Origin: Kofleriaceae bacterium
GTDB taxonomy: Bacteria > Myxococcota_A > Polyangia > Haliangiales > Haliangiaceae
Assembly: GCA_013368795.1 (NCBI GenBank)
Contig: JABFXX010000511.1
Location: forward strand, 1-53,945
Direction: 5' to 3'
Length of the DNA stretch: 53,945 bases
Part shown: in pieces, positions 1 through 53,945 of the stretch
How the letters are laid out: every line of letters begins with the position of its first letter
How positions within the stretch are numbered: the first letter of the stretch is position 1
Notes under the pieces: model-generated
Told to the model about the DNA's origin: nothing
Databases searched by the model: none
What the model saw: the letters and a program-made list of their open reading frames with translations, nothing else
Translations under genes and position numbers: made by a program

Positions 1-246
1 CTCGATATCACGACGGGCAACAGCACGATCACCGCGCAGCTGAACAGCGTGCTGTCGATCAACTCGGATCACATACCCGTCGGCGATGCCGTGATCACCG
101 GCAGCGGCGAGAACTCCGCGAGCCCGGTGACCGTCCACGCGCTCGCCGGCTTCGAGGTTCACACGCGGCACGTGCGCGTGTTCCTGCAGGGCGCATTCGC
201 GCCGAGCGAGATCGCCGCCGCGCTCGGCCTGCGCCTCGCGTTCTAG
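1..246 (+). CDS. 3' end of a probable outer-membrane beta-barrel protein (partial)
   Basis: This is an open frame that enters from the left edge and stops with TAG at 244-246, so only about 81 C-terminal residues are visible. The tail alternates hydrophobic and polar residues and ends in ...LRLAF. A terminal Phe after alternating hydrophobics is the usual C-terminal signal of outer-membrane barrels recognised by BamA. The protein is therefore probably an outer-membrane barrel, but its function cannot be named from this fragment. It converges on the next gene, and the two stops share one CTAG palindrome. Confidence 0.6.
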   Translation, partial: LDITTGNSTITAQLNSVLSINSDHIPVGDAVITGSGENSASPVTVHALAGFEVHTRHVRVFLQGAFAPSEIAAALGLRLAF

Positions 247-1715
247 TAGAGGATGCCGAGCGTGACCGCGAGGCCGTAGTGGGTGTCGGCCGCGGCCGAT
301 ACGCCGCGCGCATTGGCCATCGTGCCCGGCGTCGCGTCGAACTTGAGATTCACCTGATCGTAGTCGGCGTTGATCTGTAACGCGTAGTGCGCGCCGAGCA
401 TGAACTGCACGCCTGCGCGGACATCGAACGCGGTGATCTTCGCCGAGCCGTAGTTGTCGCCCTTCTGGATCGATCCGGCGTCGAACATCAGCGGGACGTC
501 CAGGCTCACGTACCCGCCGATCTTCGGCGTGAACGGGAAGCGCGCGACGACCTGCGGCGCGACGCCCTTGTAGTTGACGTCGGGCATGTCGAGCTGGCTC
601 GCCATCATCAAGTTTCTGCGATCGGCCATGAAGTAGCGGCCCCAGTACGCGATGCCCGCCGCGATCGACGCGCCGCCGAACGTGAACCGATAGCGCGCGC
701 CGATCGAGTAGTCGCCGGCGACGATCGGCGCGGTCACCGTCGTGCCGGGAACCGCGATGCCGAGCGCGAACGTGCGGGTGTACGTCGCGGCGAGGCCGAG
801 TCCGGCGCCCGGACCCTTCAGCGACTTGAACGCGCCCGGATAGATCTCGCCTTCGATGCGACCGGCAGGTGCGGCCGTCCCGACCGGCGGCGGCGCCATC
901 GCGCCTGTCGACTGATACGTGAACGTGCGGCGCGCGAACGCGGCGCCGGCGTCGGCCCACACCGCGGCCTGCGTCACCGGATGACGCGGCTTGGCCTCGG
1001 GCTCGTCGGCGTCATCGCGCCTGCGCCGGCGGCGCGAGCGATCGTCGTCCTCTTCGTCGTCGCGGCGCGAGATGCTCTCGTCGTCGTCGCGCCGGCTCGT
1101 GCGGCGGCGGCCGCGATCGTCGTCATCGTCGCGGTTGCGACGGCGCTTGTCGTCATCGCGCGCGCGGCGATCGTCGTCGTCCTTCTTGCGGCGCTCGTCC
1201 TCGTCCTTCTTGCGACGATCGTCCTCGGCGCGACGCCGGTCCTCGTCGTCCTTCCGCTTCCGTTCCTCTTCGCGGCGCGCTACCTCGTCATCATCGTCGT
1301 CATCGGCCTGCGCCGCGGCGTCGTCGATGCGCTTGCCGAGCTTTGCTTCGAGCTCTTTCTTCAGCGCCTTCGTCGTCTTGAAGTCGAGCTCGAGCTTGCT
1401 CTTGTTCTTGCCCTTGCCGGCGATGGTCAGCTCGAGGTGCTTCTTGCGCACCTTGCCGTGGATCACGACATCGACCTCGAGCTTGTTGCGCAGTCGCTTC
1501 ACGGCCTTGTTGTCGAACGTCGTGATCGACAGCTTCTCGATATCGCGCTGCACGCGATCTTGCCGCGTGACCTTTGCGTGGTCTTCGGCAGCATCGGCGA
1601 CGATCTCGGCGATCTTGCCGCCATCGTCGCCGTCGAGAGGCGCGACCGCGACCTTCGGCTTGGCCATCGCGATCGCGGGGATCACGAACACGAGCAGAAG
1701 GAACGACCACCGCAC
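243..1715 (-). CDS. Envelope protein: FlgO/CsgG-like N-terminus, highly charged linker, barrel-like C-terminus
   Basis: The protein has 490 residues. Residues 1-18 form a clean signal peptide ending in AMA. Residues 20-130 resemble the alpha/beta domain of FlgO/CsgG-type envelope proteins: a VAVAPLDGDDG start, and a later stretch ending in a VDVVIHGKV strand. Residues about 140-245 are an extreme low-complexity run of Asp, Glu, Arg and Lys, which should be disordered. Residues about 250-490 contain repeated amphipathic strands rich in Gly and aromatics and end in GILY, as expected for an outer-membrane barrel. The substrate or role is unknown. It is convergent with the partial gene at the left edge. 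Confidence 0.75.
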   Translation of the reverse strand: MRWSFLLLVFVIPAIAMAKPKVAVAPLDGDDGGKIAEIVADAAEDHAKVTRQDRVQRDIEKLSITTFDNKAVKRLRNKLEVDVVIHGKVRKKHLELTIAGKGKNKSKLELDFKTTKALKKELEAKLGKRIDDAAAQADDDDDDEVARREEERKRKDDEDRRRAEDDRRKKDEDERRKKDDDDRRARDDDKRRRNRDDDDDRGRRRTSRRDDDESISRRDDEEDDDRSRRRRRRDDADEPEAKPRHPVTQAAVWADAGAAFARRTFTYQSTGAMAPPPVGTAAPAGRIEGEIYPGAFKSLKGPGAGLGLAATYTRTFALGIAVPGTTVTAPIVAGDYSIGARYRFTFGGASIAAGIAYWGRYFMADRRNLMMASQLDMPDVNYKGVAPQVVARFPFTPKIGGYVSLDVPLMFDAGSIQKGDNYGSAKITAFDVRAGVQFMLGAHYALQINADYDQVNLKFDATPGTMANARGVSAAADTHYGLAVTLGILY

Positions 1716-1736
1716 GGTAGGTCGAGGATAACCGAC

Positions 1737-2048
1737 TCAGCGTCGCGGGAAGTAGCGATCAAGCTGTCCCTTGAACATCCCGTAGCCGGCTTCATCGAGG
1801 CAGCGCTCACCCATCTGCCGGGTGATCTGCGGCGCATTCTTGTTCGCGGCGTATGTCGCCGGACAGTACTGTTGCGCGAGCGCGCGAAATTCTTGTTGCT
1901 GTTGGTTATTACCGGCGCCGCCGGTGACCGCGTCGAGGAGGCTGGATTCGATGGCGTTCAGCATGAGGAACGCCAAGAGCAACGGTGGTGCCACCGCCCC
2001 GGCCTCGACGAGACCCAGCGATCGTCGGGACTTGCGAGCGTCCGTCAC
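1737..2048 (-). CDS. Small hypothetical protein with one membrane segment
   Basis: This 103-residue protein has a basic N-terminus (KSRR) followed by one hydrophobic stretch at about residues 17-33. It continues with a Gln-rich tract (NNQQQQEF) and a C-terminal part with two Cys residues (QYCP and ERCLDEAG) that could form a disulfide if exported. The hydrophobic stretch suggests a single-pass membrane protein or an uncleaved signal. It lies 21 bases upstream of the charged envelope protein on the same strand and could be co-transcribed with it. I do not recognise a family. Confidence 0.55.
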   Translation of the reverse strand: MTDARKSRRSLGLVEAGAVAPPLLLAFLMLNAIESSLLDAVTGGAGNNQQQQEFRALAQQYCPATYAANKNAPQITRQMGERCLDEAGYGMFKGQLDRYFPRR

Positions 2049-2125
2049 CTCGAGGCGACGCGCCCGGGCCGTATCACTCGCGGGGCTCGAGGGGCCGAGT
2101 GCCGCGGTTTACAGGGCTGTAACAG

Positions 2126-3196
2126 CTAATCGAGCGGCAGGGCGACCGAGAACGTCGAGCCCTGACCTGGCGTGCTGCAGAGCGTGATGCTGCCGCCGTG
2201 CGCCTCGACGAGCTGGCGCGTGATGTAGAGGCCGAGCCCGAACCCGCCATAGGCGGCCGGGACCGCGCGCTCGAACTTCTCGAAGATGCGGTCCGCGTCC
2301 AGGTGCGAGACGCCGATGCCCTGGTCGCGCACGTCGATACGCGCGAAGCCTTCGGCGCGATCGCCGAGGATCTGGATCGGTCGACCGCGGCCGTACTTGA
2401 GCGCGTTGACGAGCAGGTTCGTGAACACCTGGTCGAGGCGCAGGCGATCCCACTGGCCGCGCTGACTGCGCACGTCGATCACGATCGGCGAACCTGCGAG
2501 CTCGGCGCGCGGCCGCAGTCGTTCGGCGACATCGCGGACGAGATCGGCGAGATCGACTTCGCTTCGCGCCAGCGCGATGTGACCGCCCTTGACGTTCTGT
2601 GCGTCGAGCAGCGTGTTGATGAGCGTCGCGAGGCGGGTGACCTCGCCGCGCGCGGCTTGCATCTGCGGAAGCAGCTCGAACAGCTCGGCGCGTTCGAGCA
2701 TGCGCTCGAGCTGCTGCAGCTGGAGGCTGACGTTGGTGATCGGCGAGCGCAGCTCGTGCGATGCGACGACGAGGAACTCGTCGCGCAGTGCGAGTGCACG
2801 CTGCGTGGTCTCGATCAGCGCCTCGCGCTCGCGCTCGTGTCGCTTGCGCTCGGTGATGTCGCGGATGACGCTGAGGAGCAGGCGGCGCTCGCCGATGGTC
2901 ACGCCGCGCGAGTTGACCTCGACGTTGAGGATCGTGCCGTCCTTGCGGCGATGCAGCGTCTCGAACAGGACGCCGGCCATGTCGGCCGCCTTCATCTGGA
3001 CCGGTACGTCGGCCGGATCGGCGCGCAGATCGTAGACCGTCATGTCGAGGAGCTCGCTGCGCGGGTAACCGTAGGCGAGCTCGGCGGCCTCGTTCGCATC
3101 GACGACGCGACCATCGACCGCATCGAGCACGACGAGGATGTCTCGCGCGTGCTCGAAGAAGAATCGGCTGATCTCGGGCGCGTGCTCCGGGCGCAC
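2126..3196 (-). CDS. PAS-domain sensor histidine kinase (soluble)
   Basis: This 356-residue protein starts with a PAS/PAC domain (about 10-118; NEAAELAYGYPRSELL, then the PAC-like RRKDGTILNVEVN and the joint IRDITERK). The HisKA dimerisation domain carries the H-box VASHELRSPITN with phospho-acceptor His147. The HATPase domain follows, with N-box Asn264 (FTNLLVNALKYG), G1 box DQGIGV, F-box FEKFER and G2 box GFGLGLY. No membrane segment or signal is present, so it senses a cytoplasmic ligand or redox state through PAS. There is no adjacent response regulator, so it is an orphan kinase. All catalytic boxes look intact. Confidence 0.92.
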   Translation of the reverse strand: MRPEHAPEISRFFFEHARDILVVLDAVDGRVVDANEAAELAYGYPRSELLDMTVYDLRADPADVPVQMKAADMAGVLFETLHRRKDGTILNVEVNSRGVTIGERRLLLSVIRDITERKRHEREREALIETTQRALALRDEFLVVASHELRSPITNVSLQLQQLERMLERAELFELLPQMQAARGEVTRLATLINTLLDAQNVKGGHIALARSEVDLADLVRDVAERLRPRAELAGSPIVIDVRSQRGQWDRLRLDQVFTNLLVNALKYGRGRPIQILGDRAEGFARIDVRDQGIGVSHLDADRIFEKFERAVPAAYGGFGLGLYITRQLVEAHGGSITLCSTPGQGSTFSVALPLD

Positions 3197-3436
3197 GGAC
3201 CCACTGTAGAATCGGGCGATGGGGAAGGCGAGTACGTTTCGATTCGGAGTGCTTGCCGCGGGCCTGCTGGTCTTTCCGTTCCCGATCGGCGGATCCCGTT
3301 CACCTGGCAGCTAGCGGAATGGCTGACCCGGCCGTGGGAATGGCTCGTCGACTGGTTCTCGCGGTTTGTCCTCGGAATTCCTTCGCCTCCCCATCGCCAC
3401 CGACGGCGGGGTATCACCGAGTACCCACGTCTCTCG

Positions 3437-4441
3437 CTAACGCGATGACTCGTAGATGTCGAAGTAGCCGACGCCGGGCCGGTTGCTGACGAACATCAGG
3501 AAGCGCTCGTCGGCCGATAGCTGCGGATCGGCGTCGTACGCGTTGCTGTTGACCGCGCCGAGGTTCACCGGCGTGCCGAACGGCTTGCCCGGCGCGGGCC
3601 TCGTCGCACGCCACATGTCCGCGAAGCCCGCTCCGAGGGTGCGACCCGACTGGAAGTAGAGCACGCAGTCGTCAGCGGTCACCCACGGGTTCTCGTCGCC
3701 GGTTCCCGACACGAGCTCGGTGACCGGTTCGGGCGCCGACCACGCGTCGCTCGTGCTCGCCCGGCTCGCGCGAAACAGCACTGCCTCGCCCGCGGGATCG
3801 AGACGCTTGGAGTGGAAGTACGCGACGCGCCCGTCGGCCGAGACGAAGATGCCCTCGTCGAGTGCGGGCGAGCTGAGCTCGGCGATCCGCGTCGGTGCGC
3901 CGAATGGAGACGTGCGCGTGGGACGCTTGGCCACGTAGAAGTCGAGGTCGCCGCTCGTGCCCGGCCGGTCCGACGAGAAGTACAGCGTGAGGCCATCGGG
4001 CGAGATCTCGGCGCCGAGCTCGACGGCTGCGGTGTTCACGATGCCGAGGTCGATCGGCGCGCTCCACGGCGCGGACGTCGACGTGCGCGTCGCCTGCCAG
4101 ATGTCCTGGTTGCCCTGGCCGCCGGGACGATCGGACTTGAACACGATCAGGAGCCGGTCGGCGGTGAAGCTCGGCGTGCCGTCGGCGACGGTGGTCGAGA
4201 GCTCCATGACGAGCACCGGCGTGCCGAACGCGCCGAGCGCCGGATGACTCGCGCACATGGGGCCAGCGTCGTTCGGGGCATCGACGGCCGCGTCGGCACC
4301 GTCGGGAACGATGCAGAGCCCGGCGATGCACGCGAGGCCGTCGGGGCACTCGCCGGCAGCGTTGCACGCGGCGCCTTCGGTCGGCGTCGGCTTGAAGCAC
4401 GCGGTCGCACAAAGTGCGACGACGATGCTCGTGCAGCGCAT
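3437..4441 (-). CDS. PD40 beta-propeller lipoprotein
   Basis: This 334-residue protein begins with a short signal and a lipobox (CATAC), so it is probably a lipoprotein. A Cys-rich segment of the CxxxGxCPxGxxCxxGxC type common in myxobacterial surface proteins follows (about 26-45). At least five PD40/WD40-like repeats come next, recognisable by phrases such as SPDGLTLYFSSDRPG, SADGRVAYFHS and SADERFLMFVSNRPG, spaced about 50-60 residues apart. It should fold as a TolB-type propeller outside the cytoplasm, with an unknown binding partner. Its ATG lies only two bases past the stop of the RarD-like gene, so it is probably translated from the same mRNA. Confidence 0.85.
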   Translation of the reverse strand: MRCTSIVVALCATACFKPTPTEGAACNAAGECPDGLACIAGLCIVPDGADAAVDAPNDAGPMCASHPALGAFGTPVLVMELSTTVADGTPSFTADRLLIVFKSDRPGGQGNQDIWQATRTSTSAPWSAPIDLGIVNTAAVELGAEISPDGLTLYFSSDRPGTSGDLDFYVAKRPTRTSPFGAPTRIAELSSPALDEGIFVSADGRVAYFHSKRLDPAGEAVLFRASRASTSDAWSAPEPVTELVSGTGDENPWVTADDCVLYFQSGRTLGAGFADMWRATRPAPGKPFGTPVNLGAVNSNAYDADPQLSADERFLMFVSNRPGVGYFDIYESSR

Positions 4442-4443
4442 CG

Positions 4444-5328
4444 TTACATCGTAGCAGGACGCCTGGTCTGCCGAACGAGATCGATCGAAAACACGACGAG
4501 GCCCGCCCAGATCCACATGAACGCGAGCAGGCGGTCGTGTGCGAGAGGCTCGCCATACGCGAGCACGGCGAGCAGGAACTGGCCCGTCGGCGCGAGGTAC
4601 TGGAGGAAGCCGACCGTGGAGAGCGGCAGGCGACGCGCGGCGCTCGTGAACAGGACGAGCGGGATCGCGGTCACGAAGCCGGTGCCGACGAGCAGCGCGG
4701 CGAGCTTCGGGCTCGCGGTTGCCATCGCGCCACCGCCGAGCACGGCGAGATAGATCGCGGCGACCGGGGCGAGCAGCACGGTCTCGATCGTCGAGCCGAC
4801 GAGTGCGTCGACCTTCGCGGTCTTGCGGACGAGGCCGTAGAGGCCGAACGTGAGTGCGAGCACGAGCGCGATCCACGGCACGCGGCCAGCGCTCCACGTC
4901 AGGTACGCGACGCCGATCGTCGCACTCGCGATCGCGAGCCACTGCAGCCGGCGGAGCCGCTCGCGCAGCACGAGCGTGCCGAGCGCGATCGAGACGAGCG
5001 GGTTGATGAAGTAGCCGAGGCTCGCATCGAGGAGGTGGCCGTGCGTCGTCGCGCCGACGAACACCGTCCAGTTGACCGCGAGAAGTGCCGCCGAGGCGGC
5101 CATCACACCGACAAGACGCAGGTCGCGCCACGCACGAACGAACGTGCGCCACTCGCCGGCCGCGACCATGAAGATGCCGAACGCGACGAGACCCCAGATC
5201 GCGCGATGTGCGATCAGCTCGACCGGGTCGACGGCGGAGAGCGGCTTCCAGTAGGCGGCAACGACGCCCCACAGGCCGTACGCGATCACTCCCTGAAGGA
5301 GTCCTGTGCGTTCGCGTACATCCGGCAT
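4444..5328 (-). CDS. rarD: RarD-like EamA-family transporter
   Basis: This 294-residue protein is almost entirely hydrophobic, with about ten membrane segments in two EamA halves. The start contains GVIAYGLWGVVAAYWKPLS, and the first half continues with ELIAHRAIWGLV. These are typical of RarD, as is LGYFINPLVSIALGTLVLRERL at the end of the first half. The second half has VGFLQYLAPTGQFLLAVLAYGEPL. RarD proteins are inner-membrane permeases of the drug/metabolite superfamily whose substrate is unsettled. The length fits the family. It overlaps nothing upstream and is divergent from the small membrane protein at 5405. Confidence 0.9.
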   Translation of the reverse strand: MPDVRERTGLLQGVIAYGLWGVVAAYWKPLSAVDPVELIAHRAIWGLVAFGIFMVAAGEWRTFVRAWRDLRLVGVMAASAALLAVNWTVFVGATTHGHLLDASLGYFINPLVSIALGTLVLRERLRRLQWLAIASATIGVAYLTWSAGRVPWIALVLALTFGLYGLVRKTAKVDALVGSTIETVLLAPVAAIYLAVLGGGAMATASPKLAALLVGTGFVTAIPLVLFTSAARRLPLSTVGFLQYLAPTGQFLLAVLAYGEPLAHDRLLAFMWIWAGLVVFSIDLVRQTRRPATM

Positions 5329-5404
5329 CCGGGCTCATGCCTTAGCACGGCAAACTGCGGTCCAGAACTGGCGCGAGGCCCGACCGTGCGTACACTCTCA
5401 CGCC

Positions 5405-5584
5405 ATGACGGTGTCGCGGATGCGCGTGGCCAAATCGGAGACGCGCGACATGGCCGAACGCGATCGCGTGCAGCTCGGTCTGCTCAACGAGCCGACCGAA
5501 TGGGAGCGGAGCAACGCGAAGTTCTTCATCGCGTTCGTGGTGATCGTCGCGCTGCTCGCCGTGCTCGCGCTCGCCCTGCGCTGA
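5405..5584 (+). CDS. Small single-pass membrane protein
   Basis: This 59-residue protein has a charged N-terminal half (KSETRDMAERDRV... and NEPTEWERSNAK) and a C-terminal hydrophobic helix of about 20 residues (FFIAFVVIVALLAVLALALR) that runs to the end. It looks like a tail-anchored inner-membrane protein with its soluble part in the cytoplasm. The ATG at 5405 was chosen because the protein character begins there, although the frame stays open further upstream. It is divergent from the RarD-like gene with a 76-base spacer that must hold both promoters. No family was recognised. Confidence 0.6.
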   Translation: MTVSRMRVAKSETRDMAERDRVQLGLLNEPTEWERSNAKFFIAFVVIVALLAVLALALR

Positions 5585-5600
5585 GAGTTATCCGCTGCGA

Positions 5601-5650
5601 CGCCGTCAGTGAGGCCGAGACGTGATGCGAATGTGCTGCAGCGGCTCTAG
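5601..5650 (-). pseudogene. Remnant of the 3' end of a second spondin-type gene
   Basis: Bases 5601-5645 match 6288-6332, the 3' end of the spondin lipoprotein gene, with only a few differences. Read leftward, the fragment encodes EPLQHIRITSRPH plus stop, against QPLQHIRVTLRPH plus stop in the intact gene. The match fades upstream of this and no longer frame was found. The simplest reading is a decayed tail of a former paralogue, with the small gene at 5774 lying between the two. This is read directly from the sequence; the origin is inferred. Confidence 0.5.
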
Positions 5651-5773
5651 CATTCGCCAGCTGCCGCACGATCGCGCAGGCGCGGCAGCGGTCGCGGCTC
5701 CGGACACACGAACCGGTCGCCATCGATCAATGCGTTCGCCACGAATTCACAAACTGATGTTACAAGCGGGCGC

Positions 5774-6172
5774 ATGGCCCGGCGCTGCCAGATCTGCGGG
5801 AAACTGTCACCGACGCAATCGCAGCGTTGCGACTGCGGCTATGACTTCGTGACCGGCGAGGTCGGTGGGGCGATCGAGCGCGCGAACATCGATTCTCAGC
5901 TGGCGGTGACGGGCATCGTAGGGGGTGGCGGGATGATCGCCGCCGGCGTGCTCGGCGCCGTCCTCGGGGGAGCGCTTGCGTGGTGGCTGGCGCTCGAAGG
6001 TTTCGCGGTTCTTGCGTGGGGACTGGGATGCGCCGGCAGCGTCTCGCTCGTGATCGCGGTGGTCGGTCTGGTGAAGATGGTCAAAGCGACTGCGGCGCAG
6101 CGCGAGGCCGCACGGCGCGGCCGCACCGCCGAGGATCGCAAAGCGCTGCCCGAAGCGCGCGCGCTCGACTGA
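5774..6172 (+). CDS. Zinc-ribbon protein with two membrane helices
   Basis: This 132-residue protein starts with a four-Cys zinc ribbon (RRCQICGK... then QRCDCGYDF). Two hydrophobic segments follow: about 45-70, which is Gly/Ala-rich, and about 76-98. It ends in a basic tail (KATAAQREAARRGRT). The arrangement of an N-terminal cytoplasmic zinc ribbon followed by a membrane hairpin is common in uncharacterised bacterial proteins. The ATG sits directly before the ribbon. The gene stands alone between the spondin remnant and the convergent spondin lipoprotein. Its function is unknown. Confidence 0.75.
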   Translation: MARRCQICGKLSPTQSQRCDCGYDFVTGEVGGAIERANIDSQLAVTGIVGGGGMIAAGVLGAVLGGALAWWLALEGFAVLAWGLGCAGSVSLVIAVVGLVKMVKATAAQREAARRGRTAEDRKALPEARALD

Positions 6173-6292
6173 TGATTCGACGCGGCCTCCCGTCGACGAG
6201 AACCCGCCCGTCGGCGGCGACGTGTCGACGCCCGACTCCTCGAGGAGCACGCTGCCGCTCGCGCTGCTCGTACTCGTCTCGCCGCTGCGCCG

Positions 6293-7660
6293 TCAGTGAG
6301 GCCGTAGCGTGACGCGGATGTGCTGCAGAGGCTGCACGCTGTAGCGATCGACGGTGACGCCGCGGACCTGCGCGACGCGATCGGGACGGCCTGTATTCGG
6401 CGCGGCCTGCTGCACCCCAGTGTCGGGGCCGACGTCGAGCTCCTCGTCGCCTTCGGTTCCGAGGTCGTAGAGGAAGACCTCGGTCGTGACATTGCCGGTG
6501 CGCGGGATGTCGCCCTCGTAGAGCGCGATGCCCTCGGGACTCGTCGAGAAGAACCAGTCGTTCGACATCTCGAACATCGACGCGAACGTCAGGAACTGGC
6601 CGGGCTCGCCGTGGACGACGACCTCGAACGCCTGGCCCGGCGCGGCCGCACCCGCGATGTCGCTGTCGACCGGCGCCGTCACCTCGGTGGCCGAGACGAC
6701 ACCTTCGGGCGGCGTCGCGTTCAAGCTATCGACGAGCGGCTTCGGATCGCCATCCTCGGCGAGGCGCTCGAGACCGAGACCGCGATCGGCCTCGCCCGGC
6801 GTGAACAGCAGATTCGGCGTCGTGCCGACGACGACGACCGTCGGCGAGAGCGGGGTCGCGAACCCTCGCTGCGTGCGCAGCGTCGCCGCGAGCGTGTCGG
6901 GCTGGCCCGCCTCGGCGAGCAGCTCGAGGCCGTTGGGGCGAGCGGGCTCGCCGGGTTCGAAGAACGGCGCGGGCTGCTCGTGCAGCGTCCACGCGATCGG
7001 CGCGATGTGGACTGCGGTCATGCGATCCGATGTCTGCAGCGTGTTGTCGCGCGAGGTGTCCTCGATCAGCAGCGTGAACTGCTGGTCGGCACCGGGCGTG
7101 AGCGTCACCCGGATCATTCGCTGCATCGCCGGGAGGTTGAATGTCGCGCCGCTGGTGAGCTGCACCATCGGCGGGACCTCGCGGACGATGTTGTTCGGAT
7201 CGGGGTCGCCCTGGTTGCGCATCAGCTGTTTCACGCCGGTCGCGTCGCCGACGAACGGTTCCTGATCGGCCTCGGTGCCGGCGTCCCAGAGCTTGACGAA
7301 CTGCGTGACGTCGCCGGAGACCGCGACACCGTCTTGATACAGCGGGATCCCGTCGGGGCCGGGCGCGAAGAACCAGTCGTTCGACTCGCGCAGCATCGCT
7401 GCGAAGCTGATGGACTGACCCGGGGCTGCGGTGAAACGAACCTGGAACGCCTCGTTAGGGCCCAAAGGCCCGTCGACCTGACCTGTCTTGGTCGCCTGCG
7501 TACCGGCCTTCAACACGGTCCACGACGCGACGTTCTCGATGCGCACTGTGAAGTCGCGCGCGCCGCCGCTCACCGTGTCATCACCGGACGAATGGTCACC
7601 GTCGTCGCTGCACGCGACGAGCGTCAACGACGCGAGGACAAAGGCTCCGAGTAGTTTCAT
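6293..7660 (-). CDS. Lipoprotein with two tandem spondin_N domains
   Basis: This 455-residue lipoprotein has its lipobox Cys at residue 17 (LVACSDD). Two copies of a spondin_N-like module follow. The first (about 36-200) contains FTVRIENVASW, RESNDWFFAPGPDGIPLY, LWDAGTEADQEPFVG and a stretch ending in RVTLTPG. The second (about 215-455) contains EMSNDWFFSTSPEGIALY, YDLGTEGDEELDVGP and ends in HIRVTLRPH. Spondin_N domains are beta-sandwich modules found in secreted and extracellular-matrix proteins, so this is probably a surface adhesion or scaffold protein. A good ribosome site (AAAGGA) precedes the ATG. Confidence 0.85.
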   Translation of the reverse strand: MKLLGAFVLASLTLVACSDDGDHSSGDDTVSGGARDFTVRIENVASWTVLKAGTQATKTGQVDGPLGPNEAFQVRFTAAPGQSISFAAMLRESNDWFFAPGPDGIPLYQDGVAVSGDVTQFVKLWDAGTEADQEPFVGDATGVKQLMRNQGDPDPNNIVREVPPMVQLTSGATFNLPAMQRMIRVTLTPGADQQFTLLIEDTSRDNTLQTSDRMTAVHIAPIAWTLHEQPAPFFEPGEPARPNGLELLAEAGQPDTLAATLRTQRGFATPLSPTVVVVGTTPNLLFTPGEADRGLGLERLAEDGDPKPLVDSLNATPPEGVVSATEVTAPVDSDIAGAAAPGQAFEVVVHGEPGQFLTFASMFEMSNDWFFSTSPEGIALYEGDIPRTGNVTTEVFLYDLGTEGDEELDVGPDTGVQQAAPNTGRPDRVAQVRGVTVDRYSVQPLQHIRVTLRPH

Positions 7661-7762
7661 CGTCAGGTCCTTTCTCAGTTGAGCGGACCGTGATGCGAAG
7701 ACCGAGCCTCATTTCTTCAGCGCGACGGCGCGCGCGAAGTCACGTACGTGCCCTGCGCGGCG

Positions 7763-8452
7763 CTAGCAGCCGTCCGGACCGCACACCGCGCCGTCGACGA
7801 TCTCGTCCGGTTGCTCGGCCCAGCCGCGCTCGAGCGCGCCGAGCAGCACCTCCGGTGCCTGTGCGCCCGAGACGCCGAGCCGGCTGCCGATCACGAAGAA
7901 CGGCACGCCGCTGATCCCGAGCTCGCGCGCGATCGCCTGGTCGCCGCGCACTTCCTTCGCGTAGCGCTCGCTCGCGAGCACGTCGCGAACCTCGGCCTCG
8001 GGGAGACCAACCTCGACGGCGAGCGCGACGAGACCATCGACCTCGCCGATCGCGGCGCCGTCGGTGAAGTAGCCCTTCATCAGGCGCTCCTTCATCTGGC
8101 TCTGCAGGCCCTTCTCGAGCGCGAAGTGGAGCAGGCGATGCGCGTCGAACGTGTTGCCGCCCTTCGCGCGCTCGTAGTGGAACTCGAGACCTTCGCCGGC
8201 GGCGGCGCTCGTCACGCGATCGATCATCGCCTGCGCCTGCGCGGCGCTGACGCGATACTTCTTCGCCAGCTGCTCGGCGTGGCTGATGTTCTCGCGCACG
8301 CGCGGTGCACTCGGGTCGAGCTCGAACGAGTGGTAGACGACCTCGACGTCCTTCGCGTGCTCGAACTTGCCGAGCGCGGCCTCGAACCGGCGCTTGCCGA
8401 TGTAGCACCACGGGCACACGACGTCGGACCAGATGTCGACACGCAACTTCAT
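7763..8452 (-). CDS. DsbA/FrnE-family thiol oxidoreductase
   Basis: This 229-residue protein opens with VDIWSDVVCPWCYIGKRRFE, the active-site CxxC (Cys13-Pro-Trp-Cys16) of cytoplasmic FrnE-type DsbA-like proteins. The helical insert follows, with the family phrase FDAHRLLHFA. It ends with the cis-proline loop ISGVPFFVIG and a C-terminal SGAQAPEVLLGAL helix. No signal peptide is present, so it should act in the cytoplasm, probably in redox or oxidative-stress chemistry. The ATG at 8452 was preferred because it fits the family start; the open frame continues upstream. It lies 49 bases downstream of the hemerythrin gene on the same strand and may be co-transcribed. Confidence 0.92.
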   Translation of the reverse strand: MKLRVDIWSDVVCPWCYIGKRRFEAALGKFEHAKDVEVVYHSFELDPSAPRVRENISHAEQLAKKYRVSAAQAQAMIDRVTSAAAGEGLEFHYERAKGGNTFDAHRLLHFALEKGLQSQMKERLMKGYFTDGAAIGEVDGLVALAVEVGLPEAEVRDVLASERYAKEVRGDQAIARELGISGVPFFVIGSRLGVSGAQAPEVLLGALERGWAEQPDEIVDGAVCGPDGC

Positions 8453-8501
8453 GGGGCGACCGTACCAGCGCGGCGGCCGTTGGCCATGCGCCGGCGTGAA
8501 A

Positions 8502-8993
8502 TCACTGTTGCCCGAGCGCCGCCAGGGCACGGGCGCGCGCGTCCTCCAGCTCGCGTCCGATCTCGAGGAATCCCTCGATGCTGATGACCTCGGACAGGCG
8601 CTCGGGGGAAAGGCCGGCTTCCTCCTCCTTCGTGTGGATCGCGAGGTGGGTCGCGATATCGCGGGCGAGCGAGACGATCGCGATCTTCGCCGGATGCGGC
8701 GCGGTCGCCGCGGCGAGCAGGCGCTCGTTCAAAAGGTGCAGCTCGTGGTGCTCGCGGTCGCACGCGTCGAGGAACCCGACGTCGGTCGAGCGCAGGCGGG
8801 CCCGCTTGCGGAGGCCGGGGAACAGCACCTCGCTCTCCATCATGTGGTGGCCGTTCAAGAAGCCGGCGGCCGTCCTCGCCGCGGGGATGATGTGGGGCAG
8901 GTCGGGCGCGGCAATCACGGTCGCGAACGCGCCGGACAGGGCGCGGTGGACCTGGACGAGGCCGTCGTGGTGAAGCGCAAACGGGTCGGTCAT
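8502..8993 (-). CDS. Hemerythrin HHE-domain protein
   Basis: This 163-residue cytoplasmic four-helix protein has the iron-ligand pattern of HHE domains. His residues lie in the first helix (LHH and VHR), HHMMESE gives the HxxxE pair near residue 49, EHHELH lies near residue 82, and ATHLAIHTKEEE carries the last His/Glu set. These ligate a di-iron site that binds O2, NO or senses iron and oxygen. Its start lies only 37 bases from the divergent SoxR-like gene, and a perfect 7-2-7 palindrome sits between them, so it is a likely direct target of that regulator. Confidence 0.88.
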   Translation of the reverse strand: MTDPFALHHDGLVQVHRALSGAFATVIAAPDLPHIIPAARTAAGFLNGHHMMESEVLFPGLRKRARLRSTDVGFLDACDREHHELHLLNERLLAAATAPHPAKIAIVSLARDIATHLAIHTKEEEAGLSPERLSEVISIEGFLEIGRELEDARARALAALGQQ

Positions 8994-9009
8994 GGTGGTA
9001 ACCTACAAG

Positions 9010-9025
9010 TTCAAGTAAACTTGAA
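9010..9025. promoter_or_regulatory. Palindromic operator between hemerythrin and SoxR-like genes
   Basis: TTCAAGT-AA-ACTTGAA is a perfect 7+2+7 inverted repeat in the 37-base gap between the two divergent start codons. MerR-family regulators bind dyads of about this size inside their own promoters, and SoxR sites commonly carry CAAGT/ACTTG half sites. The palindrome is therefore very likely the operator for the downstream SoxR-like protein. Because the gap is so short, both transcripts must be leaderless or nearly so, or their promoters must extend into the opposite gene. Confidence 0.65.
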
Positions 9026-9030
9026 GTCAA

Positions 9031-9510
9031 GTGGACTCGATCCTGACCATCGGCGAGGTCGTGAAGCGCAGCGGTGTCGCAGCCTCGGCGCTCCGGTTCT
9101 ACGAGGAGAAGGGCCTCATCGGGTCGGTGAGGGCCGAGCCGACCGGGGAGGTCGGTCGTAAGCGTTCGCCCGGCCATCGCAGGTATCACCGCGCCGTGCT
9201 GCGGCGGATCGCGTTCATCGTGTTCGCGCAGAAGATCGGGCTGTCGCTCGACGACATCGCCGCCGAGCTCGCGAAGCTGCCGCCCGATCGTGCGCCGACG
9301 GGCAAGGACTGGGCGCGGATCTCGAGCGCGTGGAGCGCACGGATCGACGAGCGCATCGCGGAGCTCCAGCGCCTCAAGCGCGGCCTCGGCGAGTGCATCG
9401 GCTGCGGCTGCCTGACGCTCGAGAAGTGTCACCTCGTGAACCGCGGCGATCGAGCCGCCGCAGCCGGACCGGGACCTCGGTTCTGGCTCGGCGATCGTCC
9501 GAAGCGTTAA
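9031..9510 (+). CDS. soxR: SoxR-like MerR-family redox-sensing regulator
   Basis: This 159-residue protein begins with the MerR winged helix-turn-helix (LTIGEVVKRSGVAASALRFYEEKGLI, with RRYHRAVLRRIAFI after it). A dimerisation helix follows (RIDERIAELQRLKRGLGEC). The Cys cluster CIGCGCLTLEKC then matches the CX2CXCX5C ligand set of the SoxR [2Fe-2S] centre. SoxR activates its targets when the cluster is oxidised by redox-active compounds or NO. A GTG start fits the family N-terminus. The unusual part is the divergent hemerythrin neighbour. Its stop shares a TTAA palindrome with the convergent MFS gene. Confidence 0.9.
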   Translation: MDSILTIGEVVKRSGVAASALRFYEEKGLIGSVRAEPTGEVGRKRSPGHRRYHRAVLRRIAFIVFAQKIGLSLDDIAAELAKLPPDRAPTGKDWARISSAWSARIDERIAELQRLKRGLGECIGCGCLTLEKCHLVNRGDRAAAAGPGPRFWLGDRPKR

Positions 9511-10847
9511 CCGCGCTCGCGCTTGGCGAGCTTGCCGAGGCCTTCGACGAGCGGGCGCACGATCGTGCCGCCCCATGGCCGGATCGCTATCGTCCACGCA
9601 CCGACGACGACGGTGACGGGCAGCCGCACGAGCACCTTCGGCAGGTTGCGGACGACGAGCACGGCCGCGGCGAACCGTGCGATCGCGGACACGACGAACA
9701 ACATCATGTACGCGTGGTGATCGCTGCCGTAGTAGCCGAGCAGCGCGCCACCGACGAGCGATGCGCCGGCATTGCCGATCGCGTTGAGCGCGCTGTACGC
9801 GACCTGGATCGTCGTGCGCTCGGCATCGTCCGCGGCATCGAACAGCGATAGCAGCAGGCCGAGGTCGAAGCCGGCCCACGCGATGCCGGCGTAGATCTGG
9901 AGGACGATCAGCCACCAGAACTGATCCGACGCGAGCCACAAGAACGGGATCGGCGCGATCGCGAGCGCGGACGCCGACAGCATGCGGCGAAGGCCGACGC
10001 GAGCGACGAGCCTTCCTGCGAGCGGCAGCGCGACGATCTTCGTGACCATGATCGTCGCGGTGAAGATGCTGTACTGGAGGTAGCCGAGCCCCTCCTGCAC
10101 CAGCAGGTACGGCGTGAGGAACGGACCCGAGATCGCAGCCGCCGCGCTCGCCGCGACGAGATAGCCGAGCAGCGACGCGCGCGGCGTGCCCTTGAGCCTC
10201 GGCGGGACCGAGCGCAATCGCATCCGGCGTCGCGGCGTGGGATCGACGCCCTGGCCCTGGCGCGCGACCGAGATCGTCGACACGAGGCGCGCGGCGAGCG
10301 CGAGCGCGAACAGGCCGGCGTACGCGTCGAGGATGCGGTCGGTGCCGGCGAACGCGTGCAGCGCGAACCCGGCGCTGACCAGACCGACGAGCATCGTCGC
10401 CTGGACGAGGCCCTGGCGACGGCCGAAGAACTTGTTGCGGAGCTTGGCCGGCACGACGCGCGCCATCCATGGCGTCCATCCCGCGCTCGCCGCCATCCCT
10501 GCGCCCCAGTACAGCGACGCCGAGGCGAACACGAGAGCCGGCGCGTGCGTGCGCGTCAGCGCGACGACGATCAGCGGCACGAACGACAGCGCCTGCAACG
10601 CCATGCACGCGGCGACCCAGCCTCGCAGGCTGCGCGTCCTCACGATCGCACGCGGCGCGATCAGCTGCAGCACGCCGCCGGTGAACAGCGGCACCGTCGA
10701 GAGCAGGCCCGCGAGAACCGGCGACATGCCGAGCGCGAGTCCGAACGCGGGGAGATAGACCTCGGCGACGCCGGCCATCGCACCGTACCCCGAGGCATCA
10801 CCCAGGCTCAGTCGCAGGTCGCGGCGAACCCCACCGGGTGGACGCAC
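9507..10847 (-). CDS. MFS transporter
   Basis: About 446 residues with 12 predicted hydrophobic segments; the N-terminal phrase LRLSLGDASGYGAM and the LPAFGLALGMSPVLAGLLSTVP helix are typical of a major facilitator subgroup of unknown substrate. The central loop is basic (DPTPRRRMRLRSVPPRLKGTPR), which places it in the cytoplasm. The second half contains the ALNAIGNAGASLVGGALLG helix. The GTG at 10847 was chosen because family similarity starts just after it; the frame is open further upstream but reads as Arg-rich non-membrane sequence that overlaps the next gene. It is convergent with the SoxR-like gene. Confidence 0.85.
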   Translation of the reverse strand: MRPPGGVRRDLRLSLGDASGYGAMAGVAEVYLPAFGLALGMSPVLAGLLSTVPLFTGGVLQLIAPRAIVRTRSLRGWVAACMALQALSFVPLIVVALTRTHAPALVFASASLYWGAGMAASAGWTPWMARVVPAKLRNKFFGRRQGLVQATMLVGLVSAGFALHAFAGTDRILDAYAGLFALALAARLVSTISVARQGQGVDPTPRRRMRLRSVPPRLKGTPRASLLGYLVAASAAAAISGPFLTPYLLVQEGLGYLQYSIFTATIMVTKIVALPLAGRLVARVGLRRMLSASALAIAPIPFLWLASDQFWWLIVLQIYAGIAWAGFDLGLLLSLFDAADDAERTTIQVAYSALNAIGNAGASLVGGALLGYYGSDHHAYMMLFVVSAIARFAAAVLVVRNLPKVLVRLPVTVVVGAWTIAIRPWGGTIVRPLVEGLGKLAKRERG

Positions 10848-10881
10848 GGCGATGAGGTAGCACGCGCAAATCGCGCGCGCC

Positions 10882-11589
10882 CTACGGCGTCTTCTTAGCG
10901 CGAAGCTCTTCAGGCGCGATCGGGCGAGACGGCGAGGTGAAGAGATCCGCGTCACTACTCGCGACGAGCGGGAACGTCGCCGACGCGCGCAGCACGAGCA
11001 CGGGGGCGCCATCGCGATACTGCGATGCGTCGAGCTCGCGCGCGACGAGCCCGCAGACGAGGATGCGAGCGCCCGGCAAGAGCACGCCCTCTTCGACGAG
11101 CACCGGGCTGTAGCGATAACCCGGCGGCAGCCGCGCGAGCCGTTCAGGCGGATGCGGCGGATAGCCTTGCGTCGGGTCTCCGTCGGTGATCGCGAGCTCG
11201 AGTCCGCGCGGGTCGATCCGGATCGCGCCGGTCTCGTCCCGGACCTCGACGGCGGCGAGTCGTGCGTCGTCGTGCAGCGTGGCCTCGAGGTAGCCCTGGC
11301 GGATGACGAGGTGATAGCCGAGGCATTCGATGCCCCTCAGCGGCGAGCGCAGCGGTGGAACACCGGGGATCGCGTGCACGGTCCCGACGACGACCGCGGC
11401 CATGCCTTCGTCGAGCTCGCTGATCGTCTTGCGCTGGAGATGCTTGAGCACGCGGCGCACGGCCTCGGCACGATCTTCGGGCGGTGGCCCTGGCTCGGGC
11501 AGTGGGTCACTGCGGAAGACACGGCCGTAGCTGCGAACGGCGACGCTGCCGAGCCAGCCGACGAAGCCGCCGATGAGCAGCCACTCCAC
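10882..11589 (-). CDS. GIDE/MULAN-like membrane-anchored protein
   Basis: This 235-residue protein starts at a GTG with one N-terminal membrane helix (EWLLIGGFVGWLGSVAV). A soluble beta-rich domain follows with GMAAVVVGTVHAIPGVPPLRSPLRGIECLGYHL, then EVRDETGAIRIDPRGLELAI, then VLVEEGVLLPGARILVCGLV. This order of strands matches the GIDE (beside-a-membrane) domain found in bacterial homologues of the mitochondrial E3 ligase MULAN, without a RING finger. A second protein of the same type is encoded at 44845-45411. Its function in bacteria is unknown. Confidence 0.65.
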   Translation of the reverse strand: MEWLLIGGFVGWLGSVAVRSYGRVFRSDPLPEPGPPPEDRAEAVRRVLKHLQRKTISELDEGMAAVVVGTVHAIPGVPPLRSPLRGIECLGYHLVIRQGYLEATLHDDARLAAVEVRDETGAIRIDPRGLELAITDGDPTQGYPPHPPERLARLPPGYRYSPVLVEEGVLLPGARILVCGLVARELDASQYRDGAPVLVLRASATFPLVASSDADLFTSPSRPIAPEELRAKKTP

Positions 11590-11620
11590 ACGCGCAGTCT
11601 ACTCACTCTATGATGGGGGT

Positions 11621-12208
11621 ATGCGCCGCTGTCTGCTCGCAATCGTTTCGTGCGCAGCGCTCACGTCGGTTGCTGTGGCGCAACCCGCCCCGTCGAGCGT
11701 GATGGCGAGACGGTGGGCCGTCGCGGTCGCGTTCGGTCCGGAGATCCTGCGCAGCAAGCTCGAGGATGCGCCGCGCGTCACGTTCGGGACGCTCGAGCTG
11801 TCGGGACGGTTCCGGATCAAGCCCGCGATGGAGGTCTCGCTCGGGCTTCGCGGCGGTGGCGCGGCGCGCGGTGACCTCTCGACGGGTGGGCTGTACGCCG
11901 ACTTCCGCTACCGGTTCCGGCCGGATCAGCCGCTCGACGTGTACGGCCAGGTCGGTCTCGGCGTCATCTCGGTCGCGGGCAAGAACGCGAGCGACGTCGA
12001 GAAGAAGGGTCGTGGCGCGCTGCGGCTCGGCGCCGGGGTCGAGTGGCGATTCGCGCCGCTGTTCGGCGTCGCGTTCGAGCTCCGGTTCGTCGGCATTGGC
12101 GAGAACGCCGAGGTTCCGACGCCGATCGCCCCGAGCCTGGACTGGGAAATGTCCCGATACGGCGTGAGCGGCACCGAGCTGGCGCTCGATACCTCGTTCT
12201 ACTTCTAG
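11621..12208 (+). CDS. Outer-membrane beta-barrel protein
   Basis: This 195-residue protein has a signal peptide (about 1-21, ending AVAQP). Regular amphipathic strands follow (GTLELSGRFRIKPAMEVSLGLRG, DFRYRFRP, DVYGQVGLGVI, VEWRFAPLFGVAFELRFVG), and the chain ends in SFYF, a terminal aromatic suited to BamA recognition. It resembles small eight-stranded barrels of the OmpW/OprF N-domain class but has no diagnostic motif. The ATG at 11621 is preferred to an in-frame ATG at 11573 because it starts the signal peptide. It is divergent from the GIDE-like gene. Confidence 0.75.
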   Translation: MRRCLLAIVSCAALTSVAVAQPAPSSVMARRWAVAVAFGPEILRSKLEDAPRVTFGTLELSGRFRIKPAMEVSLGLRGGGAARGDLSTGGLYADFRYRFRPDQPLDVYGQVGLGVISVAGKNASDVEKKGRGALRLGAGVEWRFAPLFGVAFELRFVGIGENAEVPTPIAPSLDWEMSRYGVSGTELALDTSFYF

Positions 12209-12266
12209 AAACGGAGCGTTCCGCGAGGCGCCTCTATGGCGCGGCGCGACGGCCGAATCAGGTGGC

Positions 12267-13433
12267 ATGACTGCCGACCCGATCGCCGTCGCCGACGTCG
12301 TGCTCGATGCCGCCCTCGCGGCCGACGCGCAGACGATCGTGATCGAGCCGACGCACGAGATCGGTCGCCACGCGATCGTCGTGTCGCGCGACGGCGAGCA
12401 GCTCGCGAAGTCGGTGATCGACACGGTGCTCGCCGCGCACGTCGTCGCGCGCCTCGGCTATGTCTGTCACGTCGACCGCACGGACAACCGTGCATCGATC
12501 GGCCGTGCGCGCGTGCGTTCCGCAGACACCCAGCGCGACGTCATCATGACGATCCGCGCCGGCGCGACGCCGCGTGCCGAGCTGCTGTTCGTGCCGTGCG
12601 ACGCGCAGATCAGTGCCGCGCCCGGCGAGCGCATCGGTCACTACCGCGTGATCGCGCCGATCGGCCGCGGCGGCATGGGCCACGTGTTCGAGGTCGTGCA
12701 CGAGAAGCTGGGCCGCCGGCACGCGCTCAAGATCCTGCAGGACGTCGTCCGCGATCGCGATGCCGAGGCGATCGATCGCTTTCTCCACGAGGCGCAGGCC
12801 GCAGCGCGCATTCGCTGCTCGCACATCGTCGAGGTGTTCGACTTCGGCTACCTCTCCGACGGTCGGCCGTACCTCGTGATGGAGCTACTCGGCGGGTCGA
12901 GCCTCGCGAAGCTGATCGATGGCAGGCCGCTGTCGCTCGCGCGCGCGGTCTCGCTCGCACGCCAGCTCGCGCGTGCGCTGACGTCGGCACACGAGCGCGA
13001 CGTGATCCACGCCGACGTCACGCCCGCGAACGTGATCGTCGCCGACGGTCACCTGACGCTGATCGACTTCGGTCTCGCGCAGCTCGCCGATCGCGAGCGC
13101 CCCGACGGTCCGTCCGAGTACGTCAGCGGGACGCCGTCGTATCTCGCGCCCGAGCGGATTCACGGCATGCCTGCCGACGAGGCCTCGGACCAGTACTCGT
13201 TCGGCGCCGTGCTGTTCGAGATGCTGATGGGCAAGCCGCCGTTCACCGGGCTGACCCTCCACGAGATCTGCACGGGGCACCTGAAGGCGCCGGTGCCCGC
13301 GCTGCCGGGCATTCCCGCGCCGCTCGCCATGATCGCCACGCGCTGTCTCGCGAAGCAGGCGGTCGACAGGTTCCCGTCGATGCACGTCGTGCTCGACGCG
13401 CTGCTCGCGTTCGATGCAGGAGCGGCGTCGTGA
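12267..13433 (+). CDS. Ser/Thr protein kinase with a GspE-like N-terminal domain
   Basis: This 388-residue protein has a kinase domain from about residue 125. Visible are the glycine loop IGRGGMGHVFE, the ATP-binding Lys in HALKIL (about 155), the catalytic loop HADVTPANVIV (HAD in place of HRD, about 248), DFG (about 267), the activation-loop end SYLAPERI and EMLMGKPPFTG. Residues 1-115 look like a degenerate GspE/PilB N2 domain: TIVIEP, then VVSRDGEQL, VVARLGYVC, IGRARVRS and DVIMTIRAG. There is no membrane segment. The TGA overlaps the GTG of the receiver protein, so the two are coupled. Confidence 0.88.
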   Translation: MTADPIAVADVVLDAALAADAQTIVIEPTHEIGRHAIVVSRDGEQLAKSVIDTVLAAHVVARLGYVCHVDRTDNRASIGRARVRSADTQRDVIMTIRAGATPRAELLFVPCDAQISAAPGERIGHYRVIAPIGRGGMGHVFEVVHEKLGRRHALKILQDVVRDRDAEAIDRFLHEAQAAARIRCSHIVEVFDFGYLSDGRPYLVMELLGGSSLAKLIDGRPLSLARAVSLARQLARALTSAHERDVIHADVTPANVIVADGHLTLIDFGLAQLADRERPDGPSEYVSGTPSYLAPERIHGMPADEASDQYSFGAVLFEMLMGKPPFTGLTLHEICTGHLKAPVPALPGIPAPLAMIATRCLAKQAVDRFPSMHVVLDALLAFDAGAAS

Positions 13434-13993
13434 CGGCGCCGATGATCGTGTGCGTCGACGACGACGCCGATGTCGCGCGTACCGTCGCGCGCAGGCTGAG
13501 GCGCGAGAGCCTGCAGCTGCTGTCGACGACCGAGCCCGAGGAAGCGCTCGAGTGGGTGCTCGCGAACGACGTCGCGGTGCTGATCTCGGACTACCAGATG
13601 CCGGTGATGAACGGCGTCGAGCTCGCGTCGCGTGTTCGCGACGTGCGGCCCGCGACGGTGAGGATCCTGCTCACGGGCAGCCTCGACATCTCGACGGCGA
13701 TGGCGAGCATCAACATCGGCGAGGTGTTCCGCTTCGTCGCCAAGCCGATCGACAACGAGATCCTCGTCAGCGCGGTGCGCCAGGGTGTCGACTACCACCG
13801 CGAGCTCGCTGCCATCGCGGGTGAGCGGGAGCACGTTCTCCGTCGAGCGCGCACGAGTGCGGAGCTCGAGGCGCAGTTCCCGACGCTGACGATGCCGGCG
13901 CGCGCACACGACGGCGCGTACCTGGTTCAACGCAGGCAACCACCGCACGTTGCTGGCCTCGGACTGGACTCGCTACTCGCGCTCCGTCGTTAG
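13430..13993 (+). CDS. Response-regulator receiver protein
   Basis: This 187-residue protein has a complete REC domain: acidic pocket DDD at residues 10-12, phospho-acceptor Asp54 in ISDYQMPVMNG, the conserved Thr in RILLTGS, and Lys in FRFVAKPID. The last 60 residues show no known output domain and are probably a short helical tail, so it may act by protein contact. The GTG start overlaps the kinase stop by four bases and has an AGGAG site about ten bases upstream, indicating translational coupling. A kinase-receiver pair suggests cross-talk between Ser/Thr and His-Asp signalling. Confidence 0.88.
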   Translation: MTAPMIVCVDDDADVARTVARRLRRESLQLLSTTEPEEALEWVLANDVAVLISDYQMPVMNGVELASRVRDVRPATVRILLTGSLDISTAMASINIGEVFRFVAKPIDNEILVSAVRQGVDYHRELAAIAGEREHVLRRARTSAELEAQFPTLTMPARAHDGAYLVQRRQPPHVAGLGLDSLLALRR

Positions 13994-14012
13994 CTGAGAC
14001 ATACTCGCGGCA

Positions 14013-14678
14013 ATGCGAAGGTCCTCGGCGGTGATGTTAGTCGCCGGCAGCACCGTGGTGCTGTTCATGCTGGTCGTGCTCGTGCGAGCCGTGAACTCGG
14101 GCTCGTCATCGGTCACGCCGACCTCACGCGCACACGAGACCGCGACCGAGGCCGCACCCGCCGCCGCGCACGGCACGACCCAGCCGACCGCTGCTCGCGC
14201 GCGCAACCTCCCGCCGATGCCGGGCCGCATGCCGGTCCATCGCACGGAGACCAGCGACAGTGGCCCCGCACCGCTGGCCGTCGACGATCGTCCGCCGCCG
14301 GCGAGCAGGGCAAACACGACCCATCTCGAGTACGGCGGCACGCAGCTGCGCGCGCAGGCCAAGGCGGTCGAGCCGCTCGTTCACGAGTGCCTCGCAGCCG
14401 AGAGCGCGGCGGGCGCCCTGCCGACGGGCAAGGCGATGATGACGTACGTCGTCGCGAAGCGCGGCGACAAGTATCTCGTCGAGGACACCGCGATCGACGA
14501 CGAGAACACGACGCTCCAGGGCGACAAGCTCCTCGAGTGTCTGCGCGAGACCGCGCGCAGCATGAAGTTCATCGGGCTGCCGCGCGAGGCCGAGGCTCTC
14601 GTCGTGAGCCGGTCGGTCACCGTCGAGCACGGCAAGATCACCGAATACAAACACGTAGGGTTTTCGTACCTGCGTTAG
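14013..14678 (+). CDS. Membrane-anchored protein with AgmX/TonB-like C-terminus
   Basis: This 221-residue protein has a single membrane helix near the N-terminus (SAVMLVAGSTVVLFMLVVLV). A Pro/Ala/Thr-rich linker spans about 30-105. The C-terminal domain from about 115 contains VEPLVHECLAAE, then KAMMTYVVAKRGDKYLVEDTAI, then LECLRETARSMKF. That order (one Cys in each flank, a central strand pair) is typical of the AgmX/PglI C-terminal domain seen in myxobacterial periplasmic proteins, related to TonB_C. It is probably anchored in the inner membrane with the domain in the periplasm. The gene follows the kinase/receiver pair by 19 bases. Confidence 0.65.
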   Translation: MRRSSAVMLVAGSTVVLFMLVVLVRAVNSGSSSVTPTSRAHETATEAAPAAAHGTTQPTAARARNLPPMPGRMPVHRTETSDSGPAPLAVDDRPPPASRANTTHLEYGGTQLRAQAKAVEPLVHECLAAESAAGALPTGKAMMTYVVAKRGDKYLVEDTAIDDENTTLQGDKLLECLRETARSMKFIGLPREAEALVVSRSVTVEHGKITEYKHVGFSYLR

Positions 14679-14801
14679 ACGCTGACAGCGCTCGCTAACC
14701 CGGCGCAGCGCCTCGGGTGCGTCAGGGTGCGGCATCTGTGCGTCGCATCTAGGCACGGGCGCCTCCTCTTGGTACGCACGTCGCACCCAAAGGAGCAATG
14801 C

Positions 14802-16919
14802 GTGAAGAAGCAACTGCTGGCTGCGACTCTCTTCCTCGCGGCGTGCGGATCCAATCCGCCGCCGACGTCCTCGACGGGCACCTCGTCGAACCCCACGTCG
14901 ACGCCCGTCGCCGGTGAGCAGGCCGCGGCCGCGACGCCGTCGAACAAGGGCAAGCCCGAGATCGGAGCCTGGGGCTTCGACAAGGCGGGCATGGACACGA
15001 AGGTCGCCCCCGGCAACAACTTCTACCAGTACGCCAACGGTGGCTGGCTGAAGAACACGCCGATTCCCGCGGACAAGTCGAACTACGGCATGTTCACGGT
15101 GCTCTCCGACCGGAGCGACGAGCGCACGAAGGAGATCATCCTCGGCGCGAGCGCGGCGCAGGGCCCCGAGGGCCAGAAGATCGCCGACTACTACAAGTCG
15201 TTCATGGACGAGGCCGCGATCGAGGCAGCCGGCATCAAGCCGCTCGAGGCTGACCTCGCGCGCATCACCAAGATCAAGGACACGAAGGGCCTCGTCGAGG
15301 CGTTCGCGTGGCAATCGCGCACGCTCTCGGAGTCGCCGATCCAGACGACGGTCATCCAGGACGACAAGGCGCCCGAGCAGTACATCGCCGTCGTCGCGCA
15401 GGGCGGCCTCGGCCTCCCCGATCGCGACATGTACGACGCCAAGAACAAGCAGTTCGAGGCGGTCCGCAACGGTTACAAGAAGTACATCGAGGCGCAGTTC
15501 ACGAACCTCGGTGCGAAGGACGCGGCGAAGAAGGCTGCCGCGATCTACGGCCTCGAGGAGAAGATCGCCGCCGTTCACTGGACCCGCGTCCAGAACCGCG
15601 ATCCCCAGAAGACCTACAACAAGACCGCCGTGGCCGACCTCGCGAAGCTCGCGCCGGGCGTCGACTGGAAGGTGTGGCTGAAGGGCGTCGGCCTCGAGGG
15701 CCAGACCCACGTCAACGTCATCCAGCCGAGCGCGGTCACCGGCATCGCGAAGATCATCAAGAGCACGCCGCTCGCGACGTGGAAGGACTACCTGACGTTC
15801 CACACCGTCAGCGAGGCGTCGCCGTACCTGCCGAAGAAGTTCGAGGACACGCGCTTCGAGTTCTACGGCAAGACCCTCTCGGGCACGCCGCAGCTCAAGG
15901 AGCGCTGGAAGCGCGGCGTCGATCAGATCACGGGCGTCCTCGGTGAGGCCGTCGGCAAGCTCTACGTCGAGAAGTACTTCGCGCCGCAGACGAAGGCACA
16001 GGCCGATCAGCTCGTGAAGAACCTGCTGACCGCGATGGGCCAGCGCCTCGACAACCTCGCGTGGATGAGCGCCGAGACCAAGGCAAAGGCCAAGGCGAAG
16101 CTCGCCACGTACAACCCGAAGATCGGCTACCCGAAGAAGTGGCGCGACTACTCGTCGCTCGAGGTCAAGGCCGGCGACCCGCTCGGCAACGCGACCCGCG
16201 CCGGCGAGTTCGAGTACAACCGCAACCTCAACAAGCTCGGTAAGCCGGTCGATCGCGACGAGTGGGGCATGACGCCGATGACCGTCAACGCCTACTACAA
16301 CCCGTCGCTGAACGAGATCGTGTTCCCGGCTGCGATCCTGCAGCCGCCGTTCTTCGACCCGAACGCCGACGACGCCGTCAACTACGGTGGCATCGGTGCC
16401 GTGATCGGTCACGAGATCAGCCACGGCTTCGACGATCAGGGCAGCCAGTACGACGCCAAGGGCGCGCTCAACAACTGGTGGACGAAGGAAGACGCCGACA
16501 AGTTTAAGACGGCGACGAACATGCTGGTCGCGCAGTACAACGCGTACTGCCCGTTCCCGGCCGAGGGCGGCAAGCCGGCGCAGTGCGTGAAGGGTGAGCT
16601 GACGCTCGGCGAGAACATCGCCGACCTCGCCGGCCTCACGGTCGCGTACAACGCGTACAAGATCTCGCTCGGCGGCAAGCCGGCGCCCGTGATCGACGGC
16701 CTCACCGGCGATCAGCGCTTCTTCCTCGGCTGGGCCCAGGTGTGGCGCCGCCTGTACCGCGATCAGGAGATGGCGAACCGTCTCGTCACGGACCCGCACA
16801 GCCCGTCGGAGTTCCGCGCGTCGGTCGTGCGCAACCTCGACAGCTGGTACGACGCCTACGCGCCGAAGGCGACGGACGCCCTGTTCCTGAAGCCCGACCA
16901 GCGCGTCAAGATCTGGTAG
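14802..16919 (+). CDS. pepO: M13-family zinc metallopeptidase lipoprotein (PepO/neprilysin type)
   Basis: This 705-residue protein starts at a GTG six bases after a strong AAAGGAG site. A lipobox (LAACG) puts it on a membrane in the envelope. The mature part starts with the M13_N phrase PGNNFYQYANGGWL. The catalytic domain has VNAYYNPSLNEIVFPAAILQPPFF, the zinc motif GHEISHGFDD (His537, Glu538, His541) and GENIADLAG with the third ligand Glu604. It ends in VKIW, as most M13 enzymes do. Neprilysin-type enzymes cut short peptides on the amino side of hydrophobic residues. Length and motifs indicate an active enzyme. Confidence 0.95.
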   Translation: MKKQLLAATLFLAACGSNPPPTSSTGTSSNPTSTPVAGEQAAAATPSNKGKPEIGAWGFDKAGMDTKVAPGNNFYQYANGGWLKNTPIPADKSNYGMFTVLSDRSDERTKEIILGASAAQGPEGQKIADYYKSFMDEAAIEAAGIKPLEADLARITKIKDTKGLVEAFAWQSRTLSESPIQTTVIQDDKAPEQYIAVVAQGGLGLPDRDMYDAKNKQFEAVRNGYKKYIEAQFTNLGAKDAAKKAAAIYGLEEKIAAVHWTRVQNRDPQKTYNKTAVADLAKLAPGVDWKVWLKGVGLEGQTHVNVIQPSAVTGIAKIIKSTPLATWKDYLTFHTVSEASPYLPKKFEDTRFEFYGKTLSGTPQLKERWKRGVDQITGVLGEAVGKLYVEKYFAPQTKAQADQLVKNLLTAMGQRLDNLAWMSAETKAKAKAKLATYNPKIGYPKKWRDYSSLEVKAGDPLGNATRAGEFEYNRNLNKLGKPVDRDEWGMTPMTVNAYYNPSLNEIVFPAAILQPPFFDPNADDAVNYGGIGAVIGHEISHGFDDQGSQYDAKGALNNWWTKEDADKFKTATNMLVAQYNAYCPFPAEGGKPAQCVKGELTLGENIADLAGLTVAYNAYKISLGGKPAPVIDGLTGDQRFFLGWAQVWRRLYRDQEMANRLVTDPHSPSEFRASVVRNLDSWYDAYAPKATDALFLKPDQRVKIW

Positions 16920-16931
16920 TCGGGTGATGCC

Positions 16932-16952
16932 GCGCCCGTGATACACGGGCGC
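16932..16952 (+). other. Perfect hairpin abutting a start codon
   Basis: GCGCCCGTG-ATA-CACGGGCGC forms a nine-base-pair perfect stem with a three-base loop. It begins 12 bases after the stop of the M13 peptidase gene and ends at the base before the ATG at 16953. No T-run follows, so it is not a classical intrinsic terminator. In mRNA it would occupy the whole ribosome-binding region of the next gene. Confidence 0.7.
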
Positions 16953-17798
16953 ATGCGCATCGCAGTTGTCCTCGCCGCGATCCTCGCGATCGCGTGCTCG
17001 AGGAAGGACGAGCCGAGCGCTGCGAAGTCGGCGCCGGCTGCGCCGCCGGCTTCCGTCGGATCGGCGAGCGCAGCGCCGTGGCCTGCCTCGCCGACGCGCA
17101 GCGGTGTGCCGGCGGTGTCGTTCGTGCCCGACGCGATCCTGTCGCAGGTCGGCGCGAGCCATACGATCCTCGCCGTCGACTTCACGAAGGTCGTCGAGAG
17201 CGGTCAGTTGACGAAGCTCGTCCCGCACAAGCTCCGATGTATTCGCGAGCTGATCGGCTCGGCGGGGATTCTCGTGGTCGGCCTCGGCGACTCGATGACC
17301 GCCATCGTTACCAAGCTGCCCGAGCGCGCGACCGTGAAGTGTCTCGAGCGGCTCGGGTTCGGCGAGGCCGAGCGCAGGGACGGCGGCCATCTGTTCCTGC
17401 GGCCCGACATCCAGCTGTCGGCCGTGTGGACCGGCGACACCGCGGTGATCACGAAGCTCGGAGACAAGCCCGGGACCGGCACGCTCGCAGCGTCCGTGCG
17501 TCGCGAGATCGAGCTGATCTCCCCAAGCGCGGCCTCGTGGATGATCTCCGACGAACAAGAGGACCTGAAGCTCGTGAAGCTCTGGGTCGAGGTGTCGGAG
17601 TCGAGCGTCAACCTGTTCGGCTCGTTCGAGGGCAAGAAGCCGGGTGCGGCGAAGCGAGCCCTCCGTGACATCCGCGAGCGCATGAAGAAGGCCGTCGTCG
17701 ACTGGGGGCTCCCGCCGCTCGAGGACAGCTGGTTCAGGACGTCGTCGACCGAGACGACTGCGGCGGTCGAGCTGAGGCTCGCGCTCCCTGAGCCTTAG
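16953..17798 (+). CDS. Hypothetical lipoprotein
   Basis: This 281-residue protein has a short signal and lipobox (LAIACSRKDE) and an Ala/Pro/Ser-rich linker to about residue 60. A soluble domain follows with DAILSQVGASHTILAVDFTKVVES, a CIRELIG segment, VKCLERLGFGEAE and a C-terminal helix ALRDIRERMKKAV. The two Cys residues may pair. I do not recognise the domain; it recalls uncharacterised myxobacterial lipoproteins with paralogous alpha/beta halves. A perfect hairpin ends directly at its ATG. Its 3' end overlaps the convergent EI24-like gene by 65 bases. Confidence 0.7.
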   Translation: MRIAVVLAAILAIACSRKDEPSAAKSAPAAPPASVGSASAAPWPASPTRSGVPAVSFVPDAILSQVGASHTILAVDFTKVVESGQLTKLVPHKLRCIRELIGSAGILVVGLGDSMTAIVTKLPERATVKCLERLGFGEAERRDGGHLFLRPDIQLSAVWTGDTAVITKLGDKPGTGTLAASVRREIELISPSAASWMISDEQEDLKLVKLWVEVSESSVNLFGSFEGKKPGAAKRALRDIRERMKKAVVDWGLPPLEDSWFRTSSTETTAAVELRLALPEP

Positions 17799-18519
17799 CC
17801 TCGTCGATCGAGCGCAGCGTCGCACCGGTCGCGCCGATCGCGAGTGCGATCAGGTTCAGGCCGGGCACGAGCACGATGCCCGCCATCACCGCGCCGAGGC
17901 CGAGCGTGCGCCACCGGTGCGTCTTCAGATAGGCCATCTTGTCGCGATAGCGCAGCCGGTGGCGCGACCAGACCGCGTCGTACGCGTCGTAGGACGCGAA
18001 GCGTGCCGTCGCGATGCCGCCGAGCACGGTCGCCGTGATGGCGCCAACGACCGGCAGCACGACGCCGAGGAGGAGGAGCGCGAGGATGACCGAGAGGTAC
18101 ACGATGACGCGCCGGATCGCGTGCACCGCGCCGACGGCCGCATCCGCGAGGAAGCGGAGCAGCGAGAATTTCGGAGACGGCTGACCCGTCTCGTGCTCCT
18201 CGATCGACTCGGACAGCATCTCGTTGAACGGCCCGGCGATCACGGCCGCGGCCGAGATGAACAGCGAGTAGCTCGCCACGACGAGGATGATGCCGGCCGC
18301 GAGCTCGAGGACGTTGTCGGCCCAGTGGCCGGGCATGAACGCCGCGATGCTCGCGATCGGGGCGCTGAGCAGGCCGAGGATTCCGCCGATCAGGAGCGCG
18401 AACACGAGCGCGATGACGATCGCCGGGGCCAGGACCCAGCCCCATAGCCGCGGGTGCGAAATCAGGTACGCCGCACCACGTACGCCGTCGTAGACGCCAC
18501 GGCCCAGCTCACCGAGCAC
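17734..18519 (-). CDS. EI24/CysZ-like multi-pass membrane protein
   Basis: This 261-residue protein starts at a GTG with GVRGAAYLISHPRLWGWVLAP, the characteristic N-terminus of the EI24 family (which includes CysZ). About four to six hydrophobic segments follow. The NEMLSESIEE phrase lies after the third, and family-typical helices with LLLGVVLPVVGAI and TLGLGAVMAGIVLVPGLNL come later. CysZ imports sulfate for cysteine synthesis, but many EI24 proteins have no known substrate and no cys gene is nearby. It overlaps the convergent lipoprotein gene tail to tail by 65 bases. Confidence 0.8.
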   Translation of the reverse strand: MLGELGRGVYDGVRGAAYLISHPRLWGWVLAPAIVIALVFALLIGGILGLLSAPIASIAAFMPGHWADNVLELAAGIILVVASYSLFISAAAVIAGPFNEMLSESIEEHETGQPSPKFSLLRFLADAAVGAVHAIRRVIVYLSVILALLLLGVVLPVVGAITATVLGGIATARFASYDAYDAVWSRHRLRYRDKMAYLKTHRWRTLGLGAVMAGIVLVPGLNLIALAIGATGATLRSIDEAKAQGARASARPPQSSRSTTS

Positions 18520-18576
18520 GAGAGGGTTCTAGCAGAAATAGCCGTCGACGGCTGGTCGTGCGAAACTGCTCTCGCG

Positions 18577-19803
18577 GTGGATAGCCGACTCCAACGGGCG
18601 ATCAGCACGCCGAAGATCCTGCAGCAAGCAGGTGAGCTGATCCGACTGTGTTTTCGCGCGCTCGACGATCTCAAGCAGCTCGACGAGAGCCTCTACGAGC
18701 GCTTTCTCCAGACGCGCCAGGCGGCCGAGAATCCGGTCGCCTACGCCGCCGGTCTGCACAAGCTGTGGGACGACACGTTCCGCGGCCTGTTCGAGGTGCT
18801 CGCCTACTGCCGCACGCTCACCGCCGGTGAAGACACCTCGAAGCCCAGCAGCGACGACTCCGCGGCGTTCGACTTCGGCGACTTTGGCGAGTCGGGCCCG
18901 CCTGCGCAGCCGGACCTCTCGATCGGCGCGGCCGACATCGGCGACCTCCTCGAGAACCTCGACGACGTCTCGTCGAAGGACGACACCGAGCGGTGGAAGG
19001 GCGTCGTCGACAAGGTCATCTCGATCGAGTACGGCCTCTCAACGCAGCTGAAGGAAGCGCGCGAGCGCTTCGACCTCGCGATCGGTGCCGGCGAGCGCAA
19101 CCAGGTGCTCGGCATCCTCGACGACACCCAGAGCTCGTCGAGCGAGGGCGTCCACGCGCTCGTCGCCGCGGTCTACGAGACGTTCGTCCCCGACGTCGCA
19201 CCGGCGACGGTCGTGCCCGGTTACCTCACCTCGCTCGGTCGTGCGCTGCTCGTCCGCCGCGGCCTGGCCGACCTCGCGTCGAAGCTGACCGGCTACAACG
19301 ACACGCTCCAGAACGACCGCGAGGCTGACGAGCACGAACACGCGCTCGGCCAGGTGCGCTCGCAGATGCGCACGTTCGTGAACTCGGTCGTGTGTCGCGC
19401 GATGCGCGCCGCCGATCGCTGGCAGATGGTCGAGTTCGAGCGCGAGCTGTCCGAGCAGCCGCTCCGGTCCGCGCGGCTGACGAGCGAGGGCCTCGTGAAG
19501 TACGTCGACTCGCTGTCGTCGATCAACCAGCGCGAGGTGCTGCAGCTGCACGACAGCCGCGTGATCGCCGAGATGCGCGAGGCGCTGTCGAGTGCGCGCC
19601 AGCTCCTGGATCTGAGCCAGACCGCGGCGCGCGAGCAGATGGACCGCGCGTATCAGGCGGCCAATCGCCTGAAGGGCCGCAGCCCGGTCACCGACGAGCT
19701 GCTCGTCGGTCTCGAGCGGTTCTCGCCGAACTCGTCGCGCCCCGGCGAGAACGCGGCGTACCTCGAGAAGCTCGAGCAGATGCTCGCGGCGAGCGATCGC
19801 TGA
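18577..19803 (+). CDS. Hypothetical helical cytoplasmic protein
   Basis: About 408 residues, strongly helical and charged, without a signal or membrane segment. The N-terminal part (to about 110) is helical. An acidic, disordered stretch follows (SSDDSAAFDFGDFGESG and the IGDLLENLDDVSSKDD helix), and then a long helical C-terminal region ending in NRLKGRSPVTDELLVGL and EKLEQMLAAS. No family was recognised. The start is uncertain: the frame is open to 18454 but overlaps the divergent EI24-like gene, so the GTG at 18577 was chosen. It ends ten bases before a MITE-like element that separates it from mglA. Confidence 0.65.
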   Translation: MDSRLQRAISTPKILQQAGELIRLCFRALDDLKQLDESLYERFLQTRQAAENPVAYAAGLHKLWDDTFRGLFEVLAYCRTLTAGEDTSKPSSDDSAAFDFGDFGESGPPAQPDLSIGAADIGDLLENLDDVSSKDDTERWKGVVDKVISIEYGLSTQLKEARERFDLAIGAGERNQVLGILDDTQSSSSEGVHALVAAVYETFVPDVAPATVVPGYLTSLGRALLVRRGLADLASKLTGYNDTLQNDREADEHEHALGQVRSQMRTFVNSVVCRAMRAADRWQMVEFERELSEQPLRSARLTSEGLVKYVDSLSSINQREVLQLHDSRVIAEMREALSSARQLLDLSQTAAREQMDRAYQAANRLKGRSPVTDELLVGLERFSPNSSRPGENAAYLEKLEQMLAASDR

Positions 19804-19813
19804 CACCCGAATC

Positions 19814-20027
19814 GGGGACGGTCTTAAGTTGATTAAGTTGTGGTCCGGAAGTGCCGAGAATCACGCATACCCGTACCAGTAAGTTTAAGTTGCGTTGAGA
19901 TGGCGGGACGCGCCGTCGACGCCGCAATCACTCGGGCTGTTCTCGCGCACAACTTAAAGTTACCGGTACCGGTACGAACGAAGTCGCGAGGTTGGGCGCC
20001 GCAACTTAACTAAGTTAAGACCGTCCC
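19814..20027. mobile_element. MITE/REP-like element with nested inverted repeats
   Basis: The outer arms are 19814-19840 (GGGGACGGTCTTAAG...) and 20002-20027 (...CTTAAGACCGTCCC-type, reverse complement). Over 26 bases they agree except at about four positions in the middle. A second nested pair lies at 19873-19894 and 19946-19969 (GTACCxGTAAxTTTAAGTTG against its complement). The 214-base element has no gene. It exactly fills the space between two convergent genes, ending two bases from the mglA stop. GGGACGGTC-type ends recall REP-like palindromes mobilised by IS200-like/RAYT transposases, but none is encoded here, so it would be non-autonomous. Confidence 0.7.
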
Positions 20028-20029
20028 TA

Positions 20030-20623
20030 TTAGACGGCCGGGTTCTTCGCGAGCTGGTTGAGGACGAGCTTCGCAAGGCCCTTCAGCGTCTCGAACACGC
20101 CCTGGCCCGTCTTCGCGACGGCCTCGAACTCGGGGGCCTCGCGCAGGTTCAGCGTCGCGCGCAGCTCGTCGATCGGCGACAGCACCGGCATGTCGCGCTT
20201 GTTGTACTGCACGACATGCGGCATCACGGCGAGCGAGCCGCCGTACGCCTTGAGGTTGTCCTCGAGGTTCTCGAGGCTCTCGATGTTCGCCTCCATGCGC
20301 GCTTCCTGCGAGTCGGCGACGAACACGATGCCGTCGGCACCCTTGAGGATCAGCTTGCGACTGGCGTCGTAGAAGACCTGGCCGGGCACCGTGTAGAGGT
20401 GAAAGCGGACCTTGTACTCGCCGATCTTGCCGAGATCGAGCGGGAGGAAGTCGAAGAACAGCGTGCGCTCGGTCTCGGTCTCGAGCGAGATCATCTTGCC
20501 GCGTGACTCGGGCTTGGTCGCGGCGAACACGTACTGGAGGTTCGCCGTCTTTCCGCAGAGACCTGGACCGTAATAGACGATCTTGCAGTTGATCTCCTTG
20601 GACATCCGGTTGACGAAGCTCAT
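20030..20623 (-). CDS. mglA: MglA-type polarity/gliding GTPase
   Basis: This 197-residue small GTPase matches MglA throughout: the start MSFVNRMSKEINCKIVYYGP, P-loop GPGLCGKT (residues 19-26), RTLFFDFLPLDLG, the switch II variant TVPGQVFYDASRKLILKG, FVADSQ and the G4 motif NKRD. MglA marks the leading pole and drives type IV pili and gliding motors in Myxococcus; its GAP is MglB. Here the upstream partner is not MglB but a TerB-like protein whose stop overlaps the mglA ATG by four bases. It ends at the edge of the MITE-like element. Confidence 0.95.
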   Translation of the reverse strand: MSFVNRMSKEINCKIVYYGPGLCGKTANLQYVFAATKPESRGKMISLETETERTLFFDFLPLDLGKIGEYKVRFHLYTVPGQVFYDASRKLILKGADGIVFVADSQEARMEANIESLENLEDNLKAYGGSLAVMPHVVQYNKRDMPVLSPIDELRATLNLREAPEFEAVAKTGQGVFETLKGLAKLVLNQLAKNPAV

Positions 20624-21105
20624 CGCGCACCTCGCACGCGCGCGGCGGCCTCGGTGACGAGGTCGCGTACGCGATCGCTGGACCATTTGTAGTGAGTGCC
20701 GAGCTCGTCGAGGACGGCGAGCTCCGCGGCGTGCAGCGTGCCGTCGGCCATCGCGACGAGCGCGGCGAAGCGGACCACGTCGGCGCGCTGGGCTTCGGAT
20801 TCGAACTCGGCGGCGGTGCGCGCGAGACGCTCGCGGCGACCGAGCATCGCGACGGAGGCATCGAGGTCGTGGAAGTGAGCGGCGAACGCGGAGTGGTCGT
20901 AGCCGATGCCGGTGACGCGCTCGAGCGTCGTCGCGATCGTGTCGCGCTCCGCGGAGTCGAGGCCGTCGGCGGAGGCGGCGAGGTAGCCGAGCTCGAGCGC
21001 GGCCATGAACGGGCCCGCCTCGGAGGGCACCAGCGCGGCGATCGCGGCCGGCAGCCGCGACAACGCGTCGGCAGGCAGCTGCACGATCACGGTGGATTCG
21101 GGCAT
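20620..21105 (-). CDS. TerB-like domain protein coupled to mglA
   Basis: This 161-residue soluble, helical protein has the two-module pattern of TerB: ELGYLAASADGLDSAERDTI in the first half and RFAALVAMADGTLHAAELAVLDELG in the second, each with acidic residues suited to metal or protein binding. TerB domains occur in tellurite-resistance and in several membrane-associated complexes. The ATG at 21105 was chosen because the open frame above it reads into an unlikely sequence. Its TGA overlaps the ATG of mglA, so the two proteins are made together and may interact. Confidence 0.75.
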   Translation of the reverse strand: MPESTVIVQLPADALSRLPAAIAALVPSEAGPFMAALELGYLAASADGLDSAERDTIATTLERVTGIGYDHSAFAAHFHDLDASVAMLGRRERLARTAAEFESEAQRADVVRFAALVAMADGTLHAAELAVLDELGTHYKWSSDRVRDLVTEAAARVRGAR

Positions 21106-21198
21106 GTCCCCGATGGTCACACGTGGGAACTGGCAGCACAACCCGGCAAGGTCGGACCCGGGTTCCCGTCGTCGGCTCGTCGGGTGTCACCGTACATC

Positions 21199-21915
21199 AT
21201 GGCCCGTCACGCACTGCTCACGGTCCCCCTCCTCGTCGTTGTCGCGGCCTGCAGCCAGCGGGTGTATTCGCCGCCGAGTCAGACGTTCGCGCTCGGCGGC
21301 ATCCGCTCGCTCGATTACGGGCAGAGCGCGCTCGACCTCGAGGTCTCGTCGCACTCGCAGATCTTCGACCCGGCAATCGTCGCGCTCGACGGGCGCTGGC
21401 ACACCGGCATCGGCGACAATGCCGAGGCATCGGTCGAGGGCACCGCACATCGCGTCGACGATAACGGGCCGTCGATGGCGGATCGCACGTTCTACTCGGG
21501 ACGAGCGGGCCTGCGCGTGAACCCGGGCAAGAGCGGCGCGACGTTCTTCGCCGGCGCGGGCGGCGGCTACGCGGGCGCGGGCGGCGGGTTCGCGTCTGCG
21601 GATAGCGGCATCGCGATCGGCTACGACAACTGCACCGTCGTGCCCGTGCTGCAGGGCTCGGCGTTCATCTCGCAGCCGCTCGACGCGCGGCCGATCGACG
21701 TCAGCGATGGTGATAGCGACAGGACCGACACGCCGGAGCGGACGGTCGGGGTGGTCGTGCGCGGCGGCCTGCGCTTCTCGCTGTCGCCATCGCGGTGCAG
21801 GGCGGGCGAGCAGGTGCCGTGGCTCACGCTCGGGTTCGGCTCGACGACGGTGGCCGACACCGAGGACTCGGCGACGCTGATGGGTGCGGGACTCGGGATC
21901 CAGATTCCCCTTTAG
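21199..21915 (+). CDS. Lipoprotein with Gly-rich central region
   Basis: This 238-residue protein has a lipobox (VVVAACSQ) and a predicted beta-rich mature part. It contains a Gly-rich tract (GAGGGYAGAGGGF) and strands such as RTFYSGRAGLRVNPG, VGVVVRGGLRFSLSP and LMGAGLGIQIPL. The pattern of short amphipathic strands ending in a hydrophobic C-terminus suggests an outer-membrane barrel or a barrel-associated lipoprotein. No family was recognised. Its TAG overlaps the TAA of the convergent secreted protein gene. Confidence 0.7.
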   Translation: MARHALLTVPLLVVVAACSQRVYSPPSQTFALGGIRSLDYGQSALDLEVSSHSQIFDPAIVALDGRWHTGIGDNAEASVEGTAHRVDDNGPSMADRTFYSGRAGLRVNPGKSGATFFAGAGGGYAGAGGGFASADSGIAIGYDNCTVVPVLQGSAFISQPLDARPIDVSDGDSDRTDTPERTVGVVVRGGLRFSLSPSRCRAGEQVPWLTLGFGSTTVADTEDSATLMGAGLGIQIPL

Positions 21916-22319
21916 CGGTGCGGCGGCGGGTCGTTCGGGTGGCACGCGAGCGGGCCGTTGCCGTCGGGACCATTCGCGCACGTGCCCGCGATCGTGTGGT
22001 CGCCGTGCGTGACCGTGCACGCGTCGCCGGCCTTCGCCGACGAGCAGGCGGCGATCGCCTCGGGTGGCGGACCGTGCGGATGATCCGGATGACACACGAG
22101 CTGCGTCGTGTCGGGGAACGTCTGGCACGTGCCGGTGAGCGTGTGATCGCCGTGCGTGACCGTACAGGCGTCGCCTTGCTTCGCGTTCGCGCACGCATCG
22201 AACGCGGCCTGCGGCGGCTTGTGTGGGGCAGGCCGATCGGCACTCGCGATCGCGATCGGCAGGGCACAGGCGACAGCACCTGCGAGGACGTAGCGATTGA
22301 GGATTGGCGTGATTCGCAT
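21912..22319 (-). CDS. Secreted protein with two Cys-rich repeats
   Basis: This 135-residue protein has a signal peptide (about 1-27, ending IASA). Two tandem modules of about 45 residues follow. Each reads ACxxAKxGDACTVTHGDHTxxGTC, then a variable loop, then a second Cys in VCHP or ACHP, so each carries four Cys likely to form two disulfides. Pro/His-rich linkers separate and end the modules. Similar repeats occur in periplasmic proteins of deltaproteobacteria without a known role. The internal duplication is directly visible. It is convergent with the preceding lipoprotein gene. Confidence 0.75.
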   Translation of the reverse strand: MRITPILNRYVLAGAVACALPIAIASADRPAPHKPPQAAFDACANAKQGDACTVTHGDHTLTGTCQTFPDTTQLVCHPDHPHGPPPEAIAACSSAKAGDACTVTHGDHTIAGTCANGPDGNGPLACHPNDPPPHR

Positions 22320-22450
22320 GACGGCAACCCTGGCGGCCGCGTGATGCTCTCGTGTGTCCCCGATATCTCAGCTTGTGTCTGAAATAATTCGAAACGTTAC
22401 AGAGTGTGTAGGGACGCGCCAGGTGACGAGTCGCGAGGGAAACTTCGACG

Positions 22451-23152
22451 GTGACCGACTCGCAGTTCGTCGTGCTGTATGTCGAGGACGACGAACGCCT
22501 CGCGCGTCTGACGATGCAGTACCTGGTCGCGCATCAGGTCGACGTGCGACTCGTGACGCGCGGCGATCGCGCGGTCGCCGAGCTCGTCGCGGTGAAGCCC
22601 GACGTCGTGCTGCTCGATCTCAACTTGCCCGGCATCGACGGTCTCGAGGTGTGCCGGCAGATTCGCAAGCGCACCGACGTGCCGATCATCATGGTGACCG
22701 CGCGCACCGACGAAGCGGATCGCGTGATCGGTCTCGAGGGTGGCGCCGACGATTACGTGACGAAGCCGTTCATGTCGCGCGAGCTGCTCGCACGTCTGCG
22801 CGCGCAGGCGCGGCGGGCGCGCGGCACGGTCGGCCCGAAGGTCGATCGCATCGCGGTCGGCTCGCTCGTCGTCGACGCCTCGCGGATGGAGGTCACGCTC
22901 GCGGGCTCACCGGTATCGCTGACGACGAACGAGTTCCAGCTGCTGCACGTCCTCGCGCAGCGTCCCGGCCGCGTGCTCGGTCGCGATCAACTGCTGAGCC
23001 TCTTGCACGGCACGGCCGAGCAGGCTTTCGATCGGTCGATCGACGTCGTCGTGTCGCGCCTGCGTAGCAAGCTCGAGCACGATACGCGCCATCCGCGCCT
23101 GCTGAAGACGGTGCGCGGCGTCGGTTACATGCTCTCCCCGGACGAGTCATGA
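22451..23152 (+). CDS. OmpR/PhoB-family response regulator
   Basis: This 233-residue protein has a REC domain (YVEDDERL acidic pocket, phospho-acceptor Asp in LLDLNLPGIDG, Thr in MVTART, Lys in VTKPF). A winged-helix DNA-binding domain follows from about 130 (LTTNEFQLLHVLAQRPGRVL, then RSIDVVVSRLRSKLE and KTVRGVGYML). It starts at a GTG after a GAGGG site. Its last bases ATGA overlap the start of the partner histidine kinase. A likely promoter lies in the AT-richer stretch near 22380-22400. The pair should regulate an envelope response. Confidence 0.95.
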   Translation: MTDSQFVVLYVEDDERLARLTMQYLVAHQVDVRLVTRGDRAVAELVAVKPDVVLLDLNLPGIDGLEVCRQIRKRTDVPIIMVTARTDEADRVIGLEGGADDYVTKPFMSRELLARLRAQARRARGTVGPKVDRIAVGSLVVDASRMEVTLAGSPVSLTTNEFQLLHVLAQRPGRVLGRDQLLSLLHGTAEQAFDRSIDVVVSRLRSKLEHDTRHPRLLKTVRGVGYMLSPDES

Positions 23153-24624
23153 AGCTCGCGACGCGCATGATCGCGGTCGGCGTGATCCAGCTCGCGCTGC
23201 TCGTCTCGACCGCGCTGGTGATCTTCGCGTTCACCGGTCCGCAGCCCCAGGTGTTTCCCGACGATCACGTCGATCCGGTGAAGCTCGAGAAGCTCGCCGG
23301 CGATCCGGCGGCGCTGCAGGACGAGCTCGAGCGGCTGCGCAGCGAGCGCGTCGCGGTCTCGATCTACAACGGTGACCGCGCGCTCGTCGCGACGAACGTC
23401 GATCCGCCGCTCGCGCTGCCGCCTCGCGGTCCGCACGCGGGGCCACCGCTCGATGGCCCTCCACCCGCCGGCCCTCCACCCGCCGGCCCTCCACCTGCCG
23501 GCCCTCCACCTGCCGGCTTCGGCGCTCCGCATGCTGGGATGCAACACGTTCGGTTCGCCCGGCCTCCACATCATCACCGCGATCATCCGCTCGTGATGCC
23601 GCTCGACATCGACGGCAAGCACGGCGTCGTCATCGCGCGCGGCGAGCAGGCGAAGCCTCCGGGCTGGTTCGGCCACGTCCTGACGCTCGTGTGCGGCCTT
23701 TTGATCCTCGTCGTCGGTCCGCTCATCATGGCGCGCTGGATCGTGCGGCCGATCCAGCAGCTGACGAAGACGGCGAGCGAGCTCGGCACCGGCAACCTCG
23801 ACGCGCGCGCGAAGCTCGAGCGCACCGACGAGATCGGCGAGCTCAGCACGCGATTCGACGAGATGGCCGATCGGATCACCGAGCTCATGCGCGCCGAGAA
23901 AGAGCTGTTCGCGAACGTCGCGCACGAGCTGCGCACGCCGCTCGCACGCATCGGCGTCGCGCTCGATCTCGCCGCCGAAGGCGATGCCGCCGCGGCGCGA
24001 TCGTCGCTGTCGGAGATCGCGGTCGACCTCACCGAGCTCGAGGCGATCGTCGACGACATCCTCTCGACGATGCGGTTCGAGCTCGCGCACGGCACCGCCG
24101 GCCAGCTGCCGATGCGCTACGAGACGGTCGAGCCGCTCCAGATCGTCGACGCCGCGGTCTCGCGGCAGGCGAGCCGCCATCCGACGCGAGCGATCTCGAA
24201 CGAGGTCGAGGCCGACCTACCGGCGATCACGGTCGATCCGATGCTCGTGCGGCGCGTCCTCGACAACCTCCTCGAGAACGCTCACAAGTACACGAGCGAT
24301 CCATCCGCCACGACGCGCGTCACGGCGCGCCGCACGGGCGATCACGTCGTGTTCGAGGTGATCGACCGCGGCATCGGGATATCCGACGACGACCTGCCTC
24401 GCGTGTTCACCGCGTTCTTTCGCGCCGACCGTTCGCGCTCGCGCGAGACCGGCGGTGTCGGCCTCGGGCTCACGCTGGCGAAGCGGATCGTCGAAGCACA
24501 CGGCGGTCGCATAGAAGCGCTCAGCAAGCCGAATCGAGGCACGACGATGCGGGTGAGCCTTCCGATCGACCAGTCGCTTCACGGACGCAGCGATTTGCAC
24601 GCGGCGAGCACGGCCGCGGCCTGA
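23149..24624 (+). CDS. Envelope-sensing histidine kinase with Pro/His-rich sensor region
   Basis: This 491-residue kinase has an N-terminal membrane helix (VGVIQLALLVSTALVIFAF). A periplasmic region of about 145 residues and a second helix (LTLVCGLLILVVGPLIMAR) follow. Next come a HAMP domain, an H-box NVAHELRTPLAR, N-box LDNLLENAHKY, G1 DRGIGIS, F-box and G2 GGVGLGLTLAKR. The periplasmic region has four PPPAG repeats and then a His cluster (RPPHHHRDHP), which could bind a metal ion. It is coupled to the regulator by an ATGA overlap. Its 3' end overlaps the convergent lipoprotein by 46 bases. Confidence 0.93.
   Translation: MKLATRMIAVGVIQLALLVSTALVIFAFTGPQPQVFPDDHVDPVKLEKLAGDPAALQDELERLRSERVAVSIYNGDRALVATNVDPPLALPPRGPHAGPPLDGPPPAGPPPAGPPPAGPPPAGFGAPHAGMQHVRFARPPHHHRDHPLVMPLDIDGKHGVVIARGEQAKPPGWFGHVLTLVCGLLILVVGPLIMARWIVRPIQQLTKTASELGTGNLDARAKLERTDEIGELSTRFDEMADRITELMRAEKELFANVAHELRTPLARIGVALDLAAEGDAAAARSSLSEIAVDLTELEAIVDDILSTMRFELAHGTAGQLPMRYETVEPLQIVDAAVSRQASRHPTRAISNEVEADLPAITVDPMLVRRVLDNLLENAHKYTSDPSATTRVTARRTGDHVVFEVIDRGIGISDDDLPRVFTAFFRADRSRSRETGGVGLGLTLAKRIVEAHGGRIEALSKPNRGTTMRVSLPIDQSLHGRSDLHAASTAAA
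23455..23514 (+). repeat. Four 15-bp tandem repeats coding PPPAG units
   Basis: GGCCCTCCACCCGCC-type units occur four times head to tail. The last two differ from the first two by one C-to-T change. The unit is a multiple of three, so changes in copy number lengthen or shorten the Pro-rich stalk of the kinase sensor without breaking the frame. Confidence 0.85.
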
Positions 24625-25079
24625 CCTGCCTCGCTGCCCGTCGTCGTGCAGTTGTAGGTCTTGCCGCCGATGTCGCGGCGCACCGACACCCAGTAGTTCG
24701 TGCCGGCGCCGCCCTTGTTCTCGAACGTCAGCGCCCAGCCGTCGGCGAGGTTCTCCTCCTTCAGGTTCTTCGGCGAGTACATGTCCGCGTCGGACTTCGC
24801 CTCGTCGAGCGTCTGCGGCGTCTTGGCGATCTCGATCTGCATCGCGCCGACACCCGCGCCGCGCAGCATGTGACCTTCGCCCATGATCGCGTCGCCGACC
24901 TCGATCGGTCCGGGCGCGTCGATCTGCAGACCGAGCTTCGGCAGCTTCGTCGGTCCGGCCGGCTTGGCCGCCTCGGTCGACTTGCCCGACGACGACGATC
25001 CACCTTCTTCCTTCTTCTTGCAGGCCGAGAACGTTGCGAGCGATGCGAGAGCCACGGCGAGAATCGATACGCGAGTCAT
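24579..25079 (-). CDS. Small hypothetical lipoprotein
   Basis: This 166-residue protein has a signal and lipobox (FSACKKKEEGG), a Ser/Gly/Lys linker and a soluble domain of about 120 residues. The domain contains LGLQIDAPGPIEVGDAIMGEG, ENLADGWALTFENKGG, VSVRRDIGGKTYNCTTTG and ACKSLRP. Two Cys residues near the end probably form a disulfide. The layout is common among myxobacterial lipoproteins of unknown role. A GGAGGT site precedes the ATG closely. It is convergent with the kinase gene and overlaps its 3' end. Confidence 0.75.
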   Translation of the reverse strand: MTRVSILAVALASLATFSACKKKEEGGSSSSGKSTEAAKPAGPTKLPKLGLQIDAPGPIEVGDAIMGEGHMLRGAGVGAMQIEIAKTPQTLDEAKSDADMYSPKNLKEENLADGWALTFENKGGAGTNYWVSVRRDIGGKTYNCTTTGSEAGQAAAVLAACKSLRP

Positions 25080-25233
25080 TGGAACCTCCGGCCGCTCGTT
25101 ATTACACGGCGCGTGCCCACGAGGTTCTCGATAGTTACGGCGCGTTTCGGGTGCGTGGTGACCCAGGTCGCGGCGCCGGTTGGGTCAGCGGAAGGGCCTC
25201 GTGACGCTCGGCCTCAAGCCAACGCGAAGTTTG

Positions 25234-25276
25234 ACGTGCACGTACGCGTGTCACGTGCACGTGCTCGTACACGATC
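25234..25276 (+). repeat. Left arm of 43-bp inverted repeat flanking the four-helix-bundle gene
   Basis: Bases 25234-25276 match the reverse complement of 25650-25692 at 37 of 43 positions by hand alignment, with the centre CGTGTCACGTGCAC identical. The arms bracket the gene at 25313 and would let the transcript fold into a long stem. The same right arm recurs at 26121-26163 after the tandem duplication. Confidence 0.8.
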
Positions 25277-25312
25277 CACGCAACCGCCCGCGGCCCGGTC
25301 GATACCGCCGGC

Positions 25313-25651
25313 ATGCTCGACTACGAAAAGCTGGACGTCTACAACTGCTCTATCGAACACCTGGCCTTCGTCTTCAAGGCGATGCCTCTCGTCCCTCGAG
25401 GATACTCGGCGCTCGTCGATCAATGGAGGCGAGCCGCCGTATCGGTGCCACTGAACATCGCTGAGGCCGTCGGCAAGACGAGTGAAGCAGATCGCCGCAA
25501 TCGCTACGCCATCGCACGTGGCGAGGCGATGGAATGCGGCGCGATCTTGGACGTGGTGAGACTCCTCGAGGTCGCGCCCGACGTCGAGCTGGCGCGAGCC
25601 AAGAACCTCATCGTTCGCATCGTGGGTATGCTCACGAAACTCTGTCAGTGA
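25313..25651 (+). CDS. Four-helix-bundle protein, 23S intervening-sequence (S23) type, copy 1
   Basis: This 112-residue protein starts with YEKLDVYNCSIEH. It continues with a VDQWRRAAVSVPLNIAEAVGK segment, SEADRRNRYAIARGEAMECGAI and ends in VGMLTKLCQ. These phrases (EKL at the start, a helix ending in NIAE, ARGS/ARGE-x-x-E-C) define the four-helix-bundle family first found inside intervening sequences of bacterial 23S rRNA. The proteins form pentamers and probably bind nucleic acid; no clear function is established. Here the gene lies outside rRNA and is bracketed by a 43-bp inverted repeat, the right arm starting within its stop codon. Confidence 0.85.
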   Translation: MLDYEKLDVYNCSIEHLAFVFKAMPLVPRGYSALVDQWRRAAVSVPLNIAEAVGKTSEADRRNRYAIARGEAMECGAILDVVRLLEVAPDVELARAKNLIVRIVGMLTKLCQ

Positions 25652-25692
25652 TCGTGCACGTGCAGGTGCACGTGACACGTGCACGGGCACGT
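25650..25692 (-). repeat. Right arm of the 43-bp inverted repeat (first copy)
   Basis: This is the partner of 25234-25276. It begins at the first base of overlap with the stop region of the four-helix-bundle gene and ends one base before the stop of the LEA-like gene fragment. An identical arm lies at 26121-26163, next to the stop of the intact LEA-like gene. Confidence 0.8.
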
Positions 25693-25693
25693 A

Positions 25694-25792
25694 TCACCGC
25701 AGGCCGATGCGTCCGTCGCCGAGCTGGCCGGCATGGGTGACGTCGACGTCGACCTGGCCGACGCGCGTCGCGAAGTGGAGGTGGACATCGAT
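25694..25792 (-). pseudogene. Duplicated 3' fragment of the LEA-like lipoprotein gene
   Basis: This stretch is identical to 26165-26263, the last 33 codons of the intact gene (IDVHLHFATRVGQVDVDV... to the stop). It has no promoter or start and was carried along in the tandem duplication. It separates the two four-helix-bundle copies and, read in the opposite direction, supplies an in-frame leader to copy 2. Confidence 0.85.
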
Positions 25793-26122
25793 CACGAGAA
25801 GCTGGACGTCTACAACTGCTCTATCGAACACCTGGCCTTCGTCTTCAAGGCGATGCCTCTCGTCCCTCGAGGATACTCGGCGCTCGTCGATCAATGGAGG
25901 CGAGCCGCCGTATCGGTGCCACTGAACATCGCTGAGGCCGTCGGCAAGACGAGTGAAGCAGATCGCCGCAATCGCTACGCCATCGCACGTGGCGAGGCGA
26001 TGGAATGCGGCGCGATCTTGGACGTGGTGAGACTCCTCGAGGTCGCGCCCGACGTCGAGCTGGCGCGAGCCAAGAACCTCATCGTTCGCATCGTGGGTAT
26101 GCTCACGAAACTCTGTCAGTGA
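25733..26122 (+). CDS. Four-helix-bundle protein, copy 2, with chimeric N-terminus
   Basis: From residue EKLDVYNCS onward this is identical to copy 1. Its original start codon was not copied. The frame instead continues upstream through the antisense of the LEA-gene fragment, giving a new N-terminus MGDVDVDLADARREVEVDID from the ATG at 25733 (129 residues). A GTG at 25679 would extend it to 147. Whether it is translated is unknown, since no good ribosome site is seen. If made, it should still fold as the four-helix bundle. It ends at a second copy of the right inverted-repeat arm. Confidence 0.6.
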   Translation: MGDVDVDLADARREVEVDIDHEKLDVYNCSIEHLAFVFKAMPLVPRGYSALVDQWRRAAVSVPLNIAEAVGKTSEADRRNRYAIARGEAMECGAILDVVRLLEVAPDVELARAKNLIVRIVGMLTKLCQ

Positions 26123-26164
26123 TCGTGCACGTGCAGGTGCACGTGACACGTGCACGGGCACGTA

Positions 26165-26620
26165 TCACCGCAGGCCGATGCGTCCGTCGCCGAGCTGGCC
26201 GGCATGGGTGACGTCGACGTCGACCTGGCCGACGCGCGTCGCGAAGTGGAGGTGGACATCGATGCGGTAGTCGCGCGCCCCGCTCGCCATCACCCGCGCC
26301 ACGCTCAGCGCGTCCATCGTGCCGATCGACAGCGACGTCGTCACCGGCGCGACGCCCTTCGCCGGAATCTCCTGCGAGAGCTGCACGGTCCCGGTGACCG
26401 CGCGCGTGTTGCCGATCGACAGCTGCCAGTCGATGCCGGACAGCGGCACGCCGAATCCGTTCGGGTTCATCACGTCGAGCGCCAGCTGGCCGCTGACACC
26501 GCCGAAGCCGGCCGACGTCATCGACACGTCGCGGACCTCCGCGGTCGGCTTCTCGATCGAGTGCATGAACAGCGAGCAGCCAGAGGTCGCGGCAAGGCAG
26601 GCGAGGGCGAGAACGCGCAT
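26165..26620 (-). CDS. LEA14/WHy-domain lipoprotein
   Basis: This 151-residue protein has a signal and lipobox (LAATSGCSLF). A domain with the LEA_2 (late-embryogenesis-abundant 14-like, WHy) pattern follows: RDVSMTSAGFGGVSGQLALDVMNPNGFGVPLSGIDW, then strands with GTVQLSQEIPAKG. The NPNxFGxPLxxxxW core is characteristic. In bacteria these proteins are envelope lipoproteins linked loosely to desiccation or envelope stress. The last 33 codons are duplicated 471 bp downstream. The stop lies one base from the right arm of the inverted repeat around the four-helix-bundle gene. Confidence 0.8.
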   Translation of the reverse strand: MRVLALACLAATSGCSLFMHSIEKPTAEVRDVSMTSAGFGGVSGQLALDVMNPNGFGVPLSGIDWQLSIGNTRAVTGTVQLSQEIPAKGVAPVTTSLSIGTMDALSVARVMASGARDYRIDVHLHFATRVGQVDVDVTHAGQLGDGRIGLR

Positions 26621-26717
26621 ATGGGGCCGATCTCAGCAAGGGCCGCGCCGCGAGCTAACTGCGCACAACCAGCCGTCTGTGCCGGTGTGCGTGTGAACGG
26701 AGGTGCATACTGCCGGT

Positions 26718-26882
26718 GTGACCGACGTGGCGTTCCCCGAATCGATCTGTCATCGCTGCGTCTACCTGCGACTCGTGACGAGCGGCAAGGGGTCGCAGTT
26801 CTTGATGTGCAGGAACCCGGCGCTGCCGAAGTATCCGCCGCAGCCGGTGCGGTCGTGCGTCGGCTTCACCGCGAAGGCATGA
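26718..26882 (+). CDS. 54-aa four-cysteine protein
   Basis: This short frame starts at a GTG and encodes a protein with ICHRCVYLRLV, FLMCRNPALPKYPPQPV and SCVGF. The four Cys residues (CxxC, then two single Cys) could bind one zinc ion. The middle phrase C-R-x(5)-K-Y-P-x-Q-P-V recurs, as I recall, in small uncharacterised deltaproteobacterial proteins. It ends one base from the stop of the convergent 37-aa membrane protein that closes the hydrogenase leftward operon. Function is unknown. Codon use matches the neighbours. Confidence 0.65.
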   Translation: MTDVAFPESICHRCVYLRLVTSGKGSQFLMCRNPALPKYPPQPVRSCVGFTAKA

Positions 26883-26883
26883 G

Positions 26884-26997
26884 CTACATGCGCCTGATGC
26901 GGAAGTATCGATAGAGCTGCGGTGCCATGCCGCCGATCATGGCGACGGCGGCGACGATCATGGCACCTGCGGCGAGCTTCAACGGATTGCGTTTCAC
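26884..26997 (-). CDS. 37-aa membrane protein at the end of the hydrogenase leftward operon
   Basis: It starts at a GTG that overlaps the protease TGA by four bases (GTGA). A hydrophobic helix (LAAGAMIVAAVAMIGGMAPQL) is followed by the tail YRYFRIRRM. The tail and size recall DUF6893-type small proteins, which often lie in hydrogenase clusters. With a basic C-terminus it should sit in the inner membrane with its tail in the cytoplasm. It might help attach the enzyme to the membrane or to quinone-linked partners; that is inference. Confidence 0.65.
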   Translation of the reverse strand: MKRNPLKLAAGAMIVAAVAMIGGMAPQLYRYFRIRRM

Positions 26998-27458
26998 GAC
27001 GTCCTCCACGCTTGGTTGTCGACGAGGTCTCGAATGAGTGCGATCGCGCCGGGCACGGCGGCCGCGACGCTCGGGCTGAGCTGCATGCCCGGCTCGATCG
27101 TCTCGGGCTCGCAGCCGACGATCACGATGCGCGGCAGCGTGCCGCTGATCTCCTGGACGGTATCGAGCACCGACGCGATATCGATGCCGTGCGCGTCCGG
27201 TGGCTTCGCGCGCGTGCCGTCGATCTCCGGCACGACGACGTAGAGCGTGCCCGGCGTGCCACCGCGCGGCATGCAGTCGGCGACGATGCACGCCTCGTAC
27301 TGCGACAGCTCGAACGCGAGGTGGACCGCACGAATGCCGTAGTCCTCGACCTTCGCGTCGGGCGGCAGCGTGCCGGCGAGACGCTGCGCGACCTCGACGC
27401 CGAAGCCATCGTCGCCGAAGAACACGTTGCCGATGCCGGCGACGAGCACCTTGCTCAT
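26994..27458 (-). CDS. [NiFe]-hydrogenase maturation protease (HyaD/HupD/HycI family)
   Basis: This 154-residue protein starts with VLVAGIGNVFFGDDGFGVEVAQRL, containing the GN-x-x-x-x-DDG-x-G motif with the nickel-binding Glu/Asp region. It continues with YGIRAVHLAFEL, IVADCMPRGGTPGT and GCEPETIEPGMQLSPSV. The family senses nickel in the large subunit and removes its C-terminal extension. Here the substrate should be HhyL, whose DPCxxCxxH motif is followed by 25 residues. It overlaps its upstream neighbour by ATGA and the small membrane protein by GTGA, so the whole run is coupled. Confidence 0.92.
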   Translation of the reverse strand: MSKVLVAGIGNVFFGDDGFGVEVAQRLAGTLPPDAKVEDYGIRAVHLAFELSQYEACIVADCMPRGGTPGTLYVVVPEIDGTRAKPPDAHGIDIASVLDTVQEISGTLPRIVIVGCEPETIEPGMQLSPSVAAAVPGAIALIRDLVDNQAWRTS

Positions 27459-28663
27459 AGGACATCGACCTCGTCGAGCCGGTAGTAGTGATAGCGGCCG
27501 TACCAGTCGTGCAGCTCGGCCGCCGGATCGTCGTCGATGGTCACCGCGACGTGCGTCGTGCCGTCGACATCCTCGCGGAGCGCCGCGACCGTCGCGATGT
27601 GGCCCGCGTAGAGGAAGTCCTGCGCATCCGTGCGCCGCGTCGACGTCCGCAGCCGCACCTTGTCACCGACCTTCGGTCGCCGCGGCACCATCTCGCCGTC
27701 GACCACATCGCGCGTGTTGCCGTGCATGCGCGCGAGATCCGCGGCGGGCAGCATCTCGGCGCGCTCGATGATCTGCGCCGCGCGTGCGTCGGTGGCGCGT
27801 GCCTGCCGCTTCTCGTCATCGGTCAGCGTCCGCGTGCGGAGCATCAGCAGCTCGTCGATCTCGGTCGCGTCGCACAGATCGCCTGCGCTCTCCGGTGCGA
27901 GCATCGGGTGGTCGTAGAGGATGAACGGCGCGAGCAGGGCGACGTCGCCGGTGCCCGGCGGCCCCGCGAGCACCGGATAGGTCCGCACGTTCTTGCACCG
28001 CGCGGCGGCCTGGCTCGCCCACGGTGGCGGATCGATCGCGGACAGCAGCTGCCCGCCCTCGACGCCGAGCAGCAGGTGCGTCGATGCGAATGCGCCGGCG
28101 ATCGCCGAGCCCCGCGATGCGTCGAGCTCCGGCCACGGCGTCGTGTTCTCGACCCGGATCGTCAGCCGCGCGAGCGGCCGCGGCGCGTCCAGCTCCTCCC
28201 AGCGCGTGGTGACGACGCCCTCGAGCGGGTGACGCTGCCGCACCACGCGGCCCGTCTCGCGCTCCTCGACGGTCAGCGCGCCTGGGAAGCAGAAGCTCGC
28301 GTCGCTCGGCTCCGTCGTGATCTCGACATCGACGGTTCGATCGATGCCCTCGTCCCACGGCTCGAGCACGAGGTCGCCGCAGTCGAGTCGCGCGAGCGGC
28401 GTGCCGTCGAGAGCCTCGAGCCGGCGCCGCTCGATGTGGACGAACCGCAGCTGCGCCGCGATCCGCGTCGGCGCGCCCGCGACGAGCACCTGCGCCTCGA
28501 GCCACCACGACTCGCAGCCACCCGCCTCCGACCACGCGCGAGGTGCGAGCACGCCGAACGTCCAGCGAAAGCGGTTCTTCGGTGCCGATGCGCGGTACGG
28601 ATAGAGGACGTAGCCCTCCATCAGCACCGCATCGGCGATCGCACGGGCGACGTCGAGTTTCAT
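27455..28663 (-). CDS. Conserved 402-aa protein of group 1h hydrogenase clusters
   Basis: This soluble protein starts with KLDVARAIADAVLMEGYVLYPYR, then KNRFRWTFGVLAPRAWSE. A long beta-rich middle follows (LARLTIRVENTTPW and STHLLLGVEGGQ), and then an SH3-like C-terminus (KVGDKVRLRTSTRRTDAQDFLYAGHIATV, then VTIDDDP). I recall proteins of this kind beside group 1h hydrogenases; no function is established. It has no signal peptide or metal-binding Cys cluster. It sits between the DUF5947-like protein and the maturation protease with ATGA overlaps on both sides, so it is made at a fixed ratio with them. Confidence 0.75.
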   Translation of the reverse strand: MKLDVARAIADAVLMEGYVLYPYRASAPKNRFRWTFGVLAPRAWSEAGGCESWWLEAQVLVAGAPTRIAAQLRFVHIERRRLEALDGTPLARLDCGDLVLEPWDEGIDRTVDVEITTEPSDASFCFPGALTVEERETGRVVRQRHPLEGVVTTRWEELDAPRPLARLTIRVENTTPWPELDASRGSAIAGAFASTHLLLGVEGGQLLSAIDPPPWASQAAARCKNVRTYPVLAGPPGTGDVALLAPFILYDHPMLAPESAGDLCDATEIDELLMLRTRTLTDDEKRQARATDARAAQIIERAEMLPAADLARMHGNTRDVVDGEMVPRRPKVGDKVRLRTSTRRTDAQDFLYAGHIATVAALREDVDGTTHVAVTIDDDPAAELHDWYGRYHYYRLDEVDVL

Positions 28664-29271
28664 CGCTGGCCTCCTCTGCGCTGGATATCGGTGAACAGCT
28701 CGGCGAGCTCGCGCTCGGCAGCATCTCCGCCGGAGAATCCTCGCCAGCACGAGCGCAGGCGGCCGACGAGCTCGTACGCCGTGCTGATCGGAACGAGATG
28801 ACAGCTCGGCTCGGCGCGACCGCCGCGGACGAGCAGCGCCTCGACATCGGGCTCGAGCATCCCGGCGAGCGGGGTCGTCGACGAGATCGCGTTCCATGCC
28901 ATCGGATCGAGATCGGCGTCGGTGATACCGGCGGGGCCGGGGTAGGCGGCGACGACGGTGTCGCGCGTCGAGTCGAGATAGAAGAACGCGAGCGTGACCG
29001 GGATGCCGAGCGAGGCCCACCGCGGTGCGGTCATCGCGAACGATCCGTCGGTCAGGAACCGGTCGGGGATCGTCCGGAACTGCCTGCCGCGCTCCGAGTG
29101 CGAGAACAGGATCGCGCACGCCTGACACGCGCACATCGCGCCGCGCTTGCCGAGCTCGACGACGTGACGGTGCGGTTCGCCGAGCTCGCTGCCGCAGATC
29201 TCGCAGCGAGGGGTCGGTGCGGCCCTCGGCGAGGTCGCTGCATACGGAGCGAGCGCGCGGAGCGCGATCAA
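28660..29271 (-). CDS. DUF5947-like Cys-rich protein of the hydrogenase cluster
   Basis: This 203-residue protein starts at a TTG preceded by GGGAGG at four bases; the TTG overlaps the upstream stop (TTGA). Near the N-terminus lie CEICGSELGEPHRHVVELGK and CACQACAILF, so CxxC, HxH and CxCxxC could bind zinc or an iron-sulfur cluster. The rest is soluble: SLGIPVTLAFFYLDS, then AYPGPAGITDADLD and AEPSCHLVPISTAYELVGRL. The order matches DUF5947 proteins found with group 1h hydrogenases. It could be a redox or assembly partner; no role is proven. Confidence 0.78.
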   Translation of the reverse strand: MIALRALAPYAATSPRAAPTPRCEICGSELGEPHRHVVELGKRGAMCACQACAILFSHSERGRQFRTIPDRFLTDGSFAMTAPRWASLGIPVTLAFFYLDSTRDTVVAAYPGPAGITDADLDPMAWNAISSTTPLAGMLEPDVEALLVRGGRAEPSCHLVPISTAYELVGRLRSCWRGFSGGDAAERELAELFTDIQRRGGQR

Positions 29272-29813
29272 GGCGCCTCCCGCCGTACGCGCAGCTGGAC
29301 GAGCGCTGGCTCCGACGCGCGTCCGACGAACCCGGTCAGCTCGACGCGGTCGAGCTCGGGGGCCGCCGCTTCGATCGCGCGACAGATCGCGGCCTCCGCG
29401 ACGCGCGCCGACATCGAGCCGCCGAGCGCGACCCGCGTGGTCACGAGCGCGACACCATCGCGGATGCCCGTCATGACGAGGTCGTCGTCGCCGACGCCGA
29501 GCTGCACGCGACATTCCGCGAGCGCGCGCCGGACTCTCTCCTCGGCGGAGTGCGGATGCAGGCCGTGCAGCGCGAGCAGGCTCGACACGAGCTCGTCGCT
29601 CGCCAGCAGCTCGTCGAGCCGCGCCGGATCCGCACCGGCGTCGCGGCCGTGGGCGAGCGTGCGAGACAGACCGCCGGCGTACAGCGCGACGACCCGGCGG
29701 AGCACGTGCTCGATCCGTTGCCAGGCCGGCAGCGGCACGAGCTCGCGGATCTCGGACAGCAGGCCCTCGATCTGTGCGGACTCCACGCGCAGCTTGTCGC
29801 TCTCGTCGCTCAT
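29268..29813 (-). CDS. NifU-like C-terminal-domain protein lacking the Fe-S Cys pair
   Basis: This 181-residue protein has an N-terminal helical part (to about 75), then the NifU-like start LLALHGLHPHSAEERVRRALAE. The core follows (VALVTTRVALGGSMSARVAEAAICRAIEAAAPEL). In functional NifU domains the phrase after GGS/GS is CxxCPSS, which holds the iron-sulfur cluster; here it is MSARVAE, so the Cys pair is absent. NifU-like proteins with the pair are common in group 1h clusters. It may act as a scaffold or assembly factor without a cluster, or be a diverged relic. It has ATGA overlap with hypB. Confidence 0.72.
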   Translation of the reverse strand: MSDESDKLRVESAQIEGLLSEIRELVPLPAWQRIEHVLRRVVALYAGGLSRTLAHGRDAGADPARLDELLASDELVSSLLALHGLHPHSAEERVRRALAECRVQLGVGDDDLVMTGIRDGVALVTTRVALGGSMSARVAEAAICRAIEAAAPELDRVELTGFVGRASEPALVQLRVRREAP

Positions 29814-30535
29814 GCTCTCGCTCCCAGCTGACGGATCCAGCCGCACCACTCGGCGATGCCGAGGCCGCGCGTTGCCGCGACGGGGAACACGTTCAGCATC
29901 GGGTTGATCTGACGCGCGTGCGCCACGAGCTCGGTCGGATCGACATCGAGGTGAGGCGCGAGGTCCATCTTCGTCAGGACCATCGCGGTCGCCGCGCGGA
30001 ACGCGTGTGGATACTTCAGCGGCTTGTCGACACCCTCGGTGATCGACATGACGACGACCTTCGCGCGCTCGCCGAGATCGAACAGCGCGGGGCACACGAG
30101 GTTGCCGACGTTCTCGACGAGAAGCGTCGAGTCGGCCAGCGGCGACAGCAGCGCGAGCCCTCGCTCGATCATCGACGCGTCGAGGTGACAGCCGGCGCCG
30201 GTGTTGATCTGCGTCACCGAGCAGCCGGTCGCGGCGATGCGCTTGGCATCGCGATCCGTCGCCTGGTCACCCTCGAGCACAGACAGCCGCACCGGGCCGA
30301 GCGTCCGGATCGTGTGCTCGAGGAGCGTCGTCTTGCCGGCACCTGGCGTACCGATCAGATTCAGAACGACGATGCGGTCGCGCGCGAATCGATCGCGCAG
30401 CGCGCGCGCGATGCGATCGTTCTTCGCCAGCAGGTCGGTCTCGACGGGAACGATCTTGCTGCGATCGATGAAGCCGCGCTGCTCCGCGTAGACGCCGTGC
30501 GGATGATGGTCGTCACAGCCGCAAGTTCGACACAT
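29810..30535 (-). CDS. hypB: Hydrogenase nickel-incorporation GTPase HypB
   Basis: This 241-residue protein has the N-terminal high-affinity nickel motif MCRTCGC followed by a short His-containing stretch (DDHHPHG). The P-loop is GTPGAGKTT, followed by VLEGDQATDRDAKRI, the metal-site region INTGAGCHLDASMI, LLVENVGNLVCPALFDLGE and LTKMD. HypB with HypA delivers nickel to the large subunit after Fe(CN)2CO insertion. All key residues are present. It overlaps hypA by one base and the NifU-like gene by four. Confidence 0.96.
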   Translation of the reverse strand: MCRTCGCDDHHPHGVYAEQRGFIDRSKIVPVETDLLAKNDRIARALRDRFARDRIVVLNLIGTPGAGKTTLLEHTIRTLGPVRLSVLEGDQATDRDAKRIAATGCSVTQINTGAGCHLDASMIERGLALLSPLADSTLLVENVGNLVCPALFDLGERAKVVVMSITEGVDKPLKYPHAFRAATAMVLTKMDLAPHLDVDPTELVAHARQINPMLNVFPVAATRGLGIAEWCGWIRQLGARA

Positions 30536-30864
30536 CAGGCCACCTCGATTTCCTTGATCCGGATCTCGTCGCCGCACACGAGCTCGCGATCGAAGCAGCC
30601 GCACACGCATGGCGCAGCGAACCCGGCGACCGGCTCCTCGAGATCGCAGGCGCGGCAGCGCGCGCGCGCGTGAATCTCGACGATATCGAGCGTGGCACCC
30701 TCGAGTACCGTCTTCTGCGTACAGACCTCGAACGCGAATCGCAGCGCATCGGTCGCGACGCCGGCGAGCGTGCCGATCTCGAGTCGAACGAGCGCGACTC
30801 GCTGACCGAAGATGCGCTGCTCGACCGCCTCGACCATGTTCTCCATCAGCGAGAGCTCGTGCAT
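30535..30864 (-). CDS. hypA: Hydrogenase nickel chaperone HypA
   Basis: This 109-residue protein starts with the canonical MHELSLMENMV (His2 is a nickel ligand). It ends in a zinc-binding part with CRAC and PCVCGC separated by 12 residues. It should bind nickel and pass it to the large subunit together with HypB. The ATG at 30864 is fixed by the MHE motif. It is the first gene of the leftward operon. The 190-base gap to hypF must hold the promoters for both hydrogenase transcription units. Confidence 0.95.
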   Translation of the reverse strand: MHELSLMENMVEAVEQRIFGQRVALVRLEIGTLAGVATDALRFAFEVCTQKTVLEGATLDIVEIHARARCRACDLEEPVAGFAAPCVCGCFDRELVCGDEIRIKEIEVA

Positions 30865-30978
30865 ACCGCGCGCCCTCATGCGAACGCGGCACCATCGCGC
30901 GTGCGGTGCTCGCGACGGTGTTCGCCGGCATGGCGGTGCTCCCGTACAGACCCTCCCGTCACGCTGTGGCGCGATTGA

Positions 30979-30997
30979 TCGACGCAAATATCGTCGA
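30979..30997. promoter_or_regulatory. Candidate operator in the divergent hypA-hypF promoter region
   Basis: TCGACG-CAAATAT-CGTCGA is a perfect inverted repeat with six-base arms and an AT-rich seven-base centre. It lies about 58 bases from the hypF start and 115 from hypA. It is the most AT-rich point of the 190-base spacer (30865-31054), where an open complex or a dimeric regulator would be expected. The regulator is not known and no clear -35/-10 or -24/-12 pair was identified. Confidence 0.35.
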
Positions 30998-31054
30998 CAA
31001 CGAGTGCGTACGATCGCGTTGCCGATTGCCGATCGATCGCTCACCTTGCGAGTC

Positions 31055-33340
31055 ATGTCTTCGCGTGCTCGCGAACGCCGCGCGATCAGAGTTCGCGGCG
31101 TGGTGCAGGGCGTCGGCTTCAGGCCGGCGATGTATCGACTCGCGGATTCGTTCGGCCTCGGCGGCTTCGTGCGCAACGATCGCGAGGGCGTGTGGATCGA
31201 GGTCGAGGGCAGGGCGACCGATGTCGATCGCTTCGTCGCACAGCTGTCGTCGGCGGCGCCCGATGCTTCGCGCATCGACACCGTCGAGACGGCGACGATC
31301 GCGGCGCGCGGCGAACCGAAGTTCCGCATCGTCGAGAGCGCGGCCGTCGACGGCGAACGCGCGGCCGCCGGGATCCCCGCCGACCTCGCACCGTGCGCGG
31401 ACTGTCTGCGCGAGCTCGAGGATCCGGCGAATCGCCGCTATCGCTATCCGTTCATCAACTGCACCGCGTGCGGGCCTCGCTTCACGATCGTGCGCGACGT
31501 CCCGTACGACCGCGCGAAGACGACGATGACGCCGTTCGAGATGTGCGACGCCTGCCGGCGCGAGTACGAAGAGCCTGCCGACCGTCGGTTCCACGCCGAG
31601 CCGAACGCATGTCCCGCGTGCGGGCCTCACGCCCAGCTCGTCTCGGCGAGCCGCGTGATCGCGAGGCGCGAGGAAGCCGTCGCGCTGGCGGCGCGCGCGA
31701 TCCGCGACGGCGCGATCGTCGCCGTGAAGGGCGCGGGCGGCTTCGTCCTCGCGGTCGACGCGACGAACGAGTCCGCAGTCGTGCGGCTACGCGAGCGCAA
31801 GCGCCGTCCGCACAAGCCGTTCGCGGTGATGGCGCGCTCGCTCGTGGCGCTCGACGACGTCGCGGTCATCGACGATCTCGCGCGCACGCTGCTCGTCGAC
31901 CGCGCACGTCCGATCGTGCTCGTTCCCGCGCGCCGTCCCTGCGCGCTCGCGCTGGCGGTCGCGCCCGGGCTCGGCGACGTCGGGGTGTATCTGCCGCCGA
32001 CGCCGCTCCAGCACCTCCTGCTCACGGCGGGTCCGCCGCTCCAGGTGATGACGAGCGGCAACCTCGCCGAGGAGCCGATCGCGAGGACCAACGGCGAGGC
32101 GCTCGACAAGCTCGCGTCGGTGGCAGACGTCGTGCTGCTTCACGACCGCGAGATCCACGCGCGCAGCGACGACTCGGTCGTGCGCGTCACGTCGCGGCGA
32201 GCGATCCCGATGCGGCGCGCGAGGGGCTTCGTCCCCGAGGCGATCCGCTTGCCGGTCGCTGGACCGCCGCTGCTCGCGGTCGGCGGTCACGAGCGCAACA
32301 CCGTGTGCCTGGTCCGCGACGGCCAGGCAGTGCTGTCCCAGCACGTCGGCGATCTCGATCACATCGACTCGGAGCGCTTCTTCAGCGAGGTGATCGATCA
32401 CCTGCACGAGCTCGTCGGTGCCCAGCCCGTCGCCGTCGCGCACGACCTGCATCCCGACTATCGCTCGACGCGGTGGGCGCTGCGGTGGGCGCAGAACACG
32501 AAGCTGCCGCGGCTCGAGATCCAGCACCATCACGCGCACGTCGCCGCGTGCCTCGCCGAGCACGGCCGTACCGATCGCGTCGCCGGCATCGCGTTCGACG
32601 GCACCGGGCTCGGCGACGACGGCTCGCTGTGGGGCGGCGAGATCCTCGCGGCCGACCTCGGTAGCGCGCGCCGCCTCGGTCACCTCCGCGCGCTCGCATT
32701 GCCCGGCGGCGAGGCCGCGATCCGCGAGCCCTGGCGCGTTGCCGCCGCCGCGCTGCTCGACGCCGGCGAGTCGCTCGACGTCCTGTCGTGGGTCCCGTCG
32801 CGCGAGCTCTCGCGGGTCTCCGCGCTGCTCTCGACCGACCTGCCCGTGCGCGCGACGGGCGCGGGACGCTGGTTCGACGCGGTCGCCGCGCTGCTCGGGA
32901 TCGCGGCCGAGATCAGCTACGACGCCCAGGCCGCCGCGCAGCTCGAGGCGATCGCCGCGCCCGGCGATGCCGAGCCGCTGGAGCTGCGGATCGCAGCCGG
33001 CGAGATGTTCGAGATCGATCTGCGCCCCGCGATCCGCGAGATCGCGCACGAGCTGCGCCGCGGCACGACCGCACCCGTGCTCGCCGCGAGATTTCACGCG
33101 ACGCTCGTGCTCGCGATCCGCGAGTCGTGTCATCGCACCCGCGAGCGCACGGTTGTCCTCACCGGAGGCTGCTTCCAGAACCGCCGGCTCGTCGAGGACG
33201 CGACGCGCGTGCTCGAGACCGACGGGTTCGAAGTGCTGACGCACGAGCGCGTGCCACCCAATGACGGCGGGCTCGCGCTCGGGCAGGCCGCGATCGCTTC
33301 GTTCCAGCTCGCGACGAGGAGGACCACCGCATGTGCCTAG
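31055..33340 (+). CDS. hypF: Carbamoyltransferase HypF
   Basis: This 761-residue protein shows all HypF parts in order. The acylphosphatase domain (RVRGVVQGVGFRPAMYRLA) is first. Two zinc fingers (CADC with CTACGPRF, and CDAC with CPACGPHA) follow. Then come the YrdC-like domain (AVKGAGGFVLAVDATNE) and the Kae1-like domain with QHHHAHVAACLAEH and the late TGGCFQNRRL. It makes the carbamoyl group from carbamoyl phosphate and ATP and transfers it to HypE as the source of cyanide. The ATG at 31055 precedes the acylphosphatase closely. Its end overlaps hypC by ten bases. Confidence 0.96.
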   Translation: MSSRARERRAIRVRGVVQGVGFRPAMYRLADSFGLGGFVRNDREGVWIEVEGRATDVDRFVAQLSSAAPDASRIDTVETATIAARGEPKFRIVESAAVDGERAAAGIPADLAPCADCLRELEDPANRRYRYPFINCTACGPRFTIVRDVPYDRAKTTMTPFEMCDACRREYEEPADRRFHAEPNACPACGPHAQLVSASRVIARREEAVALAARAIRDGAIVAVKGAGGFVLAVDATNESAVVRLRERKRRPHKPFAVMARSLVALDDVAVIDDLARTLLVDRARPIVLVPARRPCALALAVAPGLGDVGVYLPPTPLQHLLLTAGPPLQVMTSGNLAEEPIARTNGEALDKLASVADVVLLHDREIHARSDDSVVRVTSRRAIPMRRARGFVPEAIRLPVAGPPLLAVGGHERNTVCLVRDGQAVLSQHVGDLDHIDSERFFSEVIDHLHELVGAQPVAVAHDLHPDYRSTRWALRWAQNTKLPRLEIQHHHAHVAACLAEHGRTDRVAGIAFDGTGLGDDGSLWGGEILAADLGSARRLGHLRALALPGGEAAIREPWRVAAAALLDAGESLDVLSWVPSRELSRVSALLSTDLPVRATGAGRWFDAVAALLGIAAEISYDAQAAAQLEAIAAPGDAEPLELRIAAGEMFEIDLRPAIREIAHELRRGTTAPVLAARFHATLVLAIRESCHRTRERTVVLTGGCFQNRRLVEDATRVLETDGFEVLTHERVPPNDGGLALGQAAIASFQLATRRTTACA

Positions 33341-33570
33341 CGATTCCCGGCGAGATTGTCTCGATTCACGAGCGCGACGGGCTGCGGTTCGCCCGCGTCC
33401 TGTTCGGCGGCGTCACCCGCGAGGTGTGTCTCGAGTACCAGCCAACGTCGGCCGTCGGTGACTTCGTGCTCGTTCACGTCGGGTTCGCGATCTCGATCGT
33501 CGATCGCGACGAAGCCGCGCGCACGCTCGAGCTGTTGCGCGAGCTTGCCGAAGCCTCGGAGGGCGCATGA
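33331..33570 (+). CDS. hypC: Hydrogenase assembly chaperone HypC
   Basis: This 79-residue protein begins [10 protein letters not shown], with the essential Cys2 that carries the Fe(CN)2CO unit, and has [17 protein letters not shown], the OB-fold end typical of HypC/HupF. It forms a complex with HypD and then presents the iron centre to the large-subunit precursor. It overlaps the hypF 3' end by ten bases and hypD by four (ATGA). Confidence 0.97.
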
Positions 33571-34655
33571 AGTACGTCGACGAATATCGCGATGCCGACG
33601 TCGTCGCCTCGCTCGCCGACGCGATCCGCCGCGCGGCGACGAAGCCGCACGTGATCATGGAGGTGTGCGGCGGCCAGACGCACTCGATCCTGCGCTACGG
33701 CCTCGACCGCATGCTGCCCGAGCACGTCGAGCTCGTGCACGGCCCTGGTTGCCCGGTCTGCGTCACCGCGCTCGAGACGATCGATCGCGCGCACGCGATC
33801 GCGAAGCGCCCCGACGTCATCTTCACGTCATTCGGCGACATGCTCCGCGTGCCGGGTTCGACCGGAGACCTGCTCGCGCTGCGCGCCCGCGGCGCCGACG
33901 TGCGCGTCGTCTACTCGCCGCTCGACGCGGTCACGCTCGCGCGCATGAATCCCAAGCGCCGCGTCGTGTTCTTCGGCATCGGCTTCGAGACGACGGCACC
34001 GGCGAACGCGATGGCGCTGATCGCGGCGAAGCGCGGCGGCGTCGCGAACTTCTCGATGCTCGCCTCGCACGTGCTCGTGCCGCCGTCGATCGCGAGCATC
34101 CTGCAGGCGCGCGATAACCGCGTGCAGGCGTTCCTCGGCCCGGGGCACGTGTGTGCGGTCGTCGGGTTCCGCGCCTACGAGGCGCTCGCGGCCCACTATC
34201 GCGTGCCGATCGTGATCACCGGGTTCGAGCCCGTCGATCTGATGCGCGGCGTGCTGTCGGCGGTGCTCCAGCTCGAACGCGGCGAGCACGCCGTCGAGAA
34301 CGCATACGCGCGCAGCGTGCCTCGCGAGGGCAATCCCGGCGCCCGCGCCGCGCTCGCCGAGGTGTTCGACGTCGTCGATCGCAACTGGCGCGGCATCGGC
34401 GCGATCCCGAAGTCCGGATATCGCATCTCCGATCGCTATCGCGCGCACGATGCCGATCACATCTTCGATGTCGGCGCGATCACGACGCGCGAGCCCGATG
34501 CCTGTATCAGCGGGCTCGTCCTGCGCGGCGTGAAGAAGCCGTCGGAGTGCGACGCGTTCGGCCGCGCGTGCACGCCGGCATCACCACTCGGCGCGACGAT
34601 GGTGTCCGCCGAGGGCGCGTGCGCGGCCTACTTCCAGCACAGGAGGCCCGCATGA
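33567..34655 (+). CDS. hypD: Hydrogenase formation protein HypD
   Basis: This 362-residue protein has the conserved [32 protein letters not shown], the glycine-rich [15 protein letters not shown], and C-terminal Cys residues for the [4Fe-4S] cluster ([32 protein letters not shown]). HypD holds the iron while cyanide and CO ligands are attached, in complex with HypC and HypE. Length and Cys pattern fit the family. It overlaps hypC and the SIS gene by four bases each. Confidence 0.97.
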
Positions 34656-35233
34656 AGGACTCGATCATTCGCAAGGCACGCGAGAGCGCAGATCTCGTGA
34701 CCAGCTTCGTCACCGAGCACGCCGGCCGGATCGAGCATGCAGCGCGCTCGCTTGGCGAGCGGCTCGCAGGCGGCGGCCGGCTGTTCGTGATGGGCAACGG
34801 CGGCTCGGCGTGCGACGCGCTCCACGTCGCCGTCGAGTTCCAGCACCCGATCATCGAGAAGCGCCGCGCGTTTGCGGCGAGCGCGCTCCCCGCCGACGTC
34901 GCGCTGCTCACCGCGATCGGCAACGATGGCGACTTCGCGCAGGTGTTCGCCGCCCAGCTCGAGCTCGTCGCGCGCCCGACCGACGCCGTGCTCGGCATCT
35001 CGACCTCGGGCACCTCGGCGAGCGTCGTCCGCGCGATGCGCCACGCGCGAGGACTCGGCACCTGCACGATCGGCTTTCTCGGCCGCGACGGCGGGCCTCT
35101 CGCCGATCTCTGCGAGCACGCGTTCGTCGTGCCGAGCTGGTCGATCCACCGGATCCAGGAGGTCCACACGGTGCTGCTGCACCTGCTCTGGGACCAGGTC
35201 CACGTCGCCCTCGGAGAGCCAGATGTCCTTTGA
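34652..35233 (+). CDS. SIS-domain (GmhA-like) protein within the hyp operon
   Basis: This 193-residue protein has the SIS fold with [19 protein letters not shown], the family phosphosugar-binding loop, then [19 protein letters not shown] and a C-terminal helix ([17 protein letters not shown]) as in sedoheptulose-7-phosphate isomerase GmhA. Such proteins recur between hypD and hypE in some hydrogenase clusters, as I recall, but no role in maturation is proven. Overlaps with hypD (4 bases) and hypE (11 bases) show that it is expressed as part of the Hyp machinery rather than for heptose synthesis. Confidence 0.85.
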
Positions 35234-36260
35234 GTGCCCTGTTCCGATCACCTCGACCGATCGCGTGCTGATCGGTCATGGCAGCGGCGGCAAGCTCACG
35301 GCGGAGCTCGTCGAGCGCATGATCGTGCCGGCGTTCACGAACCCCGCGCTCGACGCCCTCGACGATCAGGCGATTCTCGAGGTCGGCGGCGGCAGGCTCG
35401 CGTTCACGACGGACTCGTACGTCGTCAGCCCGATCTTCTTCCCCGGCGGCGACATCGGCGAGCTCGCGGTCAACGGCACGATCAACGACCTCGCGGTCGG
35501 CGGCGCGCGCCCGCTCGCGCTGTCGCTCGCGTTCATCCTCGAGGAGGGAATGCCGCTCGCCGATCTTCGGCGCATCGTCGAGTCGGCGCGTCGCGCTGCC
35601 GACCGCGCAGGCGTCTCGATCGTCACCGGTGATACGAAGGTCGTCGGTCGTGGCAGCGGCGATCAGGTGTTCATCAACACCTCGGGCATCGGCATCGTGC
35701 CCGCCGGTGTCACGCTCGGCTCGGCACAGGTGCGCGCCGGCGATGCGATCCTCCTGTCCGGACCGATCGGAGATCACGGCGTCGCGATCATGGCGCATCG
35801 CGCGGGGCTCGACCTCGGCGGCGACGTGGCGAGCGATACCGCACCACTGCACGATCTCGCTGCTGCACTCCTGCGTGCGTGTCCCGACATCCATGCCATG
35901 CGTGATCCGACGCGTGGCGGAGTAGCCGCGACGCTCGTCGAGATCGCGACGCGTCGATCGCTCGGCATCGAGGTCGATGAAGCGCAGATTCCCGTGCGGG
36001 AGGTCGTTCGCGGCGCCTGCGAGCTGCTCGGGCTCGATCCTCTGCTTGTCGCGAACGAAGGCAAGCTCGTCGCGTTTGTTCCCGAGGCGAGCGCTGAGCG
36101 TGCGCTCGAAGCACTGCGCGCGCATCCGCTCGGCAGGCATGCGGCTCGCATCGGGTTCGTCACGGGAGAGCACCCGTCGGTGGTCGAGCTTCGTACGCCG
36201 GTTCGCGGGCGACGGATCCTGGACCTTCCGTACGCAGAACCGCTTCCGCGCATTTGCTGA
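35223..36260 (+). CDS. hypE: Hydrogenase expression/formation protein HypE
   Basis: This 345-residue protein has the PurM-like ATPase parts: LIGHGSGGKLTAELVERM, then LAFTTDSYVVSPIFFPGGDIGELAVNGTINDLAVGGA, VTGDTKVV and MRDPTRGGVA. It ends in the required PRIC. The final Cys receives the carbamoyl group from HypF, which is dehydrated to thiocyanate and passed on as cyanide. All key features are intact. It overlaps the SIS gene by 11 bases and precedes hhyS by ten. Confidence 0.97.
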   Translation: MSFECPVPITSTDRVLIGHGSGGKLTAELVERMIVPAFTNPALDALDDQAILEVGGGRLAFTTDSYVVSPIFFPGGDIGELAVNGTINDLAVGGARPLALSLAFILEEGMPLADLRRIVESARRAADRAGVSIVTGDTKVVGRGSGDQVFINTSGIGIVPAGVTLGSAQVRAGDAILLSGPIGDHGVAIMAHRAGLDLGGDVASDTAPLHDLAAALLRACPDIHAMRDPTRGGVAATLVEIATRRSLGIEVDEAQIPVREVVRGACELLGLDPLLVANEGKLVAFVPEASAERALEALRAHPLGRHAARIGFVTGEHPSVVELRTPVRGRRILDLPYAEPLPRIC

Positions 36261-36270
36261 AAGGCGACCC

Positions 36271-37335
36271 ATGCCAGAGCCCACTCCGATCGATGAAGTC
36301 CACATCCTCTGGATCTCCGAGGGCATGAGCTGCGACGGAGACACGGTGTCGCTGACCGCGGCCTCGCAGCCGAGCCTCGAGGACGTCATCCTCGGTCTGA
36401 TCCCGGGTTTGCCGAAGGTGAACCTCTACAACAAGGTGCTCGCCTACGAGACCGGCGAGGAGTACCTGAAGCCATTCCGCAAGGCCGCGCGCGGCGAGCT
36501 CGCGCCGTTCGTGCTCGTGATCGAGGGCTCGATCCCGAACGAGCGGATCAACGGCGAGGGCTACTGGACGTCGCTCGGTAACGACGAGCGCGGGCAGCCG
36601 ATCACGCTCAACGACTGGATCGACATGCTCGCGCCGAAGGCGTTCGCGGTCGTCGCCGCCGGCACGTGTGCCGCGTACGGCGGCATCCACGCGATGGCCG
36701 GCAACCCGACCGGCTCGATGGGGCTCGCCGATTACCTCGGCTGGGACTTCCGCTCGACGGCGGGCCTCCCGATCGTCAACGTGCCCGGCTGTCCGATCCA
36801 GCCCGACAACTTCATGGAGACGCTCACCTGGCTGCTGCAGCAGGCCGCCGGCAAGGCGCCGCTGATCCCGCTCGACGAGAAGCTCCGCCCGACGTGGCTG
36901 TTCGGCAAGACGGTGCACGAGGGCTGCGATCGCGCCGGCTACTACGAGCAGGGCGACTTCGCCGTCGACTACAACTCGCCGCGCTGTCAGGTGAAGGTCG
37001 GGTGCTGGGGACCGGTCGTCAACTGCAACGTCCCCAAGCGCGGCTGGATGCACGGCATCGGCGGCTGCCCGAACGTCGGCGGCATCTGCATCGGCTGCAC
37101 GATGCCGGGCTTCCCCGACAAGTTCATGCCGTTCATGGATCAGCCGCCGGGCGCGGCGTTCTCGTCGAAGCTCGTCACGACGTACGGCCGCGTCGTCCGC
37201 GCGCTGCGCGGCATCACGAACCACACGATGGACGAAGAGCCGAAGTGGCATCACAACGGGCCGGCGCTGACGACCGGCTACGACCCTCACTACTCGCCGG
37301 GTAACGGACACCGCCGCAAGGAGCTCACTCGATGA
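36271..37335 (+). CDS. hhyS: Group 1h [NiFe]-hydrogenase small subunit
   Basis: This 354-residue iron-sulfur subunit starts near VHILWISEGMSCDGDTVSLTAAS. The proximal-cluster motif is C21-D-G-D24 rather than the usual CxxC; an aspartate ligand is a known mark of the oxygen-insensitive actinobacterial-type enzymes. Further phrases include VAAGTCAAYGGIHAMAGNPTG, NVPGCPIQPDNFMETLTW, HEGCDRAGYYEQGDF, VGCWGPVVNCNVPKRGW and GGICIGCTMPGFPDKFMP. There is no Tat signal, so the enzyme is cytoplasmic. It overlaps hhyL by four bases. The whole chain fits group 1h. Confidence 0.96.
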   Translation: MPEPTPIDEVHILWISEGMSCDGDTVSLTAASQPSLEDVILGLIPGLPKVNLYNKVLAYETGEEYLKPFRKAARGELAPFVLVIEGSIPNERINGEGYWTSLGNDERGQPITLNDWIDMLAPKAFAVVAAGTCAAYGGIHAMAGNPTGSMGLADYLGWDFRSTAGLPIVNVPGCPIQPDNFMETLTWLLQQAAGKAPLIPLDEKLRPTWLFGKTVHEGCDRAGYYEQGDFAVDYNSPRCQVKVGCWGPVVNCNVPKRGWMHGIGGCPNVGGICIGCTMPGFPDKFMPFMDQPPGAAFSSKLVTTYGRVVRALRGITNHTMDEEPKWHHNGPALTTGYDPHYSPGNGHRRKELTR

Positions 37336-39134
37336 CGACGACAGGTACGCCTGCACCGACAAAGCAACGCAAGCTCGTGCAGATGGCCTGGGATCCGGTC
37401 ACGCGGATCGTCGGCAACCTCGGCATCTACACGAAGATCGACTTCGACAACCGCGAGGTCGTCGAGTGCAAGAGCACGTCGTCGGTGTTCCGCGGCTACA
37501 GCGTGTTCATGCGCGGCAAGGATCCGCGCGACGCCGGCTTCATCACGAGCCGCATCTGCGGCATCTGCGGCGATAACCACACGACGTGCTCGGTCTACGC
37601 GCAGAACATGGCGTACGGCATCAAGATGCCGCCGCTCGCCGAGTGGATCTACAACCTCGGCGAAGCCGCCGAGTACATGTTCGACCACTCGATCTTCCAG
37701 GACAACCTGGTGTTCGTCGACTTCTGCGAGAAGATGGTCGCGCAGACGAACCCGTCGCTGCTCGCGAAGGCGGAGCGCTCCCCGGCGCCGGGCGCCGCCG
37801 TCCACGGCAAGCAGACGATCGCGGACATCATGCGCGCGTTCAATCCGTTCACCGGCGACTTCTATCGCGAGGCGCTGGTGATGAGTCGCCTCACGCGCGA
37901 GATGTTCTGCTTGATGGAGGGCCGGCACGTCCATCCGTCGACGCTGTATCCCGGCGGCACCGGCACGGTCGCGACGCCGCAGGTGTTCACGGACTACCTG
38001 TCGAAGCTCGTCCGCTTCCTCGACTTCGCGAAGAAGCTCGTCGTCATCAACGACGACATCTTCAACTTCTTCTACGAGGAGATGCCCGGCTACGAGAAGG
38101 TCGGCGATCGCCGGGTGCTGCTCGGCTGCTGGGGCTCGTTCCAGAATCCCGACGTCTGCGACTATCGCTACGAGTCGATGGCGGAGTGGGGCCGCGCGAT
38201 GTACGTGAGCCCGGGCATCATCGTCGACGGCAAGCTCGTGACGACGAGCCTCGTCGACATCAACGTCGGCATTCGCATCCTGCTCGGTAGCTCGTACTAC
38301 GAGGACTGGCAGAACGACGAGATGTTCGTCACGAAGGATCCGCTCGGCAACGCGATCGATCGCCGCCATCCGTGGAACCAGACGACGATCCCCAAGCCGC
38401 AGAAGCGCGACCTCGACGGCGGCAACTACAGCTGGGTGATGAGCCCTCGCTGGTTCGACAAGCGCACGGGCAATCACCTCGCGCTCGACACCGGCGGTGG
38501 CCCGCTCGCGCGCCTGTGGGCGACCGCGCTCGCGAACCTCGTCAAGACGCCGTTCGTGCGCTCGACCGGCAAGAGCGTGCTGATCCACCTGCCGAAGTCG
38601 GCGTCGCTGCCCGAGATGGATCTCGAGTGGCGCATTCCGGCCCGCGCGAACACGCTCGAGCGCGATCGGGCGCGCGCGTATTTCGTCGCGTACTCCGCGG
38701 CCATGGCGCTCTACTTCATCGACAAGGCGCTCGAGCTCGTCCACGCCGGCGACGTGAAGATCTTCGAGGAGTTCAAGGTTCCCGACGAGGCGATCGGCTG
38801 CGGCTTTCACGAGGCCGTGCGCGGGGTGCTGTCACATCACCTCGTGATCCGCGACGGCAAGATCGCGAACTACCACCCGTACCCGCCGACACCGTGGAAC
38901 GCGAGCCCTCGCGACAGCTTCGGCACGCCGGGCCCGTACGAGGACGCCGTCCAAGGCATGCCGCTGTTCGAGGAGAACAACGCCGAGAACTTCAAGGGCA
39001 TCGACATCATGCGGACGGTCCGCAGCTTCGATCCGTGCCTGCCGTGCGGCGTCCACATGTATCTCGGCAACGGCAGGGTCATCGAGCAACGACACGCGCC
39101 GATGTTCGGCGCCGGAGGTCATGATGAGAAGTAA
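37332..39134 (+). CDS. hhyL: Group 1h [NiFe]-hydrogenase large subunit
   Basis: This 600-residue catalytic subunit has the L1 motif SRICGICGDNHTTCS (Cys76, Cys79) and the L2 motif DPCLPCGVH (Cys569, Cys572). These four Cys bind the NiFe centre. After His575 a 25-residue tail remains, which the maturation protease should remove. The GDNH following the second Cys and the CLPC form of L2 are typical of group 1h (Hhy) enzymes, which oxidise H2 at atmospheric level in air. Electrons would pass via HhyS to the respiratory chain. It is coupled to hhyS by ATGA. Confidence 0.97.
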   Translation: MTTTGTPAPTKQRKLVQMAWDPVTRIVGNLGIYTKIDFDNREVVECKSTSSVFRGYSVFMRGKDPRDAGFITSRICGICGDNHTTCSVYAQNMAYGIKMPPLAEWIYNLGEAAEYMFDHSIFQDNLVFVDFCEKMVAQTNPSLLAKAERSPAPGAAVHGKQTIADIMRAFNPFTGDFYREALVMSRLTREMFCLMEGRHVHPSTLYPGGTGTVATPQVFTDYLSKLVRFLDFAKKLVVINDDIFNFFYEEMPGYEKVGDRRVLLGCWGSFQNPDVCDYRYESMAEWGRAMYVSPGIIVDGKLVTTSLVDINVGIRILLGSSYYEDWQNDEMFVTKDPLGNAIDRRHPWNQTTIPKPQKRDLDGGNYSWVMSPRWFDKRTGNHLALDTGGGPLARLWATALANLVKTPFVRSTGKSVLIHLPKSASLPEMDLEWRIPARANTLERDRARAYFVAYSAAMALYFIDKALELVHAGDVKIFEEFKVPDEAIGCGFHEAVRGVLSHHLVIRDGKIANYHPYPPTPWNASPRDSFGTPGPYEDAVQGMPLFEENNAENFKGIDIMRTVRSFDPCLPCGVHMYLGNGRVIEQRHAPMFGAGGHDEK

Positions 39135-39369
39135 GAGCACCAAGGTCATCGCGAACGTCGTCGTCGGCCCACCCGACGTCGAGCCGTCCGCGCCGAGTCA
39201 CATCCGCGGCATCTTCCAGGGCAACCAGCCTCACCCGTTGCAGCGGCCGAGAGGCCTGCGCAACGAGCACGACGGCTGGGCCGAGGCAAGCGACCGCCGC
39301 TCGACCGGGATCCGGCCCAGCGCGCACACCACGATCGATCCCCGCATGCCCAAGCTCTCGCCCGCCTGA
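39121..39369 (+). CDS. 82-aa conserved protein following hhyL
   Basis: It overlaps the hhyL 3' end by 14 bases, starting at one of two adjacent ATGs. The sequence is hydrophilic: KVIANVVVGPPDVEPSAPSHI, then RGIFQGNQPH, RRSTGIRPSAHTTIDPRMPKLSP. It has no Cys, no signal and no membrane segment. The closing phrase RSTGI...IDPRMPxLSP resembles small proteins I recall after group 1h large subunits in actinobacteria. Tight coupling suggests it binds the large subunit or the mature enzyme. No function is known. Confidence 0.75.
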   Translation: MMRSKSTKVIANVVVGPPDVEPSAPSHIRGIFQGNQPHPLQRPRGLRNEHDGWAEASDRRSTGIRPSAHTTIDPRMPKLSPA

Positions 39370-39380
39370 ACGGAGGCATC

Positions 39381-39575
39381 GTGAAGACTCTCGCCGCCCT
39401 CGCGACCACCCTCGTACCCGCGGTTGCCCTCGCGCACCCCGGGCACGGCACGACGGAGCCCCAGTCATGGGTCCACTACCTGACCGAGCCTGTCCACATC
39501 GGGTGCGTCGCCGCGATCGCCCTGGTCGCGGTCCTGCTCGAGCGCGCCCGGTCGCGGCGCCGCGCCGACTCGTAG
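39381..39575 (+). CDS. Small exported/membrane protein closing the hydrogenase operon
   Basis: This 64-residue protein starts at a GTG four bases after GGAGG. It has a signal-like start (TLAALATTLVPAVALA), then HPGHGTTEPQSWVHYLTEPVH and a membrane helix (IGCVAAIALVAVLLERA) with a basic end. The HPGHG phrase after the signal is like the start of HupE/UreJ nickel-related proteins, but the rest of that family is missing. It could be a membrane partner of the hydrogenase. It is the last gene of the rightward operon. Confidence 0.65.
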   Translation: MKTLAALATTLVPAVALAHPGHGTTEPQSWVHYLTEPVHIGCVAAIALVAVLLERARSRRRADS

Positions 39576-39647
39576 CAAATCCAAAGGTTTCGGAGCCTGC
39601 GCCGCGACGCCGCCAACAGTTCGCGCGGCCGCGGCATGCTGTAGCCG

Positions 39648-42080
39648 GTGACACCCGATGCCGTGCTCCACGAGCTGCAAGGCCTTCGTGCCCTCGCGCG
39701 CTCGTTGGTGCACGGCGATGCCGATGCGGATGACCTGATCCAGGACACCGCGGTCGCCGCGATCGCGCATCCGCCCGAGCAGGACCGGCCGGTCCGGCCC
39801 TGGCTCGCGACGGTGCTGCGCAATCGCTGGCGCATGGACCGGCGAGGTCGCTCGCGTCGCGAGGTCCGCGAGCAGATCGCGGTCGTCGAGACCGAGGCCG
39901 CCCGGCCCGACACGCTCGTCGATCGCGCACGCGTCCTCGAGAAGCTCGCGGCGGCGCTCGTCGCGCTCGACGAGCCATTCCGCGCGGTCGTGATGAAGCG
40001 CTACCTCGACGGGCAGTCGGCCGCGCAGATCGCGCGCGAGCTCGGCATCCCGGCGGGAACGGTGCGGTGGCGCCTCAAGACCGGACTCGAGCGGCTGCGC
40101 GCCGCACTCGACGAATCGACGCCGCGCTGGCAGCGCCTGCTCGTGCCAATCGCCGCGGTCAAAGGAGTAGCGCTCGTGAAAGCCAAGACCAGCATCGTCG
40201 CGCTCGTCGTATTCCTCGTGCTCGCCATCGTCGGCGGCGTCGTGCTCGTCCTCACGCGCGGCGACAAGACGCCGGCGAAGGGGCCGGAGAACGCGGCGGT
40301 CGCGATGCAGCACGGCAGCGCCGCGAAGCCGCACACGCTCGGCGCGATGCCCGGCGTGGTGCAGGGCTCGGCCGACTCGCCGGTGCTGCTCGATCCGCTG
40401 CCCGGTCAGGGCCGCGCGTTTGTCGAGGATGTCGCCGCACCGGGCGGCCTCATCGCCGGCCGCATCATCAACTGGTCGACCGGCGGCGGCGTCTCCGGCG
40501 CGGAGCTGACGTTCACGTCGCCGTCGGGCGCGACGACCGTCCGCAGCGGCGACGGCGGCCAGTTCGAGCTCTCGCCGACGGGCCCGGGCACGTACTCGCT
40601 CGCGGCGATCGTCGCGCCGGGCTTCCTGCCGTACGCGCCGGAGCTCGAGCACTCGCCGGTGCGCGTCGCGCTCGCGTCGAAGAAGGCGGTGCGTGGCCTG
40701 ACACTGTTCCTGTTCCCCGCGCTCGCCTACTACGGCCTCGTCGTCGACGGCGCGGGCAACCCGGTCGCGGGTGCGAAGGTGAAGCTCGCGGCGCCGCCCG
40801 CGGGCGAGCAGGTGATCGAGAAGATCGCGACCGAGTGGACGACCGACAAGCAGGGCGAGTTCGTGTTCAACGCGCCCGACGGCGCCGTGTTCGAGGCATC
40901 GCGCGGCAAGCAGCGAGGCTGGGCGTGGCTCGACGGCGATGTCGCGACGACGAAGAAGATGACGATCACGATCGGCGACGCGCCCGCACGCGACGCGCAG
41001 ATCCGCGGCAAGACCGTCGATCCGCAAGGTGCGCCGATGCCCGAGGTGCTCGTCACCGCGATCCCCGAAAACCCGCCGGGCTCCGAGGATCCGCGCAGCG
41101 TCGCGTTCGCGACGAGCGGACCCGACGGCTCGTTCGTGCTCGATAACCTCGATCGCAAGAACTACACGCTCGTCGCCGAGATCGACGACCACGCACACAC
41201 GACGAAGGACCACGTCGCCGGCGGCACGGAGGGTGTCAGCCTGACGATGGACGTCGGCCTACCTCTCGGCGCAACGGTCCGCGATCCGGACGATAAGCCC
41301 GTGCCCTCGTACACGCTGCTCGTCACGAAGCGCACCGGCGTCGCGCGCGAGATCGTGCTCACTCGCTCGATCATCGACACGAAGGGCCACTTCGAGGTGC
41401 GCGTGCCCAAGGGCGACTACGAGGTGATCGTGTCGGCGATGGGCTGGGCCTCGAGCACGCCGACCGCCATGAGCGCGGGCACGACCGACGGCAAGATCAA
41501 GCTCGGCGCGGGCGGTACGCTCCTCGGCGTCGTCGTCGATGCCGCCACCAACGCGCCGCTCGAGTACGCGCGCGTGAGCCGCGAGGGCGCCGGCGGCGGT
41601 GCGAGCGCACAACCGGCGTACTCCGGCACCGTCACGCGCGCCGACGGCTCGTTCGAGCTCACCGGCATTCCGCCCGGCCCGTTCACGATCTCGATCGGCG
41701 CCGGCGACTATCACCCTCGCCTCGAGGGCGGTCTCGTCGCGACCGAAGGCGGCACGCTCGGCCCGATCCGCCTCGCACTGCGCAAGCTCGCCGACGGCGA
41801 GAAGCCGAAGATCGAGCTCGTCGGCATCGGCGTGAAGCTCGCGCCCGACGGTGAGGCGCTGCGCGTCACCGGTGTCGTCCCCGAGTCCGGCGCGGCCGCT
41901 GCGGGCATCGTCGCCGACGACATGATCGTCTCGATCGACGGCGTCCCGGTCACGACGCTCGGCATGGACGGCGCGGTCGCGCGGATCCGCGGTGTCGCGC
42001 ACACGACGCTCGCGGTCGGCCTCCAGCGCGGCGGCAACCTCGTCACGCTCGTCGTCGAGCGCAAGCCGCTCCGTGTCTAG
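39648..42080 (+). CDS. ECF sigma factor fused to membrane helix, carboxypeptidase-regulatory-like repeats and PDZ
   Basis: This 810-residue protein has sigma-70 region 2 (about 5-65; HGDADADDLIQDT, then WLATVLRNRWRMDRR) and region 4 (about 100-155; DGQSAAQIARELGIPAGTVRWRL). One membrane helix follows (about 180-202; SIVALVVFLVLAIVGGVVLVL). The rest should be periplasmic: several CarboxypepD_reg-like beta modules (about 255-700; AGRIINWSTGGGVSGAELTF, GLVVDGAGNPVAGAKV, GKTVDPQGAPMPEVLV, GVVVDAATNAPLEYARV) and a PDZ domain (about 735-805). It looks like a membrane-tethered sigma factor. An internal start with a strong ribosome site exists at 40176, so two products are possible. Confidence 0.85.
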   Translation: MTPDAVLHELQGLRALARSLVHGDADADDLIQDTAVAAIAHPPEQDRPVRPWLATVLRNRWRMDRRGRSRREVREQIAVVETEAARPDTLVDRARVLEKLAAALVALDEPFRAVVMKRYLDGQSAAQIARELGIPAGTVRWRLKTGLERLRAALDESTPRWQRLLVPIAAVKGVALVKAKTSIVALVVFLVLAIVGGVVLVLTRGDKTPAKGPENAAVAMQHGSAAKPHTLGAMPGVVQGSADSPVLLDPLPGQGRAFVEDVAAPGGLIAGRIINWSTGGGVSGAELTFTSPSGATTVRSGDGGQFELSPTGPGTYSLAAIVAPGFLPYAPELEHSPVRVALASKKAVRGLTLFLFPALAYYGLVVDGAGNPVAGAKVKLAAPPAGEQVIEKIATEWTTDKQGEFVFNAPDGAVFEASRGKQRGWAWLDGDVATTKKMTITIGDAPARDAQIRGKTVDPQGAPMPEVLVTAIPENPPGSEDPRSVAFATSGPDGSFVLDNLDRKNYTLVAEIDDHAHTTKDHVAGGTEGVSLTMDVGLPLGATVRDPDDKPVPSYTLLVTKRTGVAREIVLTRSIIDTKGHFEVRVPKGDYEVIVSAMGWASSTPTAMSAGTTDGKIKLGAGGTLLGVVVDAATNAPLEYARVSREGAGGGASAQPAYSGTVTRADGSFELTGIPPGPFTISIGAGDYHPRLEGGLVATEGGTLGPIRLALRKLADGEKPKIELVGIGVKLAPDGEALRVTGVVPESGAAAAGIVADDMIVSIDGVPVTTLGMDGAVARIRGVAHTTLAVGLQRGGNLVTLVVERKPLRV
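40161..40178 (+). promoter_or_regulatory. Internal ribosome-binding site and GTG inside the sigma-factor gene
   Basis: AAAGGAG at 40161-40167 is followed eight bases later by an in-frame GTG at 40176, directly before the membrane helix. Initiation here would give a separate 634-residue membrane protein without the sigma domains. It may mark an ancestral two-gene arrangement or a second product from the same mRNA. Confidence 0.5.
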
Positions 42081-42099
42081 GCGTTCTCTCTGACCCTCG

Positions 42100-43698
42100 C
42101 TACTCCCACGCGTCGGTGGTGCCGAAGAACTGCTGCGCCTCGGCGGGCTCGATGGAGAACTGCATGGGCACGAGGTCGCGCAGGCACGAGGTGTCCGGCG
42201 CCGCGGTGGGATCCGCGACGAAGCCCTTCAGGAGCTGCGCTCCGCACGGCGCCTGGCCGGCGGTCTTCACGGGTGATTCGAACGCCGCGCCGTGGGGGGA
42301 GAACGGCACCTCGATGAAGGTCTGGTGCGGCGCCGTGAGCCGGTCGGCCACAACCCGCGCTTGCGCGATGGGCGTCTGCGGATCGAGCGTCCCGTTCATC
42401 GCGAGAACCGGGACCGTCGACGACGGCCACTGCTGGACGTATTCGTCGCGAGCGTACCGCGGCCAGCGGTCGAAGAAAGACGCGGCGCTCACCGCGACCC
42501 CGGGGCAGAAGGTCTGGCTGTCACAGCGCTGCCGCAGCTCGTCGGCGCTGGGGGCGGGCTCCTCCCAGCCCTCGGACAGCGCGACGTGGTACTGCAGCAC
42601 CGCCGAGTCGAGGTGGGCCTGCTCGGCGCCGGCTCCCTGGAGGAGCGGCACGAGCACGCCGAGATAGTGCTGGAGCGCCTCCACGTCACGGTCGGCGCAG
42701 CGATCGAGACGGTAGACAAGAGGATAGAGGTGGGCGCGGAGCGCCCGGTCGCGCACGAAGACCGGGTAGAGCTGCCGCAGCGTCGAGCCGTCGACGCCGA
42801 GCGCGGCGCAGTGGCCGGCGTCGAGCCGCGCCGCGAGCCCGGCGATGCGGGCCCACGGGTCGGCCCCGAGCTTGGCCCGGCAGGTGGCATCCGAGGCGCA
42901 CAGCGCGGCGAGCTCCTTCGCGACCGGATCGAACTGCAGATCGTAACGCGAGACGAGCTCGATGCCGGGCGATGCGATGGAGTCGAGGATCACGCCGTCC
43001 ACCAGATCGGGGTGCGTCTGCATCAGGCGCAGGGCGCGCGAGGTGCCGTACGAGTAGCCGTACACGAAGACCGGCTGGCCTGGCTGGCGGGTGCGCTCGA
43101 TGAGATTGGCGAGATCGTGGGAGTCGGCGGTGGTGGTGAAATGCTCGAGCTTGTCGCCCCATTGGCTCGTCAGCGCCTGGATGCAGGCGGGCCACTCGTT
43201 GTCGGTGATCAGGGCGCCTTCCTCGGAGTCCGGCCCTTCCTCGACCGGACATCCGAGGCGGCTGGACAGGCCCACGCCGCGGTGCTCGAGCACGTAGATG
43301 TCGACATCGGGCATCAGCGGCGCGAACAGGCCCTCGATGACTTCCTCGAGGGAGGCTGCCGTGGCCCCCGGGCCACCCTGCAGCACCCACAGCTGGGCTC
43401 GCGCCGTGCCGGCCGCGCGATGGCGCGACACGAAGATCGGCAGGGTCTCGCCAGCCGGTCGAGCATGATCGAGGGGCAGGGGTACGGTGGCGCATTCGCT
43501 CATGAACCCGTCGGGGCACGCGCCCCATTGAATCGCTTCGCCGATGTCGCCGCCATCATCCGCGGGGTCGTCGGCGCACCCCGCCGTCCACAGCGAGCTC
43601 GCCATCAGCACAGCGGCGGCGGCGGACAGGTATGTCCGCGGCGGACGCATGGCTCGCTTTGCGGCACCGAGGAAGGGCGTGGCGTGCAACGTGAACAT
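42100..43698 (-). CDS. Alpha/beta-hydrolase lipoprotein, TAP-like C-terminus
   Basis: This 532-residue protein has a signal with lipobox (LWTAGCADD). An alpha/beta-hydrolase core follows: the oxyanion region LWVLQGGPGA, YVLEHRGVGLSS, the nucleophile elbow GYSYGTSRAL, the acid in MNGTLDPQTP and the catalytic His in SPHG. This matches the tripeptidyl-aminopeptidase/TAP-like peptidase S33 group, which releases short peptides from N-termini or hydrolyses esters. Six or more extra Cys suggest disulfides. The ATG at 43698 follows GGAG at five bases. It is divergent from an AraC regulator 64 bases away, a likely control pair. Confidence 0.88.
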   Translation of the reverse strand: MFTLHATPFLGAAKRAMRPPRTYLSAAAAVLMASSLWTAGCADDPADDGGDIGEAIQWGACPDGFMSECATVPLPLDHARPAGETLPIFVSRHRAAGTARAQLWVLQGGPGATAASLEEVIEGLFAPLMPDVDIYVLEHRGVGLSSRLGCPVEEGPDSEEGALITDNEWPACIQALTSQWGDKLEHFTTTADSHDLANLIERTRQPGQPVFVYGYSYGTSRALRLMQTHPDLVDGVILDSIASPGIELVSRYDLQFDPVAKELAALCASDATCRAKLGADPWARIAGLAARLDAGHCAALGVDGSTLRQLYPVFVRDRALRAHLYPLVYRLDRCADRDVEALQHYLGVLVPLLQGAGAEQAHLDSAVLQYHVALSEGWEEPAPSADELRQRCDSQTFCPGVAVSAASFFDRWPRYARDEYVQQWPSSTVPVLAMNGTLDPQTPIAQARVVADRLTAPHQTFIEVPFSPHGAAFESPVKTAGQAPCGAQLLKGFVADPTAAPDTSCLRDLVPMQFSIEPAEAQQFFGTTDAWE

Positions 43699-43762
43699 GG
43701 GGACTCCTTCGTGCGCGATGTGTGCGCTCGATCGTTGGTCCCCGCGGTGCTAAAAATCGTTG

Positions 43763-44806
43763 ATGGCGGATCACGTCAAAGACATGACGATCCGCGACAC
43801 CGATTGGTCGACGGTGCCGGCCAGCGCGCTCGCGAACGTGCTGCACGCACTCGAGGGGCGCGTGCCGCTGCAGGCAGTGTGCGACGAGGTTGGCCTCGAT
43901 CTGGCGCGGCCCCTGGAGCCGGAGGCGCGGGTGCCGTACCGCCTGCTCGCCGATCTGTATGAAGCGGCAGCGAGCTGGACCGCAGATCCATGGTTTGGCC
44001 TGCACGTCGGAGCGAACGTGGACGCGCGGAGCTTCGATCTGCTCGGGTACCTCGCGCTCACGACCGCGACGCTGGCGCAGATGTTCGAGGTCCTCGCGCG
44101 CTACTTGCCGCTGTGGACGACCAGCGCGGCCTTCCAGATCGAGCGATCGCGGACGACGCTCGCGATCTCCTGGGTGTATTCCGATCGCGAAGCTCCGATC
44201 CGCCGCCACGACTGCGAGATGTCGATCATGGCCGCAGCCGGCGTAGGCGGCCTGCTCCAGGCGGGTCGCTGGCATCCCCGCGAGGTGCACTTTCGTCATC
44301 CGCGGTCCGCGGATCCGTCCGAGCACGTGCGCTTGCTGTGCGCGCCGGTGCGGTTCGATATGCCCAGCAACGTGATCGTGTGCGATGCAGCGTCGGCCGC
44401 GATGCCGCTCGCCACCTCGGATCCGGCGCTCCACGAGCTGCTGCGGGATCTGGCCGAGCGACGGCTCGCCGCCCGTCCCGTACGGGCGTCGACCCTCGAC
44501 GACACCGTCGCGACGATCGTGAAGTTACTGCCGACCGGGGACGCGCAGCTGTCTCGCGTGGCGCGCACGCTCGGGCTCGGCGCGCGCACGCTGCAGCGCC
44601 GACTGATCGATGGCGGCACGACGTTTCGCGATCTGCTCACCACGGTGCGGCGCGATCGCGCGATGCATGCGCTCGTCCACTCGGACCTCTCGGTCGGTGA
44701 GATTGCTGATCAACTCGGTTACGGATCGATCAGCGAACTTCATCGCGCGTTCCGGAGCTGGGTCGGCGTCGGCCCCGCTGCCTACCGGCGAGCGCGCCGC
44801 GAGTGA
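43763..44806 (+). CDS. AraC-family transcriptional regulator
   Basis: About 347 residues. The N-terminal part (to about 200) is of the Arabinose_bd/OruR-like kind (ADPWFGLHVGANVDARSFDLLGYLALTTATL, with a LARYLPLW segment). The C-terminal AraC double helix-turn-helix follows from about 250 (QLSRVARTLGLGARTLQRRLIDGGTTF, then LSVGEIADQLGYGSISELHRAFRSWVGVGPAAYRR). The start is the ATG at 43763; a TTG immediately before it is also possible. It is divergent from the alpha/beta-hydrolase gene and probably controls it and itself, perhaps in response to a lipid-like ligand. Confidence 0.92.
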   Translation: MADHVKDMTIRDTDWSTVPASALANVLHALEGRVPLQAVCDEVGLDLARPLEPEARVPYRLLADLYEAAASWTADPWFGLHVGANVDARSFDLLGYLALTTATLAQMFEVLARYLPLWTTSAAFQIERSRTTLAISWVYSDREAPIRRHDCEMSIMAAAGVGGLLQAGRWHPREVHFRHPRSADPSEHVRLLCAPVRFDMPSNVIVCDAASAAMPLATSDPALHELLRDLAERRLAARPVRASTLDDTVATIVKLLPTGDAQLSRVARTLGLGARTLQRRLIDGGTTFRDLLTTVRRDRAMHALVHSDLSVGEIADQLGYGSISELHRAFRSWVGVGPAAYRRARRE

Positions 44807-44844
44807 TCTGAGCCTGCACACCACGCGCATGAGCCAGGTCGCAC

Positions 44845-45411
44845 CTAATCTTCGGTGTCGGCGAGCAGCGGGAACTTCGCGGTGCCGGTGATCGTCGCGG
44901 TGACCGCGCCTTGCTCGCGGAACGAGTGCTCGCCGTCGCTGCTCACCGCCGGCGTCAGGTGCACGCTGCCGACGATCCGGATCGTCGCGCCGTCCTCGAC
45001 GATGCGCTCCTCGTAGCGATCGGTGCGCGCGATCGGCCGGTTGCACAGCGCGATCTGTGGCGTGTCGACGCGGACGCGGCCCGTGCCATCGACCACATAA
45101 AACGGCACGACCCGGCGCGTGACCTCGATGCGCAGCGGCGACGTGAAGTTGACGCCATCGAACACGTTCGTGGTCGTGTCGAACGCGACGCACTTGCGGC
45201 CGATGATGAGCGAATCGATCAGGTCGCCATCGCGCTCGACCCGGCCGACGATGCACGCGAGCTGGCCATCGACGAGCTTGGCGATCGGCACGACGCGCGC
45301 CTTGCGCAGCACGCGCCTCGTCCGCCTCGCATCGCGCCGCCAGAACTGCACGAGGAAGGTTGCGAGTCCGGTCACACTCGTGACCGCGATCGCGACGAGG
45401 ACGGTATCCAC
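44845..45411 (-). CDS. Second GIDE-like membrane protein
   Basis: This 188-residue protein starts at a GTG with a membrane helix (VLVAIAVTSVTGLATFLVQFW) followed by basic residues. A beta-rich domain follows with VPIAKLVDGQLACIVGRVE, SLIIGRKCVAFDT, PFYVVDGTGRVRVDTPQIAL, RYEERIVEDGATIRIVGSV and TATITGTAKFPLLAD. The order of strands matches the GIDE domain and the protein at 10882-11589, including the closing ATFPL/AKFPL phrase. A RING finger is absent. It is divergent from the membrane protein at 45563. Function is unknown. Confidence 0.65.
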   Translation of the reverse strand: MDTVLVAIAVTSVTGLATFLVQFWRRDARRTRRVLRKARVVPIAKLVDGQLACIVGRVERDGDLIDSLIIGRKCVAFDTTTNVFDGVNFTSPLRIEVTRRVVPFYVVDGTGRVRVDTPQIALCNRPIARTDRYEERIVEDGATIRIVGSVHLTPAVSSDGEHSFREQGAVTATITGTAKFPLLADTED

Positions 45412-45562
45412 CGCCGGTAACTATGACATCGCAGTCGTCACGCGTGGCGCGGTCACGACGCGTCGCCGGCGATGCACCTCGGCTAAGGGATTTGACTGCC
45501 TGGGACCGTCTGCTACGAGCGCGACGCACCGGCGCGGCACATGCGCTGCTCTTGCGCCGAGC

Positions 45563-46018
45563 ATGGCCCGTCCCCTACGCAGAGATTGGTTCGCCTGGTT
45601 CACCACGCTGCCGTCGAGCGTCACGCTCGTCGTGTGCCTGTTCTTGCCGCAGTTCACGGACTGCAACGGCCGCGAGAAGACCGCGTTCGAGACGAACACC
45701 GCCGGCCTCATGATCGGCATCGCGCTGCTCGGCGTGTTGCCGCTGTTGTGGCGCTGGCGGCCGAAGAACATGGGACCGTACGAGGAGCTCGCCGGGTTCA
45801 TCAGCTTCATGCTGACGCTCGCGTTCATCCCGGTGTTTCCGCTCGCCGGGCTGTTCGCGAAGTGGCACACCGGCGCGTGCCTGACCTGGGCCGCGGCGTG
45901 GATCGATCTCGTCGGAATGGTCTGCTGGACGTCGGCGGCTACGACGAGGAGGGAGCTTCGCCGGGCCACTGCAGCTCGTGCAGGTGACCCACCACTTCCG
46001 ATAGATCTCCCAGGATGA
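45563..46018 (+). CDS. Small multi-pass membrane protein
   Basis: This 151-residue protein has about four hydrophobic segments: VTLVVCLFLPQF, TAGLMIGIALLGVLPLLW, ELAGFISFMLTLAFIPVFPLAGLF and the ACLTWAAAWIDLVGMVCW helix. Each is joined by short charged loops (CNGREKTAFE, RWRPKNMGPYEE). It has no known motif. The ATG was chosen at the start of the first membrane-adjacent segment (ARPLRRDWFAWF); the open frame above it is unlikely. It overlaps the convergent gene by 80 bases. Confidence 0.7.
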   Translation: MARPLRRDWFAWFTTLPSSVTLVVCLFLPQFTDCNGREKTAFETNTAGLMIGIALLGVLPLLWRWRPKNMGPYEELAGFISFMLTLAFIPVFPLAGLFAKWHTGACLTWAAAWIDLVGMVCWTSAATTRRELRRATAARAGDPPLPIDLPG

Positions 46019-46400
46019 TGTGAACGGTCGCGCGCGCCGGCGCGACGTCGGCCTTGCCGAGCGCGTCGGTGTTGAGCCAGCGCGACGTCGAGAGCGCGTC
46101 GACACCGCGCATGATCGTCATCCACAGATCGGCGTTGTGACGGCCGAGCGATGCGGTGTCGTGCAGCTTCGTGTGGAGCCGCGCGATCAGCTCGCGTGCG
46201 GCGGCCCGGTGCTTGCGCGCGCGATGGAGCTTCCAGAGGCGGATCGGGCTCGGCAGCCGCACGAATCGATCGATCAGCCGGTCGAGGAAGATTCGCTCGC
46301 GCGGCGCCGCTGCGTCGTCGAGCGCGAACTGGCACTGCATCAGCTCGTGGCGCGCGGCCTCGGCCAGCTCGTGCAGCGATTTCACCGCGTTGGAGGCCAT
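45939..46400 (-). CDS. Hypothetical helical protein
   Basis: This 153-residue protein is rich in Ala, Arg, His and Leu and is probably all-helical: LHELAEAARHELMQCQFALDD, then RIFLDRLIDRFVRLPSP, LWKLHRARKHRAAARELIARLH and ATVHIILGDLSEVVGHLHELQW. It has no signal or membrane segment. GGAG lies about 12 bases before the ATG. Its 3' end overlaps the convergent membrane-protein gene by 80 bases. No family was recognised. Confidence 0.6.
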   Translation of the reverse strand: MASNAVKSLHELAEAARHELMQCQFALDDAAAPRERIFLDRLIDRFVRLPSPIRLWKLHRARKHRAAARELIARLHTKLHDTASLGRHNADLWMTIMRGVDALSTSRWLNTDALGKADVAPARATVHIILGDLSEVVGHLHELQWPGEAPSSS

Positions 46401-46474
46401 GAGCGCTCGGGTCTCCTGATGCTAGCAGGCCCTCGCCGAGGGAGGGATCAGACCCTCCACGTAAGGTCGCCGAC

Positions 46475-46912
46475 ATGGGAATGGAAGCCATCGGCAAGCT
46501 CCACACGATCTTCGAGACGAAGCAGGTGTCGGAGCGGTTCAGCAAGCGCGAGTTCGTGGTCGAGCTCGCCGACAACCCGAAGTATCCGCAGGTCGTGCTG
46601 TTCCAGCTGACCGGTGATCGCTGCGCCCAGCTCGATGGCATGCGCGTCGGCGACGAGGTGCGCATCGAGTTCTCGCTCCGCGGCCGCGAGTGGCGCAGCC
46701 CGAGTGGCGAGCTCAAGTACTTCAACAGCCTCGACGTGTGGAAGGTCGAGCCCGCGCGCGCCGGTCGCTCGCAGGGTCGCAATGACTCGCAGGGCTATGG
46801 CCGAGGCGGCGGCGGCGGCGGCGGCAATGGCGATCCGCGCGACGCCGATGGGGTTCCGCGCATCGACGAGTCGCAGTTCGGCCGCGTCGAGACCGACGAC
46901 ATTCCGTTCTGA
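46475..46912 (+). CDS. DUF3127-like OB-fold protein with SSB-type acidic tail
   Basis: This 145-residue protein has a compact domain (MEAIGKLHTIFETKQV, RFSKREFVVELADN, QVVLFQLTGDRCAQLDGMRVGDEVRIEFSLRGREW, LKYFNSLDVWKVE) with the strand order of DUF3127, an OB-fold family. A Gly-rich linker (nine Gly in a row nearly) and an acidic tip ending in TDDIPF follow. That tip closely resembles the C-terminus of single-stranded DNA-binding protein (DDxPF), which recruits repair and replication enzymes. The start may be the second ATG at 46481. A small hairpin lies just upstream at 46441-46458. Confidence 0.75.
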   Translation: MGMEAIGKLHTIFETKQVSERFSKREFVVELADNPKYPQVVLFQLTGDRCAQLDGMRVGDEVRIEFSLRGREWRSPSGELKYFNSLDVWKVEPARAGRSQGRNDSQGYGRGGGGGGGNGDPRDADGVPRIDESQFGRVETDDIPF

Positions 46913-46968
46913 TTCCGGCCGATCGGTCGGCGTGGAAGATCCGGCTCGCGCGCTCGGTTGTCCCTGCG

Positions 46969-47532
46969 ATGACCGATACCGAAGACGCCGAGCTGCTTGC
47001 CCATTACCTCGAGCGAGGCCACGAAGCGTGGAATGTTTCGCTCGAGGCTGCGTGGCTCGACTACGAGCTCCGCGCATTCGTCGCGAGCAAGCTCCCGCAG
47101 GGCCGGCCGATCGCGGTGCTGAACGTCGGCATCGGCGTCGGCCTGTTCGACGATTGGCTGTGCCACGTCGTCGGCACGTCGGCCGCGGCATCGAGCGTGA
47201 CGAGCGTCGATCGCGATCCCACGATCTGTCGGCTGTTCGCGCTGCGCCAGCGCCGCGAGCGCCATCCCCATCCCGCGCGCATCCTGTGCTGCGACGTCCG
47301 CGACGGCGCGCTCGGCGCCGCGAAGTTCGACCTGATCACGGTCGTCGGCTCGACGCTCGCCGAGGGCGGCGATCGCGGCGAGACGCTGCGCGCGTTGCAG
47401 CGCCACGTCGCGCCCGGCGGCGAGCTACTCGTCGCCGAGGTCGGCCAGGGCGCGCACGGTGATCGCGTCCGGACCTGCGGGGATGTCTGGCTCGCGTGCT
47501 CGACGCGCGCTGTCCTACCCCCGAGCACATAA
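46969..47532 (+). CDS. Class I SAM-dependent methyltransferase-like protein
   Basis: This 187-residue protein contains AVLNVGIGVGLFDDWL, which fits motif I of Rossmann-fold methyltransferases, then SVDRDPTICRLF (acidic residue binding the ribose), ILCCDVRDG, a LITVVGSTLAEGG strand and LRALQRHVAPGGELLVAEVG. The substrate is unknown. Its C-terminus (VLPPST) is short for the family, which usually has two more strands, so substrate-binding parts may be reduced. The gene lies between the DUF3127-like and zinc-ribbon genes, all on the plus strand. Confidence 0.72.
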   Translation: MTDTEDAELLAHYLERGHEAWNVSLEAAWLDYELRAFVASKLPQGRPIAVLNVGIGVGLFDDWLCHVVGTSAAASSVTSVDRDPTICRLFALRQRRERHPHPARILCCDVRDGALGAAKFDLITVVGSTLAEGGDRGETLRALQRHVAPGGELLVAEVGQGAHGDRVRTCGDVWLACSTRAVLPPST

Positions 47533-47563
47533 ACAATCCGAGCGGCCGGCCGATGCGACCATC

Positions 47564-47803
47564 ATGGCCGATATCGTTCGCTGCTCCTGCACTCGCATCA
47601 ACGACCCGTGGCGCCGGTTCTGCGGCGCCTGCGGCTCGGCGCTCGCGCCGGCGTGTCGCTGCGGATTCGTCAACGCCAAGCACGACCGTTTCTGCGGCGG
47701 CTGTGGCTCCGCGGTGATGACCTTCAAGAGGGCGGTCGTGGCGCCGTCCTCGGGCACGATGCCGATCGATATTCGCGACATCGTCGGTGAGTCCAACTCT
47801 TGA
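47564..47803 (+). CDS. Double zinc-ribbon protein
   Basis: This 79-residue protein has two four-Cys ribbons: RCSCTRINDPWRRFCGACGSAL and CRCGFVNAKHDRFCGGCGSAV, each with CxC and CxxC knuckles, as in the DZR family. A short tail (VVAPSSGTMPIDIRDIVGE) follows. Such proteins bind zinc and often serve as adaptors or nucleic-acid-binding modules; here there is no attached domain. The ATG immediately precedes the first ribbon. Confidence 0.8.
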   Translation: MADIVRCSCTRINDPWRRFCGACGSALAPACRCGFVNAKHDRFCGGCGSAVMTFKRAVVAPSSGTMPIDIRDIVGESNS

Positions 47804-47877
47804 AGATTCTTCGATAGTTCGTCTCACGCTCGGAACAATTGCCGACCCCAGCGGCCCGTACTAAGTAGCGCCCGGCA

Positions 47878-48051
47878 ATGCTGTCTGAAACTCGTCGCGA
47901 ACCGCGGATCCTCGAGCGCTGCACCAGCCAGCTCTGGGAAGGCGTCACGTGCGCGCTTCCCGCGGGCCACAAGGGCTCGCACCAGCGTCCGGCGACGCCC
48001 GATAGCGCTGCGGTCTCGTGGCGGTCGTCGACGCCGCGTCTCTCGGGCTAG
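47878..48051 (+). CDS. 57-aa hypothetical small protein
   Basis: This short frame encodes MLSETRREPRILERCTSQLW, then EGVTCALPAGHKGSHQRP and a Ser/Pro-rich end. The C-x(8)-C-x-LPAGH-x-G-x-H pattern is typical of small zinc-binding-like proteins that occur across high-GC bacteria. It ends in a CTAG shared with the stop of the convergent GFA-family gene, which supports it being real. No ribosome site is obvious. Function is unknown. Confidence 0.45.
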   Translation: MLSETRREPRILERCTSQLWEGVTCALPAGHKGSHQRPATPDSAAVSWRSSTPRLSG

Positions 48052-48419
48052 CGGATCAGCTCGACGTTCGCTTCCCAGTTCGTGCCGTCGAACGGCTTCA
48101 CGCTCCAGTGCGCGAGCGGCGTGTCGAGGCAGCGGGCGTTGATGTCCCAGCCGTCGGGATGCGAGCGCGGCTTGTAAAACGGCTGGATCCCGCACGTGCG
48201 GCAGAACATGTGCTGCGCGACGTGGGTGCCGAACGAGTAGGTAATCAGATGATCCTCGCCGGCGAGCAGCGTGAAGCGCGGCTGTTCGACGATCAGATGG
48301 AGAAATCCCTTCTTCGTGCAGATCGTGCAGTTGCAGTCGAGCACCTCGCGAGCGTCGTCCTGGACATCGACCTGGAACCGCACGGCGCCGCAGTGACAGC
48401 TGCCCTCGTGGATGGCCAT
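48048..48419 (-). CDS. GFA-family (glutathione-dependent formaldehyde-activating type) protein
   Basis: This 123-residue protein has the complete zinc pattern of the family: GSCHCGAVRF (CHC), DCNCTICTKKGF (CxCxxC) and FCRTCGIQPFY (CxxCG). The middle contains YSFGTHVAQHMF and the end has INARCLD. GFA domains bind two zinc ions; only one branch acts on S-hydroxymethyl-glutathione, so the substrate here is open. It is divergent from the SprT-like gene. Confidence 0.9.
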   Translation of the reverse strand: MAIHEGSCHCGAVRFQVDVQDDAREVLDCNCTICTKKGFLHLIVEQPRFTLLAGEDHLITYSFGTHVAQHMFCRTCGIQPFYKPRSHPDGWDINARCLDTPLAHWSVKPFDGTNWEANVELIR

Positions 48420-48466
48420 GCAGAAGCCTACGCGATGTCAGCATCGTCGGGCATGCTTGGCGTCTG

Positions 48467-49537
48467 ATGTCGCGTCTCGTCGTCGATCTCGAGGTCTCCC
48501 TCGTCCGGGAGCTCCGCCGCTGTTACGAGATCATCAATGACCGCCGGTTCGGCGGAAAGCTCGTTCCGCCGGTGCTCGTGCTCGTCGATACGCAGAAGCG
48601 GCTCGGCCAGTGGTCGCGCGCGACGCGCACGCTCGAGCTGTCGCGGCAGCTCGTGTTCGACAAGCCGTGGCTCGAGGTGACGAGCGTGCTCGAACACGAG
48701 ATGGCGCACCAGTTCGTCGACGAGGTGCTCGAGATCCGCAACGAGACCGCGCACGGCCCGACGTTCCAGCGCGTGTGCACCGAGCGCGGCATCGACGCGC
48801 GTGCCGCCGGCGCGCCGGTGCCATCGGATCCGGCCGAGGCCGCGGCGATCGATCGCGCGCTCGACAAGATCCGCAAGCTGCTCGCGCTCGCCGGCAGCGA
48901 GAACCAGAACGAGGCAGAGATCGCGATGCAGCGCGCGCACGCGCTGATGCTTCGCTACAACATCGAGCAGGCGCAGACCGCGCGCTCGCAGTACGAGGTG
49001 CGGCATCTCGGCGAGCCGCAGAAGCGCGCCAACGGCGTCGAGGTCGACATCATGGGCCTGCTCGCCGAGTTCTTCTTCGTCGAGGTGATCCGCGTGCCGG
49101 TGTATGTCGCGCAGGCGGGCGAGCACGCGGCGGTCTACGAGGTGATCGGCACGCTCGCGAACGTCGAGATGGCGGCGCACGTGCACGCGTTCCTGCTCGC
49201 GACGGCGGAGCGGCTGTGGCAGGAGAATCGGACCGACGCACGCGTGAAGAGCGGGCGCGATCGGCTCGCCTATCAATCGGGCGTGATCCGCGGCTTTCGC
49301 GAGAAGCTCTTGTCCGAGCGCAAGGTGCTCGCGGGCACCGGCCTCGTGTGGGTCGGCGACGCGACGCTCGACACGTTCTTTCGCGCGCGCTACCCGCGGA
49401 TCACGCGGCGCCGTCGCACGATCCGCATGACGAAGGCGCATGCCGCGGGCCGCGAGGCAGGTCGGACCGTCGTCCTTCACAAGCCGGTCACGCAGAGCGG
49501 CGGATCGAGTGGGACTCGCCGTTTGCTGCGTGACTGA
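48467..49537 (+). CDS. SprT-like plus DUF2786 protein
   Basis: This 356-residue protein has an N-terminal SprT-like zinc-protease part (about 1-115) with LEHEMAHQFVDEVL, i.e. HExxH, and a further His in TAHGPTFQRVC. A DUF2786 part follows (AIDRALDKIRKLLALAGSENQNEAEIAMQRAHALM, then YNIEQ). It continues with a C-terminal domain having VAQAGEHAAVYEVIGTLANVEMAAHVHAFLL and a basic tail. SprT-type proteases (SPRTN in eukaryotes) degrade proteins cross-linked to DNA. The fusion is seen in phage-like and bacterial proteins; its substrate is unknown. Confidence 0.85.
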   Translation: MSRLVVDLEVSLVRELRRCYEIINDRRFGGKLVPPVLVLVDTQKRLGQWSRATRTLELSRQLVFDKPWLEVTSVLEHEMAHQFVDEVLEIRNETAHGPTFQRVCTERGIDARAAGAPVPSDPAEAAAIDRALDKIRKLLALAGSENQNEAEIAMQRAHALMLRYNIEQAQTARSQYEVRHLGEPQKRANGVEVDIMGLLAEFFFVEVIRVPVYVAQAGEHAAVYEVIGTLANVEMAAHVHAFLLATAERLWQENRTDARVKSGRDRLAYQSGVIRGFREKLLSERKVLAGTGLVWVGDATLDTFFRARYPRITRRRRTIRMTKAHAAGREAGRTVVLHKPVTQSGGSSGTRRLLRD

Positions 49538-49650
49538 GGTCGCGCTCACGCGGCGCAACTGCACGATTCGCGCGGAGTGAATGTGGCTTGCCAGCCTTTG
49601 CTAGGCAGGCTGTCAGAGCTGAGTCGCGATCGTCGTGCACCATGCTGGGC

Positions 49651-50175
49651 ATGAAGCGCCTATCGATGACGATGATCCTCCCGCTGTGTCTTCTCGCTGC
49701 GTGCAGCGATGGTCCGACGAAGGAAGAGTCGGCCAAGATCTTCGCGGCGGCGAGCACCGCGATGTCGTCCGCGCAGTCGCGGGCGGTCGCGGAAGCTCGC
49801 GGCTCGAGCGCGCTCGCGCCGGCCACCGAGCTCGACCTCGACTTCTCGGGACCGTGCACGCTCGGCGGCACCGCTCGCGTCACCGGCTCGTACGAGGGCG
49901 ATGGCACTGACGACCGCGCGTCGTTCGACCTGCTCACGACGTTCACGGGCTGCCACGAGCTGACCGGCACGCTCGACGGCGACCTGCACTGGACGTCGGT
50001 CGCCGACGCGAACGGCTTCACCGCGACGATGAAGGGTGGCCTCGACTGGCACGGCAGCGACGGCGATGCGTCGTGCGACTTCGACCTCTCGCTCCAGGTC
50101 TCCGAGGCCGGCATCGTCTACGGCGGCTCGCTGTGCGGCTACGATGTGGCGGCCGAGCTTCACATCGGTTCGTGA
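49651..50175 (+). CDS. Hypothetical lipoprotein
   Basis: About 174 residues. A signal with lipobox (LPLCLLAACSDG) is followed by a helical stretch (KEESAKIFAAASTAMSSAQSRAVAEAR) and a beta-rich domain with alternating short strands (LDLDFSGPCTLGGTARVTGSY, FTGCHELTGTLDGDLHW, FTATMKGGLDWHG, CDFDLSLQV, LCGYDVA). Four Cys are suited to two disulfides. The start is either ATG 49651 or 49642. It lies just upstream of the oxidoreductase operon but with its own spacing. No family was recognised. Confidence 0.7.
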   Translation: MKRLSMTMILPLCLLAACSDGPTKEESAKIFAAASTAMSSAQSRAVAEARGSSALAPATELDLDFSGPCTLGGTARVTGSYEGDGTDDRASFDLLTTFTGCHELTGTLDGDLHWTSVADANGFTATMKGGLDWHGSDGDASCDFDLSLQVSEAGIVYGGSLCGYDVAAELHIGS

Positions 50176-50231
50176 GCTGAAACCGTGATTTGAGCGGTGC
50201 GCCTACATGGCGCATGCGCCGCTCCCGGGAC

Positions 50232-50870
50232 ATGCTCCGCTCCATGCGGAGGCTGTTCCTCGTGCTCGCGATCGCGAGCTGCGGCGGCAAGCAATCACCA
50301 CCGGCGTCGCACTCTACGGAGCTGCGCCATGTCGGACCGAACGAGCTGCTCGCGGTCGCCGACTTCGACGTGATCGGCGATCGCGCGGCACGCTCGCGCG
50401 CGCTGTTCGGCGAGATGGCGCGCGTCCTCACTCACCCACGCTGCATCAACTGCCATCCCAGCGGCGACACGCCGCACCAGCGGATGGCGATGGAGCTGCA
50501 CGATCCACCGGTCGTGCGCGGGCCCGCCAACAACGGCGTGCCCGGCATGGAGTGCTCGAGCTGCCATCAGGATCGCAATCAGGAGCTGACGCGCGTCCCG
50601 GGTGCACCGAACTGGCACCTCGCACCGATCGAGATGGCGTGGGTCGGCAAGTCGGTCAGCTACATCTGCAACCAGATCAAGGACGCCAAGCGCAACGGCG
50701 GCAAGACGCTCGCGCAGCTCGTCGAGCACAACGGTCACGACGCGCTCGTCGCGTGGGGCTGGGCGCCCGGCGCCGACCGCGAGAAGGCGCCCGGCACGCA
50801 GGCCGAGTTCGGCGCGCTGACCGCCGCATGGGTCGAGACCGGCGCTGAATGCCCGGAGGAGAGCCGATGA
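50232..50870 (+). CDS. Di-heme cytochrome c subunit of an IorAB-type oxidoreductase
   Basis: About 212 residues with a signal/lipobox (VLAIASCGG) and two heme-c sites, CINCH and CSSCH. The first lies in [19 protein letters not shown], the second in [12 protein letters not shown]. The rest ([21 protein letters not shown] and LVAWGWAPG) matches the isoquinoline-1-oxidoreductase-associated cytochrome family. It should take electrons from the molybdenum subunits and pass them to the respiratory chain in the periplasm. The start may be ATG 50232 or 50244. ATGA overlap with the 2Fe-2S subunit. Confidence 0.88.
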
Positions 50871-51334
50871 AGATCAAGATCAACGGCGTCGACCAGACGC
50901 TCGACGTCGATCCCGAGATGCCGCTTCTGTGGGCGATCCGCGACGTGCTCGGCCTCACCGGCACGAAGTACGGCTGCGGCGAGGCGCTGTGCGGCGCGTG
51001 CACCGTGCACCTCGACGGCCACGCGGTCCGCGCGTGCGTGACGCCGGTGCGCCGCGCCGAGGGCCGCTCGGTCACGACGATCGAGGGCCTGTCGCCCGAC
51101 GGCAATCACCCGGTGCAGCGCGCGTGGCTCGAGCTGCGCGTCCCGCAGTGCGGCTACTGCCAGACGGGTCAGATCATGACGGCGGCCGCGTTGCTCGCCG
51201 CGAAGCCGAAGCCGACCGACACCGAGATCGATCAGTCGATGGCCGGCAACATCTGCCGCTGCGGCACGTACACGCGCATCCGCTCCGCGATCAAGAAGGC
51301 GGCGGGCATGCCCGACGACGGAGGTGACAAGTGA
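50867..51334 (+). CDS. iorA: 2Fe-2S subunit of an isoquinoline-1-oxidoreductase-type enzyme
   Basis: This 155-residue protein has both [2Fe-2S] sites of the xanthine dehydrogenase small-subunit family: the plant-type [15 protein letters not shown] with a later Cys, and [15 protein letters not shown] with [11 protein letters not shown]. It carries electrons from the molybdenum cofactor in the large subunit. A GGAGGAG site lies just before the ATG, which overlaps the cytochrome stop. It has no signal and is probably exported folded together with IorB by the Tat system. Confidence 0.95.
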
Positions 51335-53604
51335 CGCCTCCGATGAAGCTGTCGCGCCGCGCGTTCCTCGCCGGCCTCGGCGCGGGCCTCGCGGTCGGCG
51401 TGATGCCTCGCGTGTCGCGCGCCGACGAGCCGAGCGGTGCGGGCGGTACACCGCCGCCGCCGAAGAAGCAGGACCTCGCCGGGCTCGTCCCGCACGTGCT
51501 CGTCCACATCGCGCTCGACGGCACGACGACGATCATCTGCCACCGCTCCGAGATGGGGCAGGGCATCAAGAGCTCGCTGCCAGTGCTGATCGGCGACGAG
51601 CTCGGCGCCGACCCGGCGCGCGTCGTCGTCGTCCAGGCCGACGGCGACAAGAAGTACGGCGATCAGAACACCGACGGCTCGACGAGCATTCGCAAGGGCT
51701 ACGACGAGCTCCGCCGCGCCGGCGCCGCCGCGCGAATGATGCTGGTCGCGGCCGCCGCGAAGAAGTGGAAGGTCAAGCCGGAGACCTGCACGACCGAGAA
51801 CCACCAGATCATCCACAAGCCGACGAAGCGCACGCTCGCATTCGCCGACGTCGTCGCCGCCGCCGCGAAGCTGCCGGTCCCGAAGAAGGACATCGTGCTG
51901 CGCCCGCTCGGCGAGCTGAAGCGCGTCGCCGATCCGAACCTGCCGCTGATCGACGGCGCGGGCATCGTCACCGGCACAGCGCAGTTCGGTGCCGACGTGA
52001 AGCTGCCGGGTATGGTCTATGCGGTGATCGCGCGGCCGCCGGTCGTCGGCGGCAAGGTCGCGAAGTACGACGCGACGCGCGCACTGAAAGTTCCCGGCGT
52101 GAAGAAGATCGTCGAGATGCCGGTGCCGACGGCGCCGTGGCTGTTCCAGCCGTGGGGCGGCATCGCGGTCGTCGCCGACACGACGTGGGCGGCGATCAAG
52201 GGCCGCGCCGCGCTCGACATCACGTGGGATCACGGTCCGAACGCGAGCTACAACTCCGACGAGTATCGCGAGCAGCTGCTCGCGTCGGTGCGCGCGCCGG
52301 GCACGAAGTATCGCGACGTCGGCAACATCGACAACGCGTTCTCCAAGGCGGCGAAGACCGTCGAGGCCGAGTACGTCGTGCCCCATCTCTCGCACATGCA
52401 GATGGAGCCGCTCGTCGCGGTCGCGCGGATCATGAACGGCACCGCCGAGGTGTGGGCGCCGACGCAGAACCCGCAGGACAACCGCGAGGACGTCGCGAAG
52501 ATCCTCGGCCTTCCCGAGGACAAGGTCACGATCCACGTGACGCTCCTCGGCGGCGGATTCGGCCGCAAGTCGAAGTCCGACTTCGAGGTCGAGGCCGCCT
52601 GGATCGCGAAGCACCTCGACGACGGCGTCCCGGTGCGCGTGCAGTGGACGCGCGACGACGACGTCAAGCACGGCTACTACAACGCGGTGAACGCGCAGCG
52701 GCTGCGCGCCGCGCTCGACGACAAGGGCACGGTCACCGCGTGGCATCACAAGACCGCGTTCACGCCGATCGGCGGCACGTTCGACCCGAAGGTCGACACG
52801 CCGTCGCTCGGTGATCTCCAGCAGGGCGTGCTCGATCTCGCGCTCGCCGCGCCGAACGTGCGCGCCGAGGCATGCAAGGCGCCGCTGCACACGCGCGTCG
52901 GCTGGTTCCGCTCCGTCTACAACATCTTCCACGCGTTCGCGATCGGCTCGTTCATCGACGAGATCGCGCACGCGCGTGGCACGGATCCTCGCGACACCTG
53001 GCTCGACGTGATCGGCCCCGCGCGCAAGTTCTCGCTCGCCGACCTCGGCGTCACGCAGCTGCGCAACTACGGCGAGTCGCTCGACAAGCATCCCGTCGAC
53101 GCCGGCCGCCTGCGCAAGGTCATCGAGCGCGTCACCGAGATGGCCGGTTGGGGAAATCGCAACGGCCGCGCGCTCGGCCTCGCCGCCCATCGCAGCTTCG
53201 TCAGCTACACCGCGGTCGTGATCTCCGTCGTGCCCGATCCGGTGCGCGTGTTCCGGATCGACAACGCGTGGATCTCGATGGACCCGGGCACCGTCGTCAA
53301 CAAGGACCGCGTCCACTCGCAGATGGAGGGCGCCGTCGTCATGGGCATCAGCAACGCGCTCTACGGCGGCGTGACGATGACGAAAGGCGCGACCGACCAG
53401 TCGAACTTCCGCGATGCGAGGGTCGCGCGCATGCGCGACGTGCCGCACCGGATCCACACCGACCTCGTCGAGTCGACCGAGCCGCCGAGCGGTGTCGGCG
53501 AGCCGGGCGTGCCGCCTGTCGGTGCGGCGCTCGCGAACGCGATCTTCGCGCTCACCGGCAAGCGGCTCCGCGAGGTCCCGCTCGCGAAGGCGCTGAAGAT
53601 CTAG
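51331..53604 (+). CDS. iorB: Molybdopterin large subunit of an isoquinoline-1-oxidoreductase-type enzyme
   Basis: This 757-residue protein starts at a GTG with a Tat signal ([17 protein letters not shown]). It continues with [42 protein letters not shown] and the base residue phrase [18 protein letters not shown], whose Glu matches the catalytic base of aldehyde oxidases and xanthine dehydrogenases. It hydroxylates an N-heterocycle or oxidises an aldehyde; the true substrate is not clear. Length fits IorB. It is translated together with the small subunit (GTGA overlap) and is convergent with the partial gene at the right edge on a shared CTAG. Confidence 0.95.
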
Positions 53605-53945
53605 TCGGTGTCCAGCGACGCGCAGTGCGTCGCGTAGACGTGGCCGGTGACCGTGCCGGCGGCGAACGCGAGGTTCGCGTCGAACGCGACGAACGTATCG
53701 TCCATCGCTGCGACGGGCGTCAGCGTCACCGTTGTCGCCGCCGCGCCGAGCGGACCGCCGAGCAGATCGCCCTGGTAGTCGAGGATATTGCCCGGCGAGG
53801 ACGACGGCATCGCCGACGTCGGGCGCGTGACGCGACCGAGGATCAGCGCGTAGTCGGGTGTCGGGGAATTCATCGTCGGGCAGCCACTGCCGCCGCCCAG
53901 GTACGCCTCGACGTGGAGCGTGCTGTCCGACGCGGTGATGCCGAA
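53601..53945 (-). CDS. 3' end of a hypothetical protein (partial)
   Basis: The frame runs leftward into the window from beyond the right edge, so the start is missing and about 114 C-terminal residues are seen. They contain LHVEAYLGGGSGCPT, DYALILGRVTRP, NILDYQGDLL and [15 protein letters not shown]. Two Cys and several short strands suggest a secreted or lipoprotein beta domain. No family was recognised. An internal ATG at 53873 is not taken as the start because the upstream frame is open and protein-like. Its stop shares a CTAG with iorB. Confidence 0.65.
   Translation of the reverse strand, partial: FGITASDSTLHVEAYLGGGSGCPTMNSPTPDYALILGRVTRPTSAMPSSSPGNILDYQGDLLGGPLGAAATTVTLTPVAAMDDTFVAFDANLAFAAGTVTGHVYATHCASLDTD

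Follow-up and report, generated by a model that had tools for sequence, protein, structure and literature searches.

Inverted six- or seven-nucleotide repeat arrays around a four-helix-bundle gene: probable small mobile DNA elements in several phyla, including a copy from a Kofleriaceae genome

Why should a gene of the kind known from intervening sequences (IVSs) of 23S rRNA, complete with a bracketing inverted repeat, stand among ordinary genes? The accessible text of a 2016 study describes the function and origin of IVS elements as still unclear, with transposition among several hypotheses (PMC4990558). The case considered here lies in the window, by which we mean the whole stretch of 53,945 nucleotides that was analysed, contig JABFXX010000511.1 of a Kofleriaceae bacterium. 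Its features, with strand where one was assigned, are these:

25234-25276, left inverted arm, an array of 6-nt units of ACGTGC type (arm alignment and Tandem Repeats Finder)
25313-25651, plus strand, IVP gene copy 1, 112 aa, four-helix bundle, PF05635 / TIGR02436 (profile matches)
25650-25692, right inverted arm copy 1, starting in the stop codon (arm alignment and Tandem Repeats Finder)
25317-25787, plus strand, tandem duplication unit 1 (self-comparison and Tandem Repeats Finder)
25693-25787, minus strand, duplicated piece of the LEA_2 gene 3' end (25697-25795 matches LEA residues 119-151 at 97%)
25788-26258, plus strand, tandem duplication unit 2, with a few base differences near its start (self-comparison and Tandem Repeats Finder)
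25787-26122, plus strand, IVP gene copy 2, open frame from 25679, PF05635 65.6 bits (profile match)
26121-26163, second right inverted arm, next to the stop codon of the intact LEA gene (arm alignment and Tandem Repeats Finder)
26165-26620, minus strand, LEA_2-domain gene, intact, its 3' end adjoining the element (profile match)

The first IVP copy matched PF05635 (23S_rRNA_IVP) at 66.7 bits against a cut-off of 33.8, and TIGR02436 at 63.9 against 24. Its two arms, 43 nt each and 373 nt apart, are complementary at 37 of 43 positions (86%) and give an alignment score of 56 with a unit period of 6; in the whole 54 kb, the only period-6 arrays that Tandem Repeats Finder reported at a score of at least 40 were the three arms. 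No rRNA or any other Rfam family matched in the window at gathering thresholds. The sequence-only reading of this DNA, which had described a free-standing IVS-like element with an IVS-type gene inside a 43-bp inverted repeat outside rRNA, is thereby borne out: terminal inverted repeats like those of a 23S rRNA IVS surround the gene, and its neighbour is a LEA_2 gene, not 23S rRNA sequence. That reading also had the right arm beginning in the stop codon and abutting the LEA stop. The TGA stop of the IVP gene (25649-25651) does contain the start of the arm; it is the second right arm that abuts the intact LEA gene, the first abutting a duplicated LEA fragment.

This fragment belongs to a feature that the sequence-only reading had missed. 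The 471-bp segment 25317-25787 is followed directly by a second copy of itself in the same orientation, 25788-26258 (99% identical), which accounts for the second IVP copy, the second right arm and the LEA end piece; the LEA fragment stands between the two IVP copies, of which only the first has its own left arm. Both this tandem duplication and the composition of the arms as 6- or 7-nt arrays are new here. The LEA protein has GLR at its C-terminal end, as does its counterpart in one congener (L066), which places the element just past the LEA stop codon, and since the duplicated unit includes LEA sequence, the duplication should postdate the insertion. The 471-bp repeat may alternatively be an assembly artefact, the genome being in 723 contigs. 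Another IVP locus of the same genome (L001, G000:C68) has its own gene end and arm repeated at a contig end (1434-1520 and 1901-1987, ~467 bp apart), an arrangement that resembles the window's duplication and could come from copies in tandem, from a small circle or from the assembly. The source genome holds five PF05635 matches, two of them the window copies. At L004 the IVP gene lies inside inverted arrays of a different hexamer, AAACGC, starting right after a stop codon, and the arms at L001 are of yet another, third type.

PF05635 matches occurred in 27 of 30 genomes of the family and in 127 of the 377 genomes of the phylum sample. The presence of arms was scored by aligning the 300 nt left of each gene to the reverse complement of the 300 nt on its right, a score of at least 36 counting as a pass, with windows shifted by 700-1100 nt as control. 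Both sets pooled, inverted arms were present at 105 of 159 IVP loci and in none of 614 shifted windows, so the arms accompany the gene in relatives, as the sequence-only reading had suggested checking. The first set (114 loci entered, 112 with flanks) left out L002, L006, L019, L028 and L030 of L001-L034 and the phylum loci L153, L171, L177 and L179, each being the same window copy or at a contig end; 68 of its 112 loci were armed, and the highest of 395 shifted scores was 34. The second, drawn from named genomes (Myxococcota, Desulfobacter, Acidobacteria, Planctomycetota, Chlamydiae, Hydrogenedentes, Gemmatimonadetes, Verrucomicrobia and others), took in 70 of 80 named loci, 62 with flanks and 47 of these not already in the first set; 51 of the 62 were armed, 37 of the 47, and no more than 35 was reached in 219 shifted windows. 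With none of these 395 and 219 controls at 36, the window's own pair, at 56, lies beyond chance.

A further 25 loci outside these counts, some of them copies with broken genes, were scored later, and 16 of 24 were armed, one having short flanks. Below the threshold, in all, fell 44 of 112, 10 of 47 and 8 of 24 loci. Plasmid loci were armed in 9 of 13 cases, 11 of the 13 being cyanobacterial; a plasmid search with the window protein as query gave no match. At L326, L327 and L334, IVP genes lie between cas6 and cas4 (on Anabaena and Pseudanabaena plasmids) or between cas10 and cmr3 (in Picosynechococcus), and in Synechocystis 7338 (L377) a Uma2 gene occupies the cas10/cmr3 junction. PF05635 genes often form inverted pairs 0.5-1 kb apart (G025:C57, G025:C7, G024:C22, G028:C16, G026:C132); the single such locus that was scored (L023, G028:C16) had no arms at threshold.

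The arms have a characteristic period. It could be read, at a lag identity of at least 0.6, in 70 of the 105 armed elements (period 6 in 53, 7 in 12, 12 in two and 14 in three), a level that 1 of 105 shuffled arm pairs passed. The other 35 showed no period above 0.6 and were too degenerate to read by the lag-identity rule, a few having best lags of 2, 3, 5, 8 or 10; the clearest exception to six and seven is the 8-nt arm period of L330, on a Gemmatirosa plasmid. Over all 159 loci, lag-6 arrays numbered 25.8 per kb within 250 nt of the gene versus 2.2 per kb beyond 450 nt (~12-fold), and lag-7 arrays 10.4 versus 0.12 per kb (~89-fold). Other lags (4, 5, 8-11) were also denser near the gene, at 1.7-2.8 versus ~0.1 per kb. 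Densities taken from armed loci only (23.2 versus 0.39 for lag 6, 10.6 versus 0.035 for lag 7) are biased by that selection and were set aside. By gene, arms and period, the window copy belongs to the class of IVP genes in inverted 6/7-nt arrays.

The sequence of the unit varies across elements and matches within an element: in 93 of the 105 armed elements, the best partner of the left arm was its own right arm. Arm sharing followed protein identity, with 31 of 33 pairs sharing arms at 75% identity or more (many of these being Baikal copies from one genome), 13 of 61 at 60-75% and 56 of 736 at 50-60%; in this last class the median cross-arm similarity was 0.30 of the own-arm score, compared with 0.21 for unrelated pairs. 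One element near a contig end (L082, G014:C71:1-1590) holds eight CGGAYT units, of which four other copies checked have one. A G-rich, telomere-like orientation of the arms was considered and dropped, the arms being C- or G-rich on either side by eye. Sorangium arrays are mixed variants of one heptamer. Heptamer array pairs, inverted by eye and some of them 130-270 bp apart, occur at five Sorangium loci (L357, L358, L362, L366, L368), none of which had an IVP match at E 0.01.

Relatives of the window element move as DNA, as target duplications, transposon ends and filled and empty sites show. Copies in congener G014 have common sharp ends outside the arms, CAATGC...GTTA, adjoining CTAG. The pattern CAATGCNNNTCNGTTA occurred 52 times in G005, 35 in G014, 15 in G001 and 0-4 in the other 13 genomes, its reversed control 0 or 1 times per genome. 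Exact 10-bp flanking duplications were found at 6 of 21 tip pairs (L073, L088, L091, L133, L137 and L156), the 21 including two elements counted twice and some chance pairings; the swapped-flank null gave 1 of 420 exact and 24 of 420 at eight or more matches. All six have a YTAR core, and L156 comes from another family of the phylum. L133 is only 107 bp long, nothing but ends and arrays, yet has its 10-bp duplication. In the window's own genome, an IS4-family transposase (NF033592, 261 bits) lies between ends of the IS4-like type; the flanks of this insertion sequence match at only 6 of 10 positions, so that no matching duplication is seen. The two genomes that hold most IS4-ended copies, G005 and G014, gave no PF13006 transposase in assemblies that are 86% and 59% complete. 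At three places (L382 2201-2212, L383 437-448, L385 110-121) an IS4-like right end is followed by 10 bp with YTAR and then a left end, which could be back-to-back elements or a circle junction.

A different end characterises the Baikal genome, where GGTGCTTNAC... occurs 404 times with at most two mismatches (control, 1). The eleven complete elements among the loci retrieved there have exact 9-bp flanks in six cases and at least eight matching positions in eight, against 0 of 110 in the null. The unit GTAGTC and its complement GACTAC are present in every one of the 11, and 10 have an IVP match, some of just 18 residues; L411, a 207-bp short copy that lacks most of the gene, still has a target duplication.

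On cyanobacterial plasmids, a site filled in one plasmid is empty in a close relative. The cleanest case compares Nostoc ATCC 53789 with C052; in Nostoc ATCC 53789 the element lies where two genes meet and has no IS4-type ends. Two ATCC 53789 plasmids carry different elements at neighbouring junctions of homologous operons (L332, L373). The comparisons vary in quality: L332/L372 and L373/L372 are clean, a few bases are altered in L334/L376 and L328/L378, and in L323/L369 ~50 nt are replaced; L326/L371 is messy and was not relied on. These plasmid insertions consist of arm, gene and arm, with no transposon ends seen. Sorangium So ce26 was rejected as an empty site for L249, since it lacks the element but ~390 bp alongside also differ, and the L274 site in So ceGT47 is occupied by other sequence. 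Three near-identical IVP copies in Oligoflexia Co_bin.49 (L261, L264, L270) have unrelated flanks and common sequence well past the arms.

The sequence-only reading had looked to other copies and empty sites, and had supposed that the locus may show how such sequences move. Other copies and empty sites do exist in relatives, the empty sites on cyanobacterial plasmids, so that for the class the outcome which would have refuted that reading did not arise; for the window copy itself no target duplication was detected. Where the reading had thought of excision or cutting as RNA, the evidence is for movement as DNA. A search with the LEA gene and the left-hand neighbour in 16 genomes of the genus, its own included, found no empty site for it; the left neighbour was not found at the five congener LEA loci compared (1.5 kb each side), so none can be read there. 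On the window copy, the best candidates for IS4-like terminal inverted repeats mismatched at 5 and 4 of 13 positions, a level that random stretches of the window also give. The copy could be an old insertion whose ends have been lost, or one of a kind that has none.

Unit length follows the protein. Each element was labelled by its lag-6 versus lag-7 identity where the two differed by over 0.1, a rule of this analysis. On a tree of 105 proteins, 93 labelled rows required three changes between six and seven, 12 unclear rows being set aside; with those 12 as a third state, six required 8 changes (28.1 when shuffled) and seven required 6 (19.2). We then reduced 101 labelled rows to 77 at ~70% identity, with plasmid rows added and unclear rows and L373 left out. 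In this thinned tree a clade with support 100/100 comprised 54 six-type and two seven-type rows, and all 21 counted rows outside it were seven, one further, uncounted row being eight. The 77 rows required two period changes, compared with a shuffled mean of ~20, and none of 500 shuffles was as low; the protein alignment has 109 columns and leaves many forks of the tree open.

Both periods occur together in two of the four genomes that were listed by hand, and each period goes with its own type of protein: in G077, L156 is seven and L219, L221 and L225 are six, and in G023, L013 is six and L034 seven. The host alone is therefore not the cause of the period. Nor do the ends set it, since IS4-like ends occur on seven-type (L155, L156) as well as six-type elements. 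Protein charge was uninformative (median pI 8.2 for six, 7.1 for seven, 7.7 for the window protein) and was dropped. From this distribution we infer that the protein sets unit length, the inheritance of existing arrays along with the gene being the main rival.

Between genomes, dN/dS of the protein was 0.06 to 0.35 in eight pairs, with dS near saturation in several; within genomes it was 0.43 to 3.4 in six recent pairs, values based on few changes. We read this pattern as a moving lineage under selection whose resident copies drift. A profile search of solved structures matched only 2gsc (XCC0516) and 2rld, with five chains each, which we take to indicate a pentamer.

Taken together, these observations make it probable, at roughly seven chances in ten, that the window copy belongs to a widespread type of small mobile DNA element, an IVP gene between inverted short-repeat arrays, found in several phyla; the part played by the protein at the arrays is the more conjectural component. 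In some lineages the elements would be non-autonomous transposons with insertion-sequence ends, IS4-like with a 10-bp duplication round YTAR or of another kind with 9 bp, and on cyanobacterial plasmids they would insert as arm-gene-arm, no such ends being seen. Each subunit of an IVP oligomer could engage one unit of the arrays, these being folded DNA or RNA, so that the span of a subunit would fix unit length and leave unit sequence free, and copying through hairpins might maintain the likeness of the arms. The protein may aid movement, or just the persistence of the element. Constant length with free sequence fits a footprint, and the eight-unit CGGAYT array of L082 fits duplication in steps of unit length. 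We put forward tentatively the fuller proposal that the subunits act as a ruler, spanning six nucleotides in one clade and otherwise seven, and driving the duplication of units of that length, whatever their sequence, as well as their mirroring through a hairpin.

The same constancy of length could arise with the protein having no say, if unit length were inherited with the gene and the sequence drifted, a change of every unit at once being rare. Close relatives do have similar arms, with gradual divergence as protein identity falls below 75%, and the Sorangium mixtures of heptamer variants look like such drift. Against this, at 50-60% identity arm similarity is near the unrelated level while unit length is kept, L082 bears a new 6-nt array of unrelated sequence, and clear periods besides six and seven are almost absent; we regard this account as rather unlikely, though a serious rival. 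That the arrays are host-wide simple-sequence repeats made by polymerase slippage, lying near IVP genes by chance, is highly improbable. Sorangium does have arrays that lack the gene, and the accessible text on the heptamer arrays common in Xanthomonas and Nostoc generally reports no mobile-element link (PMC4692102), but against this account stand the ~12-fold and ~89-fold enrichment beside IVP genes at 159 loci, the complete lack of arms in shifted windows, and the co-occurrence of the two periods in single genomes according to protein type.

Two further explanations accept the elements and assign the arms or the gene another role. The arms might act at the RNA level, as in the 23S IVS: paired within a host transcript, they would form a stem for RNase III to cut, so that insertion beside genes is tolerated. 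The window element has a predicted fold of -219.3 kcal/mol (z -4.9), elements lie by eye just after stop codons or between the genes of operons, and RNase III cuts IVS RNA according to the accessible part of PMC4990558. Transposon ends and target duplications show movement as DNA; the two readings are compatible, and we judge the RNA-level account unlikely as the explanation. The elements might also be no more than non-autonomous transposons (MITEs) that have subterminal repeats and carry the IVP gene as a passenger, its function being unrelated or one for the host. Ends and target duplications are what such elements would have, and the short copies L133 and L411 keep their duplications while lacking most of the gene. 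The same core of gene and arrays, however, occurs with two types of end and with none seen, and dN/dS between lineages is low; we judge a passenger gene unlikely.

Several known systems resemble the element class in part. REP/REPIN sequences with their RAYT proteins are dispersed palindromic repeats tied to one protein family; the present class differs in having a four-helix-bundle protein and in conserving the length of the unit, not its sequence. The Avd protein of diversity-generating retroelements is a small four-helix-bundle protein related to the IVP family, whereas our structure profile search matched just 2gsc and 2rld. In relatives of the window element, ends of the form CAATGCnnnTCnGTTA, a 10-bp duplication round YTAR and internally deleted copies recall IS4-family elements and their MITEs, and an IS4 transposase with such ends is present in the same genus. 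Unlike IS4-type MITEs, the class has a conserved gene for a four-helix bundle enclosed by inverted arrays; such ends are missing from the window copy and are of another kind in the Baikal elements. The heptamer arrays (GGGNATC) of Xanthomonas and Nostoc are alike by description, being 7-nt, mostly intergenic and, in Xanthomonas, often in inverted pairs, with 70 and 75 such pairs in two genomes; the accessible text of that paper names neither S23 nor a helix bundle (PMC4692102). For TAACTGA repeats, a repeat-binding protein has been suggested, in the part of the source available, as a possible mobile part (PMC4679880). A search confined largely to open-access literature, with subscription papers mostly outside it, found no report linking IVP genes with such arrays, or unit length with a protein clade. 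The link between period and clade offers a handle both on the role of a protein family and on the origin of short-repeat arrays. If the ruler proposal were true, the elements would form a new mobile class whose own protein builds them; it would also explain bacterial heptamer arrays and identify the source of rRNA IVSs. A further likeness is to the 23S rRNA IVS with its S23/IVP frame, in which a PF05635 gene lies within terminal inverted repeats and for which transposition has been proposed in the accessible text (PMC4990558). The window element differs in lying outside rRNA and in having arms that are 6/7-nt arrays, and its relatives have target duplications, transposon ends and empty sites; with such free-standing relatives at hand, the origin of IVSs is now a testable question.
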